The position numbers and the translations under genes were made by a program. From NCBI GenBank assembly GCA_033819885.1, contig JAQYUZ010000006.1:248001-312000 (forward strand): DNA of 64,000 nucleotides, written 5' to 3'. Positions 1-64,000 of this stretch are shown here, in pieces. This DNA comes from Microbotryomycetes sp. JL201. Its lineage: Eukaryota; Basidiomycota; Microbotryomycetes. Each line of letters starts with the position of its first letter. Positions within the stretch are counted from its first letter, which is position 1. Under the pieces are notes generated by a model that did not search any database, was not told the origin of the DNA, and saw only the letters and a program-made list of their open reading frames with translations.

Positions 1-622
1 CGGCGTGTGAATCAAGTCTATGACAGGATCCTCGTCAATCGGTTGCGTTCTACCTTTGCGAGCAATGGACGCACAAAGGTCCAAATAATCTAACCCAAGC
101 TTCTTTAGCGAGTCTTGCAAAGTCGCTCGAATGTCTTTGATACCAGATCCAACCTTTGACGTGACTGAAACGGCAAGAAGTGAGTTTCTTCGTCTTCGTT
201 TCAGGCTGAATACACAGAGGTGCCCCTACTGTAAAGTTTGTCTCGATTGATGCCTAGCTCTTTCAAGGCTTGGCCGACGGACTCTTCGTTGGCATACATT
301 TGCGCATTGTCGATGCTGGTGTATCCTGCGACGTCTATTGCAGTTTTGACAGCAGAAATCAATGTCGGGTCCAATCCTCGGCCATACCATGCTGTGCCGA
401 CTATGTCATGAGTATTAGAGCGGATGGCGAGCCAGAAGAGAGTAAGCCGACTCAATGCTTGTGATTGCGCGTTTCGTCACATGTTCGCTCACCGCCGTAA
501 TGGATACCTGGGATCTCTTGGCCGTCATTCAATTTGACAGGCGCAAATGTCGACTGAACGCGACCTGCAGGCACGGTCGAAGCCATCCTGCGGTAGAGGG
601 TAGTGGCAGGATTGAGTCGCAT
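1..622 (-). CDS. Aldo-keto reductase (partial, runs off the left edge)
   Basis: NADPH-dependent carbonyl reductase of the AKR fold. Three exons and the start of a fourth can be joined in phase: 493-622, 230-400, 75-164 and 1-17, with introns of 92, 65 and 57 nt. The spliced product carries the four AKR active-site residues: Asp in IDNAQ and Tyr in QMY (exon 2), Lys in ITSKV (exon 3) and His in LYLIHTP (made only when the 18-74 intron is removed). The rest of the barrel lies beyond the window. ATG at 622 gives a short basic N-terminus; ATG at 586 (MASTVPAG) is the other candidate. The substrate cannot be told from this half. Confidence 0.85.
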
Positions 623-803
623 GCGCGAACCCAAAGCCGCGGCTTGTGGGGCGCCAGACGTCCTTTACAATACTTCGACTGCTCGGACTCTGTAGGATAA
701 ATAAAAGCCCCTTTCATAAACGATAAAATAGTGGTACTGCTACATTATGATGTGGTCAACGTCTGGGCAGAGTGTCTGTCCGCACATCGTCTGTGCGTGC
801 GGG

Positions 804-3131
804 TCAATAGTCCAACCAGCTGTGCTTCTTTGGTCTTTCAGTCTCTGTTTGCGGTGACTGCCGGCTGAGTGAAGGCATGGCGGGGCTTTGTCTAATTCTC
901 TCGGGCCGACTTCCTGCAGGGCCACCGCCAACACCGCCGCCAAGAGGCAGTCCGCTTGGCAATCTTTTGGGTAATGCTGCCGCTAGCTCCCTATTCTGAC
1001 TTGGTGGCTTGTCACGTGTCGCATTCCGCCTCTGGGCGGCTGCAAACTGATCAAGCTGGTCACCAAACGAAGGTCGCCGTCTATCGTCGTAGCTGTCATC
1101 AGAGCTGTGCTGTTGGCCCCTCAATATCTGCTCCGCCGAGTCACTGTATCTTCTCGGCCTTGACGATCGCAGGTCAACTGCTGTCGCGCGATCTTCTCTC
1201 GTATTCGTAGGCGGTGGCAAAAGTTGCCGAGATGCTCGCTTCGTGTCTCGGAGGCCGTGAACAGGCGACGTCTTCGGCTTCGCGACGGATTTGGAAGCAA
1301 TGGTGTAGCTTTGAAGCACCTGCTGAGCCAAAGGGACAGAGTCTTGCGATGAATCGAAAGCTGACGACCTTCGCGAGCCAATGAAACCGGCAGGTGCGTT
1401 CAGGGCCGGACTTGCGCCGGAGGAAGATGTCACAGCATTCGGAAACGATCCTTGAGAGCTTGACAACGGTGTGGACGAAGCTGCTGGCGTGGCCGAGTTT
1501 GTCGACGACGAGTTGCGGCCGACGATGATCGGAGCAGATCGATTTGGCTTAGTGATCGCCTTTGATTGGTTTGCGCTCGGGCGAAAGATCTGCCGGCTCG
1601 AAAGATACTTGACCCACCCATCCGAGAGTGGCGCTGATTGAGAGGACTTGGGAGCGACAACAATATTCGCGGAGTCGCCTGTGCTCAACATTGTGGTCGC
1701 GAGGTTTAGACGGGGCAGATACTCTGTTGTGCCTGACACAGCAGCGTTTCCGGTCTTGAATTCATCGTCAAGCTGAGACCGACCGTGCTTTGACTCCCAT
1801 GCAGCGAGTTCTGGACCGTTGAACCTGATTGCGTTTCGAGCTGCCTCTGAATCTTCCTTCTTAGTCCGTTCCTTGTCGGCCAGGCGCAACGTATTCGCTT
1901 GCTCAACCAACAGGCGGTAGAAGCGTAATTGAAAGGCAATCCCGGCCACAAACAATGCCGCCATGACGCCAAGCTCAATCAGAATCGGATTCGAGTGCGG
2001 CTGGGCGGCCATGTTCATCAGCACAGAGTATTCTCTCAGGCTGAAGCTTGTGACGTACAAAATAAGTTATGCGCTTGGGTACGCCGACGTGGACAAGGTA
2101 GACATAGAACTCTTTCAGATTGCTTCTCGTAAAGCAGTCGATTCCAAGCACGAGTACGGTCGCGCCAAGAGCAGCCGAACCGAATAGAATTGTGCTGTAC
2201 ATTAACTTTGGCACACAGGATAGGGCGAATCCCAGGGTGGCGAAACCTGCCATTGACTCGAATTAGTACACGAGGTCGGCAGGTCCGTGATTAGCTTACC
2301 GACGAGCAAGACATACTTGCCCCATGCGACACGTATGAGGCCATCTGGTCGTAAGGCGAGCAGGAACATGGCAATGCAGAAGCCACCTATCGCGCCACAC
2401 ACGTATTGGGCGCCTTGCCACCACAAGATTCCAGCTGCTCCAACCACGGCGCCACTTGCGAGACTAGCAAACAGATACAAGCCACGAGTCTGAAGCGGGC
2501 GGTATCAGTTTGTAGGTGTGCGCGGACGAGAACAAGACGTGTAACTGACTGTGCTAGGTGGCGGGTGGTTCGCTTTCTGAACGCCTGTAGCGAGAATGAC
2601 AAGGGCGACAACCATTGCCGTTGCCCAGAAGCAGATGAGAAATAGCGATGTCCTTCGGGAAACGAGCAAGGGTGTCAGCACCTCCAGGTACGCTTCGCAC
2701 TAGTCGACTTGCCACCGGTTCCTTGATCCAAAGATCGTCAAAGCAAAACCGCTCAAGACGAGTAGAGCACCGAGCACACCGAATGTTGGGTCAATCTGCG
2801 TGTTCAGGAATTTTGCTGTGTTGTCTGTGTTATCGTGCGTCGCTCGTTGACCTGTCGCGACGGGACTGCTCGCCGTCGTTGTCAATGTCGCCCTTTGTGC
2901 AGTCGCATTGACGCCGCTCGCACCAGACTGCTTCAACAAGCTCTGAATGAAGCTCGTTGCGTTGAACGGAGCCGTAGGTCGAGGTGGCGCCGCCGTCAAA
3001 CTAGCATCGACGCTAGTCGCAAACGGTCCGTCCTGCGCCTGCACGCCCATCGACAGCAGCATGCAAGTCAGGAGCATCAGCCAGCCAGTGTATGACGGCG
3101 TCCGCCGACTAGGCCATCGCAACACCAGCAT
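804..3131 (-). CDS. DUF4203/TM198-like multi-pass membrane protein
   Basis: At least five exons. The N-terminus has a signal peptide (hydrophobic LMLLTCMLLSMG followed by VQAQ), then a Ser/Thr/Ala-rich lumenal stretch, then a series of membrane segments: FGVLGALLVLSGFAL, LFLICFWATAMVVALVIL, LYLFASLASGAVVGAAG, CGAIGGFCIAMFLLAL, ILFGSAALGATVLVLG and GVMAALFVAGIAF. This glycine-rich helix pattern is that of the TMEM198/DUF4203 family. A long low-complexity cytoplasmic tail (about 380 residues) ends in SWLDY. Start chosen at 3131 because it places the signal peptide near the N-terminus; an in-frame Met lies upstream at 3248. Function in fungi is not established. Confidence 0.7.
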
Positions 3132-3501
3132 ATCTTTGCGGTGTTGGCTGAGCAACAAGAAGCTCCAGGCGCTGCGCAATTCTGCAATCAGAGCCCTCGC
3201 TGTGCACGAAAACAATATATCCGACCCGGCAATACAAATCATTCGCATTCACCTGTGTTTCCGTGTCTTGCCTGCTTCTGACTCACGATAGATCTCTGAA
3301 CCGAGCTGCGATCCGAATTCATAAAGGTGATCTGCAGGGCGTGTCTCACCCCCTCCCTTAAAAAGTGTGAACAACAAGGGCCGTATCGATTGCACTGATC
3401 AAATGAAAGGGATGCACAGCGAAAGAACATTCGAAAGAGAAAAGAAAGTAACGAACGACACAAAACTCAAAGGTCACGTGACTTGGGTAGGACGCCGGGT
3501 T
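3132..3501. other. Intergenic, promoter side of the DUF4203 gene
   Basis: About 370 bases between the 3' end of the GID7-like gene and the 5' end of the DUF4203 gene, both on the minus strand. No coding signal, repeat or RNA gene seen; it should hold a terminator and a promoter. Confidence 0.5.
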
Positions 3502-5934
3502 TCATTCGCTGCTCGACGCACTGTGAGCAGACAAAGGCACAGTCCAGATCCTGACAGTCCTATCGTCAGAGGCAGAGGCAAACATGCCTCCTGGATGGCG
3601 CTTGTTCCATGCTACGGCGTTGACTGAGCCCGATCCATGACCGCTCAACTGGTGCAAGAGTCGACCAGTGTCGCGGTGCCACACGAAAATTTGACCGTCT
3701 GTAACCGATCACGGGTTAGTCTGTGGATGTCAAAGAGATGATTCGGCGCTCAGGCTCGTCTCACCACCGCTGCCGCTCATGACAAAGTTCTGCAGCGCGC
3801 CGCCGAAGCAACTCTGCAAGACGAACCTGCCTTGGTCATGTCCTTGGAACCGCCGCACGATAGTGCCATCTCGCAAATCGATATACAAAATCTCCTGCAG
3901 CAGATGCGCATAAGCCAACTGCTATCGATGTTCGGGTGGGCAGCACTTACACTCGGCGCGTGACTGACAATCGCAAACCGCGAATCGTCCGATATTGTCA
4001 CGGACGTGAGCTCGTTCGGCTGAATGCTCTCGCTGATAGAGAAGCGTCAATCCAAAGTTTTTCGCCAGAGCGTGAAAGCAGACTCACAACAAAAGCTTGT
4101 TGTCAGGCAGGCTAAAGACGCTGATCTTCTTGTCGTGCCGAGCATGAATTGGCGGTCCGTTCTGAGTCGACGGAGTGCCAGTCCTGCTATGCTGAACGCT
4201 GTTGCCGCGGGACGGTGACGTCGTGTCTGCTCGACCAACGGCGACCAGCTTTGTGCCATCGGATGACACATCCATATCGATTACGCGAGACGGGCAATCA
4301 ACAAGTTGACCTGTGATGTTGCCGCCGAGATCCTGTCGCGCGAGCGAAAATGTCAGATCGAGGGAGCGCAGGCACGCAAGTCGGCGACTCACCCAGAAAT
4401 ACACTCTCGAATCCATACCGCCCGATACGAAACCTTGGCCGTCGGGTAGCCACGACAGCGCGCCTATCTGGTATTTGTGCTCACTCAAAGTGGCGATACA
4501 TGCGCCAGTCTGTTCAATTGACGTTTGTCAGCGCTAGTGAAGTAGCGCTAGCGCTCAAACTTCGAGCTTACCTCTGTGTTCCACATCTTGATGAGGGCTT
4601 CTGCCGCCGTCAACAAGATGGAATCATCAGGAGACCACGACAAGCACGAAATGTGGTCAGCATGCTCGGTAAGAATCTTGTCGACAGTGAAACCGCCCTG
4701 CAAACGGCACATGTCAGTGACGGCCCGTAACCTCGTTCATATATTCAACTTGCATCCACATTCCAGATGATGGCAGTCCGGTCTCGACCGGCCGTTGCAA
4801 GCCACTTGCCATCGTGCGAGAATTCGAGGCGCCAAATCTCGTCCGTGTGTTCGTGCAAGACATACGCGGTGTGAGACGGGAACGTTGCCGGGTCACATCT
4901 GCAATCATGTAGCAGCGAGATCGGAACGTCGCCACAGTGAAAGGTGCAATTGCGCCGTTGCTGCTCTTTTGCTTGCTCGAGAAGCGTCTCCAGTCGCCGG
5001 CGGGGGATCATGAGACTGGGCGAAATGTAGTCTGGCCAGAAGCAAGTCAGTGCCACGTCTGATTGCTCAGAATATCGTTCATGCTTACTCTGCAGCGCAT
5101 CGAGCAGTGCTGCACGAGAGCCACCAGATTTGCCGTCCCAGCCGGCTCGAGACCGCAAATCTTCCGGCGAGCCACACATGATCAGGCTGCCCGAAATCGA
5201 TTGTCAGCGTATACTTGCGCACATTCACGGGATCAAACGCGTGCTCAAACTCGCCTAGACAAGAAATGCAGACGATCCGAGTTGTGATTCAGCGGCGCCA
5301 GTTCGTTTCGAAGCACGGACAGAGCTTTCTTGGTTTCGCGCGCCTCGAGCACTTCAAGGAACTTTTGTTGTCTAACGAGGAATTGAATCGTCTGCAAAGC
5401 GCAGCCATTAGCCCGAGTCGGTTCGCACATGTCGATCACAATCGGGGAGCCCGCACTTTTAAATCGGTCAAGTCTTGCGGTGGCAGTTCGAGCAGCACTT
5501 GCTCGACAAGCACCCAGTCGCCTTCAAGCACGCCATTCCTGAACCTAGTGACTTGCGGCTGTTCTAGTTTGACGCCCGACTCGAGGCTGAGCGAAGCGGC
5601 GCTCGAGCTATCGCCTCGCGCGCGTCAACCACGAGTGTCGGAGGCCCGGTTTGATCTGCGCTTGTGCTCACCTGAGACCCATCTCGCCGAGTGTCTGAAG
5701 TGTGAGTCTGATGAGTTCTGTCCTGTCGATGCTGCTGCCGGGCCATAGTGTGGCGAACGAGGGCGCTGCGCCACCTGACCCGTTTGTGGCGAGTTTCGAC
5801 ACGGTCATGTCGATGTCCTGCGCTTCTGCATGAGGAGTGTTGGTGCCGTCCGAATGTCCGTTAGTACGAGCGCCAGCGGCATGCACTGCGAGAGTGTGTC
5901 CGTTCGTGGTGAGGTCAGAAACAAGCTGAGGCAT
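3502..5934 (-). CDS. WD40 protein of the GID/CTLH E3 ligase complex (GID7/WDR26-like)
   Basis: Homologue of yeast Gid7 and human WDR26, a scaffold and substrate-recruiting subunit of the CTLH ubiquitin ligase that degrades gluconeogenic enzymes. After an acidic, disordered N-terminus comes a LisH motif ([15 protein letters not shown]), then, after splicing, a CTLH domain ([20 protein letters not shown], then [16 protein letters not shown]), then WD40 blades: a [14 protein letters not shown] blade, [27 protein letters not shown], and a last one ending [10 protein letters not shown]. Short introns interrupt the propeller. The Met at 5934 is the first ATG, but the frame stays open without ATG up to about 6375 and contains an NLS-like RQSKRQRR, so a further 5' exon is likely. 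Confidence 0.88.
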
Positions 5935-6375
5935 GGTGCTGCTCGCTCGGCGTTGTCGCTTTGACTGGCGCGTGCTCGTGCCTGCGGACTCGTCCGTCTG
6001 TAGCTCGATAAGCGAATCTGTCAGATCAGATGCTGCCCTCCTGCGCGATGATCGGACAGGCGCAAGCGGTGAAGCTGCCTGGGTGACAACGCTCCCCGCC
6101 TCGTGTTGGCGGTTTCCCCTCGACGCCTGCCCCGGATCAACGCTCGACGCAGCCTCTTGGTCTCGGTCGGACTCTTGGACGGTCTGATGAACCTGTGTGG
6201 TGGCGTCGGCGTCGGCGAGACGGGCAGAGAGCTCGTCGGAGTCGGGCGCGGCCGTCTCGACTGATGACACCGTGGCAGCCGTGCTTGCTACAACGTCACG
6301 GCGAATCGAATTCGTGAATACTGAGTACCGCCGGCGAGGGCGAGTGAGACGTAGAGAGAGGCAAGACACGAGCAC
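5935..6375 (-). other. Open, ATG-less N-terminal extension of the GID7-like frame
   Basis: This stretch stays open in the frame of the GID7-like protein and encodes Ser/Ala/Arg/Asp-rich sequence with the basic cluster RQSKRQRR. It has no in-frame ATG, so either it is 5' UTR or its start codon lies in an upstream exon that I could not identify. Composition looks like disordered protein rather than random sequence. Confidence 0.4.
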
Positions 6376-6495
6376 AAGCCGATCGAACCGGTCGTGTGGG
6401 GGGGCCGACAGGAGCCACGCTGGCTGAAATCCTTTACATCAGTGGCGTGCAAGGTCGTTCTCCCTGACGTCTGTCACATCTTCCATCAACACCTT

Positions 6496-6722
6496 CTAGC
6501 TAGACCCCGCCATCGCCTTCTGCCACGCAGCATTGAAAACGGTGGCGAGCGCGAATAATTCGTCATCACCCGAGGTTGAGGTATCCGCATTAACGTCAAC
6601 AGTATGGTTGTCATTGAAAACATAACATAACATGTAAACCCGTATTGGTACAGCAGCAATTGGAGCCTCTTCGTCATCGCGCCGGAATCTTGAGACCATC
6701 GTAATCTGCAGGTCTACCGACG
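6496..6722 (-). CDS. Orphan exon or small ORF, function unknown
   Basis: An open stretch encoding about 75 residues with segments such as DLQITMVSRFRR, IRVYMLCYVFND and FALATVFNAAWQKAM, followed by a stop. On its 5' side there is a convincing intron end: a CTGAC branch site and a CCCAG acceptor just upstream of 6722. It could be spliced to the end of the mannosyltransferase frame (replacing its last two residues), could have its own start at 6699, or could belong to the 5' part of the GID7-like gene. I do not recognise the sequence. Confidence 0.35.
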
Positions 6723-6767
6723 GTCCTGAACCATTGTGCTGGGAGCATACACGTCAGTGACATCAGA

Positions 6768-8671
6768 TCAAGGCACGACATTCAAGAGCAGCGCACCGTA
6801 GCACCCGTAGCCATCAAACACCATCGACCTTGATGGGTCGCACTCGCACTTGCCGTTATCAAAAAACTGGGCTTTCTTGCGCTCGGGCGGGCAATACTCA
6901 TACTTTGGAATGCATTTCGTCAGTTCGTGCTTCCCATCAAACGGATGTACATTCACACTTACGGGATTGTGGCGGTACGCGATGAAATCAGCGTGCCAGA
7001 TCTGGTCCTTTGGCAGAAACAGAGACGCGGCTGCAGCGGTAGCAGAAAAAGATCAATGCCGCGCTAATGAGCATGATTGGCGACGACTCACCAATCGAAT
7101 GCACCGGCGCGTCACCCCATCGCTCGTAGAAGAATCCTCCCTTCGAGTCCAGGTACTCAAAGAAGTCAGAGTACGCCTTGGATCGCCAAAAGCGCATGTC
7201 TGCGATCTCAAAGTTGGACCAGACTGATACGTTGCTGGTGTCAGCGCTCGGGTGCTACAGACAACACGAGAAAGAGCACTGCCTCACAGTGGCACAAATT
7301 GTACCGACTGTCTTGCAGATCCGTGTTAGGATCATCGACCATGAACCGCATAGCGTTGTCTTTGGCTATGTGCTCGGGGTGCTCCTTGGCAAAATCCTTG
7401 ACAGTTTGCCACAGGGTTTGGATTGTTCGCTCATACTCGTACAAGACTGTGTACGTGCCAGTGATTGCGTAAGCGCACAAATGTACAGTCAGACGTAAGC
7501 GGACTGACCAATTGTGAAGCCATACACTTTGTTGTTGGCCTCCATCTGGACGAGAGGGGTGGTTTAGAAGGAAGGACAAAGGTTGTAAAAACATGCGCAG
7601 CGTACAAAGAGGAACGGATCGACATCCACATCACACTTGAGCTCGATACCAGGCTCAACTCGCCAGTACCAGTCATATTCTTGCAGAACCCTTTGTCGAT
7701 AAAAGAAACCCGAATTGAACTAGGTCGCGAGCTGCAGTCAGTCCCAATTTTCTCGAATGCTCGGTGCGTCAAACATACGCGACACATGTGTCGATAGCTC
7801 TCTGAGCCACCGTAAATGACATTCTCGTTGACCATCTTTTGCCTCTCCTCCGTCGCCAGCGTCTGGTTGACCCAATCCGGATACCCCCAGTGCTCCTTTG
7901 GGATCAACGCAAACTTGACTTCGCTCCTCGTCATGCTCAACACTGCCTTTTTAAACTCTTCCGTGAAGGGTTCATCGTTCATAAACACCCAGGGGTAACC
8001 AAACTTGCGATTGAATTTCGCCTCGACCGATCTCATCGAGTTTTGCATGGCGTCTTTTTCTCCGTTGCGCACGAGCGCGACAAGAGCAGCGTTTGCTCGT
8101 TTGTATCTATTGATCAAGGGAGAAGCAGAGCCATGCGCGAGTGAAACGAATGCAAAGAACAATCTCAGCTGATCCGCCTCCGCTAAGAGGAACACTCTGG
8201 CTCGACTGACGGATTGAGCGCGGCCGGGTACACATCTGGTGGGACCAACATGCCAGTTTGAGGATCTTTCGTCATGGGCGGATCCAACAAGTCTTCGTTT
8301 TGTGGCAAGTTTCGCCACCCTTTGCCCAAATTAGGTCGGTCTCGCCACCACGTTTCGCTCGCGTAAGATCCGATTCTAGTCGTGACAGCTTCTGCTGGAC
8401 CATGTCCTGTCGTTCCAGCGAGTAAAATGATGACGAATGTGGACAAGGTCAGGCCGACGACGACGCGCAGAGGTCGCGCAGTCACAACGCTGTGCCACGA
8501 CGGCTTGTCAAACGACGTTGATCCAGTCGCGCCACCGTTCGAGCTCGCAGCTGATGTTGTCGGTCCTGACGACCACGGTAATGCGTGCTGCCACCGTGAG
8601 CCACTGTTTGAGCTTGTGTTCGTCGACGAGACGGCCGGGTTCGGCAGCGCGCTGTATTGGTTGCTGACCAT
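6768..8671 (-). CDS. Alpha-1,2-mannosyltransferase, KRE2/MNT1 family (GT15)
   Basis: Golgi type II enzyme that adds alpha-1,2-mannose from GDP-mannose to O- and N-linked glycans of cell-wall proteins. A Ser-rich cytoplasmic head is followed by a signal anchor ([17 protein letters not shown]), a stem, and a GT15 catalytic domain split by several short introns. Visible family blocks: [48 protein letters not shown] (manganese/substrate site), [11 protein letters not shown] (the conserved Glu proposed as nucleophile), [17 protein letters not shown] and the C-terminal Cys-rich block KCECDPSRS. The ATG at 8671 is the first in the frame. The stop at 6768 gives a normal family end; an alternative last exon is listed separately. 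Confidence 0.93.
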
Positions 8672-8761
8672 CTCGTCAGCACCAAGCGAGGCTTTCCGAG
8701 CTTGACGGGCGAGAGTCGGGTTCGTTCGGATGTGCTCAGGCGCGAAAGAATGGCAAGACAC

Positions 8762-9074
8762 GTTCGCGCAGGCGGTGTGCTGCGGGCAGTGCTGCGGGCA
8801 GCAGTTGTCTATATGTGTTCGCAGCCAAACTATGAGCAGGGCAATTCAATGATGCTCATTCTGAAACGATTATCTAGCTACATTACAACGAAAAATGCAG
8901 AGAGAGAGAGGAACTCTAACGAAAACTTGACAGACATGTGAAGATGATCAGAGGCCGTGAGCAGACTGAATGACGTGAAGAAAGACTCGTTGCGCTAGGG
9001 ACAAAAGGGACATTGTACACGAGGGTTCAAGAGAGCTGGAATGGCCTGGGCGAATCCAAAGTATAGGCACACTT
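8762..9074. other. Intergenic
   Basis: About 310 bases between two minus-strand genes, containing AT-rich sequence with an AG-rich run near 8900. No gene, RNA or repeat family seen. Confidence 0.45.
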
Positions 9075-11068
9075 TTACTCGAACGTCGGACGACCAGCGC
9101 CCGCACCCGGAGGCAGCGTTCGAGACGAGCCAGGGCCTGTCGAAGGACTGATATTCGTATTGACAGTTGGGGTCGACCACGAACCTGGTTCGCGGAACGC
9201 AAACTCTCTTGGGTCGGCCAAGCCATCGACCGTGACAGAGGTCGAGTATTCTGGACTGTCTGCGCCATCGTAAGGTGCGTATGCAGGTGTCGAGGAGCTT
9301 GCTGCCGTGGACGAATACAAGGGATGGCGGCCTGTGACCGGCGAGACAGTTGTCTGCCCAGGCGGCGGATAGGACTGCATCGTCGATTGGCTATACGGCC
9401 CTTGTTCGCCGTACGGATAGTCATGAGGAGACAAGGACGGGTGGGCTGACGTCGGACTCGAGTTGTCCTCGTAATCCGAACCGCGATTCTGAGTCATGAC
9501 GAACGGTGTGACCAGAGGAGCTCGGCCATCGGCCATCTTGTATTCGCTTTTGGTGACGAGCTCCTCTTGGGCTTGATATCTCTCATCTGCTTTACGCGAC
9601 CGTCTGCGGAAGAACCACCAGGCGAGGGCTGCAAGCAGGACGGCTGCGACGACACCGCCGATAGCGCCTCCAATGATGGCGCCGAGCGAGCGCTTGTTAC
9701 CGCCGTCGTCAGGAGGCCAGAAATCCGAGTCAGGTAAGGCACATGTAGACATGCCTAATCCGGACGTCATGATGGCGCTGACTTCGGACACTTGACCAAC
9801 CGAATCGCTGACAAATACTGGAAGAAGCGCCATGTCAGCGGGCTACTCCGCACTTTGGAAGTCGTTTCAGCACACCAGTGAAAGCCTGGCCGGCAGGAAC
9901 AATGTTCTGGACCGCAACCTCGCCTTCAAGGATGCCTGTTAGGTTGCCGTACAAGCCGCTCAAACTGTCATAGGTATACGGTCGGTCAATCCGAGACGAC
10001 AGTCTGGACAGGCGACGACTTACCCGGACAAAATTGAGAGCGTATATGGCCGCTGCCCTCCAAGAATCTCCACATCGAGCTCATCGCACGGCATATCGTT
10101 CGGCGAGAAGTCGAGCACCATGGCACCAGTGTTGTTGGCGTCACGCACTGTGCAGTTGCTGAACCCTTGAATGATGTAAACTGGCGCGCGACGAATACGT
10201 TGAGCAAGATCAAAGTGCTGATCTGAGTCCAAGACAGTCGTTGCTCACAATTATCGACAGCGCCTCCTGAATTTCCGACGCTGTCAGACATTGCCATCGA
10301 AAAGTTGGTGCCCTAAGAAGGAGAGACAAGACCGAGCGAGTGAACAAGTCAGGGATTCTGATGTCATTATTCCCTCCGGTTCATGGAGCAGGCACTAACC
10401 ACAGGCAGATCTGCAATCCAAGTAAAGTTGCCACCGAAAGCTGAAGGACCTGGCCGGCTGTAGGGCTGTGAGGTTAATATGATGAGAGCGCATCGCGCAG
10501 CGCCGAGAGTCAGCGCGAGCTCGGCGTGACGGAGCCCAAGGAAAGAGCGTCTGCTTACGGCCATGCCAACCGGTGCAACGCTCAGAGTCAAGGGTGGGAC
10601 CGTATTGACGTATGACGCAGGGTTGTCAAGCACGCGAAGGAGCTGTTGGGAGCACTGCTGGATTGGCTTTGGTCCGCTGTCTGTTGACGTCTGTGCGTTC
10701 CATGGTCCTTCCCAGTAGAACGAGATCGGTGGCGTGACAGGAGCGGACAAGTTGCCGTATGACTGGGCATGTTTGGCGCGCGCGCGCGCGCGCATGTCAG
10801 CAAGAGGGCGGCGCGTGTGGATGGCTGTCGAGCGACGATGGCGCCGAAGCGCGTCTCGCACACTTCAAACTCACGACGGCCAGACTGTGGGACGCTTGAC
10901 GTTTCAGAACGCTCGCCTGTGTCGATGACGGCGACTGTCAGCCAGAGTCGCGCGCTCGTTTGGCGTCGGACTTACGACGAGCGCCTGATCGTGCTGCCGC
11001 GCACAAACTCTCGTCGTCGTCGCCGTCGTCAGAGACACGGCGACCGCGACGCTCTTGCGCAGCCGCAT
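9075..11068 (-). CDS. Single-pass cell-surface membrane protein, fungal
   Basis: Spliced from several exons. ATG at 11068 begins a signal peptide (RKSVAVAVSLTTATTT). The extracellular part holds repeated fungal beta-type segments: ISFYWEGPWN, NFTWIADLPV followed by GTNFSMAMSD, then NCEQ, VYIIQGFSNCTVRD and GGQRPYTLSILSG, resembling the paired domains of basidiomycete proteins that end in one transmembrane helix. That helix is IIGGAIGGVVAAVLLAALAWWFF with a basic RRRSRK stop-transfer, like Mid2/Axl2-type wall sensors. The cytoplasmic tail is Ser/Pro/Tyr-rich. Role not known; a wall sensor or adhesion role is a guess. One intron contains an 18-bp (CG)n tract. Confidence 0.6.
10776..10793. repeat. 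(CG)n dinucleotide tract inside an intron
   Basis: Eighteen bases of alternating G and C between the branch site and the 3' splice site of an intron of the surface-protein gene. Alternating CG can adopt Z-DNA. Similar tracts occur at 12134, 36727 and 43930. Confidence 0.85.
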
Positions 11069-11271
11069 TGCTCGTCTTCGGGTGGTTGACCAGCCGAGAG
11101 GATCGGCGCGTGCGTGCGATGCAGCAGCAAAAGAACGCGAAGCGCGTGGGGGAAAGAGCGGTAGCGCGCCCGCAGCGGCCACGCGCCTTCCATGCACTAG
11201 CAGCGGCGCCGGCTTTCACCATCAACAAAGCACTTTCAGAATATAATTTCATCCTTTCTTGCCGTCTGCTA

Positions 11272-14200
11272 TTAAGCCCAGCACTCTCCTGCCGTTTTCC
11301 TCGCGAGGCGAAAAAGAAGGATTTTGTTTGCGACACGCAACACGAAAACAGACTTGCAGCGACAACCAGAATACAGATACAAACAGGCAGGACAAACATA
11401 CATTTCACATTCCTCAGTCGTTTCGAACAAACACCTGCACATGCGCAGAAAACCGTAGCGGTTAGCGCGACGTGCTAGAAGGCCGCCCCGTTCCGGTCGG
11501 AGATTCGAGTCAAGACGCACCCTGTATGTGAGCCACGCTCCGCCGACAGCGAACGCAGCAAGACAACCAACAATCTAACCCCAGGCCCTCGTCAGCGGTC
11601 TAGAGAGAAATTCTTTCCCTTGTGAAAAACTCACGCTAAAGAACCAGTGCAAGTTCTCAACGTCTTGCCCAGGAACTTTGACGTTCATACCCCACAAACC
11701 TGTGACCAAGTTCATCTGTTTCACAATACGACAGAAGCATCAACGCGGAACGCTGGAAAATACTGGGCAGTGGCGGGTTGCCGAATTGTCTCAGTGCGGC
11801 CGGCGCACCGCCTCCGGACACACCAAATCGCGCCGCGACATGCCTTCAAACTTACCGGAATCAAGACTGTACCGAGCGCAGTCAGTTTCGACAGCACGTC
11901 ATTGATTTGGTTATTTGCATCCGTCCTGCGTGCACACGTCGTCACAATCAGCCTGCTTTCAAATTAGTTCCGTCCGGCGCCGCGTGCGCTCACATTTCAA
12001 TCGAGATCTGCGCCAAGTAATTCGAGTGCGACCTCGACAGAATCTTTTCATAATGCGTCAAATTCTGCGTCGACGTCGTAATGTGATCTTGAATATCGGA
12101 CAGATACAGTCCCTGCAAGAGCACCGCTTCTCAGCGCGCGCGCGCGCGCGCGCATGTGACGAGATGCGTTTTGGGTTCGGAGGCTCACAATGTCCGACTT
12201 TGGCGCGACGCTCCAGTTCTCGTTGCATCGCTTCGAAAGACCCTTGACCACGTCCGCCTTGTTGCCCATGAGACGCAAGAGGCCCATGACCTTTTTGCGG
12301 CACGTGCCAATCCTGTGACGCGTCCGCGTCCAGCGCGGCAGATCAGCACGATGACTTTTCCTCTGACTTGGCGTACAAGCACTGACCTTCGCAACATGTC
12401 GCTCTGCTCGGCCTCTTTGAGAATCAACACAAGCTCGTCGATGCTGTCGACCTCGTATTCGATGTTTTGAATGAGCGGACCAAACGCGTCGGTAATGTCA
12501 TCAATGAGAGCGTATGAAATCCAATCAGATGTGACATTGATGTAATCCTTGAGCTGCTTGATGCGCCGCCTGACGTTCTGAGGATGCGGCGTGCCTCTAA
12601 AATGGAACTGGTCACGAGCAAGGGACCGAGCTGAGTGCGATTCAAGTTCAAACATCCTGTCACAACTTACCGATAGTGTGCCTTCTCGGAACACGATGAT
12701 GTACATGTTCAGCGGCTCCAGATACGTCGGACTGTACGGATCCTGTTCGAACGACCGGAAGCAAACGAAATAATAATTGCGGAAGAGCTCGATCTTTTCG
12801 CGCGTTTCCTCCATCTGGATATCCTCCGTTGTCAGGGGATGGATGCCGAACACCTGTCACCGAAGCAAACGTGAGCGGCAGATTCATCCGAATACATCAA
12901 CAAAAAGGAAATGGACTAACCTTGCTCAGAACCTTCATCTCTTGATCTGTGGGACACATGACGTCGAGCCACCACGTGTTGGCTTCTGCATCCACGTCGC
13001 TCCGAATCAAGCTCATTCGTTCGCGCGCCCGTTTCGCTCTCTCCCGAGCCTCCGCATTCGCCAAACCCGCTGGCCGCGAACTCGTCATTGACGCCGCACC
13101 TTGAATGTGCGTTCCTGCAACGCTCGGCGTATTGGCCCCTGTACCGTGGCCACTGGGAGGGCTCATAGGTCCTCGCTGGTCCCCACCAATGTCGCCGTTC
13201 CGGAAACTTGGGTCCTCCTCAAGAGGGTTGGGTTTCCTGCCACTGAACAGCTCTTCAAATGTTTGCCCTTCACCCGGGATCTCGGCAAGCGACCGAGCAT
13301 GAATCGTCGAAGGCAGCGCATTGGAGTAGAACGAGAAGCGATATGGACGGGCACCTGCTCCTTGTCCAGTCGACGCTGCACCGTATCCATTGCCGCCATT
13401 TGGCAGATTCTTGTCGAGCAATGGTGTCTTCGTGTCTAAAATCGTCGTAAAATGGCCATTTGCGCCCTCTGGCGGCCCAGTCGGTCCAAGGCCATCATCT
13501 CCACCTCCGGCCGCGTCTTCAAACATTGCGAGTTTGCGCCTGTACCGACCGGGTGCGACGCTCTCGCTCAACTTGCGATGCCTGCCCATCCTTCTTCCTT
13601 CGCCGTCGCCGCTGCTACTCAGACCGACCCGACTAGTCGCCATAGATGTGCCATAGCCAGGTGGAGAAACGCCGCTCGAATGAGCGTCAAACTTGCCGCC
13701 TCTCGTTGCTCGCTTTCGCGCGCCAGGGATTGGCATGCCCTCGCGCTCTTTCTCTGCAAACTCTTCCAAGACGGAAAAGTCGAATGGAATGGAATAGTTG
13801 TGCAGCAAGCCAGGTACACCGCCGGCGTGCTCGCCGTGTGCAGCGTGTTCATCAAAGCCCATGAGATTGAGGTCCGCACCATGCGCGGGAAAGCAAATAT
13901 CGTCTTCGGGCGCACCCGAGAACGAGCCGTGACGGGATAGCTGATTCGAGTACGAGCCGTGATCGCGCTCAGGTCGATCCGGTTTTCCGTCCAGGGTATG
14001 GTACGACATATGCGAGCTGTGTCGCTCGAGGTGTGCGCGCGGCGACATGCGCTGACGTTCATCGTCATCGCCGTCGTCATCGATTGCATGCTCATCCAAG
14101 TCTTCCGTCGAGTAATTTTCTGGTCGCGTCGTACGCGTCGAGATGCCTGAGTCTGTCAGGTCGACGCCACCGGTGCGAGGCGATCTCGACACACCAGTAG

Positions 14201-15011
14201 CAGCCGGGCCGAGCGTAATGTCGTCTAGTGTGTCGCTGTGCCTGCCATCGCTGCCTCGTCTGTTGTTTGCTGATGTCGGTGACCGTCCCGCAGCCATGTA
14301 TCCGTCTGGGCTACGAGAGGCAGACAGGCCCGAATGACCACGCGGAGTGACCGCGTGAACGGGTGCCAGCGAGACGGGCTGGCGCCTGTGGTCGATGAAG
14401 GCGCCTCCTTGACTATCGATAGACGATTCGCTCAGGTTGCGCTGCTGGCGGTAGAAGCGCATGGCGGCTGTTGGGTGCATCACGGACGGTGTCGTCTGCT
14501 GAATCGAATTGTGCCTGCGAGCGCTGCCATTGCTAGCGACTGCAGCTTGTACACTAGCACTGACCCCTGCTGACGGGCCAGCGGGTGTAGAACTCGCCCT
14601 CTCGTCGTCGTTGAATCGGCGATCCTGCTGTGCCGAAATCTCGAGGTCGTCCGCGAGGTGGTCCATGGCATGAGCAGCACTTGTTGATCCGCGTCTCCTT
14701 GATATAGACTGAGACGGAGCGTGCTGCGAATGATGGTGATGGTGCTGCTGTTGCGACAAAGACGTCGGTTGCTGCGCGTCGGAGGGACTGACGCTCGATC
14801 CTCGCTGCGGAGTGACAAGCATCTGATCTCGGTCCATGAGCGTGTTGCTTCTATTCCTGCTGAAACTTGATTGCGGGATCATAGACGTTGCGAGGTGCAC
14901 GTCCTGCTCTCGTTGGTGTTCGCGCGCCGGGTCGCTGAGGTCGCTGCCTGGTCGCGGCGACGAGTGCCGCGAGTCGTGATCATCGTACGGCTGGTCGCGA
15001 GTGCTGGCCAT
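11272..15011 (-). CDS. CorA-family Mg2+ transporter, Mnr2/Alr1 type
   Basis: Divalent-cation channel of the CorA superfamily; in yeasts this type acts at the vacuole (Mnr2) or plasma membrane (Alr1). A roughly 500-residue disordered N-terminus (Ser, His, Gln, Asp-rich) precedes the cytoplasmic funnel: WWLDVMCPTDQEMKVL, FGIHPLTTEDI, FRNYYFVCFRSFEQD, RRRIKQLKDYI, MGLLRLMGNKADVVKGLSKR. Splicing restores the pore signature GLWGMNVKVPGQ at the end of TM1, followed after a 60-nt intron by TM2 (IVGCLAAFAVGGAWLTYR). The frame after TM2 stays open to 11272, giving an unusually long and Cys-rich tail, so the true stop may come earlier through another intron. Divergent with the CHORD gene. Confidence 0.9.
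12134..12153. repeat. (CG)n dinucleotide tract inside an intron
   Basis: Twenty bases of alternating G and C in the intron of the Mg2+ transporter gene that follows the segment NWSVAPKSDI. It shares the flanking CGCATGT with the tract at 10776. Confidence 0.85.
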
Positions 15012-15242
15012 GTCGACGCGCGGCGCCGAGCTCTGGCGGCCGTTTGCGATGAGCCGAGACTGAGGTCAGGCGATCGAGGACGCTCACGCTATGAAAAATG
15101 TAGTTGAGAAAGAGATTTCGAAAGAAAACGATCAGGCCGTATGAGAGATTCTGGCCACGTTAATAAGTAACTTATTTTGCAAAGAGACTTTTGGTTGCAA
15201 CGTAAATGCGAGACTGTCTTCTCGCCAAAATCACCGCGTACG

Positions 15243-16562
15243 ATGCCCATTTGCACGCGAAAGGGTTGCGGCAAGCAGTTTGACGAGCTGCGAAACTCGG
15301 ACGCAGACTGTGTGTTTCACACAGGCTCCCCAGGTGCGTGCAGCTCGATGCGAGATCAATGCGATGCTCACGCTCGTGCTACAGTGTTTCATGAAGGACT
15401 CAAGTCTTGGAGCTGTTGCAAAGATCAACCTGGACATCGTCCAGTGACAGACTTTGGCGACTTTCTTCTGATCAATGGTTGCACTACGGGATGCCACTCG
15501 ACGGAGAAGCCTGTGGAACCAGCGCCGGTATCAACAGCTAGCGGTTCAGACGTTCAGCCGACGTCGACGACAGCCAATGGGACTGAAGTGTATGGCGCGG
15601 CCAGGGCGCTGCCACCATTACCTGCAGCGCCGCCATCAACTTCTGGGAAACTATCGGACGCAGCAAAACCGCAGTCGACAGAGTTTGTTATAGAACAAGA
15701 TGATCCGGATGTTCCGATCGCAAGGGGAATGACCTGCAAGCGGAAGTCTTGCAACCAGACGTACGAGGAACAAGAGCGAACGGATGAAGAGTGCGAATTT
15801 CACGCTGGAGTGGTCAGTCACGCTGATTCATACCTGATCGCCAACTGAACTAACACGAGCACTCTCTGCGACTTAGCCGATCTTTCATGAGGGCTCAAAG
15901 GGATGGTCCTGCTGCAAGCCTCGAGTACTCGATTTCGACGACTTTCTGTAAGCTGTCAGCAAAGGAGAGAAAGAGTCGGGTCACACGCGCAGAATAAGCT
16001 AGGTTTGACTGATCCATCCGAATTGGGCTTGGCTTCTTGACAGCAAAATTCGAGGGTGCAAACGGAATCGCCACCTTTTCGTCGGTGCCAAGAAAGACGG
16101 AACCGAGGAGGAGCTGGTCGATTGCAGGACGGATCACTACCAGACCCCACGACAAGTCATCGTCTCTTGTTTTGGCAAGAACGCTGATAAGGAGAAGAGC
16201 TCGGTCAGGTTCGACGTCGAGGCGGTAGGTTGACAGTAATTTGGATGTAGAGGTTTCAGCAGCTCACATAAACTACACAGATGCATGTCGACCTTGTTCT
16301 CCCGGATCGAAAACGTTTTACCAAGACATTTGCGTTGTACGGACCTATCCAGCCGGCAGAGTCATCGTATCGAGTCCTGGGAACAAAGGTCGAAATCACG
16401 CTCGCCAAAGCTGATGCGCGGTCCTGGCCGACCATCACTGCGTTGGATCCTTCCTTGTCCAATAATTTTGTGGCGCAGCTGACATTCAGTGCAGGAGGGG
16501 GAAGAGGTACCGTTGGCGCCAAGGACGCTGTGCTCGATGAGCAGAACCGATTGAGGAAGTAG
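15243..16562 (+). CDS. CHORD-CS protein, Hsp90 co-chaperone (CHORDC1/RAR1-like)
   Basis: Zinc-binding co-chaperone linking Hsp90 to client assembly. Two CHORD domains are present, each interrupted by a short intron at the same place, just before FHEG: CHORD-I CTRKGCGKQFDE then VFHEGLKSWSCCKDQ, and CHORD-II CKRKSCNQTYEE then PIFHEGSKGWSCCKPR. The equivalent intron positions suggest the two domains arose by internal duplication after the intron was in place. A CS domain follows (DCRTDHYQTPRQVIVSCFGK ... VDLVLPDRKRFTKTFALYGP ... KVEITLAKAD ... WPTITALDP). ATG at 15243 (MPICTRKGC) starts directly at CHORD-I, as is usual. Confidence 0.95.
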
Positions 16563-16752
16563 AATTATCGTTTTCAGCGTATTGCAAGTATTGTGACGCA
16601 ACTCATGACAATGTATGCGCGACCACTTGGTCACGTGACTTGAGGGCCTTTTGTTTCGCTTTCCCGCAGCACCTCGAGCGAGTTTCTGAAGTTGGCGCTT
16701 GCCGGTCGTTCCTGCTTTTTTTCACACCCACATTAGTATTCCTACGTTCTCG

Positions 16753-17600
16753 ATGCGACCAAACGCCATCATCACCGCGACCACCTTGGCACCCGTCGTC
16801 GTTCTCGGCGTGGCTGCAGCCTCTGTGCCCGTCCAACTCGACTCGCCATTGTCTCTCGTCGTCAGACAAGCCGCTCCAAACTGGTTCGTCGCATCATTGA
16901 GCGCACACAAGAGCATCGAAAAAGCTGATTGCCTCCTAATCACACCCTGAACCAATAGCGTGATCCAATGCATCGGCACGTCAGCCACAGTGACGGATTG
17001 CTCAACGGCAGACTCTCAGTGCATGTGCATGTCTGAACGATTCGTCACGGCCGTCGCGCAATGTTTCAGCTCAAGATGCAGTCCTCAAGAACAAGCTGCC
17101 GGAATACAATTTGGAGAACAGGTCAGAGACGGTTTTGGCCACTGTCTTTGGCTGGCACGGCTATGATTGGGTTTGCTGAGTTTGATCGTAATCGCATGCA
17201 GTTGTGTGAAGTTTCGGGTCATCCTGTTACGATTCCTGCTGGCATCGCTGCATCGGTGGCGTCATTGACCGAGTCGTTCCAGCCTCAAGAGACGGCTCGA
17301 GCCGAAGTGACATCGCCGTGAGCTTCGCGTTTCTGGAACAGAGCGGAAGTTTGGATTCAATGCTGACCGCAATGATACGCGTAGGCCAGCTTCCTCGGGA
17401 GGAGCGCCATCTTCAGCTACGGACGCGCGGACTGCGTTGGGTTCACCGTAGGTGCCTTGAGTATGAGCAACCAGAGCCGACACTGAGGCAAGCGCTTTGG
17501 CAGGGCGACGCCATCAACTACTCCCACAAGTGCAGCAACGCGGACGGTAGCTTCGATTGCTTTGGCTTTTGCCAGTTTTGCCGTCACATTCACGTTGTGA
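16753..17600 (+). CDS. CFEM-domain GPI-anchored surface protein
   Basis: Four exons joined in phase. A signal peptide (ITATTLAPVVVLGVAAAS) leads into a CFEM domain whose eight cysteines appear only after splicing: NCVIQC, DCSTADSQCMC, VAQCFSSRC and, after the second intron, QLCE. The aspartate in TADSQCMC is the residue used for heme-iron binding in characterised CFEM proteins. A Ser/Thr/Ala linker follows, and the last exon gives a GPI-attachment tail (VASIALAFASFAVTFTL) ending exactly at a stop. Likely role: surface heme capture or wall structure. None of the single unspliced frames shows the whole protein. Confidence 0.85.
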
Positions 17601-17746
17601 AAAGAACCTGGGCCCTGCTTCTTCTGAATTTTTTCTTCTTCTTTGGTTTCTCAATTGTCGTGTATTTGATACGCTTTCATCCTCGATTCATCCTGCACCG
17701 ATAACTGAGATCAGGCTTCGCCTCGACGGACAATAATCCGAAGTAC

Positions 17747-19229
17747 TCACATATTTCCTTCGCCTCTCCTGTGAGTATCTCTGTATTCGTCCCACTCCCG
17801 CGTCTTCTGCAATTCCCTTTCTTCAGCGTCGTAACCGGCGACCGTGTCCTGTTCCTTCAAAGCCCTCTCGTCTGCTCGTTCTCGCTCGACAGCTTCGGAC
17901 GAATTTGCTCCTCCACCCTGCAGAATGTTGCCTCTCTCCTTTTCGATTTCAAGAAACTCGTCAATCGTCATTGTCGGCAAGGTATGTGACGGCCGAAAGA
18001 CTTCAGATTGAAGACGCAATTTGGTCGACAAGGCCGATTCCTTTGAAGGCAAAATTGTGAAAGGCCGCAGAATCTTTTGCCCAAGAATGGCGAAATCAGT
18101 TCGAGAAAAAGTGAGGGAGAAAAGGGAATGGGATAGTTTGGGAACGTTTGTCCCTCGGTCGATACTCACTTTGCCTTCGGGATTGAGCAACGGTCCGTCC
18201 TTTGCTTGCGCCTTGTCCAGTCTCCAGGTTGCTTCTTCTTCTTCACGCGCATGTAGTCGCTTGTCGTCGCTCTCGTTTCGACTGGGCAAGTCGCTCATGG
18301 CCATGCCGTGTTTGAGCAGTTCTAGCTCTTGATCGATGCTCGACAATTCAGTCTGCGCATGGATGTAGTTGAGAGTGATCAAATTGATCATCAAGGGTCT
18401 AGCAACTTCAGTGTCGTCGTCGTCAGAGTCGTAATCCAATTCGTCATCGTTGTCGTCTTGGTTCGGTTTCGAGCTGGTTGAGGCGGCCGTGGAAGCCCTG
18501 GCTTTCGATCTCGATGCACGCTTGCGTTGCTTCAACTCCTGTGAGTAAAATCAATGTGTGAGCTTGCTGTCATGTCCTCGCGCTCTTCTTGCCATGACGC
18601 ACTTCGAGTTTTGTCTTGACGTCTCTCTCCATTTTGAACTGAGCAATCTTGGCCTCTCTCCTTCTTGAAGGGTCTTGAACGGAATGTTGAGTACCTGCAA
18701 ATGCTTGCCTGTGATTGTCTGATATAACGCCGTACTGGTCGACCAATGCTACAAAATGGGCAAAGTGACCCTGCGCCACCAAATCGGCCGTGTCAGAAGG
18801 GCAGGCAGTACGCCACTATGTGTGTGAAAGAACTTGCCTTTGCTTTGTCGAGCCATTGCATGCGCTCGACAGCTCCTCTAGTCTTTACGAGTGTTTCGAG
18901 GTGAGCCCTTAGGCTGTCGACGAGCAAGCACCGTAGGTCGCGCGTATTGATGTCGTCGAGGGTTTCGTTCGGTGAGAGAATTCCCAAGTGGTTGATGAGT
19001 GACGCGCACACGGTCAAGTCCGAGAGAGCAGCGTGCAGCTGAACCTGGTTCAGTGACGGTTGATTTCAAGTCAGCGTGATCGGCCAGAGATGACGGTGCC
19101 GTGCAAATTGATGTTGATCGAGCTTACTTGGACTGCCTGGTCGTTTGGTGAGGGTGCTTCCTGCACGCTATGGGCTTTGTGGATCCCGCGCATGAGCAGT
19201 TGCCCCAGAGTCAAGTCTGCGTCGGCCAT
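17747..19229 (-). CDS. TAP42: TAP42/IGBP1 (alpha4), PP2A-type phosphatase regulator
   Basis: Binds and stabilises catalytic subunits of PP2A, PP4 and PP6 and acts downstream of TORC1. The alpha-helical N-terminal domain is spread over several exons: LTLGQLLMRGIHKAH, LTVCASLINHLGILSPNETL with INTRDLRCLLVDSL, MQWLDKAKASSFTHIVAYCL, VALVDQYGVI, and RRREAKIAQFKMERDVKTKL. The C-terminal half carries the acidic DNDDELDYDSDDDD stretch, LITLNYIHAQTELSSIDQELE, then the family tail PTMTIDEFLEIEKERGN. ATG at 19229 (MADADLTLG). It shares a 144-bp divergent promoter with the Rab6 gene. Confidence 0.93.
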
Positions 19230-19373
19230 GGTTTGCTCAGGCTTTGCGTTTATTGTCAGCGCTAGACGGGTTTTCGAAGGCTCTGATTCGTGTCGATGAA
19301 CTGGCTCAAAGAGTGAGGCTGGGCAAAGGCGAAACCGAAGCTGCGATCGGCCGGCGGCGTTTGAATTCACGCC

Positions 19374-20711
<1,338 letters not shown>

Positions 20712-20984
20712 ATTGGACAGATTGTTTGATGGACACTCGAGTGTTTTGGGGCTCGTCGTGGCGGTCGGAACCGATTGGTGCAATCACTTGCAGCGGGTGC
20801 GCTTGCATATCTTCTTTTCGTTAGTTTTGATAATATACTGCCATGTACAACATTGTTATGCGTCGACTATCCACCTTCAGAGCTCACGTGAACGACTTGG
20901 CGATGCGCAGTCTTGAATTTCTGGCAGATCCCCTCTGCGTCCGGCGCGACTCGAGGGCCCGCGTTGAGTGCGCGCGCACGGTCA

Positions 20985-23900
20985 ATGGCTGCTGCCGGCC
21001 AGCGGCCTTACAATGGCGTGACAGCGGAGGACACGCGTTCAAGCGCGTCACTCACGCAACAATCGAGCTCAACCGTCAATCAGGCGGGATCTCAGAGCCA
21101 GTCAAGTGTACCGTATAGCATCAAATATCGTGAGTAGGCCGGCTGAAAGGCCAGCAGACGCCGTTGCGATGGCCCCGTTGACCTCGTTCACGTCGTCGCA
21201 GCCATCTCGTCTCTGCTGCAGGACCCGAACGCGCCGCTCAGCATCTTGCCTACGCTGCCGTCACTGTCAAGCAACGCGTACTTGCCTCAGTCGATCACGT
21301 CACTTGGGACCGCGTTCACTTCGGCCGGCACGTTGCCTCCGTCTGCCGCCTCGAGCAAGTCTGTCGCACAGCGACGCAGTCAGGCACCCCCGATTGTCGT
21401 CAACGACGTCCGCAAGGTCAGCAAAAGCGAGTTTGACCAGTATCTGGCAGAGGTAGCACCTGCGTGGGACAGATGGCAAAGAGAGAGTCGCAAAGGCAAG
21501 CAAGGCACGGCCGACCTTCGCCACCACCACCAGTCTCGACCTTCGACCTCGAGTGAGCTCGGATTGGGGATTACATCCTCAAAAATACAAGATCAGGTAC
21601 CGTCGCCTCCGAAACAACTGGAAGAGTTGCCACCTCTTGATGGCGTCCCTCAGATCTTCTTTGACCCGAGCTTCAATCTTTCAAATCCGCGCACGTTTGA
21701 TCTCGTGACTGAAAGAATCAAAGTCTCGCCAAACGCTTCACCTGCTTTATCTCAAGATGGATTTGATCACGAATCTGCATCTGATACGGTTCCTGGCGTC
21801 GGACCGTCGACTCTGGCCGACCTCGCCACCGACCAGATTCTGCAAGAAAAGTTATCACACTACACGGCCATCATCGAATCTCATCTCGTTCGCGAGATAG
21901 GTCTTCGCAGTTCGTCTTTCTTTTCGGCCTTGTCAAACTTGCAGTCGCTGCATCAGCAAGGTGAGGACACGTTGATCAAGATTTCCGAACTTCAGCAAGC
22001 CTTGAGCCCAGACACTCCTGGCGTTGGAAGCTCGGCAAAGCGCGGACTCAGAATATTGAGGGCTCAAGCGCGGAGGCGGGGCCTTGAAAGGATCGAAGAG
22101 AGCGTCAGGGCTGTTGAAGATTTGTGGTCAGGCGTCGAAGCCGTCAGGGCGATGGTTGAGAACGGTGAATGGCAAGGAGCGCTCGAGATCAGCGAACAGA
22201 TCAAAGACGTGTATTACGGTCGATCGACCGAAGAGTCGCACCAGCGGGCGCAAGGCCCAAATTCGAGAACAGATGCGTCTACTTCAACGATCAGTCCCAA
22301 CAAGGCACAAATCAATTTTCAAAGAATAAAGTCACTCGAAGGCGTGCCCCAAAAATTGACGTTGCTTCGAGCTCAAATCGCGAAATCGCTCGAAGCCGAG
22401 ATCATTGCTGTTCTTGAACACGAATTAGATACAAGTATCCGAGAATTTATGACGCAAAACTCGGCGTGGAAAGGCAAAGCCCGAGAAGACACTCAGCCGA
22501 GCGCAGACACTAAGGAAAGGACAAGAGAGAGGATACGTCCGGTCGTTCAGGGATTGGTCAGATCTGGTGGCCTAGACGCTGCGATCGCTGCTTGGAGAGA
22601 GTTGGCGTTGAGAGAGGTCAGGTCGAGAGTGAGGCAGTTTCTGCCTGCATCAGACTCTACGCCGGTCGTGGAGGAAGACGATGCTCTTGCTCAGCTCGCG
22701 ATCAAGTCTGTCAGCAGATCGAGTCTCGATATGGGTACCATCTCGGAGAAGAGGTACGCCCGAGCTAATGTTCTCAACGAGCGCGAGAATTTCAACTGAT
22801 TTGACCATACAACAACGAAGCCTGTCGCTCGCAAAGCGATTGCGAGCATTGTCGCACGAGGCGTTTCTCGAGCTGTGCAAGTCGACATTCTTGGCTCTGC
22901 TGGCCTGTATTGAAGTGGTCAATATGCACGCCCAGGTGCTCGGCGACCTCATCGCGCACGCAAGTCTCGAGAATCGCGATAAAAGGACGGGGTCCGGTTC
23001 TGGGAATGGCGCAGGCGCGCAAACTGACCTCAAGGACCGTCAAAATTCGTTGAGTGTGCCAGGAGAAGAAGACCCATCCGCTTCGGACCGACTGTTATCG
23101 TCTCCCACAACGTCGTCCGGCAAGGAGCCTCCGTCGCCGCGGGATGATGAAGCCCACTTAATCGACATCACCGATGTTGTCCATGCCGTGGCCGAACTAG
23201 CCAATCTTCGATTTTCCAAAGTGCTCGGCGTCAGGACAGAAACTCACAACAACCTGTCCCTTGCCCAATTCCTCGACGTGTTCGACACGACGTGGGCCTT
23301 TGTGTTGCGTTGCGAGCAGGTTTGCCAGCGCATGATTGTTGGTCTTCGCGGTGTGATTGTGGGACAAGCTAAATCGTTCCTGCAAGCCCTGCATCAAAGG
23401 CGCTTGATGGAGTCGGCCAAACTCGTCGAGAACGAGCAATGGGTAGCCGCCGACGTCGAGGCGAGCACTCAGAAAACGGTGAATCTTCTTCTTGTCGCTG
23501 CTACGTCGGACCCGCCCGAGTTCAGAGTCGGTGACAGACTGTCGGCTGGGAGCGCCGATGTCTCATCATCGGAAACGGCGAGCAAGGAGCAGACGAAGCA
23601 GCTCGACATTGATGGCAGAGGATACTTTGCTGTCAGTGCGGGTCTATCGACGCTCGACATGCTCAGCGACTATTGCATGATAGTCGTCAACTGCCCGTTA
23701 CTCGTCACCGACACCATGACGCGCGTCATCGAGTTTCTCAAGGTCAGTCACGGCATCAGATACGCTCAGATTTACTCTGACGATACTGTGCCGCAGTCTT
23801 TCAATTCTCGCACATGTCAAGTTGTGCTTGGGGCAGGCGCGATGCGCTCGGCCGGTCTCAAGAACATCACGGCCAAGAACCTCGCCTTGGCTTCTCAAGC

Positions 23901-25718
23901 CCTGTCCATAATGATCTCGTTGATCCCGTACATACGCGAGCTTCTTCGGAGACATTTGACGACCAAGCAAGCCGTCATGTTGACCGAGTTTGACAAGCTC
24001 AAGCGAGACTATCAGGAGCATCAGAACGAAATTCACGCAAAGTTGGTCGCTATCATGGGCGACCGCTTACAAGTGCATTCTCGGACTCTGGCGGTGAGTT
24101 GCCCCGTTTTTTTACTCGCCATGCGACGCGCCAAAGCTGACCGTGAGTGCAGTTAATCGACTGGGAGCAACCGAATGAGAAACCGGGTCCAAACCCGTGG
24201 GTCGAACAACTTGTCAAGGAGAACGTGACACTTCATCGAGTCTTGTCGCGGTTGCTGTCCCCTGATACAGTGACCTTCATCATGCGGCACGTCTTCGACG
24301 CGCTCGAGAGTCGGCTCAAGGAAGAATTTGGCAAGATTCCTCTCAAGAGTGACGCGGCGAAAGAAAAGCTGTTGACGGATGCGACGTTCCTGCATAATAA
24401 GCTCGGAGATTTGCAGGGGCTGGACCTCGCTAGTCCAGGCCGGGTTAGAGCTTGATCCAAATTACTTGCACTGTCCAACTGCTGATGTTGCATGGCCCAG
24501 GTGTTGATTGATCTCGTGCAAAGCAAGACTGTCGACAAACCTTCGACACCAACTTTGTCATCAGCCGCTCCAGCGCAAGGTTCTAATGCGTCCACAACAT
24601 CGGTCGGCACTTCCAGGTCTTCAGGGGATACGCCCGACCTGTCGCATTCGGACACGCCAGCGCGAACCTCGCTCGAGCAGCCACCGACACCCGTTATTGG
24701 CACCGCAAACACTAGCGTCCTCCCCCAGTCACAAGCGTCGACTGCGCCGCCAACGCCTGACCCGAGTGGTGCCCGAAGGTCGAGCGATGCGCACGTTGCA
24801 CCATCCCCAAACGTGCCTTTGTCTGGTGCACCTGCCAAAAAGAAGACAATTGCAGAGAGGCTGGCGGAGATGGCAAAGAGGGGGCATCGCCCTGCATCCA
24901 CCGTTACCCATCCAGCGACCCCGAAAACAGACAGCGGGCTCGTGTCCAGCGCAACTACGGCCTCTTCTGTTGCAGGATCACCCGTCCCAAGGTCTAGCTT
25001 CGAGGCTCAACCATCGGCGCAGCTTGCCGACGGTGCAGTCTCGGCGCAGATGGAGACTAGTGCACAGCCCACGAGGTCAGATCGAGATCATCTCGATGAG
25101 CTCGTTCGCTCGCCAAAACCTCAAAGTAGTGGCGGATTCGATGATCGAGAGAACGCACATACTCAAAGAGCGCTTGCACTTGTTGCGCCAACTGACGAGG
25201 CCAACATAGACGATGGCTCAGTGGAGGCGCAGACTGAAGGAGCAGTGCCAGCTCCCGCTTCGTCGAGTCCCTCTACGGCGACAGGTGCGGTGCCGACTGT
25301 TGCCGAGGCCGAGTCTGCCGAAATTTTGACCTCATTGCCGTCGGAAGCCACCAGAGACGAGGCAGACAGCAATGATTCTGATAAGGCGACCGATGCGAAG
25401 GAGGATGCTTCGGTGGCAAGGAATCCGGTGGAGATCGAGCTTCAGGAAGCTGAATCGATTCTGGCTGAGACGGACACCAGGAAGACGGAGATTGCCAAAC
25501 ACGAAAACGCTGTTTCAACAGACGAGACGGATGGAATTTTGGCAGAGGTGGATAATCTCGTTGCCGAAGATCAACAAAGAACGGGATCCACATCAGCAAC
25601 ACTGGACGAAAACTCTGGTGGTGGCGATGCATTGTCAGTGAAGGCCGACAATGCGACGTCGGGTGCGATGAAGACCGATATAGACGTCGAGGAAGTAGAA
25701 GAGTCTTCTTTCTTGTAA
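20985..25718 (+). CDS. VPS54: Vps54, GARP tethering complex subunit
   Basis: GARP/EARP subunit that tethers endosome-derived vesicles at the trans-Golgi. Exons join in phase: MAAAGQRPYNG... to YPISSLLQDPNAPLSILP, then the long N-terminal exon (VPQIFFDPSFNLSNPRTFDL, LSHYTAIIESHLVREIGLRS, coiled coil FFSALSNLQSLHQQGEDTL), a 65-nt or so intron near 22755, the C-terminal helical rods (LGVRTETHNNLSLAQFLDVF, AFVLRCEQVCQRMIVGLRG, HGIRYAQIYSDDTV), and WEQPNEKPGPNPWVEQLVKE. After VLIDLVQSKTVDKP comes an unusual acidic, Ser/Thr/Glu-rich tail of about 400 residues ending VEESSFL. ATG at 20985 chosen; an upstream in-frame Met exists at 20913. Confidence 0.92.
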
Positions 25719-25846
25719 AGTTTGCGGAAGGCAAATCTCAAGTCAGCGACTTGTACTGTTGTATGGTTGAGATTGTACCTTGCCTTTGCAAGTCGAGACA
25801 AGACTTGAACACCCTTGGATTGTTTCGATTCACGGTCCGAACGGCA

Positions 25847-27762
25847 ATGACAAGTCGAGCAACGGGGATGATCGACTTGCCTGTCGAGCTTGTGCCTTCT
25901 ATTCTTGGTCACCTGCGTCTGAGACGAGGCGACTTGCACCGATGCATGCTCGTCTCGCGCGTGTGGTGCGCCGTCGCCGAGCGCGAGCTCTACGCTTGGA
26001 TCAGGCTATGGGGCAAGGACCTGGTGCGTCCAAGGCTTGGATCCGTTTCAAGCTACAACAGCGTCTGATCTGCCCGTGACAGGCCATCGTCGAATCGCTC
26101 TTTCGCTCGCTCGCCGAATGTCCTCGGCGATGCAGGCTTGTCAAAATGCTCGAAGTCAGAGTGTTTCCTTTGCCGTTCAAGGTGCAAGAGCGACTAGAGA
26201 TGGAACAATTGGCAATAAAAGTCTTGCGCCAATGCTCAAACCTGCGACAGTTGCTATGGAGCCGAAAGGGCGCACTGACCGATGAGTGCGTCACTTTCGG
26301 CGCGTGTGAATGCAGAACTTTCGACTGATGTATTGTGGCGTCCGTTCATTGCGCCCACCGCTGCACCGCAGCGTGTTCGACGCCATTACGGCTTTGCCAC
26401 TCGATAGATTCGAGTTCAACGGATCTACGAACCTCTCTCCTGGGTCTTGGTCGACTGACTATATGCTGCATCTGCACCCGCTCGTGTCACTGTCCGTGAT
26501 AATGCCAGACCGGAACGTCGCCGAGGCATTGCCGCGTATGCTTCGAATTAGAAGAGCCCAAACAAGACCCGATGGCAAGAGCTTGGAGGACCTGACCATT
26601 CTCTGCCGAGAGTCCCCCAACATCAGCGATAGAATCATGTACGAATGTTCGAGATATCTAGATGGCACACGGTTGCGGTCATTGGCTCTGGCTGGGTGCT
26701 CCAAGCTGTCCGGAGCGCCAATCCTCTCACTTTTGCCGACTTTGCCTGCGCTCGAGCATCTCTCTCTTGAAGCGACCAACATTCACGCCATGTATCTGTC
26801 TCAATTTGCACCGCATCTGAGCGGCTTGCTATCCCTCAAGCTCACGCATCCCGGTCCTGGGCATCCTCAAGAAGCAAGCTTTTTCGACGGGCTCGAGACG
26901 ATATTCATCCACGCCCGTCGACTCGAAGCATTCACGCTATACCATAGTGGCGTGTCTGGCACGGAATCGAGGGTTTGGCCTGTTTTACCCCAGACTTTTA
27001 TCGAATCCGTCGGCAATACCGTGGGACGAAACCTAAACAAGTTTGAATGCTCCAACATTCTTATTCCGTTGGACAGGATGGTACGGCTGTGCTCAATGCT
27101 TGTCAATGTGCGGGACTTGGTCGTGCATGCCCTCTTTGACGCCGGACCGGCAAGTTGTCAGACACGTAAAACCATGCGAATGAACTGATCCGATTCAATC
27201 GCAGAACCTGATTGAGCACGTCGCTGTTCCATTGAGTCAGTTGAACGGCCTCAGGACTCTTCACATCCTATCTCAATACCCCGACATTCCGTATGATCAA
27301 GTCGTCTGGCTCGCCTCGCAGTCAGTTGTTGGCTTTCGAGACGTTGTCGATCTGTAAAACAGCTTATACATTCTTGCTCGCAGATGCACTGTCACATTAA
27401 GACAAATCGGTTTGCGCAACAGAGTCTGGCACGTCGATCGAGTTCGACCGTCAAAGGATTCTGGGGAAACCAAAGTCAGTTTGAGAAGGTGGGACTCGCC
27501 TTTGTGGCCAGAAGCTTTGCTCGTCGTTCGAACTTGAAGTGTATGCGCACGAGAATCTTGTTCGAGTGTGTTCTCGTGTGTTTTTTGATACAAAGTCTTG
27601 CTGATCACTGAATCGATTTCATTTCCGATTGGACAGAAGCGGACGGGAATCAGACTCGTCGAGACGGCGGAGGCGTTTGGAGCGTTCAGGCGATCAAGGT
27701 ACGGCGCAGAAGAGGACGCCGAACCAGGCTCGAACGGTGACTCGGCAGAAGAGGACGCGTAA
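25847..27762 (+). CDS. F-box/leucine-rich-repeat-like protein
   Basis: An F-box (MIDLPVELVPSILGHLRLRR, then LHRCMLVSRVWCAVAERELY) suggests a substrate receptor for an SCF ubiquitin ligase. LRR-like segments follow (LTDD-VFDAITALPL after splicing, LRSLALAGCSKLS, LPALEHLSLEATNI, LSGLLSLKLTHPG, LNKFECSNILIPL). To keep the frame after DAGP the intron 27150-27204 must start with GC (GCAAGT) rather than GT; it then continues NLIEHVAVPLSQLNGLRTLH, TVTLRQIGLRNRVWHVDR and, by my reading, a 27-nt exon (KLCSSFELE at 27512-27538) and a last acidic exon 27637-27762. The 3' end from 27475 is uncertain: without the last two introns the protein ends at 27537. Confidence 0.7.
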
Positions 27763-28408
27763 TGATAGCCGCCACAGAGAGTATGGATTCGCCAAGACGC
27801 CTACTGAACAAGAGCACAGGCAACAGCCACCACAAGATATTAGATAAAACGATACTGTTAGAGCCATACAACTCGCGATATGCTTGTCCCGACGGAATCT
27901 AGCCTCACGAGCCGTTTCTCTCCGGATCAGACAGTGCAACTTGATGACGCTTGGGTTTTCATTGTGAAATCACTTGCAAAGGCTGAGCATGCAAATGGCG
28001 AGACGAATGCGATAGGCGAAAGAGCTCGAGTCTGAGTATCCACTTTATTGAAAGCGAAGAGGAAGCGAGAGACTGGCTTGAAAGACGGGATCCGCCAGTC
28101 GCTTCTCCGCCTTGATCATCTGCGTCTCGAAAGCTGCTGTTCGTGAATGACTGGTACGTGGGCAATCGGCGCGGAAGATACATACAGCGCGCTCGACATT
28201 CAGGACCAACCTAACTAGCCCTTCCCGCTCGACAGTTGTAAGCAAAGTCCGAGCGGCATGTAACGAAGGGAACCCACACACTCGATTGACATCAGATGAA
28301 TGCACATGCAGGCAAGAAGAAACTCGTGACGTAGAAAAAGGGTATGACGAGAAGACTACAGGGTATAGAATTCATTTGAAAGCAAGGGCAGCGCGGGGCC
28401 ACGTACCG
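27763..28408. other. Gene-free interval
   Basis: About 650 bases between convergent genes. There is a minus-strand open frame of 86 codons (28045-28305) with no family resemblance and no splice context that convinces me. No tRNA-like B box or repeat seen. Confidence 0.4.
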
Positions 28409-29436
28409 TCACCAAAGCGTGCTCTGCATGCCGTTGCTGGTGCTCGACTGTGGACCTTGACCTTCCATGACGACGTGTGAGTAGTGACCGGGTACCTTGT
28501 CTATGCACTTTTGACAGTCTGAGCGGTAGCCAAACGTGACCTTCCAGCCGTGACGTGGCCGTGGCGCGCTCTGCGTAGCTGGAGTAGGCTGGCGCAGGGC
28601 GGAAGAATCGTCATAGATGGCACTCGCACGAGTGTCGTATGCAGTGTAGGGGTCGACAGCGGTGGCGAGCGAGGACGAAGATGATGACGACCTTGACATG
28701 TCGTGTGGCGAGCCTGCCAAATTGAGATGTAGCGGAGGTGCCTCGTGTGGGGCACACTCGCTGCTGGCGATCGTGTATGATGGGTGTGGGGTCACGCCCG
28801 AGTGCAGTGGCATGTCGTCGTAAGCCTCCATCTGCGTCAAGTCAAGGCCGGGTCTGTTCAGCTCGCCTTGCCTCGGAATCTCCTCAAAACCCAAAGGACT
28901 GACGTGAGAGTCTTCTTCGTTTTGCTGGTAAGCTTGAGAGTGATCTGTATTGCTGCCATGCGTGTTGCTGCGGTCGTCATTTCTGCCGCCCGAGTAATCG
29001 ACACTTGGCGTTCCAAACGGGTTTGGGCCATCACGAGGCGGCGGTGTTGACAGGTGCAGCGCTTCAGTTCTTCTGACGCAGTCGTTGACGGGCGTGAGAC
29101 GCTGTGACGAATGCGCTGAGCGTGGTTCGGCCGTTGCAGAGCTGCGCGTCAAAGTCACGTCCTCGGACAAGCTCCTGGCGATGTGAGGCGGCAGCTGAGC
29201 TTGGCTCGAGTACATCAAAGGCGCATAGTCGTGTGGGACCCGTCGCTGCAACACACAACGTGCTCGTCAGCGTCCTGTACCGTTCGGACGAGCACTCGAA
29301 CTGGCTCGCTCGGCGCAAGTCACAGCAAGCGAGGCGCGCGGACCTTGGCGAGCGGGTCTGGCGATATTGATCGGCTCCTCTTGAGGTTATACGCGTTCCC
29401 GTGACCGGGGCCTGCCGCGATGCTCGATCTTTGCAT
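28409..29436 (-). CDS. Fungal disordered protein with conserved Cys C-terminal motif
   Basis: Two exons. The first starts at ATG 29436 (MQRSSIAAGPGHGN, then NLKRSRSISPDPLAK) and joins in phase to RRVPHDYAPLMYSS. The body is Ser/Pro/His-rich and probably disordered. The end is compact and looks conserved: WKVTFGYRSDCQKCIDKVPG followed by HYSHVV, a Cys-x2-Cys motif followed by a PGHYSH signature that I associate with a fungal family of unknown function. Its start codon overlaps the 5' region of the divergent Qri7 gene, so the two must share a promoter of about 60 bp between start codons. Confidence 0.6.
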
Positions 29437-29496
29437 CGGCCGAGCGAGTGGCCTGAGCGCAACAGGCAGGCGACGGCGCTCGCTCCGCCCACCGCC

Positions 29497-31070
29497 ATGT
29501 CGCCACTCCCGTATGAGCTCGCAGTGTTGCTGAGCAAGAGCATACCATGCTCAGCAAGCTACCATGGCATGCAACGAGTGCCTCTGTCGACTGTTGCGCT
29601 CTCGGCCGGACGACAAGGCTCGGCGCTGCTCGGGCCGGTCAAGCGAGTCACGACGAGGCATGCCAGCTCAACTGCTCAGGCTAAGCCCATCTCTAATCGA
29701 CCGCGACTCGTGCTCGGCCTGGAATCGTCTGCGGATGACTCGTGCGCGGCCGTTGTCTCGTCCGAGCGTCAAGTTCTGTCAAACATCGTCATCAAACAGG
29801 GCCAGCTACTCAAGCAATACGGAGGCATCCATCCAAAACATGCGCAAGAAGCTCATCAGAAAAATCTGCCTGTCGCTATCAACCGTGCACTGGCCGAAGC
29901 AAAGGTCAAGCTTGATGACCTCGACGCGATTGCTTTCACCCGAGGCCCAGGCATGTATGGTTGCCTGTCGACCTGCGCGGCCTCAGCAAAGGCGCTGGCT
30001 GCAGCTGCCAACTTGCCCTTGATTGGCGTGCATCATATGGTCCGTCTCGAGCTTTTGCCACTGATTCTTGACTGACTCTGAGCTATCTCTCGGCAGCAAG
30101 CACACGCTCTGACGCCATTCCTGACCGAAGAAGAGCCACCTCAGTTTCCGTTTCTGACATTGCTGCTCAGTGGAGGCCACACTCTGCTATTGCTCGCGAA
30201 AGCGACCACGTCGTTCAGGATTCTCGCAACGACGCGAGACGAAAGTATCGGGTGCGGTCTCAGAATATTCCTGTTGACGCAAAGACTGAATCAGTCCGAC
30301 TGCAGTGCATCGCTCGACAAAGGCTCAAGAGAGCTAGAGATTCCTTTGGAACTCGGCAACGGTTCCGCTGGCGCCGCTCTCGAAAAGTTTGTCGCTAAGG
30401 GCGACAGCCCGCTGACGTTCATCCCAAAAGCCAAAGCGGATGAGCTCTTTCCTGTTCCTTTCCCCAACGAGCTTGCATTCTCATTCTCTGGTCCAAGGTC
30501 TGCTCTCAGTCGAGCACTCGCGAGACAGCCATTGTTCACAATGAGCGAGAACGACAAGCGTACTCTGGCCGGGGCTTTCATGAAGGCTGTCTTTAAGCAA
30601 ATCGCACAAAAGGTCAAGCTCGGCATTCAGCTCGTCGAAACAGAAGAGCGCGATCCAAGTGGCGCCTCTGGGCGGCAGCAACTCGGATGTCTCGTCGTCA
30701 GCGGAGGCGTAGCCAGCAATATGTACTTGCGTCAAGTGTATGACCGGCACATTCTTGATCAAGGCGCCAAGCTGATCTCATTGGACTCCGGGAATGCAGA
30801 CTTCGCGAAACACTAGATGCGCAGGGCTACCAGTCGACGAGACTTGTCTGTCCACCGCCTCACTTATGCACAGGTACCTGCTTGTCGCTCTGTCTGGCAA
30901 ATAGGTTGTGCTGACGAGTCTCTGTCGCAGATAATGCGGCAATGATCGCCAACGTCGGCCTATCACGACTTGAGCGAGGGCGGCTGGATCCGTTCGACGT
31001 CGACCTCAAATCAAAATGGAGCATTGCAGAGTGCGAGGCAGATTTCGAGCCAGTCGAAGGCGAGCGATAG
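29497..31070 (+). CDS. QRI7: Mitochondrial tRNA t6A threonylcarbamoyltransferase (Qri7/OSGEPL1)
   Basis: TsaD/Kae1-family enzyme that transfers the threonylcarbamoyl group to A37 of mitochondrial ANN-decoding tRNAs. A basic, Ser-rich N-terminus (VTTRHASSTAQAK) looks like a mitochondrial presequence, separating it from cytosolic Kae1. Family blocks: LVLGLESSADDSCAAVV, GGIHPKHAQEAHQKN (metal-binding His pair), AFTRGPGMYGCL, LLSGGHTLLLLA, DESIGASLDKGSRELEIP after splicing, SGGVASNMYLRQ. An intron starting GTATGACC after YLRQ restores LRETLDAQGYQSTRLVCPPP, and another restores CTDNAAMIANVGL with the conserved DN. ATG at 29497; ATG at 29569 is also possible. Confidence 0.93.
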
Positions 31071-31172
31071 CAATGGCCCAACTTTCGCCAGCTGTTGTAG
31101 CTTGTGACTCTACATTGGCTTCTGTTCTGCGACTAGACTCGCGTGCCGTCAACGAGCATTTCCTTGAGTGAA

Positions 31173-31276
31173 TCATGTAGAGGCCGACTTGCTGAGTGCC
31201 CGCCAATCAGGAAAATGCTTTCGCAACTTGTCCCAATGCAATTCGGGGTACGCCGACGGGATTGCCTTTTTTATGG
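31173..31276 (-). pseudogene. Stray copy of the last exon of the IAH1-type esterase
   Basis: These 104 bases encode AIKKAIPSAYPELHWDKLRK then HFPDWRAL and end in a stop, clearly related to the real last exon at 31723-31841 (AIKATIATAYPELHWEKQTR then LFPEWRTL). A CAG acceptor precedes it and the reading phase matches the upstream exon of the esterase. No other esterase exon lies between 31277 and 31722. Either a relic of a tandem duplication whose 5' part was lost, or an alternative terminal exon used by skipping the proximal one. Confidence 0.75.
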
Positions 31277-31722
31277 CTGATTGATAGGCCAAGAAAAAGT
31301 CATGTTCAGCTTGTGATGCGCTGTCAGATGGCTCGTCTTCCGTTCGTAGCTCGCGCTTAAGAACGTGGGATCCTTGACCATAGAGCTGGGTCTCGGATTG
31401 GAATCGCGGTGGAGAACATGGATCTCAGCCACGACTTTAAAGCCCTGTTCTTTGACTTTCAATTCATGCTGCCTTGACGATGTGGCTTGAATGGGCAGAG
31501 AGTATCGATAGCGCAACTACGCGTGTTTGACGTTCAATATTTCTTCATACACCGGAGCGGCTGCTCTCTGTTTACCCAATGCTCTACATGAATGCATTCA
31601 GTAAACGAGGACTAGATACGAGAGCAGATCACCCTCCATATTGCTGATGCAAACCTGAACGATGGGTTATACGACTGTGTGCTCGTCAGCCAATGAGCCG
31701 GTCGCGACAGTCAGCATAGACG
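31277..31722. other. Gene-free interval
   Basis: About 450 bases between the stray exon copy and the stop of the esterase. Nothing recognisable on either strand. Confidence 0.45.
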
Positions 31723-32811
31723 TCAAGATTGAGCGATTCTCGTGCAAGGAAGCTCACGAAGTGTCCGCCATTCGGGAAACAGTCGAGTCTGCTTCTCCCA
31801 GTGCAGCTCGGGATAAGCTGTGGCGATAGTCGCTTTTATAGCTGCGCCGATGCCCGCTCAGTCAAAGAAAGCTCGCGATCCCTCTCGAAACGATAGCTCA
31901 CCCTCTGTGGCGATGGCGTAACCTTTTGCAGTCAAATGTAATCCGTCGTACAGCATGTCGTCCAGAGCCATGTCATTCTCCTTTGCCTCCTCGTACATTG
32001 CCTCCCACACGTCTGCGACTGGTACATTCCTGTCGAGACCGACTTGCTTGACAGCTTCGACGTATTGCTGAGTGTGCTCGACAGACCTGTCCGGGCTGGT
32101 CTGCACGCCAGACGTTTGCGAGACAAAGTTTGCCCATTTGGACGCTAGGATTGCTGGAGGTGTAATCAGTAGCAGCTTTGTCGTTGGTGAATGATGAGGA
32201 GAAACCGGGTTCTGCAAAAGATCGATCATGCGTTGCAAGTTGAGTTTGAACTCGGCGAGAGGTACCTGTATTTGTGGATGGTGTCAATTGCAGGCAATCG
32301 TGTAGACGAGGGGCACGCGCACATGTTGCAGCTGTCCCTCAAACACTGCATCGTTTGCTCCGAACCAGATTGTCATCAAAGCTGTTCGCGGCCGGTCCTC
32401 GGCTTGCTTTGGCAGCCATTTCTGAGCGATTGGCAGCGCGATGCGCGTGTTGTACCCTCCGTAGCCCCTGTTCTTGACGTCAAAGACGCGCTGATATAGG
32501 TCTGCAAGTGCTGCACCCGTGCCGCCTGTCGCAAAGCTCCCCTGCACAGAATGTTAGTCGAGTTCGCTGTCGGAGGGACTGCGTTTGAATGTACCTGTGG
32601 AAGAAGATGTAATCAGCGGTGCTCGAGCATGATGACTTGTGCGCGCTGCTGCTTTACCTGTGTGATCGAATCCTGTATACAAGGGCACGGCCTTTAGTGA
32701 TCCGATCAACAGCGCGCTCGGGCCCCAGCTGCGCCTCCAGCGAGGAGCAGAGCAATCTAGACTGACACCGAACATGATGACAGTATCGGGTTGGAAGCTT
32801 GGCTCGGCCAT
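31723..32811 (-). CDS. IAH1-type SGNH/GDSL esterase
   Basis: Isoamyl acetate-hydrolysing esterase family, a soluble SGNH hydrolase of short esters. Exon 1 (32767-32811) encodes MAEPSFQPDTVIMFG, exon 2 is a 15-nt microexon (32658-32672) encoding DSITQ with the catalytic serine, and exon 3 begins at 32541 with GSFATGGTG. All four SGNH blocks are then present: GDSIT, YGGYNTR, FGANDA and YDGLHLTAKGY (Asp and His). The last exon is 31723-31841. Intron 2 (32542-32657) can be read as two abutting introns. Family length is normal (about 260 residues). Divergent from the GH5 gene. Confidence 0.9.
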
Positions 32812-33108
32812 GACGAGGGCGTGTGTCAATGATTGGTACACGATCGAAAAGCGTCCGCAGCAAGTCTGTCTCGACCGAGCATAGGACGACGTTCGGCTCG
32901 GCCCGTGAAGCCGGTCTGTCATTGACACGCACCTTGTCGGCATCATCTGTGGTGGTATCTCGGTGCTCGAGCCCATATCAAGAGGTGTCGCTCCGGTATC
33001 TTACTGGCCGCGACGGGCAGCGTGAGGTCATCATCGCCTCGCTCACCACGACGCGCTCGTAGCGTCGCGGCGCAACGGATCAGTCTCGCCAAACACTAGC
33101 ACCTCAGC

Positions 33109-36100
33109 ATGGCACCTCCATCAAATGTGTCACTGCTGACGGGAGAGCACGTGCCCGACTCGTACATTCACGCTGCAGGCGCTCACTTTCAATTGTCGGA
33201 CGGGCGCGTCATTCTCCTGCGCGGCATCAACCTCTCGTCCTCGGCAAAGACACCTCGCAACCAGCCAGGACACCAATATGACGGGTTTTGGGACAGTGCA
33301 AAATCAGGCAAGATGTCGTTCGTCAACAGGGTACTCGATTTGGACGATGGCCGCGCTGACGAGCACCTCGAGCGACTGCGCGAATGGGGCTTCAACACGC
33401 TCAGATACGTCATCACATGGGAGGCCATAGAGCACGCAGGACCGTCAGTCATGCCCGCTGCCACGAGGTCCGAGCGCGTCAGAGCCGCACCGCTGACGCC
33501 ACAACCCGTGTCGTGCGGCGTCTGTTTCACAGTGGCAAATACGACGACGACTTTATCGAGTACACGGTCAAGGTCTTGCGCAAGTGCAAGCAACATGGCT
33601 TCCTAGTCTACATGGACCCCCATCAGGACGTGGTCTGTGCCCTCGTTGTGTCGGTTTTGCTGCAAACGAAACAGCTGACACCGTCACCGGCAGTGGTCTC
33701 GCTTCTCTGGCGGCTCTGGCGCACCATACTGGACTCTGATCGCATGTGGCCTCAACCCGCAACATTTCAATGCCACGGCGGCAGCTTACATTCAATGCGA
33801 GTGGCCATCACCAAGCAACCCAGACCCCGCACAATTTCCCGCCATGATCTGGGCAACAAATTATTCGCGTTTGGCGTGTCAAACCTTGTTCACATTGTGG
33901 TTCGGAGGACGCGACTTTGCTCCTAAATGCATCATAAATGGTGTCAACATTCAGGACTTTTTGCAAGAGCACTACTTTAACGCCATGAGGCAAGTCGGCA
34001 ATGCCATCCGAGACGCTGGCGACTTGCTCGACTCGTGCGTTATAGGCTGGGACTCGCTCAACGAGCCAAACGCAGGCTACATTGGGCTCAGCTCGCTGGC
34101 AGAGTTTGGCAAAGAAAGCGTGAGCATGTTGAAGGTTGGGCCCATGTCCACGCCGTTTCAGGGCATGCGATTAGGGATGGGCGAGCGAGTCGAGTTGGAA
34201 AACTGGAAATTTGGCCCTCTCGGCCCAAAAAGAGACGGTAGCGTCATAGTCGACCCAAAGGGGACGCGCGCATGGCTCGATAGCGACGCCGAAGCCGAGG
34301 GATCGCCCTACGGATGGGTACGTGGACAAGATTGGGAACTTGGGACGTGTATCTGGGGCTTGCACGGCGTTTGGGACCCCGAGACGAGTCAAATACTCCA
34401 GCCAGATTACTTCTCTACGAACCCGTCAGGCAGCAGTCGAGAAAAGGTCGAGTTTGGACGTGATTACTGGTTGCCGCATTGGGAGCGTTTCGCACCAGTC
34501 GTTCGCGAATTCCATGCGGAAGCAATTCACTTTATCCACAGTCCGGTGTTTCAGGTCCCACCGGATATGCACCACGTGGGACCACGGGTGGCACACTCGA
34601 CGCACTACTATGATGGTTTGACTCTGATTACAAAACATTGGGTGCGCGGAGTTTTCGCTCAAAATCCGCAAATTTGCCGCTGACACTTCCACCCGTACAG
34701 AACTGGTTTAACGCCGATGCTCTCGGCATCCTCAGAGGGTCAGTCGCGCGACAGCCGACTGATGAACCACCGTCTCAATTGCCGCTCTATATTTGCAGGA
34801 AATACCCGTCTGTCCTTTTCGGTGTCAAAGTTGGCGAGGCGGCGATTCGTAAATGTCTGCGGGAGCAGCTTGGCATGCTTCGTCAAGACACGTTGTCCGC
34901 AATCGGCCAAGTGCCGACCATGATGGGCGAGATCGGAATTCCGTACGACCTCGACAGGAAGAAGGCGTACGTCGATGGAGACTACACGAACCAAGTGCGC
35001 GCGATGGACGCAAGCTTGAACGCCTGTGATGGCGGCAATGCCCTGAACTACACCATCTGGTGTTATTGTCCTGATAACTCGCACGAATGGGGCGACTTGT
35101 GGAATGGGGAGGACCTCAGCGTCTGGAGTCATGATGACGCACGAAGGATGACAGACTTCCGAGCTTCGACGGATCAGCTCGACTTGATGGGCAAGGTGCC
35201 AAAGTCGAGGTCTCGTGCGGGGTCGAAATCGAGCTCGCTCAGTTCGAGCACATACTCGTCACGCCAATCGTCTAGTTTGCAGATCCCTTCTATACCCGAG
35301 GATGGCACGCTCAAGATGACGTCGCCCCCCCTTGTGGTCAACACCGATCTGAGACGGTCACCGCAGCCAGCTTCGACTTTGGAATTATTATCGTCGCCAA
35401 CAGATAGCGTCGAAGCTCATTCGCCGTTGAAACCTCACAAGTCGCCTGTAATGTCCAACTCGTCAAGCTTGACACTAGGAAAGTCTATAGACCCGTACCA
35501 ACCCATCAGCCTCAACGACGGCGCTCGAGCGCTGGCTGCGTTCGTCAGGCCGTTTCCTGTCAAGACAGTTGGCACGCCCGTCGACATTAATTTCGACGTC
35601 AGATCGTCAAAATTCACATTGACCATTCGCGTCAGCCCGGAGGACGTCACTGACGCCAGCTTGCCGACCGAGGTGTATGTACCTCTCGTGCATTACGCCG
35701 CGTACCCTTCGAGAGTCAGTCAGATCATCAGGGACGATATTGCCGAACTCGAAATCGATCCAGCCTTGTCGCCGACGGACGATAGCGTTTTGAAACAAGG
35801 TGCATCGCCGACAAGTTTGAATCTGCCAAATGAGGCGGCCGAGGACGACCCGACAGCGTTGGCCTTGAAGGTGAAGGTGTCGACGGGCCGGTGGGAGACG
35901 CAAGGTCAAATTCTCAAGTGGTATTACCCGAGGCCGACGAGAAGCAGTACCATCGTCAAGCTCGAGCTCGAGAGGTTGAACGGGGCAATTCCAACTTGGT
36001 CAGTTTCGGTCTTGTTTCACTCTGGCGCCCGACTGTTGTTTTGATCTGACTCGTCCTACATTCTCATTGCTTGCAGGGTCAACCAGTGGGCAAGTGAGCG

Positions 36101-36302
36101 CCCCTGTAGTTCGTCGAAAGATCCTCTCTTGCGCTAACACTTTTTCTCACGAACGACAGGACGGAACGGCGCCGATACGCAACTCGGTTGGCAGCATAGA
36201 CAAGGAAGAGGCAGCTCAATCAGAGTGTTTGGTGGCGTGACTGTTGGAATGGTCGGCCTTGCTGCACTGGCGTGGGCTGTCGCCAGTTATTATCATCGCT
36301 AG
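33109..36302 (+). CDS. GH5 sterylglucosidase/glucocerebrosidase (EGH1/EGCrP type)
   Basis: Member of the fungal GH5 group that hydrolyses ergosteryl-beta-glucoside or glucosylceramide. Visible: RVILLRGINLSSSAK, WGFNTLRYVITWEAIEHAGP, an intron, then FIEYTVKVLRKCKQHGFLVY and MDPHQDVW; acid/base Glu in GWDSLNEPNAGYIG; WGLHGVWD; nucleophile Glu in TMMGEIGIPYD; YTIWCYCPDNSHEWGDLWNG. A Ser-rich low-complexity insert (about residues 620-720) splits the catalytic barrel from a C-terminal beta domain. Splicing near 36005-36160 adds a last exon ending in a hydrophobic segment (VFGGVTVGMVGLAALAWAVA) and SYYHR, i.e. a probable C-terminal tail anchor. ATG at 33109. Confidence 0.9.
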
Positions 36303-36389
36303 AACACGCATGTTGCAACATAATTTTGCGGGAGCGCGTGGACTGCTACAACAACAAGGCGACGAAAGCTGGGCAAGAAGAAATCACGC

Positions 36390-36632
36390 ATGTCAGCACT
36401 GTATGATACGAACAAAGCGCGCGCTTCATATCCTCTCGAGAGCTTCGCCTCAGATTCGCCTTTAAATCCTCAGCAACAACGCATGCCAGAGCCAGAGCCG
36501 ATATCAAGTCTTAAAGACAGATTCGGCAAAGAGCTCGCCCCTCGTGTCTCCGAAAGATGCTTGACGTCGTCCGCTGCAGGAGTGCAGGGTCGACGAGCAA
36601 AACAAAGAGTCGAGTGGACTGGTTTGGCGTAG
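36390..36632 (+). CDS. Small hypothetical protein (80 aa)
   Basis: Single-exon ORF from ATG 36390. Residues 1-30 are Ser/Pro-rich; the second half is basic and compact (SSLKDRFGKELAPRVSERC, then RAKQRVEWTGLA at the end). Not recognised. It follows the GH5 stop by under 100 bases on the same strand, so it may also be 3' UTR. Low confidence. Confidence 0.3.
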   Translation: MSALYDTNKARASYPLESFASDSPLNPQQQRMPEPEPISSLKDRFGKELAPRVSERCLTSSAAGVQGRRAKQRVEWTGLA

Positions 36633-36726
36633 AGAACACGAGGCACCAAGTACACGGCATGTGTACAATGATGAGGTTGTTGTGTGCAGATTACTGATGA
36701 TGTACATCGCCGGCGAAGAGTGGACA

Positions 36727-36743
36727 CGCGCGCGCGCGCGCGC
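36727..36743. repeat. (CG)n dinucleotide tract
   Basis: Seventeen bases of alternating C and G. On the minus strand it lies about 15 nt after a GTGAGT donor-like site, the same setting as the tracts that are inside introns elsewhere in the window. Confidence 0.8.
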
Positions 36744-37148
36744 AGAGGAAAACTCACCTCGATCAAATGCAATGCGGCACGTCATAAAGTGTCTCCCGCT
36801 TCAGGTCATCGGTAGCCATGTCTACACAGCGTCAGGTCCTACCCCTTCACTGGGAACGGCAGATGCGATGGTTTTAAGCGGCAAGAAAATCGTTCTGCCC
36901 AACGACGTCGCCGCCGAAGCGACAACGTCTCCGTGTCTGGCACCAATGTCTATTGCCTGCGACAGACACATCCACGAGGGATGCGTCCGCGCGACGAGAG
37001 CATGGCGAATAAGCGGGGGCGTATGGTTAAAGATCAAGTAGCGCTGGCTCGTTTGCTGCTTGAACACGGCAAAATTGGCGATTAGACTTGCTTGTATTCG
37101 CAATTACAATGGTCCGAGTCGCAGTCGCCTGCTTTTGTTCAGGCCCCA

Positions 37149-38318
37149 ATGTCGTCTACAGAGCCGGTGCGACTGCTCGTGGCTAATCAAAGAGCGTATG
37201 TGTGGGACGTGCAAGGTGTGTCTGTCAAGCGATCGGCTAGTCCGATGCTTTCGCCGAGCCTTTGTACGTATGTGACTGACACGCTGTTCTCGAAGATGTG
37301 CAACGTCTCAGAGTGCAACATCACGTATGTGGTCATCTAACAGGCACGCTACCGCAACTTGGTCAGCAGAACGTCTTCCTAGGCCTGCCGCTCTTGCTCC
37401 TGCCCGAGGAAGTTGTTACGCTCGTCAGAAACAGTCAGTTGCACGGGTCGCGAACAGCACGTCAAGCATGCTTATGTCCGCTGTCGCAGACCTGGCTGTC
37501 TTAATCGATGACGTTGCAGCACACCGCCGTGCCACACCAGAGCAAGCTCGAACGTATGCTCTGCAGCGCGACAAGGCGATCGAAACTCAAATCAGACTCG
37601 CACAGCAAGCAGAGCAAGAGAAGCAAGCCAAAATGGCAGACGTTATTGCAAGGAATCGAGAGGAAAAGCGGCGCAAGCAGGCGCTCGAGAGAGAGGCACA
37701 AGTCAAAGCGGCGCAAAACGAGAGCAGGGCAGCAACACAACAAGACGAGGAAAATCTAGATCTATTTGTATCCGGCAAGCTTGATGGGAAGGATACTACT
37801 GGCCCGCCACCTGCCCTGTCTGGAAAGGCACTAGCAGAACATCCTCACACCATCGTGATTCAACCGAGCTCGATCGACTTGCCGTGGTACGACCCGGAAA
37901 GCGCCAAGTATACGACTCTAGAAGCCGCCAGGCAAGCTGGCATTTGGCATTACCCCGAGACGCCGTTGCAGCAGACACGGTGCGACGTCTTTCAAGATTT
38001 GTGGAGGAAAGGCTATTTCATGGGCGGAGGATTGAGATTCGGAGGCGACTTTCTGGTGTATCCGGGTAAGTCTGCGTTGTCTACCTCGACTCTCAAACCT
38101 CGGCGCCTGACTCTGTTCTTGCAGGCGATCCGCTTAGATACCATTCTCATTTTACTTTGACCGTCTTGACAGCACCTCGGTCAACCGTCATGCCACTGGA
38201 CCTTGTAGCTTACGGCCGGCTGGCCACGGCGGTAAAGAAGGCTCACTTGCTAGCCAGTTGGGACGACGAAGCTCAACAAGCACAATACTTTTCTCTTGAA
38301 TGGGCTGCATTTGGCTAG
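37149..38318 (+). CDS. SEN34: tRNA-splicing endonuclease catalytic subunit Sen34
   Basis: Cleaves the 3' splice site of intron-containing pre-tRNAs. ATG at 37149 (MSSTEPVRLLVANQRAYVWD) is followed by an intron, then RVQHHVCGHLTGTLPQLGQQ, LPEEVVTLVRN, a basic coiled coil (REEKRRKQALEREAQVKAAQ), and the C-terminal nuclease domain: FQDLWRKGYFMGGGLRFGGD with the catalytic Tyr, then after an intron DPLRYHSHF with the catalytic His, and ATAVKKAHLLA with the catalytic Lys. Ends with FSLEWAAFG. The complete triad indicates an active enzyme. Confidence 0.94.
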
Positions 38319-38919
38319 AAGAATTGCATTGTGGCAGCTACCAAGCTCGTTTCGCCGCATGACTTTGCGAAAATACGATCAATAATGTAATTGCGCCCTC
38401 TCTCGATTTGCCGCTCTTTTTTTTTTGAATTCTGCTTCAATGTTGACGGTCTGTCGTCTGAACACGCATGTCCAGAATGACGACCGGCTTGCGTGCGCCA
38501 AGCCCGACCTGCGTCTTTCAAGATGCAGCCAGACCTGCAACTGGTATGCAAGCCGTTCGGTTCATCCTTCCGCCTCGACGTTATCCACGTGACGTCCTTT
38601 GCTCGCGTTTCGTGTGGTTCGCGTACGGTCAGCTGCATTTGGCGGCGCCGACAGCGTCAGAGAAACTCTCCTTTGGCCACTTGCAAGTACCCAAGCACAT
38701 CATGCGAATGCCTAAACATTGTTGCGAATCGCATCTAGTCGACAAGTGAGCACAGTGTAGCAAATATTCGAGCTTTTTCGTCTTGCAGATTCTAGTCGCG
38801 AAACAACAGGAAAGGGTACATTCAGCACAAGACAAGCTGGCCCACACTACTTGCGATGTTACTCGTTGCATGAACGCGTCTTTTGCTTAGACACATGACC
38901 TCTGGATAGATATCGGCTA
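38319..38919. other. Gene-free interval upstream of the telomeric repeat
   Basis: About 600 bases after SEN34. Contains a run of T (about 38418-38428) but no coding frame with family resemblance, no RNA gene and no repeat that recurs in the window. Confidence 0.45.
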
Positions 38920-39000
38920 GCGTTCCGAACTGTTTCCTTGCAATCTAACCCTAACCCTAACCCAAATTCGCCGGTGCGGTGCCAGTTCGGAACGCACCGG
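38920..39000. repeat. Nested inverted repeats around a telomeric tract
   Basis: A perfect 13-base inverted repeat, GCGTTCCGAACTG at 38920-38932 and its complement at 38983-38995, flanks the telomeric repeat with a 50-base loop. A second perfect pair, CCGGTGCG at 38971-38978 and CGCACCGG at 38993-39000, overlaps the right arm. Just beyond, AAGTGC-GTA-GCACTT at 39013-39027 is a third hairpin. Read directly from the sequence. Confidence 0.9.
38944..38963. repeat. Interstitial telomeric repeat, about three units of TTAGGG
   Basis: Three consecutive units of CTAACC/CCTAAC on the plus strand (TTAGGG on the minus strand), the canonical fungal telomere motif, far from any chromosome end in this window: ordinary genes lie on both sides. 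Could be a relic of a chromosome end, a telomerase-healed break, or binding sites for a TTAGGG-binding factor such as Tbf1/Teb1. Confidence 0.9.
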
Positions 39001-39047
39001 CGGCGCGCTTGCAAGTGCGTAGCACTTTTCATGTTGCTTAAAAAGCC

Positions 39048-39053
39048 TATAAA
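39048..39053 (+). promoter_or_regulatory. TATA-like element ahead of the satellite
   Basis: CCTATAAATTAATG sits about 75 bases before the first hairpin monomer. It could drive transcription of the array, but nothing else in the sequence proves this. Confidence 0.3.
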
Positions 39054-39128
39054 TTAATGTATCTGATCTGCAACAGCGGAAGCTCCAGAAGAGCGGAGGT
39101 GGTTTTAAGCACGTCCAATGTCCAAAAA

Positions 39129-39662
39129 GTGTCGCTCGCGAAATGCGCCCGCTTTTGCGGGCGTGTTTTCATGGCGCAAAAAAAGTGCCGCTGGCAGAAC
39201 GCGCCCGCTTTTGCGGAACGATATCCGGCGCGCAAAAAAAGTGTCGCTGGTAGAATGTGCCCGCTTTTGCGGGCGTGTTTTGATGGTGCACAAAAAAGTG
39301 TCCCTAGTAATATGTGCCCGCTTTTGCGGGCGTGTTCTCATGGTGCACAATAAAATGTCCCTGGTAGAATGTGCCCGCTTTTGCGGGCGTGTTTTCATGG
39401 CGCAAAAAAAGTGCCGCTGGCAGAACGCGCCCGCTTTTGCGGAACGATATCCGGCGCGCAAAAAAAGTGTCGCTGGTAGAATGTGCCCGCTTTTGCGGGC
39501 GTGTTTTGATGGTGCACAAAAAAGTGTCCCTAGTAATATGTGCCCGCTTTTGCGGGCGTGTTCTCATGGTGCACAATAAAATGTCCCTGGTAGAATGTGC
39601 CCGCTTTTGCGGGCGTGTTTTCATGGCGCAAAAAAAGTGCCGCTGGCAGAACGCGCCCGCGA
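39129..39662. repeat. Tandem hairpin satellite with 226-bp higher-order repeat
   Basis: Monomers of 56-57 bp begin at 39129, 39185, 39241, 39298, 39355, 39411, 39467, 39524, 39581 and 39637 (last one truncated). Four monomer types (B 56, C 57, D 57, E 56 bp) form a 226-bp unit present twice, 39185-39410 and 39411-39636, identical by eye, preceded by one E-like monomer and followed by 26 bases of B. Nearly every monomer contains the perfect hairpin GCCCGC-TTTT-GCGGGC (half is altered in B) and an A-rich junction. Because 226 is not a multiple of 3, the open frames seen on both strands shift between copies, so I treat the array as non-coding. Confidence 0.93.
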
Positions 39663-39847
39663 TTGTCGGAGCAAATTTCATGTTGGACTCGGAAAAGTCA
39701 TCATCAGTCATTCACTGGTGACGTTCTCGCTTCAGGAGTGCGAAAGCATCAACACTCAGCGCACGACGAGCAACAGATATGACCAGTACAGTGGTTACAA
39801 TCAGGGTTTACGACAGGAAATTACCATTGTATGCCTAAAACGTTATT
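39663..39847. other. Intergenic, 3' side of the casein kinase gene
   Basis: Unique AT-richer sequence after the array; probably the 3' UTR of the minus-strand kinase. Confidence 0.4.
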
Positions 39848-41602
39848 TTAAAAACACCGACATTTCAGCAGGTTCATGAGCGAGAAGCCTTGTTTCGGTC
39901 GATCGCCGTTTGCACCTCCGCCGGCTTCATTGTCTCGTGCATCTTGACCAAGTCGTTCTGCGGCCATTTGACTGGGTTGGCGATCGTATGGGTTGGACGA
40001 GTTTACTTTTTGACCGCCTGCGGGCACGCCTTTAACGCCTACGGCGGAAGCCCCAGGTGTCGGTGCCGCGCTGCCTTGTGGACCGGTCTTGGTCGCCGCT
40101 GCCGCTGCCGCTGCAGCAGCCGCGCTCGCCCTTTGCTGATGCCGCAATTCCCGTTCCCGATCGCGCGTACCCCGTTGAGGTGCCGCGCTTGCGAGCAAGT
40201 GTGACGAGCTCCCTGCCTCCCATCCCTTTCCATTGTTCAACAACATCCAATCGTACACTTCGTCCTCGACCTCGCCAGCATTCTTGAGCGCCTTTGTCAA
40301 CAAATCCCGGAGAAAATCATAGTCTGGCGTCTCTTCAAACCCGAGTTTGCGAACGTAATTGAGGTAGATGCCAAACTCGGCGGGCAACCCTTCGGTCAAA
40401 TCTTTGACTGGTGTGCTTTGCTTCTTTTCGCCAATCTTTTCATACTTTTGCTTGTTCGTAGCGGCTTTCAGTCCCTGCCACGGCAAGGACCCTCGGAGAA
40501 AGTACATGAACACGTGCCCGAGGGACTCGAGGTCATCGCGTCGGGATTGCTCTCGGCCCAAATGAGTGTTGATAGACATATAGCGCGCCGTGCCAGACAA
40601 GCTTTTTCTTTCGCGGTAAGGAATGTGTTGCTTCGTCTTTGGATCTCGGTACTGTTTGGCCATGCCAAAGTCGATCAAGTGGACGAGGTTGGCAGTTTTG
40701 GTGCCCGGTCTACCAATGAGAAAGTTGTCGGGCTTGATGTCTCGGTAAATGAGAGACCGGCCATGGACGCTCTCGATCCGGGAGATCTGTACGGAGTGGG
40801 GTCAGGGCTCGTTCGCGAACGATGCAGATTTCTATGCGAACCATCTGTTTGGCCACCATGACGACAGTCTTGACACTAAATTTGCGTCCACACATGTCGA
40901 ACAAGTCCTCTAGACTCGGCCCGAGCAAGTCGATGACGAGGATGTTGTGGAGTCCTTCTTGGCCAAAGTAGTATACCTGCGGAATTGCAATGTTAGTTCA
41001 AGATCTTCTGGCAGGCATGTGCGCGCTTTAGTGAACCGCCCAGACCCACTTGAGGAATGCCAACTGCAGCCACGAGCGAGTCAGTGCCTCGGTGGTTCAG
41101 GGACATGGATTGTGACGCACCGCATCCTTGCAAGATCTTGTATGTCCTGTACTCGTCTCTCAGCTGAGGTGCATCGCTCTTGCGCGGTTCCTGTTTAGAG
41201 TGTGCGGAGTTCCAGGCCACGCGCGGGGTCAGTCGTCGAGATGGCGTCCGCCGAAGCGTGCGAGCACACGCACGAATTTAATGGCGACCGTCTGCGAGTT
41301 CAGTAGATTGGTGCCTGTTCAGGTAGGATTAGGTCAATGAAGCGTCGGCAATTGAGCGAGATGTGTGCGCGCCGCGCGTGCCAGTCTCGATCGTCTCGAA
41401 GGGCGGCACAAGGCGCCGTTCCGAGACGACAGCGACGCCAACACGCAGAGCTAGAAAGCGCTCGAGTAGCGATCGACTCACCTTCAAAGATGACGCCAAA
41501 GCTGCCCTCGCCAATCTTGCGGATCGGGCGGTACTGGACGCCGACGACAGCGCTCGAGCTGCTCACATGGTGCGACGCAGCACCGGCCATGTCGCGCGAC
41601 AT
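39848..41602 (-). CDS. Casein kinase 1, membrane-anchored Yck1/2 type
   Basis: Ser/Thr kinase of the plasma-membrane CK1 group (nutrient sensing, endocytosis, morphogenesis). Exon 1 (ATG 41602) has the glycine loop [12 protein letters not shown]; the next exon supplies the ATP-binding Lys ([12 protein letters not shown]), then [51 protein letters not shown] (catalytic loop), [13 protein letters not shown], and the CK1 signature [16 protein letters not shown]. After the kinase come poly-Ala and Gly-rich low complexity and the end LLKCRCF: a CaaX-like box with a second Cys, where yeast Yck1/2 use a palmitoylated C-terminal CC. Several introns of 50-100 nt. Confidence 0.94.
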
Positions 41603-41989
41603 GCAATGGCTGGGCTGTCACGTCTCAGTCACGCCCTGCGCCGCTGTTGCTGCTTGTCGGCGCGCTCGTGCCCGGATCTGCGGCAGACACACGCAGCCGG
41701 CTGTCCGCCGTCACGAACAACCTAGGAGCCAAAAAAACAACTACCCGCCCCGCCGAGGCTTGGGCAGCAGACCGGACTGCTCGATTATCCATTCGAAATG
41801 CATTAAAGTGTACAATCAACAAGTAAGAAATCGACAGCTCTGTGGCAATCGCGAGAAGTACCCCAGATTCCGGTGGCACAAAGCAATCGGCATCGCAACA
41901 GCTTGGCCGGTCCTGGCTCAAGCACCTGGACAAAGGGCTTGCCACACAGGTATGTTTGTGTTTCTGGCGACGTGCCGGCCTTTGACCGA
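41603..41989. other. Intergenic
   Basis: About 390 bases between two minus-strand genes; open frames here are antisense or out-of-frame extensions. Nothing else seen. Confidence 0.45.
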
Positions 41990-43600
41990 CTAATTGTCCT
42001 TGACCGCTAGCTGGGCCAGCCCTGGCTCCAGGGCAAGACCATAGTGCTTGCCGTGCAAGTCTGTGTAGTACTCTGGAGACATGCCGGCCTTTGATCGATC
42101 TGCCTCGTTGAATGGTCCGCGCAATTGGCCCCAAAAGTGTTCGCGAACCTCTTGTCTGAACCTCTCGACGGGGTCCTGGTGGATCGCGCGACAAAGCGCC
42201 GTAAAGTGAATGTGCCCACAAGCAACGTGCGTCAGCTCGTCGTCGTGGATAATCTGCAACACGTCGGCCGTCTCGTGGTCTCGAACTCTCTTCATCCGCT
42301 CGATTTGAACCGGATTCGTGTCGAGACCGCGCGCTTCGTGAACCAAGTGGATGATGGCTAGACGAGAGAACAACGTCTGTGTTTCGCGCGCAGACTCCCA
42401 TAAGCCGTGGTGAACTGGCAAATCGCCAAATGTCGTGCCAAGTTCAAGCATGCGCTTGCGCAGGATCGAAAAGTGCTCTGACGACGCCAAGAAAATGAGC
42501 CACTGTTTCGATTGTACACCAGTGCTCAGACTCACTCGCTTCGTCTTCTGCCACTTTGAGAAAGTCGGCAAAGAAGCTCATTGGAAGCTTGTCGCCTGCA
42601 AGACCGTCCTCTGAGCCCATACGCCATTGCCAGAACCGGCACATGATGTCGATTGACAAGTCTATGGCCCACTGCTCGATTGCTGCCAGCGCATGGAGCA
42701 ACCTCACTTTTGACCGTTCGGAGCCACCTTTACCAATCTTGAGCGTCTTGCCTGAGGACAGCACTTGCACATTGGTCGGTCGGGGTGGCTCGTCAGGCGG
42801 TGGCAAGTCGCTTGACGTGCCGACAGTCTTGATTTCTCCGCGTCTGAAACGCTGAACGAGCTCGCGCGTCAACGACACTTTTAGATCTGGGTCTGCCGCC
42901 ATCAGGACCAGGCGTCCGAATCCAACGAGGGTCTTGGGCGCTGTCGCGAGCAAGTCGTCATGAGGAGATGGCAAAGAAGCTTCGATCGCTCTCGCTTTGA
43001 GTTGCTCCAATGTGGGGCCTTCAGCGAATTCTGCGAGCGACGTTTGAGCAGTTGCTTGACACGTATGGAATAGGATGATGCTCACGCTCAGACACGGCTC
43101 TTTTGCCGATCAACCGAAAATCGTCGCCTGGAGAGCCTGGTATTTCGACCCAAAGCTTTCCGTCATCGCGCACTTCCACTTTGTAAGAACATGCGCGCAT
43201 GCCTGTCGAGCTTGACCCATCGTGCATGTTGAAGTCATATTGGTGCCAAGGACACATTATGATCGGAGCCGAGGCAGCGTCTTGGTCGACATCTTGGTCG
43301 TCTTGGTTGCCACCAAGCGAATCTTCAATGTCGCCTAGCTCCAAGCTGGCGCCGAGGTGAGGACATGTATTGGTGAGGCCTGACGAGGCCCGGATGTCAT
43401 GGTGAGTTTTCTATGTGATACTCTGCCATGTGACAAGCACACTGACCATACCAGCGGTTTCGCTGCGAGAATCGATAGACGAGAATGCTCTCGTGCAAAG
43501 AAGGCTCGCGGTAGGAGCGCCACGTCAGGACGTGCTTGTCTGACTGATCGAACGAAGAAATGTCTCCGACGGCGTGCATGGTTGCTCGTGATACCGGCAT
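41990..43600 (-). CDS. Rieske [2Fe-2S] - DUF455 ferritin-like fusion protein
   Basis: N-terminal Rieske domain: after GDISSFDQSDKHVLTWRSYR, splicing gives NTCPHLGASLELGD (first Cys-x-His pair) and IIMCPWHQYDFNMHDG (second pair), then YKVEVRDDGKLWVEIPG. The C-terminal part is a DUF455 helical bundle: GFGRLVLMAADPDLKVSLTR, HALAAIEQWAIDLSIDIMCR, FADFLKVAEDEAKHFSILRK (joined across an intron that starts GTGAGT), DHETADVLQIIHDDELTHVA and HIHFTALC. The paired Glu and His residues (AIEQ, EDEAKH, HDDELTH) match a di-iron four-helix bundle. Electron transfer from the Rieske centre to the di-iron site is an inference. ATG 43600, or 43579. Confidence 0.85.
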
Positions 43601-43803
43601 GGCTGTTAGGCGAGGCGAGCCAACAGCCACCAAATAATCGGTTTGGAGCCTGTGAGCAGTAATGTACGAGTGTGACAAGCTCGAGAGGGGGATGCTTGTC
43701 AGACAGATGGTGGAGGACTGGTGTGCAAGTGGGCGGGGGACGCGAGGCAGCGAGAGAGGCGCCGTTCGGCTTTCGCGCTCTTTCGCCTCGCGTCGCCTCT
43801 GCC

Positions 43804-45697
43804 ATGGCAGCGTACGGCCACCGCAAGCAGGCGTCCAGCTTTGGCGGCGGCGGATGGACGAGCGTACCAAAGCTTTCACTCGCAGACACGCTCCTCGTGC
43901 ACGCGAAATTTGTCAGTCTGACGTCGACAGCGCGCGCGCGCGCGTGTTCATCACAACCGCGGACAAGGCGAATGACGATTGCGCCGGCTGACACGCTATC
44001 ACCTACTCGGATATTGCCAAGCAGGTCGGCACAGGCTGCCTCGACGCCATCAAGCTACACTCTGTCGGGCAGCAGATCGTGCAGGACAGGGTCAGTTGCG
44101 ACGCGTGGCGCGCGCCGAAAGCATTGCTTGCGCACGCGCCTGCGCCGGATACTCGCTCCCACTTGCATCGCGCAACGCGGCTGAGACTCTCGACAACATC
44201 ACAGGTCGTGCAAGGCAATATTGTAAAGAACGCACTGCTTCAGGGTGTCGTGCTCGTGTCGGCACTGACCATCAAGCCGCTCATCCGCCACTCGACTCAT
44301 GACCACTCGCCGCAAGCCGTCACGAGATCAATCTTTTTCTGGCTGTTTCACGCAAGTCCAGCCCGACAGGCGCTGCATTGCTTCGCAAGCTCTTTGTCTG
44401 ACAACTGTCTACGTGCAGTTGCTTTGGCTTTGGCCGCTGGCCGGCGCAGCCACGTATTATAGCGGTCTGCTCAGGCCGAGAACAGAGGCGGACCGCAGAA
44501 CTGCACGCGCTCCGCCGAGACCCGATTTTCACGGCCAGACGGCAAAGATTATATCTGAAGTGAGGCAGAGCGCCGTCACCGAACAGAGCCCAAGTTGCTG
44601 ACTAGCCCTTGCAGAGCTACCGCGCACTCGTCACGGCAAACTACTTTGTCGTCATCATTTTGTTGAGGTTCATCCCTTTCCTCGGCCCCTTCTTTGGCTT
44701 TTTCTTCGCGTGCCTGGTCGACAGTTACTACTGCTTCGAGCGAGTCGTCTTCTGTTGACAATCCTGGTAGCGCAGAGAGGCGCTAATTCGCTTCACCCAC
44801 AGACAACACTGGTTGCGAAATCGGTGGTCATTCGCCGAGCGAGTCAGGTTCCTCGAGTCGCGCTGGGCTTACTTTATCGGCTGGGGCTTCCCAATCACGT
44901 TCATCTCTTGGTGGTTTAAAGACCCACTGGTCAATCTCGCTCTGTTTGGCTTGTTCTTTCCTTTCTTCCAGGTCTTGGCGAGCACGTCGGTGCCTCAGCC
45001 TCTCGACCCAAACCTGCCGACAAGCCAGTTGACGATATCGTTCTTGGCGAAACAAACTGGTCAGACGAGCTTCTCGATGGCTGCTGCCGAGGGCGGAGAA
45101 GAAGCTCGCGGACGGAAACCGAGTCCTTACGTACCCGTCAGAATACCCATTCTGCTGCCAGCCGAACGCGTCTATGCCATGTTGACGGCTGCATTCATCG
45201 GACGCAAAAAGGATGTTTCTGGCGTGTCTGGCAACACGTACGATGTCTCGAGTCACACGGCCGGATGGCGTAGTGACTATGGAGGGGCAGGGCAGCCGTC
45301 AGCGCACGTCAACGGGCGAATGTATGGTCACGGTGGAATGGGTCCGACACCTCCGAGACGCGGATACGCCGCACCTGCAGACACAACAGGAGGCGTAGGC
45401 GAACAGGGTCGTTACGGAGCTGCCAGCGGCATTGGATTTGGCGCACCGGCACATCAGGCTGCGTTTGCTCCGCCTCAGGCCTACGGTCAGACGACTCCGA
45501 CGGCGCCAGCAGCAGCGGGGTCCGGTTCGTCAAATCTGTACACTTCACCGCCACCTGCCCAACCTGCTTTTGGAGCTTACAGCGCAGCCGACTCGCCTTA
45601 CGGTGCGCCACAGCAAGCTGCACCGAGTAGCGCCTACGCAGATCGCAACCTGGACAACTTGATCAGGACGGCAGCCAACAGGCGAAAAGGCGACTGA
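43804..45697 (+). CDS. EI24 family ER membrane protein
   Basis: Homologue of etoposide-induced 2.4 (EI24/PIG8), a multi-pass ER protein linked to autophagy and related to the CysZ fold. Six or so exons: MAAYGHRKQASSFGGGGW, VGTGCLDAIKLHSVGQQI, VVQGNIVKNALLQGVVLVSA, FWLFH then LQLLWLWPLAGAATYYSGLL, RALVTANYFVVIILLRFIPF and LGPFFGFFFACLVDSYYCFE, then WAYFIGWGFPITFISWWF and PLVNLALFGLFFPFFQVLA. The C-terminal 200 residues are Gly/Tyr/Pro/Ala-rich and disordered. Intron 1 begins GTCAGT and contains a 15-bp (CG)n tract. Divergent from the Rieske-DUF455 gene, about 200 bp apart. Confidence 0.88.
43930..43944. repeat. (CG)n dinucleotide tract inside an intron
   Basis: Fifteen bases of alternating G and C about 20 nt after the donor of intron 1 of the EI24 gene. 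Confidence 0.85.
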
Positions 45698-46025
45698 GTC
45701 CGTGTAGCATTTCTCGTTTGGCCCTGTTTACCAACTCATTCATCTTGCATTGATTCGTTTGTCACTCGAGCATGACAGACTTTTTATGAACGATTGAGCG
45801 TCGCGATGCGTATTTGCCCTAGACAACACAAGCGAGCTTTCTGGTTGTATGTGAGCTATTGAAAAGCGGGGTGCTTGCGATCGGGCCAATCACAGTGCTA
45901 AAAGTGGTCGCGGTGGGCTTGGCATACTTCGGTCAGAGCGCAGCGCGGCGCCCAAAAAAACTGATCGCGCTACGCTGGCGCTGCCGGCTTGGGCTTTTGC
46001 TTTCTTTCTGGACGAGCACAGGACA
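45698..46025. other. Intergenic
   Basis: About 330 bases between tandem plus-strand genes; should contain the EI24 terminator and LtrA promoter. No other signal. Confidence 0.45.
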
Positions 46026-48254
46026 ATGTCGGCCCCGCAGCGGAGCGATGAGGAGCAGCCAGAGCACATCTCCAAGTTTGGCCGGACCAACATGTCGTTT
46101 ATCGAGCCCGGCAGCGACGGTCGAACGTTCTCGCGCACGGCAACGCAGTCTTCGCTCGGGTCCGTCGTCGGCTTGACTTGCAGCGACGATCACAAGGTAA
46201 GAATGTTGTTGTGATGCTCACAGTATGTGTCAGCCGTACTGGGCGGTGGAAAGAGCCAGTCGAATGGCATGGGCTAGCTTAGCGCGCGTGCGCGCCCCGA
46301 GCTCGAGTGGGGCAACGATGTTCATTCTTGTTCATGAACTCGTCGGAGCTCGCACACCGTGGCCAGAATGGACAGCGTTGATCCGACAACCGTTTTGTAC
46401 CAATCGACATTCATACTCGTCCAGAACGCTCTAGCACGTGACACTGACACGGTTCTGTTCTGGCTATTCCAGGTCGTCTGCTGGACAGACATCTTTCAAC
46501 CGCCAGTTGTCAGACAGTATATCCAGAACGGCCGCTTGTTCCGCGAGCGCCAAGAGCGCACACCAGACCGCTTTGAATTGTTCTTGGACTTGGTCCTAGG
46601 TGCGCTCAGCCTGCCAAAAGAAACCCATCTTCCTAACGGCTTTAACACATTCCCGTGGACAGTCGGGGTCGTGCACCAGCTCGCCGATGTCGCTCTCGAA
46701 GGAGGGTCAAACGGAGCCACGACGGCAAAGATCGTACTGTGTTTCTACGTTTGCTGGTCAATCTGGAGCGACACGCGCACTTGGTCAAATCAGTCTGGCG
46801 TCGACGACGTCACTCAACGCATCCAAGTGCTCGCCATCCTCATCTGCTTGTGCGGATTCAGCGTCAATGCGGCAGCTATCGAAGTCGGCCCAGGATCAGC
46901 TGCCGAAGAAGCGGCAAGTGCTGCTCACCGATTCGTCAGAAGAGCAGCCGAAGCCGTTACAGGGCACGACAGTGTAGGATCCAGTGCCGAAGCCGCAGTC
47001 GAGCACCACGGTCGACAGCACGCCGTCGTCGCCGCTACCGCTTTCTTCCTCGTTGCCAAACTGATCCGAATCGTTACTTACGTCGGCTACGCGTACTGGT
47101 TGCCCGACTTTCGATCAAGTCACTTATCTCGTGTCGCTGGGTTATGCGCCGTCAGTCTCGTGTTTCTCGGTTGCTTGATCGCAAAGGACATTCGCACCGT
47201 GGCCATCATTGCCGGTGTCGGTGCCATCTTTGAGATCGGGCTTAAATTCACCGTCGGTATCATGGTTGCCATCGAACGACACCGGTACATGAAGCGCCAA
47301 CGCGACTCGGACGAGTCCGAGTTGGCCGAAGAGTCTTTCATTACGAGCAAAGGTCGCAAGCTGCCCGCTTTCAACCTCGAGCACATGGTCGAGCGCACTG
47401 CCGCTTTCGTCACGGTTGTCTTGGGCGAGTCTATCGTGTCTCTTTTGTTTACGGCCAGGCAAGGATCGTTTGGCCTCAGTGACGAGTTTGCACGAGCGAT
47501 TTTCGGTTTGACGATCGCGTTCACGCTCAATGCCGTCTTTTACGATTCCGCATTGTCCCGCAAATTCACGCACGCCATCAGGCGTCATTGGATCACGCAC
47601 ATTTTGTGGGACGTCGCGCATTACCCTCTTTGTACCGGCTTGATCTTGTCGTCTGCCGCTTTGCACCGTATGGTCGCAGAGGCCGAGGCATCACCACGAG
47701 CGACTCATTGGCAATACGGTGGAGGTTTGGCAGTCAGTCTCGCCTGTATCGCCATCATTGGTCTCTTGCACGAGTCTCTGGACGCCGCCGGGACCAGTCG
47801 GCTGAACCAATTCGCTAGGGCGCTCCTTAGGTTCGCCGTCGCACTCATTTTCGCCCTGTTGCCTTTGGCAAACTGGTCGACAAATTTGAGTTATTTGGGT
47901 ACAAATTTGGGCGTGTTTGCGACGTTGGTCGTGTTTGAGATTTGGATCAAACTTGGTCGACAAGAGGTCGACAACGTTGATCACCATTTCGTCGATGCGG
48001 ACCGACAAGAAGAATTGGAAGAGCGGTTGGCCGCCGTTGTTCAGAGACAGTCAAACAGGTTGTCGAATGATGCTACTACAACTGCAGCTGGAGGAGGACC
48101 GGATGGCGCTCAACCTCGCAAGTTGAGGTTCAGAACAAAGAGCGAAGAAGACATGGACACGTTGGAATCGGAAGAGACGCATTCGGCATTGGCGGCGCAA
48201 TTGGGCGTGCCCGCTGTGCCGATCGTGTCGAGGCAGAGTCAGAATGGCAAGTAG
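46026..48254 (+). CDS. LtrA-family multi-pass membrane protein
   Basis: Low-temperature-requirement A family, first described in bacteria and present in many fungi; function unknown. A short disordered N-terminal exon (MSAPQRSDEEQPEH ... GLTCSDDHK) is joined across an unusually long 276-nt intron (46197-46472) to one long exon. That holds RFELFLDLVLGALS, ATTAKIVLCFYVCWSIWSDT, VLAILICLCGFSVNAAAI, LIRIVTYVGYAYWLPDF, VAIIAGVGAIFEIGLKF, LEHMVERTAAFVTVVLGESI, IFGLTIAFTLNAVFYD, HILWDVAHYPLCTGLILSSA, LRFAVALIFALLPLANW. The EHMVERTAAFVTVVLGE block is the strongest family signature. The tail is charged. The long intron might hide a further small exon. Confidence 0.88.
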
Positions 48255-48473
48255 CGGGTCAGACAATTGATGTTAGCAGCTTGGGTCTTGGAGGCAGCGT
48301 CATGAACAAGTGCAATCGTTTCAGTTAGTGCTACAGGTGAAAAAAAAGAAAACAAACAAAAGTGTCCGTCGAGAGGCAAAACGAGAGAAAAGGGCACTGA
48401 GAAAAGTGTCTATGAACATGACTGAATCGGGTCTCAGGCTCGAGTCCAGCTCGTTATCGATGAAAACGCGTCG

Positions 48474-49906
48474 TCAAGATCCCCAAGACCATTTCAACGG
48501 TTCGTCCAGCTCTTGCAATCCTCTGCGCGCGAGCAAATGGAATGCTTCGAGAGATTGCGGCGACCTGCGATCGAGCTCGAGCGCCGCTGGCAACGACCGG
48601 CCGTTCAACAAACCCGATAGACCGTTCGAGCTGAGCAAACTTTTGATTTGATCTTCCGATAATGGACAATCAAACGATGCCGAAGACGAGAATGTCGGTG
48701 TAATCTTGAGCGAAAGCACGTTCATCTTGAGCGCAATTTTGTAATTGATCTTGATCTTGGACGCAGACGATCCGGTGAAGCCACATTTGTTTGCAATGTC
48801 TTGCAATACAGAGCCGTCAGAGTCGTACGAGGTCGTGTAATTGACCGCGAACGGAAAGTGGATCGTGTTGCTGATATGACGGTGCTCAGCGGCGGGCTTG
48901 AATGACTTTCTGGAGCCGACAAACTCACTTTGACATCTTCGGAATCCGAACGTCCTCGAGCTCACCGCCTCCAAAAGCCGAGCTTGGTTTCGTCGGATAA
49001 TATGCCGTCGCGGTCACTTTGCTGAATGTTGCTCCAAAGACTGTTCGATCATCTCAAATCAGCATGCTTGAGCGGCATGAGAAGAACAAGCTGAGAGCCT
49101 ACAATTTGGGTTGATGACACCAATCTGCAATCATGTTGCAAACTGTGTCAGCAACACGGCAAAACACATTGCCAAATGCAACTCACGTTCAGCTTGACGT
49201 TGAGGTTGAACCCGTTCGAGCCGACAGAGACAGAATCTCCGATCGACGATGCCTCGATGCCGTTGAATGATACGGACGGTGGCTTGACCCAGACTGGCGT
49301 GGTACGAGGAGAGCGTTGAGCAAGATGAACTCGTTGCGCGGCGGTGGCAGCTTCGAAAAGCAAACTTACGAAAGAATGCCGCAAAGATGCTGACAATGAC
49401 GATGACGGCCAAGATGAGCGCGCAACAACACACGCGTCCGCAGCATCTGCCTCTGCCGCCGCGCGTGAATGTGCCCTTGTGCTCGTCCATTCGCCACAGC
49501 CGGAGACCTTCTTTTTTCGGGATCTGACCTTCTGCTGCCATCTATGACATCACGGGGGAGTTCAAAAATCAATCAGGCCGCACTACAACACAGTGATGCG
49601 TATGTACGGCGGACTGACCTGTGCGGCGATGCTGCCTCGCGTGACTGGGTTCACGGCCTTTTCGTAGGAATAGTCGTCGTCATAAGGCGGTGTCGGTGCC
49701 GGGTACCTGCCTCCGGGCACGCTTGTGTCTCTGCCTGCAAACTGAGCAGAGTGTTGCATGATGGCATCGGACGAGGCGAGCGTCGGCACGGACGCAGCGG
49801 CGGCAACGGCGGCGGGCGGGTACGAATGGTCCGTGTATGTGCGCGCCAAGCCCGTCGATTGGGCCGATTCGCTCGAGTGTTGCCTCCGCGACAGTTTGTT
49901 GCTCAT
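48474..49906 (-). CDS. Single-pass membrane protein with LEA2-like beta domain
   Basis: A disordered cytoplasmic head (SNKLSRRQHSSESAQS, ATG 49906) joins in phase to MAAEGQIPKKEGLRLWRMD. A basic Gly/Arg/Cys-rich stretch precedes one transmembrane helix (ALILAVIVIVSIFAAFF). Outside it lies a beta-sandwich with the LEA2/WHy pattern: WVKPPSVSFNGIEASS, VGSNGFNLNVKLN, then VTATAYYPTK, NTIHFPFAVNYTTSYDS, VLQDIANKCGFTGS and YKIALKMNVLSLKITP. This architecture recurs in fungal proteins of the vacuolar Tag1/YLR173W sort, but I cannot assign a role. Five exons. Confidence 0.65.
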
Positions 49907-50253
49907 CGTGAATCAGGCGATGAGGTGAGGGCGACTGCGGCTGCGCACGCGCCTCGCTGCTCGTTTGTGACCGAACTGGACGCGTGACGGCGTCGACAGC
50001 GCTCGAGAGAGGTCGCAATATCAGCCTTGATGGCGATGAATGCGCTCCCGGATTATGCTGTGCGTTGCCGAGGGGCTGATCAAAGGGTGAGCCCTGAAGC
50101 GACGCACCGCCCACTTTCAATCATTTCCAAATCTGCGTTCCTCACGATCGCACGTCTGAACAACATCAGCTGTCCGCCTTTTTGAGCCTGCTCGACAGTT
50201 TCTTCCTGACCTAGATTGTCCTCGGCCAACAGTCTGTGAGCTCCGCCGACGCC
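49907..50253. other. Divergent promoter region
   Basis: About 350 bases between the start codons of the LEA2-like gene (minus) and the mS35 gene (plus). Open frames here are shadows. No repeat seen. Confidence 0.45.
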
Positions 50254-51182
50254 ATGGCTTCTGCCAGACGAGCATTCTCGTCGACCGCAGCCGCATGCGC
50301 CCGACCAAAGCGGTCCCTTTCACCCAGAAGCAATCCATTGGACATGGCAAACATGCTCGGACAGCCGTTCGACTTTCCATTGACGCGCGACACGATCCTC
50401 AAGATGGAAAAGAAGCGCGAGTTCTTGCACTATTTGCGATCAGAGCAGCTCCAGTTCAAAGACTTGGGTCAGTCGCTGCCACACTCATAGTGTCACACAA
50501 GTCTGCGTCATGACACCGTTCCTTGATGCGCTGCAGTCGCGTTCCGTCAACGATTCGAACCGCCTTCGAAGCGACAAATGATCAGACTGAGAAGGCAACA
50601 CTACCAGGGAGAGCAACACCCAGCATCTCGCAAAGTGGATATTACGGTTAGCGTTGCCGACCTCCCCCTGTCGTCAGACAACGCTCGCCACAAGTTCAAG
50701 CTGATTGCCGGACCGAGGTGGAATAGCTTGACGGACGAGGTCAAGATCGCATGCGAACAGTTCCCGACAGATAAAATGAACGAAAAGTGGTGCTCGGACA
50801 CGCTCGACAAGATGCTGGCAGAGGCAGAGGTACGTGTCCGGTCATTTAGCAAAAGCAGACCAGGGCAGACGGCTTTCGACAGCTGACGAGTACGACCATT
50901 CGTCTGTGACAGAACAAGTCTGACGATATGAGTGACATTCCGCTCGACACGCGACCGACAATTGCCAAAATGCTCAAGAAAAGGGCAAAGCTGCAGCCGG
51001 TTACACTCAAGCATTATCCTCGAGAATGGCTGCCGCAGAACGTCAATTTTGGCAACAAGACAAGAAGTGATGCGCAAGCAGCGGCTGCAGAACTGCCAGC
51101 GTCGGAAGGCAGTACAGCGGAGAGCATTCAGGATCTGCCGAGTGCTGGCGTTGGCAAGCAAGGGGGCGCAGAGAAGCTGTAG
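50254..51182 (+). CDS. RSM24: Mitochondrial small-subunit ribosomal protein mS35 (Rsm24)
   Basis: ATG 50254 begins a typical presequence (MASARRAFSSTAAACARPKR). Mature part: PFDFPLTRDTILKMEKKREF, LHYLRSEQLQFKDL, an intron, then the conserved S24/S35 domain: VSVADLPLSSDNARHKFKLI, AGPRWNSLTDEVKIACEQFP and NEKWCSDTLDKMLAEA, an intron, then DTRPTIAKMLKKRA, and PREWLPQNVNFGNK. Three exons; acidic Ala-rich end. Part of the head of the mitoribosome. Confidence 0.92.
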
Positions 51183-51340
51183 ATCACGAGTTTCTCATCG
51201 ATGTTGCAAGACAGGCAATGCGCAGGATGTAGGCTCATTCCCGCTCGCAGGCGGTATCGGTGGAGCCTACTTTGTTTTGCTGTTGGACAATCCTTGCTCA
51301 GCTGGATATATACACGATCGTGGTCCAGCTCGTGTATCGC

Positions 51341-51854
51341 TCACGCAAGTTCTTCTTGCACTGTTCGGACTTTGGCATCAAGAGAACCTTGCTTGTCTGT
51401 CCTCGTACCGATTCGAATGTCTGTAGCGATTCGAGGGCAGCCCATGGCGTGAATGGCCTCGTGACATGCCTCAATCGCTTTCATCACATCCGAGTATTCT
51501 CCTTCGAGACCAGTACCATCTGTGTTTTACGGATGTGAATTTTCGAGAACTCGAAGCGCACAAAGTCAACCGGAACTCACATCCGTGCAACTGATACTTG
51601 AGTCCAGTCTTTTCGAGCACACGTTGGCATTCTGCAATGTACTGAATTCGGTCCGTCATGGACAGTTAAAATGCAAGCTCATGTGGCGCCCCGAAGTGGA
51701 GTGCTCGAGAGCACTGACAGCCGGAACTTACCTTGGTGACTCCTACTTCGGGGACGCCCATTGGGACCAAACAAAAGTCTGCTACCTGTCACGTCATGTG
51801 AACGATGAGCGCTGCGTCAAAGGTACCACTTTGTCGGTCACGCAGGATTGGCAT
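51341..51854 (-). CDS. ECM15/MTH1187 (DUF77) thiamine-binding-fold protein, 100 aa
   Basis: Recovered only by splicing four exons: 51842-51854, 51732-51781, 51581-51641 and 51341-51519 (13, 50, 61 and 179 nt; total 303, phases agree). Product: MPILPDFCLVPMGVPEVGVT, then YIAECQRVLEKTGLKYQLHG, then YGTGLEGEYSDVMKAIEACH, IRIGTRTDKQGSLDAKV and a stop. The PMG, LHGYGTGLEGE and RIGTRTDK blocks are the DUF77 signatures; these small ferredoxin-like proteins bind thiamine or related pyrimidines, and yeast Ecm15 is the homologue. Length is exactly that of the family. Confidence 0.88.
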
Positions 51855-52037
51855 GCGCTGTCGCTGACGTGGGGTATACGAACAGAGGCAGCTCACAGCA
51901 TGCATAATCCTCGTAGAGTTTCCCGCGGCAAGGTCGAGGGATAAGCTTAGACTTGTCGACGATTGGGAGTGATCTCGGACTCGTCGCGACTTTTGAAAGG
52001 TAGGCAGTCACTTATGGCGCGTTCTAGTAGGCATATG

Positions 52038-52043
52038 TATAAA
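52038..52043 (+). promoter_or_regulatory. TATA-like element of the Zn2Cys6 factor gene
   Basis: GTATAAAT about 50 bases before the ATG at 52088. Position fits a fungal TATA box, which favours a start at 52088 or 52175 over 52052. Confidence 0.4.
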
Positions 52044-52087
52044 TTTGAGGGATGTACAAGTCCAAGTGCTCCTCGCTGCTCCTCGTA

Positions 52088-55000
52088 ATGTCAACCCCCC
52101 TGTTTGATAGCTCACGTGCCGTGTGCTCGGGCCGCTCGGTCCGCGAGCCATCAACGACGACGAGGGGAGATCCGATGAATCCACCGGGCCTGTATCTGCC
52201 GAACGGGCCCATCCCGTCATCGATGCGCACCTCGAATGGCGTGTTTGATGTGCATCAGCACGGCTCGGCCGGAACGTCCGGCAGCGCGTCTCACGGCATC
52301 GCCATAACTTCACCGAGCGCAGTTCACATGCTCGCCGGTACGATTGGCATGTCTCCTCATTCTGACGGATCAGCCGCTGGAGCGACATCTCCGGGCCTGG
52401 CTCAGCAGCAACCGCAGCAGCAACATCCGACGGTCCAAACACCCGCAGACGGACCCACACAGGGCGCAAACAGTAGCAGCAAGGGCAAAGGGAAACAGTC
52501 TGTGCATCCTAGCAGGAGAAACTCGGAACACAGTCCGGCCGGAGACGAGGAAGATCGCAAACGGCCAAAAGTGAGCTCGGTGCACTCGTAAACTTGATCA
52601 GCCACTCAAATAAGCGTCTTCTTTTCGATCGACAGGCGGGTCCACGAGCAAGCGTAGCCTGCTCCGTATGCAGGTCAGTTCTAGCATCCGAAGTCAACAT
52701 GTCTCTGTCGTTTCTGAGGCTTTGCCGCCACAGAAAGCGCAAGATTCGCTGCTCGGGCGGATGGCCAAAGTGCAGCTTTTGCGAGTTTCGCAAATTCGAG
52801 TGCAAGTACGAGGGTCATCCTGCAGAGACGGCGCATACTGTTGGCAATCCGTAAGCAAACTTGTGTCAACTGCGAGAATATTGACGGCCCAGATCACATC
52901 GCTGAACCAATCGAACATGGTTCTAGGCATGCGCTGTACGGCATAGCCAACTCGTTTCCCGTCGGGGCCACGTCGTTGCCTGCGCAAGAGTTGGTTCTCG
53001 AAGCTCTCGACGTGTTTCTTCTTCACAAGTGCGTGCGCCTGCAGATTGTGGACGTCCGTCAACTCACCAACGGAATGTGGCAGTTATGACACGTTCTACT
53101 TCATACACAAGCCAACGCTAGTCGAAAGCATCAAGGCCGAGACAGCCCCGAAAGAGCTCTTGTTTTGTATCCTGGCATTCGCTGCGAGGTTCATGCAGTC
53201 GCTCAAAGACTTGCACGAGAACTCGCCTCTAAGTGCCGCCGATACTTACGCGGCCATCGCGGCTCTGCTCTTGGCGACGGCGCCATCTTCAGCCACCGTT
53301 AGGGCCAACGGCACAACGCTTGGCTCGCTCGACTCGGACGTAACACTCGTTCGGTGCCAGTGCTTTCTGATGCTCGGAGTGTTTGAGTGCACCGCAAACC
53401 TCGAAAACGCTGGCTGGTTGCGAATTGGCCAGGCGTTCCGGATGGCACAGATCCTACGCCTTGGATTCGAGGACGAAGACGAAGGCACGAGCTCGAGCCG
53501 GCCGGAGAAGGATCCTCTGCGCTCAGAAGCGAGGCGAAGGACATTCTGGGCTTGTTTTTTGATTGACAGAACGATGAGTGACGGCAAAGAACGGCCCTGT
53601 GTGCTCAGGGTGCCTCTTCCGTCTGTGTTGCGCTTGCCAAGCAGCGACGCATACTATCACACTGGCACGTATGCGCCTGGAGCTCGATTCGATCCGGACC
53701 CGCCGCCTTGGTCTCTGCCTCATCACGGCGAGCAAGGAGCCAGAGAGCCCGAGCCAGATCTGTATGGGATGACACTACGCGTGTCGGAAGTCTTTCAGAA
53801 GGTGTCGACCTACATCGGAGCAGGTGGTCGCAACGTTGACCGCCGAGCGCCTTGGGTTCCAGAATCAACTTTTGCCACCCTCCGAGCCGAATTGGCAATG
53901 TTCGAATCTCGGCTGCCAAAGGACTTCCAGTACAACGATTCAAATTTTACCGCTCACTGCCTGATAGGCCAAGGGAGGTTGTATGCGATGCTGCATCTAC
54001 TGTACAACACGGCCACTCTGATCCTTCATCGCGACTACTTGCCATTTCTACCGCCGCCGAACTTCAAGGTTTGCACAGTTGTCTCTGTGTTGCATTCCCC
54101 TAGGAAGCTGACTTGCGCTCTGACCGTCAAAAATTAAGGCTGGAGACGGACCGATCGACGGCGAGCCGTTATACGGTGAACCCCTCGCCCCTGCTGGTTG
54201 GTGGCAGGCCTCGTTCGTGAGTATAGACGGCGCGGCTTGTCTTGTCACACACTCAATATCATGCATGCAGAATCGTGCGGCGATCGCAGCTGGTTCTGTG
54301 GCAGACATTTTGTCAATGAGCATCTCGCATGGCTCAATGATCTCGCATCCTTTCGCCGGCTTTGCCGCTCTCGCTTCCACCACAATACATTTACACCTGT
54401 GAGCTCGACAGAGCGGGTCAATTTGAAGGAATCGCTAACTCGGTCGCCTGAAAATGATAGCAAATATTGGCCACAGTCATCGGATGCGCCTGTCAACAAT
54501 GCTTTCCACATTGAGCAAACCGCTGCAACTCTGACACAACTGCGAGACGTTTGTAAGCGGGATCATCCAGAAACCGCAAGGCTCTCACATTTTCTGACTG
54601 TTCGCGGATCAGACCCCATTGCCTCTGGTTGGTGTGACGGCATGGCCAAGCTTCAAGTTTTGTGTGAGTGTTACTTCACTTTCGTGCTCCAAATACAGAC
54701 TGATGGGTGTACTGCTACAGATTTCGGACGCGTTCGAGGCAAGATTGACATTGACCCTGCGAAAGTGCGCTCGAGCGTCGTCAATTTGTTGCAATCGAGC
54801 CGCGACAACAACGACTCTGCAAACAATCGAGCAGCAAATTCGAGCAACGAAACCCCATCAGCAACAGCGAGACACGCTCGGAAAACAAAGTCGAAAAAGC
54901 TGAATGCGGCGACGGAGCTGTCACCGGGCGAGCACATTGTATCCAACTCGTCACTCGCCAGCGTCATCACCAGTCCTACCTCTCACAACACGACACCACT

Positions 55001-55385
55001 CTCTGTCACGTCGCAACCTCACGCCATGTCATTACCAGCACATGCTGGCAACTCGGCAGTCAACGAGGTCGCTCTGACAACTAGTCCAGGTGCCAGCCAA
55101 GGCGGTCCTTCTCCAGACTCGAACCTGCTCGATTTTGGTTTGTTTGGCATGTCTTCTCAACCTTACAATTGGAGTACAAGCTTGGATCCGCTCGTCGACA
55201 TGTTTGGCAACGCTTCAGGCGGAGGTGGCGGAGGTTGGGCAGACTTTAACGTTTTGGCTACAATGGATCCTTTCGGACCTGGATCTCACGGAGGTATGGA
55301 CAGTGCGGGCGGTGGAGGCAACGTCGCGAGTGGGTCTGCGGCAGCCTTAGCCTGGCCGACGCAAAACTTTCAATGGCAGCCATAA
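52088..55385 (+). CDS. Zn2Cys6 fungal transcription factor
   Basis: Gal4-type regulator. A disordered Ser/Gln-rich head with an NLS-like KRPK precedes the DNA-binding cluster, which is split by an intron inside the zinc motif: ACSVC plus RKRKIRCSGGWPKCSFC and EFRKFEC give C-x2-C-x6-C-x6-C-x2-C-x6-C. Later exons carry the fungal middle homology region: YDTFYFIHKPTLVESI, LLFCILAFAARFMQSL, LVRCQCFLMLGVFECT, ENAGWLRIGQAFRMAQIL, RRRTFWACFLIDRTMSDGKE and RLYAMLHLLYNTATLILHRD. A Ser/Thr/Gln region and a Gly-rich end with DLG-like acidic patches (LLDFGLFG, DPLVDMFG) look like an activation domain. Start could be 52052, 52088 or 52175. Targets unknown. Confidence 0.9.
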
Positions 55386-55543
55386 GAAAGTTACTTTAGA
55401 GAAACGCAACAGGTACAATGCAGTGGTATCAGAGCGTGAAAAGAGAAATACGATACAGCTACGTAAACAGCTTGTTGTCATGCATATGTGCCTTCTATAT
55501 GCCCTGTCGAGAAAACAAAGGGAAAATCACCCAGACAGGGCAC

Positions 55544-58500
55544 TCAACAGGTCCCCTGTTCTGGATACTCTAGGTCTAGCCTCATTGATAACGAGACAAG
55601 ACTGTAAAACAACGGACCTTTTCTGTCCCACTCTGACGCCGTCACATCTTCTGCTTTGCCGCTGCCTTTGTCGACACCAAACACGAATGCATCCCTGACC
55701 TTGAGCAAGTTGGTTTGAAGTTCAGTCATTTGACTGTCAGTGTATCGAGCCAGTATGTCTTCAACTTGGTGTGCCTCTGATTCCGGTATCGTAACAGAAA
55801 ATTTGGAATAGTCGAGCACGTCTTGGAACGGCAACAGGTTACGGTCGACGATAAAGGCGGGAATACAGCCAGCGTAGATGGCTTCGTATGTCCTTGTCGT
55901 CCTATTGTCGTCATGATGCATGAGCTGGTATTCCTCATGTTATAAGGTTCACAATGGGCAGGACTTACCATGCCGGGATGCCACGTGGCAGCAAACAAAA
56001 TTTGCTGGCATTGAGCGTACCCAAGTACCGCTCGCCAGGGGCATACTTTTGGTACAAGATGCGGCTTGCCTTCACGCCTTCATCCGTCTCGCCGCCGGCC
56101 CTGCCGCAACCAATCTTTGTTCGAACGATCGCGCCAAAACCTCTGACGCCACCTGCAAAAAAGCCCAAGTGTTGACGTTTGCTAACGGCAAGTACGTTGT
56201 CTAGAGACTTGAATGAGTCGAAAAGTGACTTTGAGTGTTTTGAAACGGCAGGCACGATGATGTCTCGGTCGGGTTTCACGCAACGGGTGTTGTAGTCGCC
56301 ATTGACCTGCCAGGCGATCGCTTGGTCCATAGGCGACGGCGGCGACCGTCCCAAAACGTCCTCAAGTTTCGGCCACCACCCGGTGCAAGAGCCAAAGTCA
56401 TGCGTGAACGGAATGACAATCTTGGTACCGGTAATGTGAGGCGGCGCACTCGCCACTCTTTGCTCGGCAAAACCCATCGTGTCAGCCAGCTTTTTGAACG
56501 TGTTCTCTTGTAGGTAGTTGTAGTAGCATCCTTGGTAATATGGCACGACGACAAAATCTGCCTCTTCGAGTGATACACTCCGGTTGCGCATAGCTTCGAC
56601 CATGAAGTGGTCACCGAGGAATGGTAGTGGACTCTGGTCAATGTCGGTGCACGCAGGGTTCTTCGTGTGCGTGTCAATCGACTCTGGCAGCTCAACGACG
56701 TGCGGTCGAGGCATGTCCTCGAGCGCGGTGGAGAACGCGCGCTTCGCTCCAGGCAATATCAGCGATTCAAGCGGGACGGCTTCCACTCTTTCAGCCAGTG
56801 TCTGCTCCTTGACAGCTGAAGCATCGGTGCCAAAAGATAATTGTTCGCTGTAGCGCACGTCGGGGAACGGTCCTTTCGTTGACTTATCGCCGCAACGGTC
56901 TCGCGTACACTTGCACGTTTTGGACGCAACGCAAATGAGCGGCGCAGTGCAATCAACGTGACAGATTGGAGAATCCTTTTTGGTCCAAGTGGCGGCAGTC
57001 GATTGCTTTGGCTTGCAAACTGCTGATTCGACGCTCGACAATGCTTTCTGCAAACGACTGATCTCGTCGTGCTCGGCGCGCAAATCTTGACAGCGTTTGA
57101 GGGACAAGGTCGAATCAGACAATGTGGTTCTGCCGTCCTCGGACGGATATTCGACTTGCGACGTGAGCAGAGCTGATTGTGCGAGCCTCGTCAGCATTGT
57201 TCGTGCATTCCTAGCCTGCTCCACTCACGGTCTTCCTTGAAAAAGTCCCATACGTCTTTGCGCCTGTCTGTCGCCGCACAACATATCGGATTGATCCGCC
57301 ACAGCATCGGACGAGTCTCGCCAGCGATAGTCTGGAACGAGACAATTTTGCCAGCACTATTTTGCAGCACGAGCCGACGTTTCGGCTCTTCGCCTTCTGC
57401 CACACCTTCCGTCGGCGGCAAAGACAATGTGAAGCTCCTCGAGTCTCGATGTATAAAGTCGACCGAGTACCATTCGGCGACAATGTGCTCTCCAGCCTTG
57501 GACTGGTCTGTAAACGAAGGCGCAGCTCCGGTTTCGGACGCTGTTGCCCAGACGACAACTTCAGACTCTCCCGAAAGCTCGCCCTTGTCATTGAGCTTGT
57601 GACATCGCAGTTGTAGGTCGACTTTGCCCTCGAGGCCTCGCTCGGCCAAGATCTCGACTCCGCGCACGCCTTCCTTGAACGGCACGGCTGGCAATACCGA
57701 CAAGGGCTCGGTGTGCTGATCCTCAATTCCCTGAGAGCACCCAAGCGTATAGTACGCGCCCTCGATGACCGTCAACAGCTGTGCGTTGCATCCGCTGAGC
57801 GCCAAAAGTCCTTCTTCGAGAACAGGGATTGAAGGCGGTGACGAGCATGCGACGTTGACACGAGTGGCGAGATGCGTTGCTTGAAGCTTGAGCAGCATTG
57901 TGAGGTATCGTCGCAGCGCCGTTCGGATCGACAACGCAGGCGCGAAGCCCAGTACCCGGGCAGCTCGTTTACGATCGTTCGCCGGACTGGGTTGAGGCCC
58001 AATCAACGGTTCGCGTTCGGTCTCGAACGTTGCGAGGGGTGATTGACTTGTCGTGAGCTTGATGACCGTCTTGGCGATATAGTAAAGCGGTGATAAAGCT
58101 TTCTGAACGAGAGGCGGCCCGATGACTTCGACCTCGCTGACGAAACCGAGCGCCTTCAGGTAATCTTTCTTGCCTGCAAGTTCAAGCATGCGCGCGCCCT
58201 GCACGACTGCGCGCGATGCATCATCAACGGCGATGAAGGGTTCCTGCTCGTCCGAGAAGGCTGAAACCTCAATTGGCAAGTGCCCAAGCGCCGATTGGAC
58301 CATGTGGGGAACGGGGTCGAAGCGTGGCGCGTAAGGATCCCCAATGATGGAATATGCTGACGGAAGCTGTAAGAGCATCGAGTGAAGCGGGAAATTGCGA
58401 GCAAAAGCTTTGAGTGATTCTTCTGCTGCAACAGTCGACAAGCTCGAGGCATTCCAGTTGACAACGCCGGGCATCTGCAAGGGACGACAAAGTGAGCCAC

Positions 58501-59889
58501 AGGCTCTTTCTGCGACCATATGCCGGCTTGCTTGCCGGCTCACCTCTTCCCACATGTCGGCTCTTCGCGGAACAATTAACCACGGCCGCTCGCCCTGCAC
58601 GACTTGCTGTGGCCGTCTCGCACCCGTTTTGACCTCGGTCTGAGATACGCGGTCGCCGAAATTCTCAAGGTGGTCAAGCAGCACGCTCATACCTTTGCGC
58701 TCCACGTTCTCGCAATCGGTAGGGTTCTGGCGACAGAGCGACGGAGAATAAGCGGCAAGATGGATGATACCAGACACGGGTGGCACGACAACGGTCGTCG
58801 TCAAATGCTGTGATCCTTGGCCGACGCGACCTAGTTTGGCGTTCAAGAGAGCGGCAGCCTGCTGGGTACCCGTCTGCGTGATGGTCGTGCCCGTCGGCGC
58901 AAGGATAGTCTCGAGCAGTTCTTTATCGCGGACGTCGCCGACGATGGTCCGGAGCTTGCCTGAACGCCTGAAGCTGTCGACGGACCGTTCCTGCGCGCTG
59001 AACGCCTGCGTTCTTGGGTCTGTACCCTTGATCCTCGGACCTTTGTATGGAGCTGACTGAAGGAGGAAATTGAGCTCCGGCGTCCGGTCTCTGACGTCCA
59101 ATATGGTGATCAAGATGTCTTCCTCGCGCGCATCGTCGTCGAACTGGTCGTCTGATGACTTTGAGGACCATGCGCTGCCTGATGCAACAGCTGGTCCAAG
59201 CAGCAAATCTCGCACAACATGCTTGCCGATCGATCCAAACCCGCCAGTGACGAGGATATGCCGCCGCGGTCGCGACGCCACCTCGTCTTCGTCTTCGTCT
59301 GGCGATCGCAGAGCTTCCTCTTCCGCTTCACCATGGCCAAGGACACGCGTCGAGGATAATTTCAGCTTGTCTAGAGAGGTCCGTTTGTCGTAGTATGCTG
59401 AGCTGGAGCTGGATGCCGCGACCAGCTGCGAAGGGGCAAGGGCCCAAGAATGTCAGTAGCGAGAACAGGAGGTTGACGAGTGGTGCTGAAGAGCCAAAAT
59501 GGCCTCGTGCAGTTCCACGTTACGGCTAGCCCGGTGCAATGGGTTCCCTTGTGCGACCGAACTTGAGCTCTCACCTCGTACAACGAGCCGAGCTTTGTGC
59601 CCTTGGCGCCCCATCCTAGTCCACCTTTGATGACGCCGAGTCCACCGACGACCCTGTCCAAGCCGCCGCCGAGCTTGTTTGTGACGCCATGCTCCCAATC
59701 CTTGTAGTGGTCCAGTCCGAGCTTTTCACTCCAATTGATGACGCCGCGCCCGTCATCATCGCCGTCACCTTCGTCGAAAGAGTAGTCGTAGTCGTCTGGC
59801 GAGGTTGACGAGGCGATAAAGTGCAGCAGAACAACGGCGGCGATGATGGCGGCGGCGAGGCGCGCGACTGGCGACCCCAGTCGCAGCAT
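55544..59889 (-). CDS. Membrane-anchored SDR - exostosin (GT47) fusion protein
   Basis: One gene by my splicing, about 1,300 residues. N-terminus: signal anchor (LAAAIIAAVVLLHFIA), acidic stem, a 150-nt intron, then an extended short-chain dehydrogenase domain (HILVTGGFGSIGKHVVRDLL nucleotide-binding loop, GIIHLAAYSPS, and later the unusual YYTLGCSQGIEDQH part). Intron 57173-57228 starts GTGAGT, has a GCTGAC branch site and joins in phase DFFKED-P-LLTSQVEYPSED, leading through a Cys-rich module (CHVDCTAPLICVASKTCKCT) to the GT47 domain: EADFVVVPYYQGCYYNYLQE, IVIPFTHDFGSC, ASKFCLLPRG, RTYEAIYAGCIPAFIV. The classical Tyr-x3-Lys of the SDR is not obvious, so the first domain may be non-catalytic. 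The last intron (about 55922-55966) does not join cleanly in phase. Confidence 0.75.
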
Positions 59890-60431
59890 ACTCGCTCGTC
59901 CTCAGGTCGAGGTGGCAGCTAAGCTTGACGAAGCAAGTGGTGTGGCCAGCGTGGGCGAACACGCAAGGCGGCGAGCAGGCACAGACGGGACAGCGAAAAG
60001 GCAAGCGATCGCACGGCGCGCGCGCCGCGACGCGCGCAACACTTGTGCTGCGGACAAGATCTACGTGACGACAAACGCGACGCTCCTTAGCACTCGTACT
60101 ATTCAGAGCGATTTCCGGAACAATATTCTCAACTTGCGCAACATGTCGCACCGAAATTCAGAAATGTCGGAATTGGAGACAGACACAGCCTTGCTCTGTC
60201 AATGGTCAGCGAGACCATGTACGGCAAGCTTCAATAGCATATCACTGTCTGGCTAAAGCTACACTCCTTTCGATGCTGTGGCTGCCATTCGTTGCCGGCT
60301 TTGGCCCATTGGTGTCTCTCTCACTTTCAGAGCCAAAAAAAAAAGAGCCTGTGAGGGCACTGAGATACAACTCCAGACTAAGCGGGTACTGAAATCACGC
60401 GCATTGATACACAAATCGGAGACTCGCTCGG
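59890..60431. other. Gene-free interval
   Basis: About 540 bases upstream of the SDR-GT47 gene and downstream of the metallothionein. A plus-strand frame at 59843-60256 is antisense to the gene start and looks like chance. An A-run lies near 60336. Confidence 0.45.
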
Positions 60432-60937
60432 TCAGGCAGACGTCTTGGACTTGACACAATTGCAGTTGTCGCCACAGTTGCAGGCCGTGCAGGCGCAGTC
60501 GGCACGCGAGCAGCCCTTGCGTTGCTTGCCACACGTGCAGGTGCCAGGAGCACAGGTGCAGCTGATGTTTCGGTAAGTGACACGACGTATGTCAGGACAG
60601 CCGCGAACGAAACCAGGCGCGCTCAACAAATCGCTCACTTGTCACCAGAGGCGCAAGCGCATGCGCCCGACTCGGACTTTGTAGGGCATGAGCAGTTGGC
60701 ACCGCACTACCGAAGCACGGCGAGCGAGCGCGGGGGCAATGTCGTCAGTCGCAGCCAAGGCGCCAGTCTGCATACGTCCATGGCAACTCACGCGGCAGTC
60801 GGGTCCGCACGAGCAGTTGGCGCCCTTTGGGCAAGTTCCTTGAGTAGCTTGGGTGCTGTCGTGGGACCGATATCAGCGCGCGCCGCCGGTCGTCAAACTC
60901 GCGATCATTTCGTTGTCATTGCCACTCACGCCTGCAT
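60432..60937 (-). CDS. Metallothionein, 89 aa with 20 cysteines, four exons
   Basis: Cytosolic metal-binding protein (Cu/Zn/Cd sequestration). Exons 60930-60937 (8 nt), 60792-60855, 60639-60706 and 60432-60561 sum to 270 nt, exactly 90 codons with stop, and all phases agree. Cysteine pattern: GTCPKGANCSCGPDCRCGAN, then CSCPTK, GACACASGDNCTCAPGTCTC, GCSRADCACTACNCGDNCNC, then VKSKTSA. All twenty Cys fall in C-x-C or C-x2-3-C pairs and no aromatic residue occurs, as in true metallothioneins. GANCSC is repeated in exons 2 and 3, which suggests internal duplication. Only exon 4 is visible as an ORF; the 8-nt first exon carries the start codon. Confidence 0.88.
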
Positions 60938-61419
60938 GACAGGGTGGAACAGAGTCAGCTTATGAACTCTTTCTTTCGATGGCAGGCACTGACCATGTTA
61001 CTGAGCTGAGCTTGAAATGGAAGAGGCAGAAGCAAGAGTGGCGAGTCGGCGCAGAGTGGGGGAGCCGCCTTTTTTCATCGCTGACACGCAAAAGAGCTCA
61101 CCTTGCCGAGACCGGCAGTCGGCGTCTCACGTCATCAAAAGGGGACTGAGGGGTTTTGCATGTCGTGCCTGCGCGCACTGATAGTGGAGACGAATAAGAT
61201 CGATCTGAATCGGAATTGCACGACATCACGAAGGCTCGACGGTACTGTATGCGGCATCAGCGCGTATCACGGAATTATTGGCGCCGCCTGACTGTGCGCT
61301 GCATGGCATGTCTCGGTGCCACGTGACCTGCGGTCGACCAGTTTGAACGTGAACGTCGGGTCGCCTTGCTGCCAAACTTGCGCGGAGCCGACAGCTTGAC
61401 GGATACAGCGCGTGCTAGT
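60938..61419. other. Divergent promoter, metallothionein / acyltransferase
   Basis: About 480 bases between divergent start codons. It includes CGCTGACACGC and several GCTG-containing words near 61080, but I cannot single out a metal-response element. No coding signal of its own. Confidence 0.4.
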
Positions 61420-64000
61420 ATGTCGGCACACAATGGCAAGGATTCGGCATTGCCCGCTGCATCCACGTCAAGTACCGATGCAAGCACGGAGCAGCCAGTC
61501 CCAACGGCTGGCGCGAGCCGGGAGCCGGCGCCGGCACCGACCCTCGACGAGACGGTCGAGCCCCCAAGTGGCACCATTAACGATTCTTTGACCTCGTCGC
61601 ATGCTCAGCGCGCTCCTGTTGGCGCTCAGCCAGGCGATAATCCGGCGAGTCGTCCGGCAGAACCGACAAAGCCTCGAATTTCGACAGAGCTGCCTCCGAC
61701 GTCACCGCGCTCGGCCAAACTCACGCCGCGGACGCCACACTTTTCAGACGAGCCGCCTGTGTTTTACACGGCACCGCCTGAGCGCGTCAACGGCGACGGG
61801 CGCACGGCGAGCGTCAGCCCCACTCGTCAACGCTCGAGCTCCAGTCGCCGCTCGTCCATCGGCCTGCCACCGTCGTCGCCGAGGCCGAAGCCGACATTGC
61901 TCCAGACGAGTCAGGACCTCCGGGTGCTGCTGCGCACCTTTGTCACGGTCGTGCCATCGTCGCTCCGCCGGCTCCGGATCCTCGTGCCAGCCCCTGTTCG
62001 CAGAGCGGCTAGGTTCCTCGTGCACAGGCTAGCAATGTTTCTGTACAAGCGAGGATTCCTCGCCACAAATGTCTTTTACGACTTGCTCGTGCTCATTTGG
62101 AAAACAGTCATCACGCTCTTCTTTCGCGAGATTCGCAGCAGAGGTGCATGGAAAGTGCCCAAGAATGACGAAGGCGCGGTCATCTTTGTCGTCGGTCCGC
62201 ACCACAACCAGTTCCTCGATCCCCTCCTGCTCATGTCCGAGGTCAGAAGAGAGGCCGGCAGACGCATCTCGTTCCTGGTCGCAGCAAAGTCGATGGACCG
62301 CAGGTTTATCGGCCAGGCTGCGAAACTGATGCAGAGTAGTCAGTCTCAGCTCGCGTCGGTGATAGACCCCGCTTTGCCGCAAAAGCTGACGCTGCTGTCA
62401 TTTCGTCTCCAGTCCCGGTCGCGCGCGCACAGGATCTCGCCACCGCCGGCAAAGGCACAATTTCCGTCTCGTCGGATGACCCTACGGTTATCGTCGGCAC
62501 AGACACCCAGTTTACAAAAGACTTTGGTTCGCCGCGATGCCAGATCATGCTGCCCCGATCTCTTGGGTCAGTCGCCGTTGAAGTCACAGAAGTCGTTGAC
62601 GATACGCACCTCAAGATCAAGAAAGAGTTTAATAAGAAGGCGGTCGAGGGCCTCAAGGCAAAGGGCGGAGCCGGTGTTGCGTTCAAGGTCAGCCGACAAT
62701 TTCGTCCACTGGTTCTTTGTGCTTGATTGACAATTTTGAGCTCGATCAATTAGGTTCTGCCTCACGTCGATCAGTCACAGATGTACTCCTCCGTGTATCA
62801 CAAGCTGTCAGAAGGTGGCTGCATCGGCATCTTTCCCGAAGGCGGCTCGCACGACAGGACCGACCTGTTGCCGCTCAAGGCTGGCGTGTCAATCATGGCT
62901 TTGGGCGCACTCTCGTCAAACCCGGATCTCAAGTTGCGCATCGTTCCCGTCGGCCTCAGTTACTTTCATCCGCATCGTTTCCGCAGTCGAGCCGTGGTCG
63001 AGTTTGGCTCACCAATCGAGATTCCGACTGAAAGGGTGCGAGATTTTGAAAAGGGCGGGGAAGAGAAGAAGAAGGCAATTGGAGACGTCATGCACCTGGT
63101 CGTTGATGGACTCAAGTCTGTCACGATTCGGGCGCCTGATTACGATACGTTGATGGTGAGGAGCATACAAAACGTCCGGCCCTCGTATGAAACTCATTTC
63201 TTCTCTCACTACAGCTTATCCAAGCGACACGACGGTTGTACAGGCCGCCGGGCCAACATTTGACTCTCGGCCAGATCGTTGAGCTCAACAAGCGGTTCAT
63301 TGCCGGCTATGAAGCATACAAAGAGGAGCCGCGCGTGATTGACTTGTCCAAGCGCGTCAAAGAGTACAATACAAAGCTGAGGTATCTCGGACTCAAGGAC
63401 CACCAGGTGAGCATGATTTGGAGCAAGGTCTCGCGGGTGTTTGACATTGGCGGTGGACTGCGCAGGTTGAAAAAGTCTCTAGGGCTTGGTGGAAGTCGTT
63501 CGCTTTGCTGGCGTACAGGCTCGGTCTCGTCAGTGCTTGGGGAACTCTGGCTCTACCCGGTGTGATTCTCAACGCTCCGATTTTCATCGCCGCAAGCTAT
63601 ATTTCTCGAATCAAAGCCAAAGGTGAGCAGGGCCGTTGTCGACGCCAGCCATCTTCGTCGACTGACAAATACCATTTGCCCGTTTGTAGAGGCTCTCGCA
63701 GCTTCGACAGTCAAGATCAAGGGCAAAGACGTGCTCGCTACTTGGAAAGTGCTAGTCGCGCTTGCCGGCGCCCCAGCCTTGTACACGATTTACGCGATTG
63801 GCTCCGTTATTCTTGCCCACAAGCTCAATCTGCCGCCTAGATACAAATTGTGGGCACCTATTGCAACGCTCACGGGCTTGCCGATGATTGGGTACTCGGC
63901 GCTCAAGTTTGGCGAAGTCGGCATGGATGTCTACAAGTAAGCATTGCGGCGGCACTGTCCGTGCTTCTCAAGTTGATTTTCTGGTAACAGATCTCTGCGG
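61420..64000 (+). CDS. Glycerol-3-phosphate acyltransferase, SCT1/GPT2 type (partial at right edge)
   Basis: ER enzyme that acylates glycerol-3-phosphate (and dihydroxyacetone phosphate) at sn-1, the first step of phospholipid and triacylglycerol synthesis. A disordered Ser/Pro head is followed by membrane segments and the acyltransferase motifs: motif I VVGPHHNQFLDPLLL (H-x4-D), the family-specific insert with GTDTQFTKDFG, motif III GCIGIFPEGGSHDRTDLLPL, and IVPVGLSYFHPHRFRSRAVV. Later exons hold RPPGQHLTLGQIVELNKRFI, IFIAASYISRIKAK and LVALAGAPALYTIYAIGSVI. The last visible exon ends GMDVYK at a GTAAGC donor and a new exon begins (SLR) at the window edge, so the C-terminus is missing. ATG 61420. 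Confidence 0.93.

Follow-up and report, generated by a model that had tools for sequence, protein, structure and literature searches.

A short tandem array of 57-bp hairpin-forming units with a 226-bp higher-order repeat, probably a local minisatellite, between convergent genes of Microbotryomycetes sp. JL201

The locus and its neighbouring genes

The stretch of DNA considered here, called the window throughout, comprises 64,000 nucleotides of contig JAQYUZ010000006.1 of Microbotryomycetes sp. JL201 (C56:248001-312000 in the contig numbering used below), and coordinates given without a contig name are positions within it. A short tandem array of hairpin-containing monomers lies in the non-coding space between two genes that converge on it, so that the first-pass annotation was right to place the array between ordinary genes. 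The main features of this neighbourhood are as follows.

37276-38318, + strand: upstream gene, SEN34-like, with a tRNA-intron-endonuclease catalytic domain spread over two open frames (from a putative start to the stop)
38316-39848, no strand: convergent intergenic space, from the stop of the SEN34-like gene (38316-38318) to that of the casein-kinase-I gene (39848-39850)
39848-41617, - strand: downstream gene of casein-kinase-I type, assigned from its PDB match, with the further exons upstream of the last frame only sketched

The domain scores for the upstream gene are 34.8 bits, which is above the cut-off, and 23.3 bits, which is below the curated cut-off of 27; the subunit is presumably SEN34. 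For the downstream gene, the last frame (39851-40801) has casein kinase-1 as its best PDB match (E 1.6e-89).

Some other features of the window may be recorded at this point. A gene of glycoside-hydrolase family 5 type extends in several frames over 33679-36041: the frame at 34638-36044 carries the GH5 C-terminal domain, while that at 33679-34680 gives nothing in Pfam and matches, among solved structures, 7lpo most closely and then 8exd, a sterylglucosidase A (entries from Cryptococcus and Aspergillus). An open frame of 631 amino acids at 46359-48254 has an LtrA (low temperature requirement A) domain, and a Vps54 frame gave no match in the PDB.

Architecture of the array

The array consists of ten monomers, here numbered M1 to M10, of 56-57 bp each, and its parts can be delimited as follows.

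39118-39660, no strand: whole array, M10 being cut off after its GCCCGC arm (from Tandem Repeats Finder, register copies and monomer alignment)
39147-39372, no strand: 226-bp higher-order unit, copy 1 (from the exact match at lag 226)
39373-39598, no strand: 226-bp higher-order unit, copy 2, identical to copy 1 (from the identity at lag 226)
39599-39660, no strand: partial third copy of the 226-bp unit, 62 bp, the putative exchange repeat R (288 = 226 + 62)
39147-39162, + strand: perfect hairpin GCCCGCTTTTGCGGGC of M1 (from a 16-mer search)

Tandem Repeats Finder reports a period of 57 at 39124-39660 (9.5 copies, score 636) and, with a higher score of 1031, a period of 226 at 39142-39660 (2.3 copies, 99% matches). 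Copies in register place the monomer starts at 39118, 39174, 39230, 39287, 39344, 39400, 39456, 39513, 39570 and 39626, giving spacings, in order, of 56, 56, 57, 57, 56, 56, 57, 57 and 56 bp. These two lines of evidence confirm the ten tandem monomers described in the first-pass annotation, and its further claim of two identical copies of a four-monomer unit is borne out by the aligned monomers, among which M2-M5 and M6-M9 show no differences. The four monomer types themselves differ pairwise at 7-25 of the 56-57 aligned positions, and thus the copies of the multi-monomer unit are more alike than are the monomers within it. M1 is not a fifth exact copy, 13 of its 56 positions being different in M5.

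The higher-order organisation can be defined rather precisely. Compared with itself at lag 226, the sequence shows uninterrupted identity over as many as 288 nt (39147-39434 against 39373-39660), which means that the segment 39147-39660 comprises 2.27 error-free copies of the 226-bp unit. As 288 is the sum of 226 and 62, the array reads R-x-R-x-R, where R is 62 bp and x is 164 bp, the other copies of R being at 39147-39208 and 39373-39434. Both ends of the identity block, 39147 and 39660, coincide exactly with a GCCCGC hairpin arm. Neither the Tandem Repeats Finder scores nor an exact match of 288 nt can be put down to chance.

The perfect 16-nt hairpin GCCCGC-TTTT-GCGGGC had been attributed to nearly all of the monomers, but it is in fact present in seven of the ten: besides M1, it occurs in M3, M4, M5, M7, M8 and M9 (at 39259, 39316, 39373, 39485, 39542 and 39599, respectively). 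In M2 and M6 the 3' arm is instead GCGGAA, while M10 diverges directly after GCCCGC. The open frames that run across the array are taken to be by-products, because 226 is not divisible by 3 and successive copies therefore shift the frame.

Genomic distribution and position

The assembly searched comprises 17,152,241 bases in 92 contigs; it may be incomplete, and the genome search used skips very common words. In this assembly (17.15 Mb) the whole array is found in one place, and shorter probes give the same picture: the core 16-mer, allowing up to one mismatch, and a 25-mer of the unit, allowing up to three, are each found in seven places, all of them inside the array (the reversed 25-mer, used as a control, is found in none). 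The 813 bp immediately to the left of the array likewise occur once in the genome. In the prokaryote genome collection a 23-mer of the repeat is nowhere matched exactly. Within the window, a covariance model of the unit, run with filters on, picks out five places in the array together with two weak matches (E 1.2 and 2.3). The flanks were also searched for decayed monomers, which visual inspection had made seem likely, but the best candidates are not significant, scores as high being reached by 149 of 300 shuffles on the left and 267 of 300 on the right; a 19-nt direct repeat that flanks the array with 84% identity likewise fares no better than shuffles when scored as a decayed monomer.

The array, at about 0.54 kb, is situated 287 kb into a contig of 563,871 bp, at least 276 kb from either contig end. 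Telomeric CCCTAA/TTAGGG runs sit at contig ends of the assembly, while on this contig the telomeric 13-mer CTAACCCTAACCC is matched at just two overlapping places, both in the 19-nt run at 38945-38963 (see below), and therefore no telomere closes the contig in the assembly; the distance from the array to the true chromosome end is accordingly at least 276 kb.

Higher-order organisation of this kind had been described as typical of centromeric or subtelomeric satellites, but such an identity is not supported for the array. Satellites of that kind would be expected to form long arrays or to occupy many loci, and the subtelomeric ones to lie near a chromosome end, whereas here there is one locus of about 0.54 kb in a 17.15-Mb assembly, in mid-contig and between two conserved genes. 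Mapping of the monomer genome-wide, which had been proposed as a check, bears on the simpler view that the array is an inert local duplication: of the findings named as favouring that view (a single locus, a fixed copy number across strains, and no associated transcript or protein), it is the single locus that is found, and it is found for this assembly.

Folding of the hairpins and conservation of their core

Given the palindromic nature of the monomers, it is natural to consider how far the array would fold and whether its folding might have a function. When folded as a whole (563 nt), the array lies well below its shuffles on both strands (z -8.28 on the + strand, z -5.32 on the - strand), and also as single-stranded DNA (z -4.02); it lies further below them on the + than on the - strand because G-U pairs lengthen the + stems. 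At the scale of 200-nt windows neither strand folds consistently better. In a scan of 658 such windows over both strands, comprising 638 regular tiles and 20 windows placed around the array, every window being compared with 25 shuffles, the five lowest z-scores all fall in the array (the best being -6.91 on the + strand and -6.29 on the - strand), but all five belong to windows that had been placed there by hand. Among the 638 regular tiles, those in the array reach -4.52 (+), -4.46 (+) and -4.37 (-), ranking after the tile at 25601-25800, so that the predicted folding of the array would, taken by itself, be less striking than it appears at first sight. The tile just mentioned has the strongest fold of all the regular tiles (z -5.08, - strand), and it lies in or near open frames at 24492-25939.

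One interpretation, which we regard as unlikely, would give the array a function in the two converging genes, as an RNA or DNA element such as part of a 3'-UTR, a structure at the end of transcription, or an array of protein sites with the sequence GCCCGC-TTTT-GCGGGC. Its position near the gene ends would suit such a role, as it lies 799 nt beyond the SEN34-like stop (read on the + strand) and 187 nt beyond the casein-kinase-I stop (read on the - strand). A search of both strands of the intergenic space for six polyadenylation-like hexamers speaks against it, having given just two AATAAA, both within the array on the + strand, and one TATAAA, at 39048 on the + strand. That the array is present at a single locus also implies that it is not a general element.

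The predicted structures of the individual units give a similarly divided picture. On the + strand, three of the five distinct units (U1, U3 and U5) have predicted stems of 13-14 bp, in keeping with a functional hairpin; however, in the folds predicted for U2 and U4 the long first stem retains just 4 and 6 bp, respectively, and the second hairpin of U3 is predicted in a different register from that of U1. Folded singly on the + strand, U1, U3 and U4 do better than most shuffles (z -3.87, -3.85 and -1.87) while U2 does not (z -0.69), the corresponding values for the - strand being -1.59, -4.26 and -3.25 for U1, U3 and U4 and 0.29 for U2. Nor does the pattern of substitution point to selection for pairing: no pair has changed on both sides in either the first hairpin (0 of 13) or the second (0 of 8), though with five distinct units this comparison has little power, and standard pairs fill 86.2% of cells in the first hairpin, against a shuffled mean of 89.2%, and 85.0% in the second, levels that are equalled or exceeded by all 500 shuffles in the one case and by 264 of 500 in the other. 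For both hairpins, pairing does exceed that obtained when the partners are slid by 1-3 columns.

In favour of a function, the hairpin core is the best-conserved stretch of the monomer. In an alignment of the five distinct units, which did not include M10 (this monomer diverges inside the core), every one of the 14 columns of the core GCCCGCTTTTGCGG is invariant, as against 20 of the 46 other columns, and when the columns were permuted 10,000 times an invariant run of this length appeared in 16 cases. An invariant core could, though, reflect conversion between monomers as well as selection.

Finally, a permissive Rfam search produced 13 matches at E values of up to 5, all of them below gathering; those to bacterial RNA families, of which the best were speF (E 0.017) and isrB (E 0.047), are taken as chance matches to hairpins.

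Origin of the array

Tandem units of roughly 10-100 bp at one locus are what characterises a minisatellite, and this is what the array presents. The explanation that we consider best, with a probability of roughly 0.8, is that it is a local non-coding minisatellite of the convergent intergenic region, probably with no sequence-specific function, whose higher-order repeat arose by later unequal exchange. Most likely, a hairpin-forming unit of about 57 bp would first have been multiplied in tandem by replication slippage or unequal exchange, processes that the palindromic GCCCGC/GCGGGC core would favour, and the four monomer types would have diverged from one another before the last duplication. 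One later unequal exchange between two copies of the 62-bp R would then suffice to convert R-x-R into R-x-R-x-R, yielding the error-free 226-bp repeat. The suggestion in the first-pass annotation that recent unequal exchange or gene conversion had been at work is thus well supported, the 288 nt that are error-free at lag 226 being set against the 7-25 differences that separate the monomer types.

It is of course necessary to ask whether so perfect a repeat might have been created in the assembly. This could apply to the error-free second copy of the 226-bp unit, i.e. to the higher-order repeat and not to the 57-bp array, and the complete absence of mismatches over 288 nt is in line with such an artefact. 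Nevertheless, we consider it rather improbable, as assemblers collapse repeats of this kind more often than they expand them. The 57-bp array itself could not have been produced by duplicating one unique sequence, because the monomer types differ at 7-25 positions. An array generated by slippage or exchange at this locus, as set out above, remains the preferred reading.

The interstitial telomeric run and the telomerase-RNA interpretation

Ahead of the array lies a short run of telomeric sequence, together with an inverted repeat that encloses it.

38945-38963, + strand: interstitial telomeric run CTAACCCTAACCCTAACCC, 19 nt, C-rich on this strand, treated here as separate from the array
38920-38932, no strand: left arm of a perfect 13-bp inverted repeat around the telomeric run, the right arm being at 38983-38995

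The run is 154 nt ahead of M1. Its enclosing arms, GCGTTCCGAACTG and CAGTTCGGAACGC, form the only perfect inverted repeat in the 64-kb window that has arms of at least 12 bp and a loop of 3-100. Immediately 3' of the run, a 10-bp hairpin (38969-38978/38993-39002) competes with the 13-bp stem; the two stems are interleaved, with three shared bases and no linker between their 3' arms, and, judged by eye, are thus probably alternatives and not the halves of a pseudoknot, which in basidiomycete telomerase RNA would contain a U-A.U triple helix.

Away from the telomeric runs at contig ends, and among the 100 of 129 matches to CTAACCCTAACCC that were listed, the 13-mer is found at C15:72001, at C16:438 and at the two overlapping places in the window. 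At the first of these there is a second 19-nt interstitial run (C15:71998-72016), apparently between divergent open frames, which may be a promoter element resembling a telobox, or else a scar left by repair; at the second there is a 15-nt run (C16:437-451), about 436 bp from the contig start.

A C-rich telomeric run ahead of a structured array invites the idea that the intergenic region is a telomerase-RNA locus: on this view it would be one non-coding gene in which CTAACCCTAACCCTAACCC served as a 19-nt template in the loop of the 13-bp stem, the stem itself as the boundary helix, and the tandemly duplicated hairpin array as a 3' appendage. The idea has some attractions, although we consider it very improbable. 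The run is C-rich on the strand of the upstream gene, and the 13-bp arms around it stand out from those around the C15 and C16 runs, where the longest perfect arms within 100 bp are just 6 and 7 bp. The 231-nt fold of 38900-39130 is better than shuffles (z -2.32, with 3 of 200 as good). A template search with one permutation of six (DCTAACCCTAAC, in which D = not C, i.e. CTAACCCTAAC with a non-C base in front) gave three matches genome-wide, at this locus, at C20:145561 and inside the C37 telomere, as compared with nine for the reversed control. In Ustilago maydis, ter1 is described as lying behind a protein-coding gene, in a region with two 90-bp tandem repeats, TRR1 and TRR2 (PMC10035886).

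Against these points, the run fits the TTAGGG telomeres of this genome but is 3.2 repeats (19 nt) long, whereas templates in Ustilaginales are given as 9-11 nt (PMC10035886), and the similar run at C15:71998-72016 shows that 19 nt of telomeric sequence can be found elsewhere in the genome. No Sm-like site of the form AAT5-6[GC], which in basidiomycete telomerase RNA would read AAU5-6CY and lie close to the 3' end, is present on either strand of 38316-39848, the closest sequence on the + strand being AATTTC at 39674. A P6.1-like (CR4-5) motif, sought in 38964-39848 by sequence alone with the motif of one species, does not rise above shuffles, the best score on either strand being 9 of 15 against a shuffle mean of 9.8. 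Rfam gives no match at gathering and, for telomerase RNA, just a 12.2-bit match to Telomerase-vert (E 2.1). The longer, 456-nt fold of 38670-39125 does not improve on its shuffles (z 0.43).

The gene neighbourhood does not help either. The protein-coding neighbour of ter1 in U. maydis is, we believe, EMI1, of family PF11326. For Malassezia, the telomerase RNA is placed between NDK1 and a DUF1115 gene (PMC12506658). Neither an EMI1 nor an NDK1 neighbour is found at the window: the match to PF11326 is at C2:30770 and those to NDK are at 517 kb on C78 and at 44 kb on C50, all on other contigs, and no template-like 9-mer occurs in the 9-10 kb around any of these matches. Telomerase RNA was accordingly set aside as the main reading, for want of an Sm-like site, a P6.1-like motif, a gathering match in Rfam and an EMI1 or NDK1 neighbour, and in view of the poor 456-nt fold. 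If it were nonetheless true, the telomeric stem-loop would mark a new telomerase-RNA locus and a new genomic setting for that gene in fungi.

As for the notion that a palindromic element of the dispersed, MITE- or REP-like kind happens to have been amplified in tandem here, its one point of support is that the monomers are palindromic, and it was rejected as scarcely credible, such an element being expected in several copies and this one having a single locus, with the 25-mer absent outside the array at up to three mismatches, the 813 bp upstream found once and the flanking direct repeat no better than shuffles.

Relation to known systems and significance

As a local minisatellite, the array can usefully be set beside several better-known kinds of repeat. 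It resembles the intergenic minisatellites or VNTRs of fungi in being a short tandem array of units of some tens of base pairs between genes; what distinguishes it from them is the palindromic unit, the fixed 14-nt core and the two-copy higher-order repeat. With higher-order repeats of the alpha-satellite type it has in common a multi-monomer unit whose copies are far more similar than its monomers, but alpha-satellite forms long centromeric arrays, whereas here there are ten monomers, at a single mid-contig locus, and apparently one event.

The TRR1/TRR2 repeats of the U. maydis ter1 locus are alike in that tandem repeats share an intergenic space with a run of telomeric sequence. They are, however, two 90-bp repeats that are 96.67% identical and are reported to be exclusive to U. 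maydis (PMC10035886), as against ten 57-bp hairpin units here, and the gene neighbours and Sm-like site of the ter1 locus are not common to the two. The run at 38945-38963 compares with known short interstitial telomeric sequences in that a stretch of telomeric repeat, here 19 bp, lies well away from any contig end; it differs from them in lying inside a perfect 13-bp inverted repeat, in contrast to the 6- and 7-bp arms at C15 and C16. A non-exhaustive survey of article listings and the opening lines of abstracts, covering minisatellites of fungi as well as higher-order repeats and telomeric sequences of the interstitial kind, did not turn up the repeat of this array.

What the array offers is a compact example of a higher-order repeat that appears to have arisen from a single exchange, with a block of identity that is bounded by hairpin arms. 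It also serves as a reminder that a centromere should not be assumed from the higher-order structure of a short array alone.
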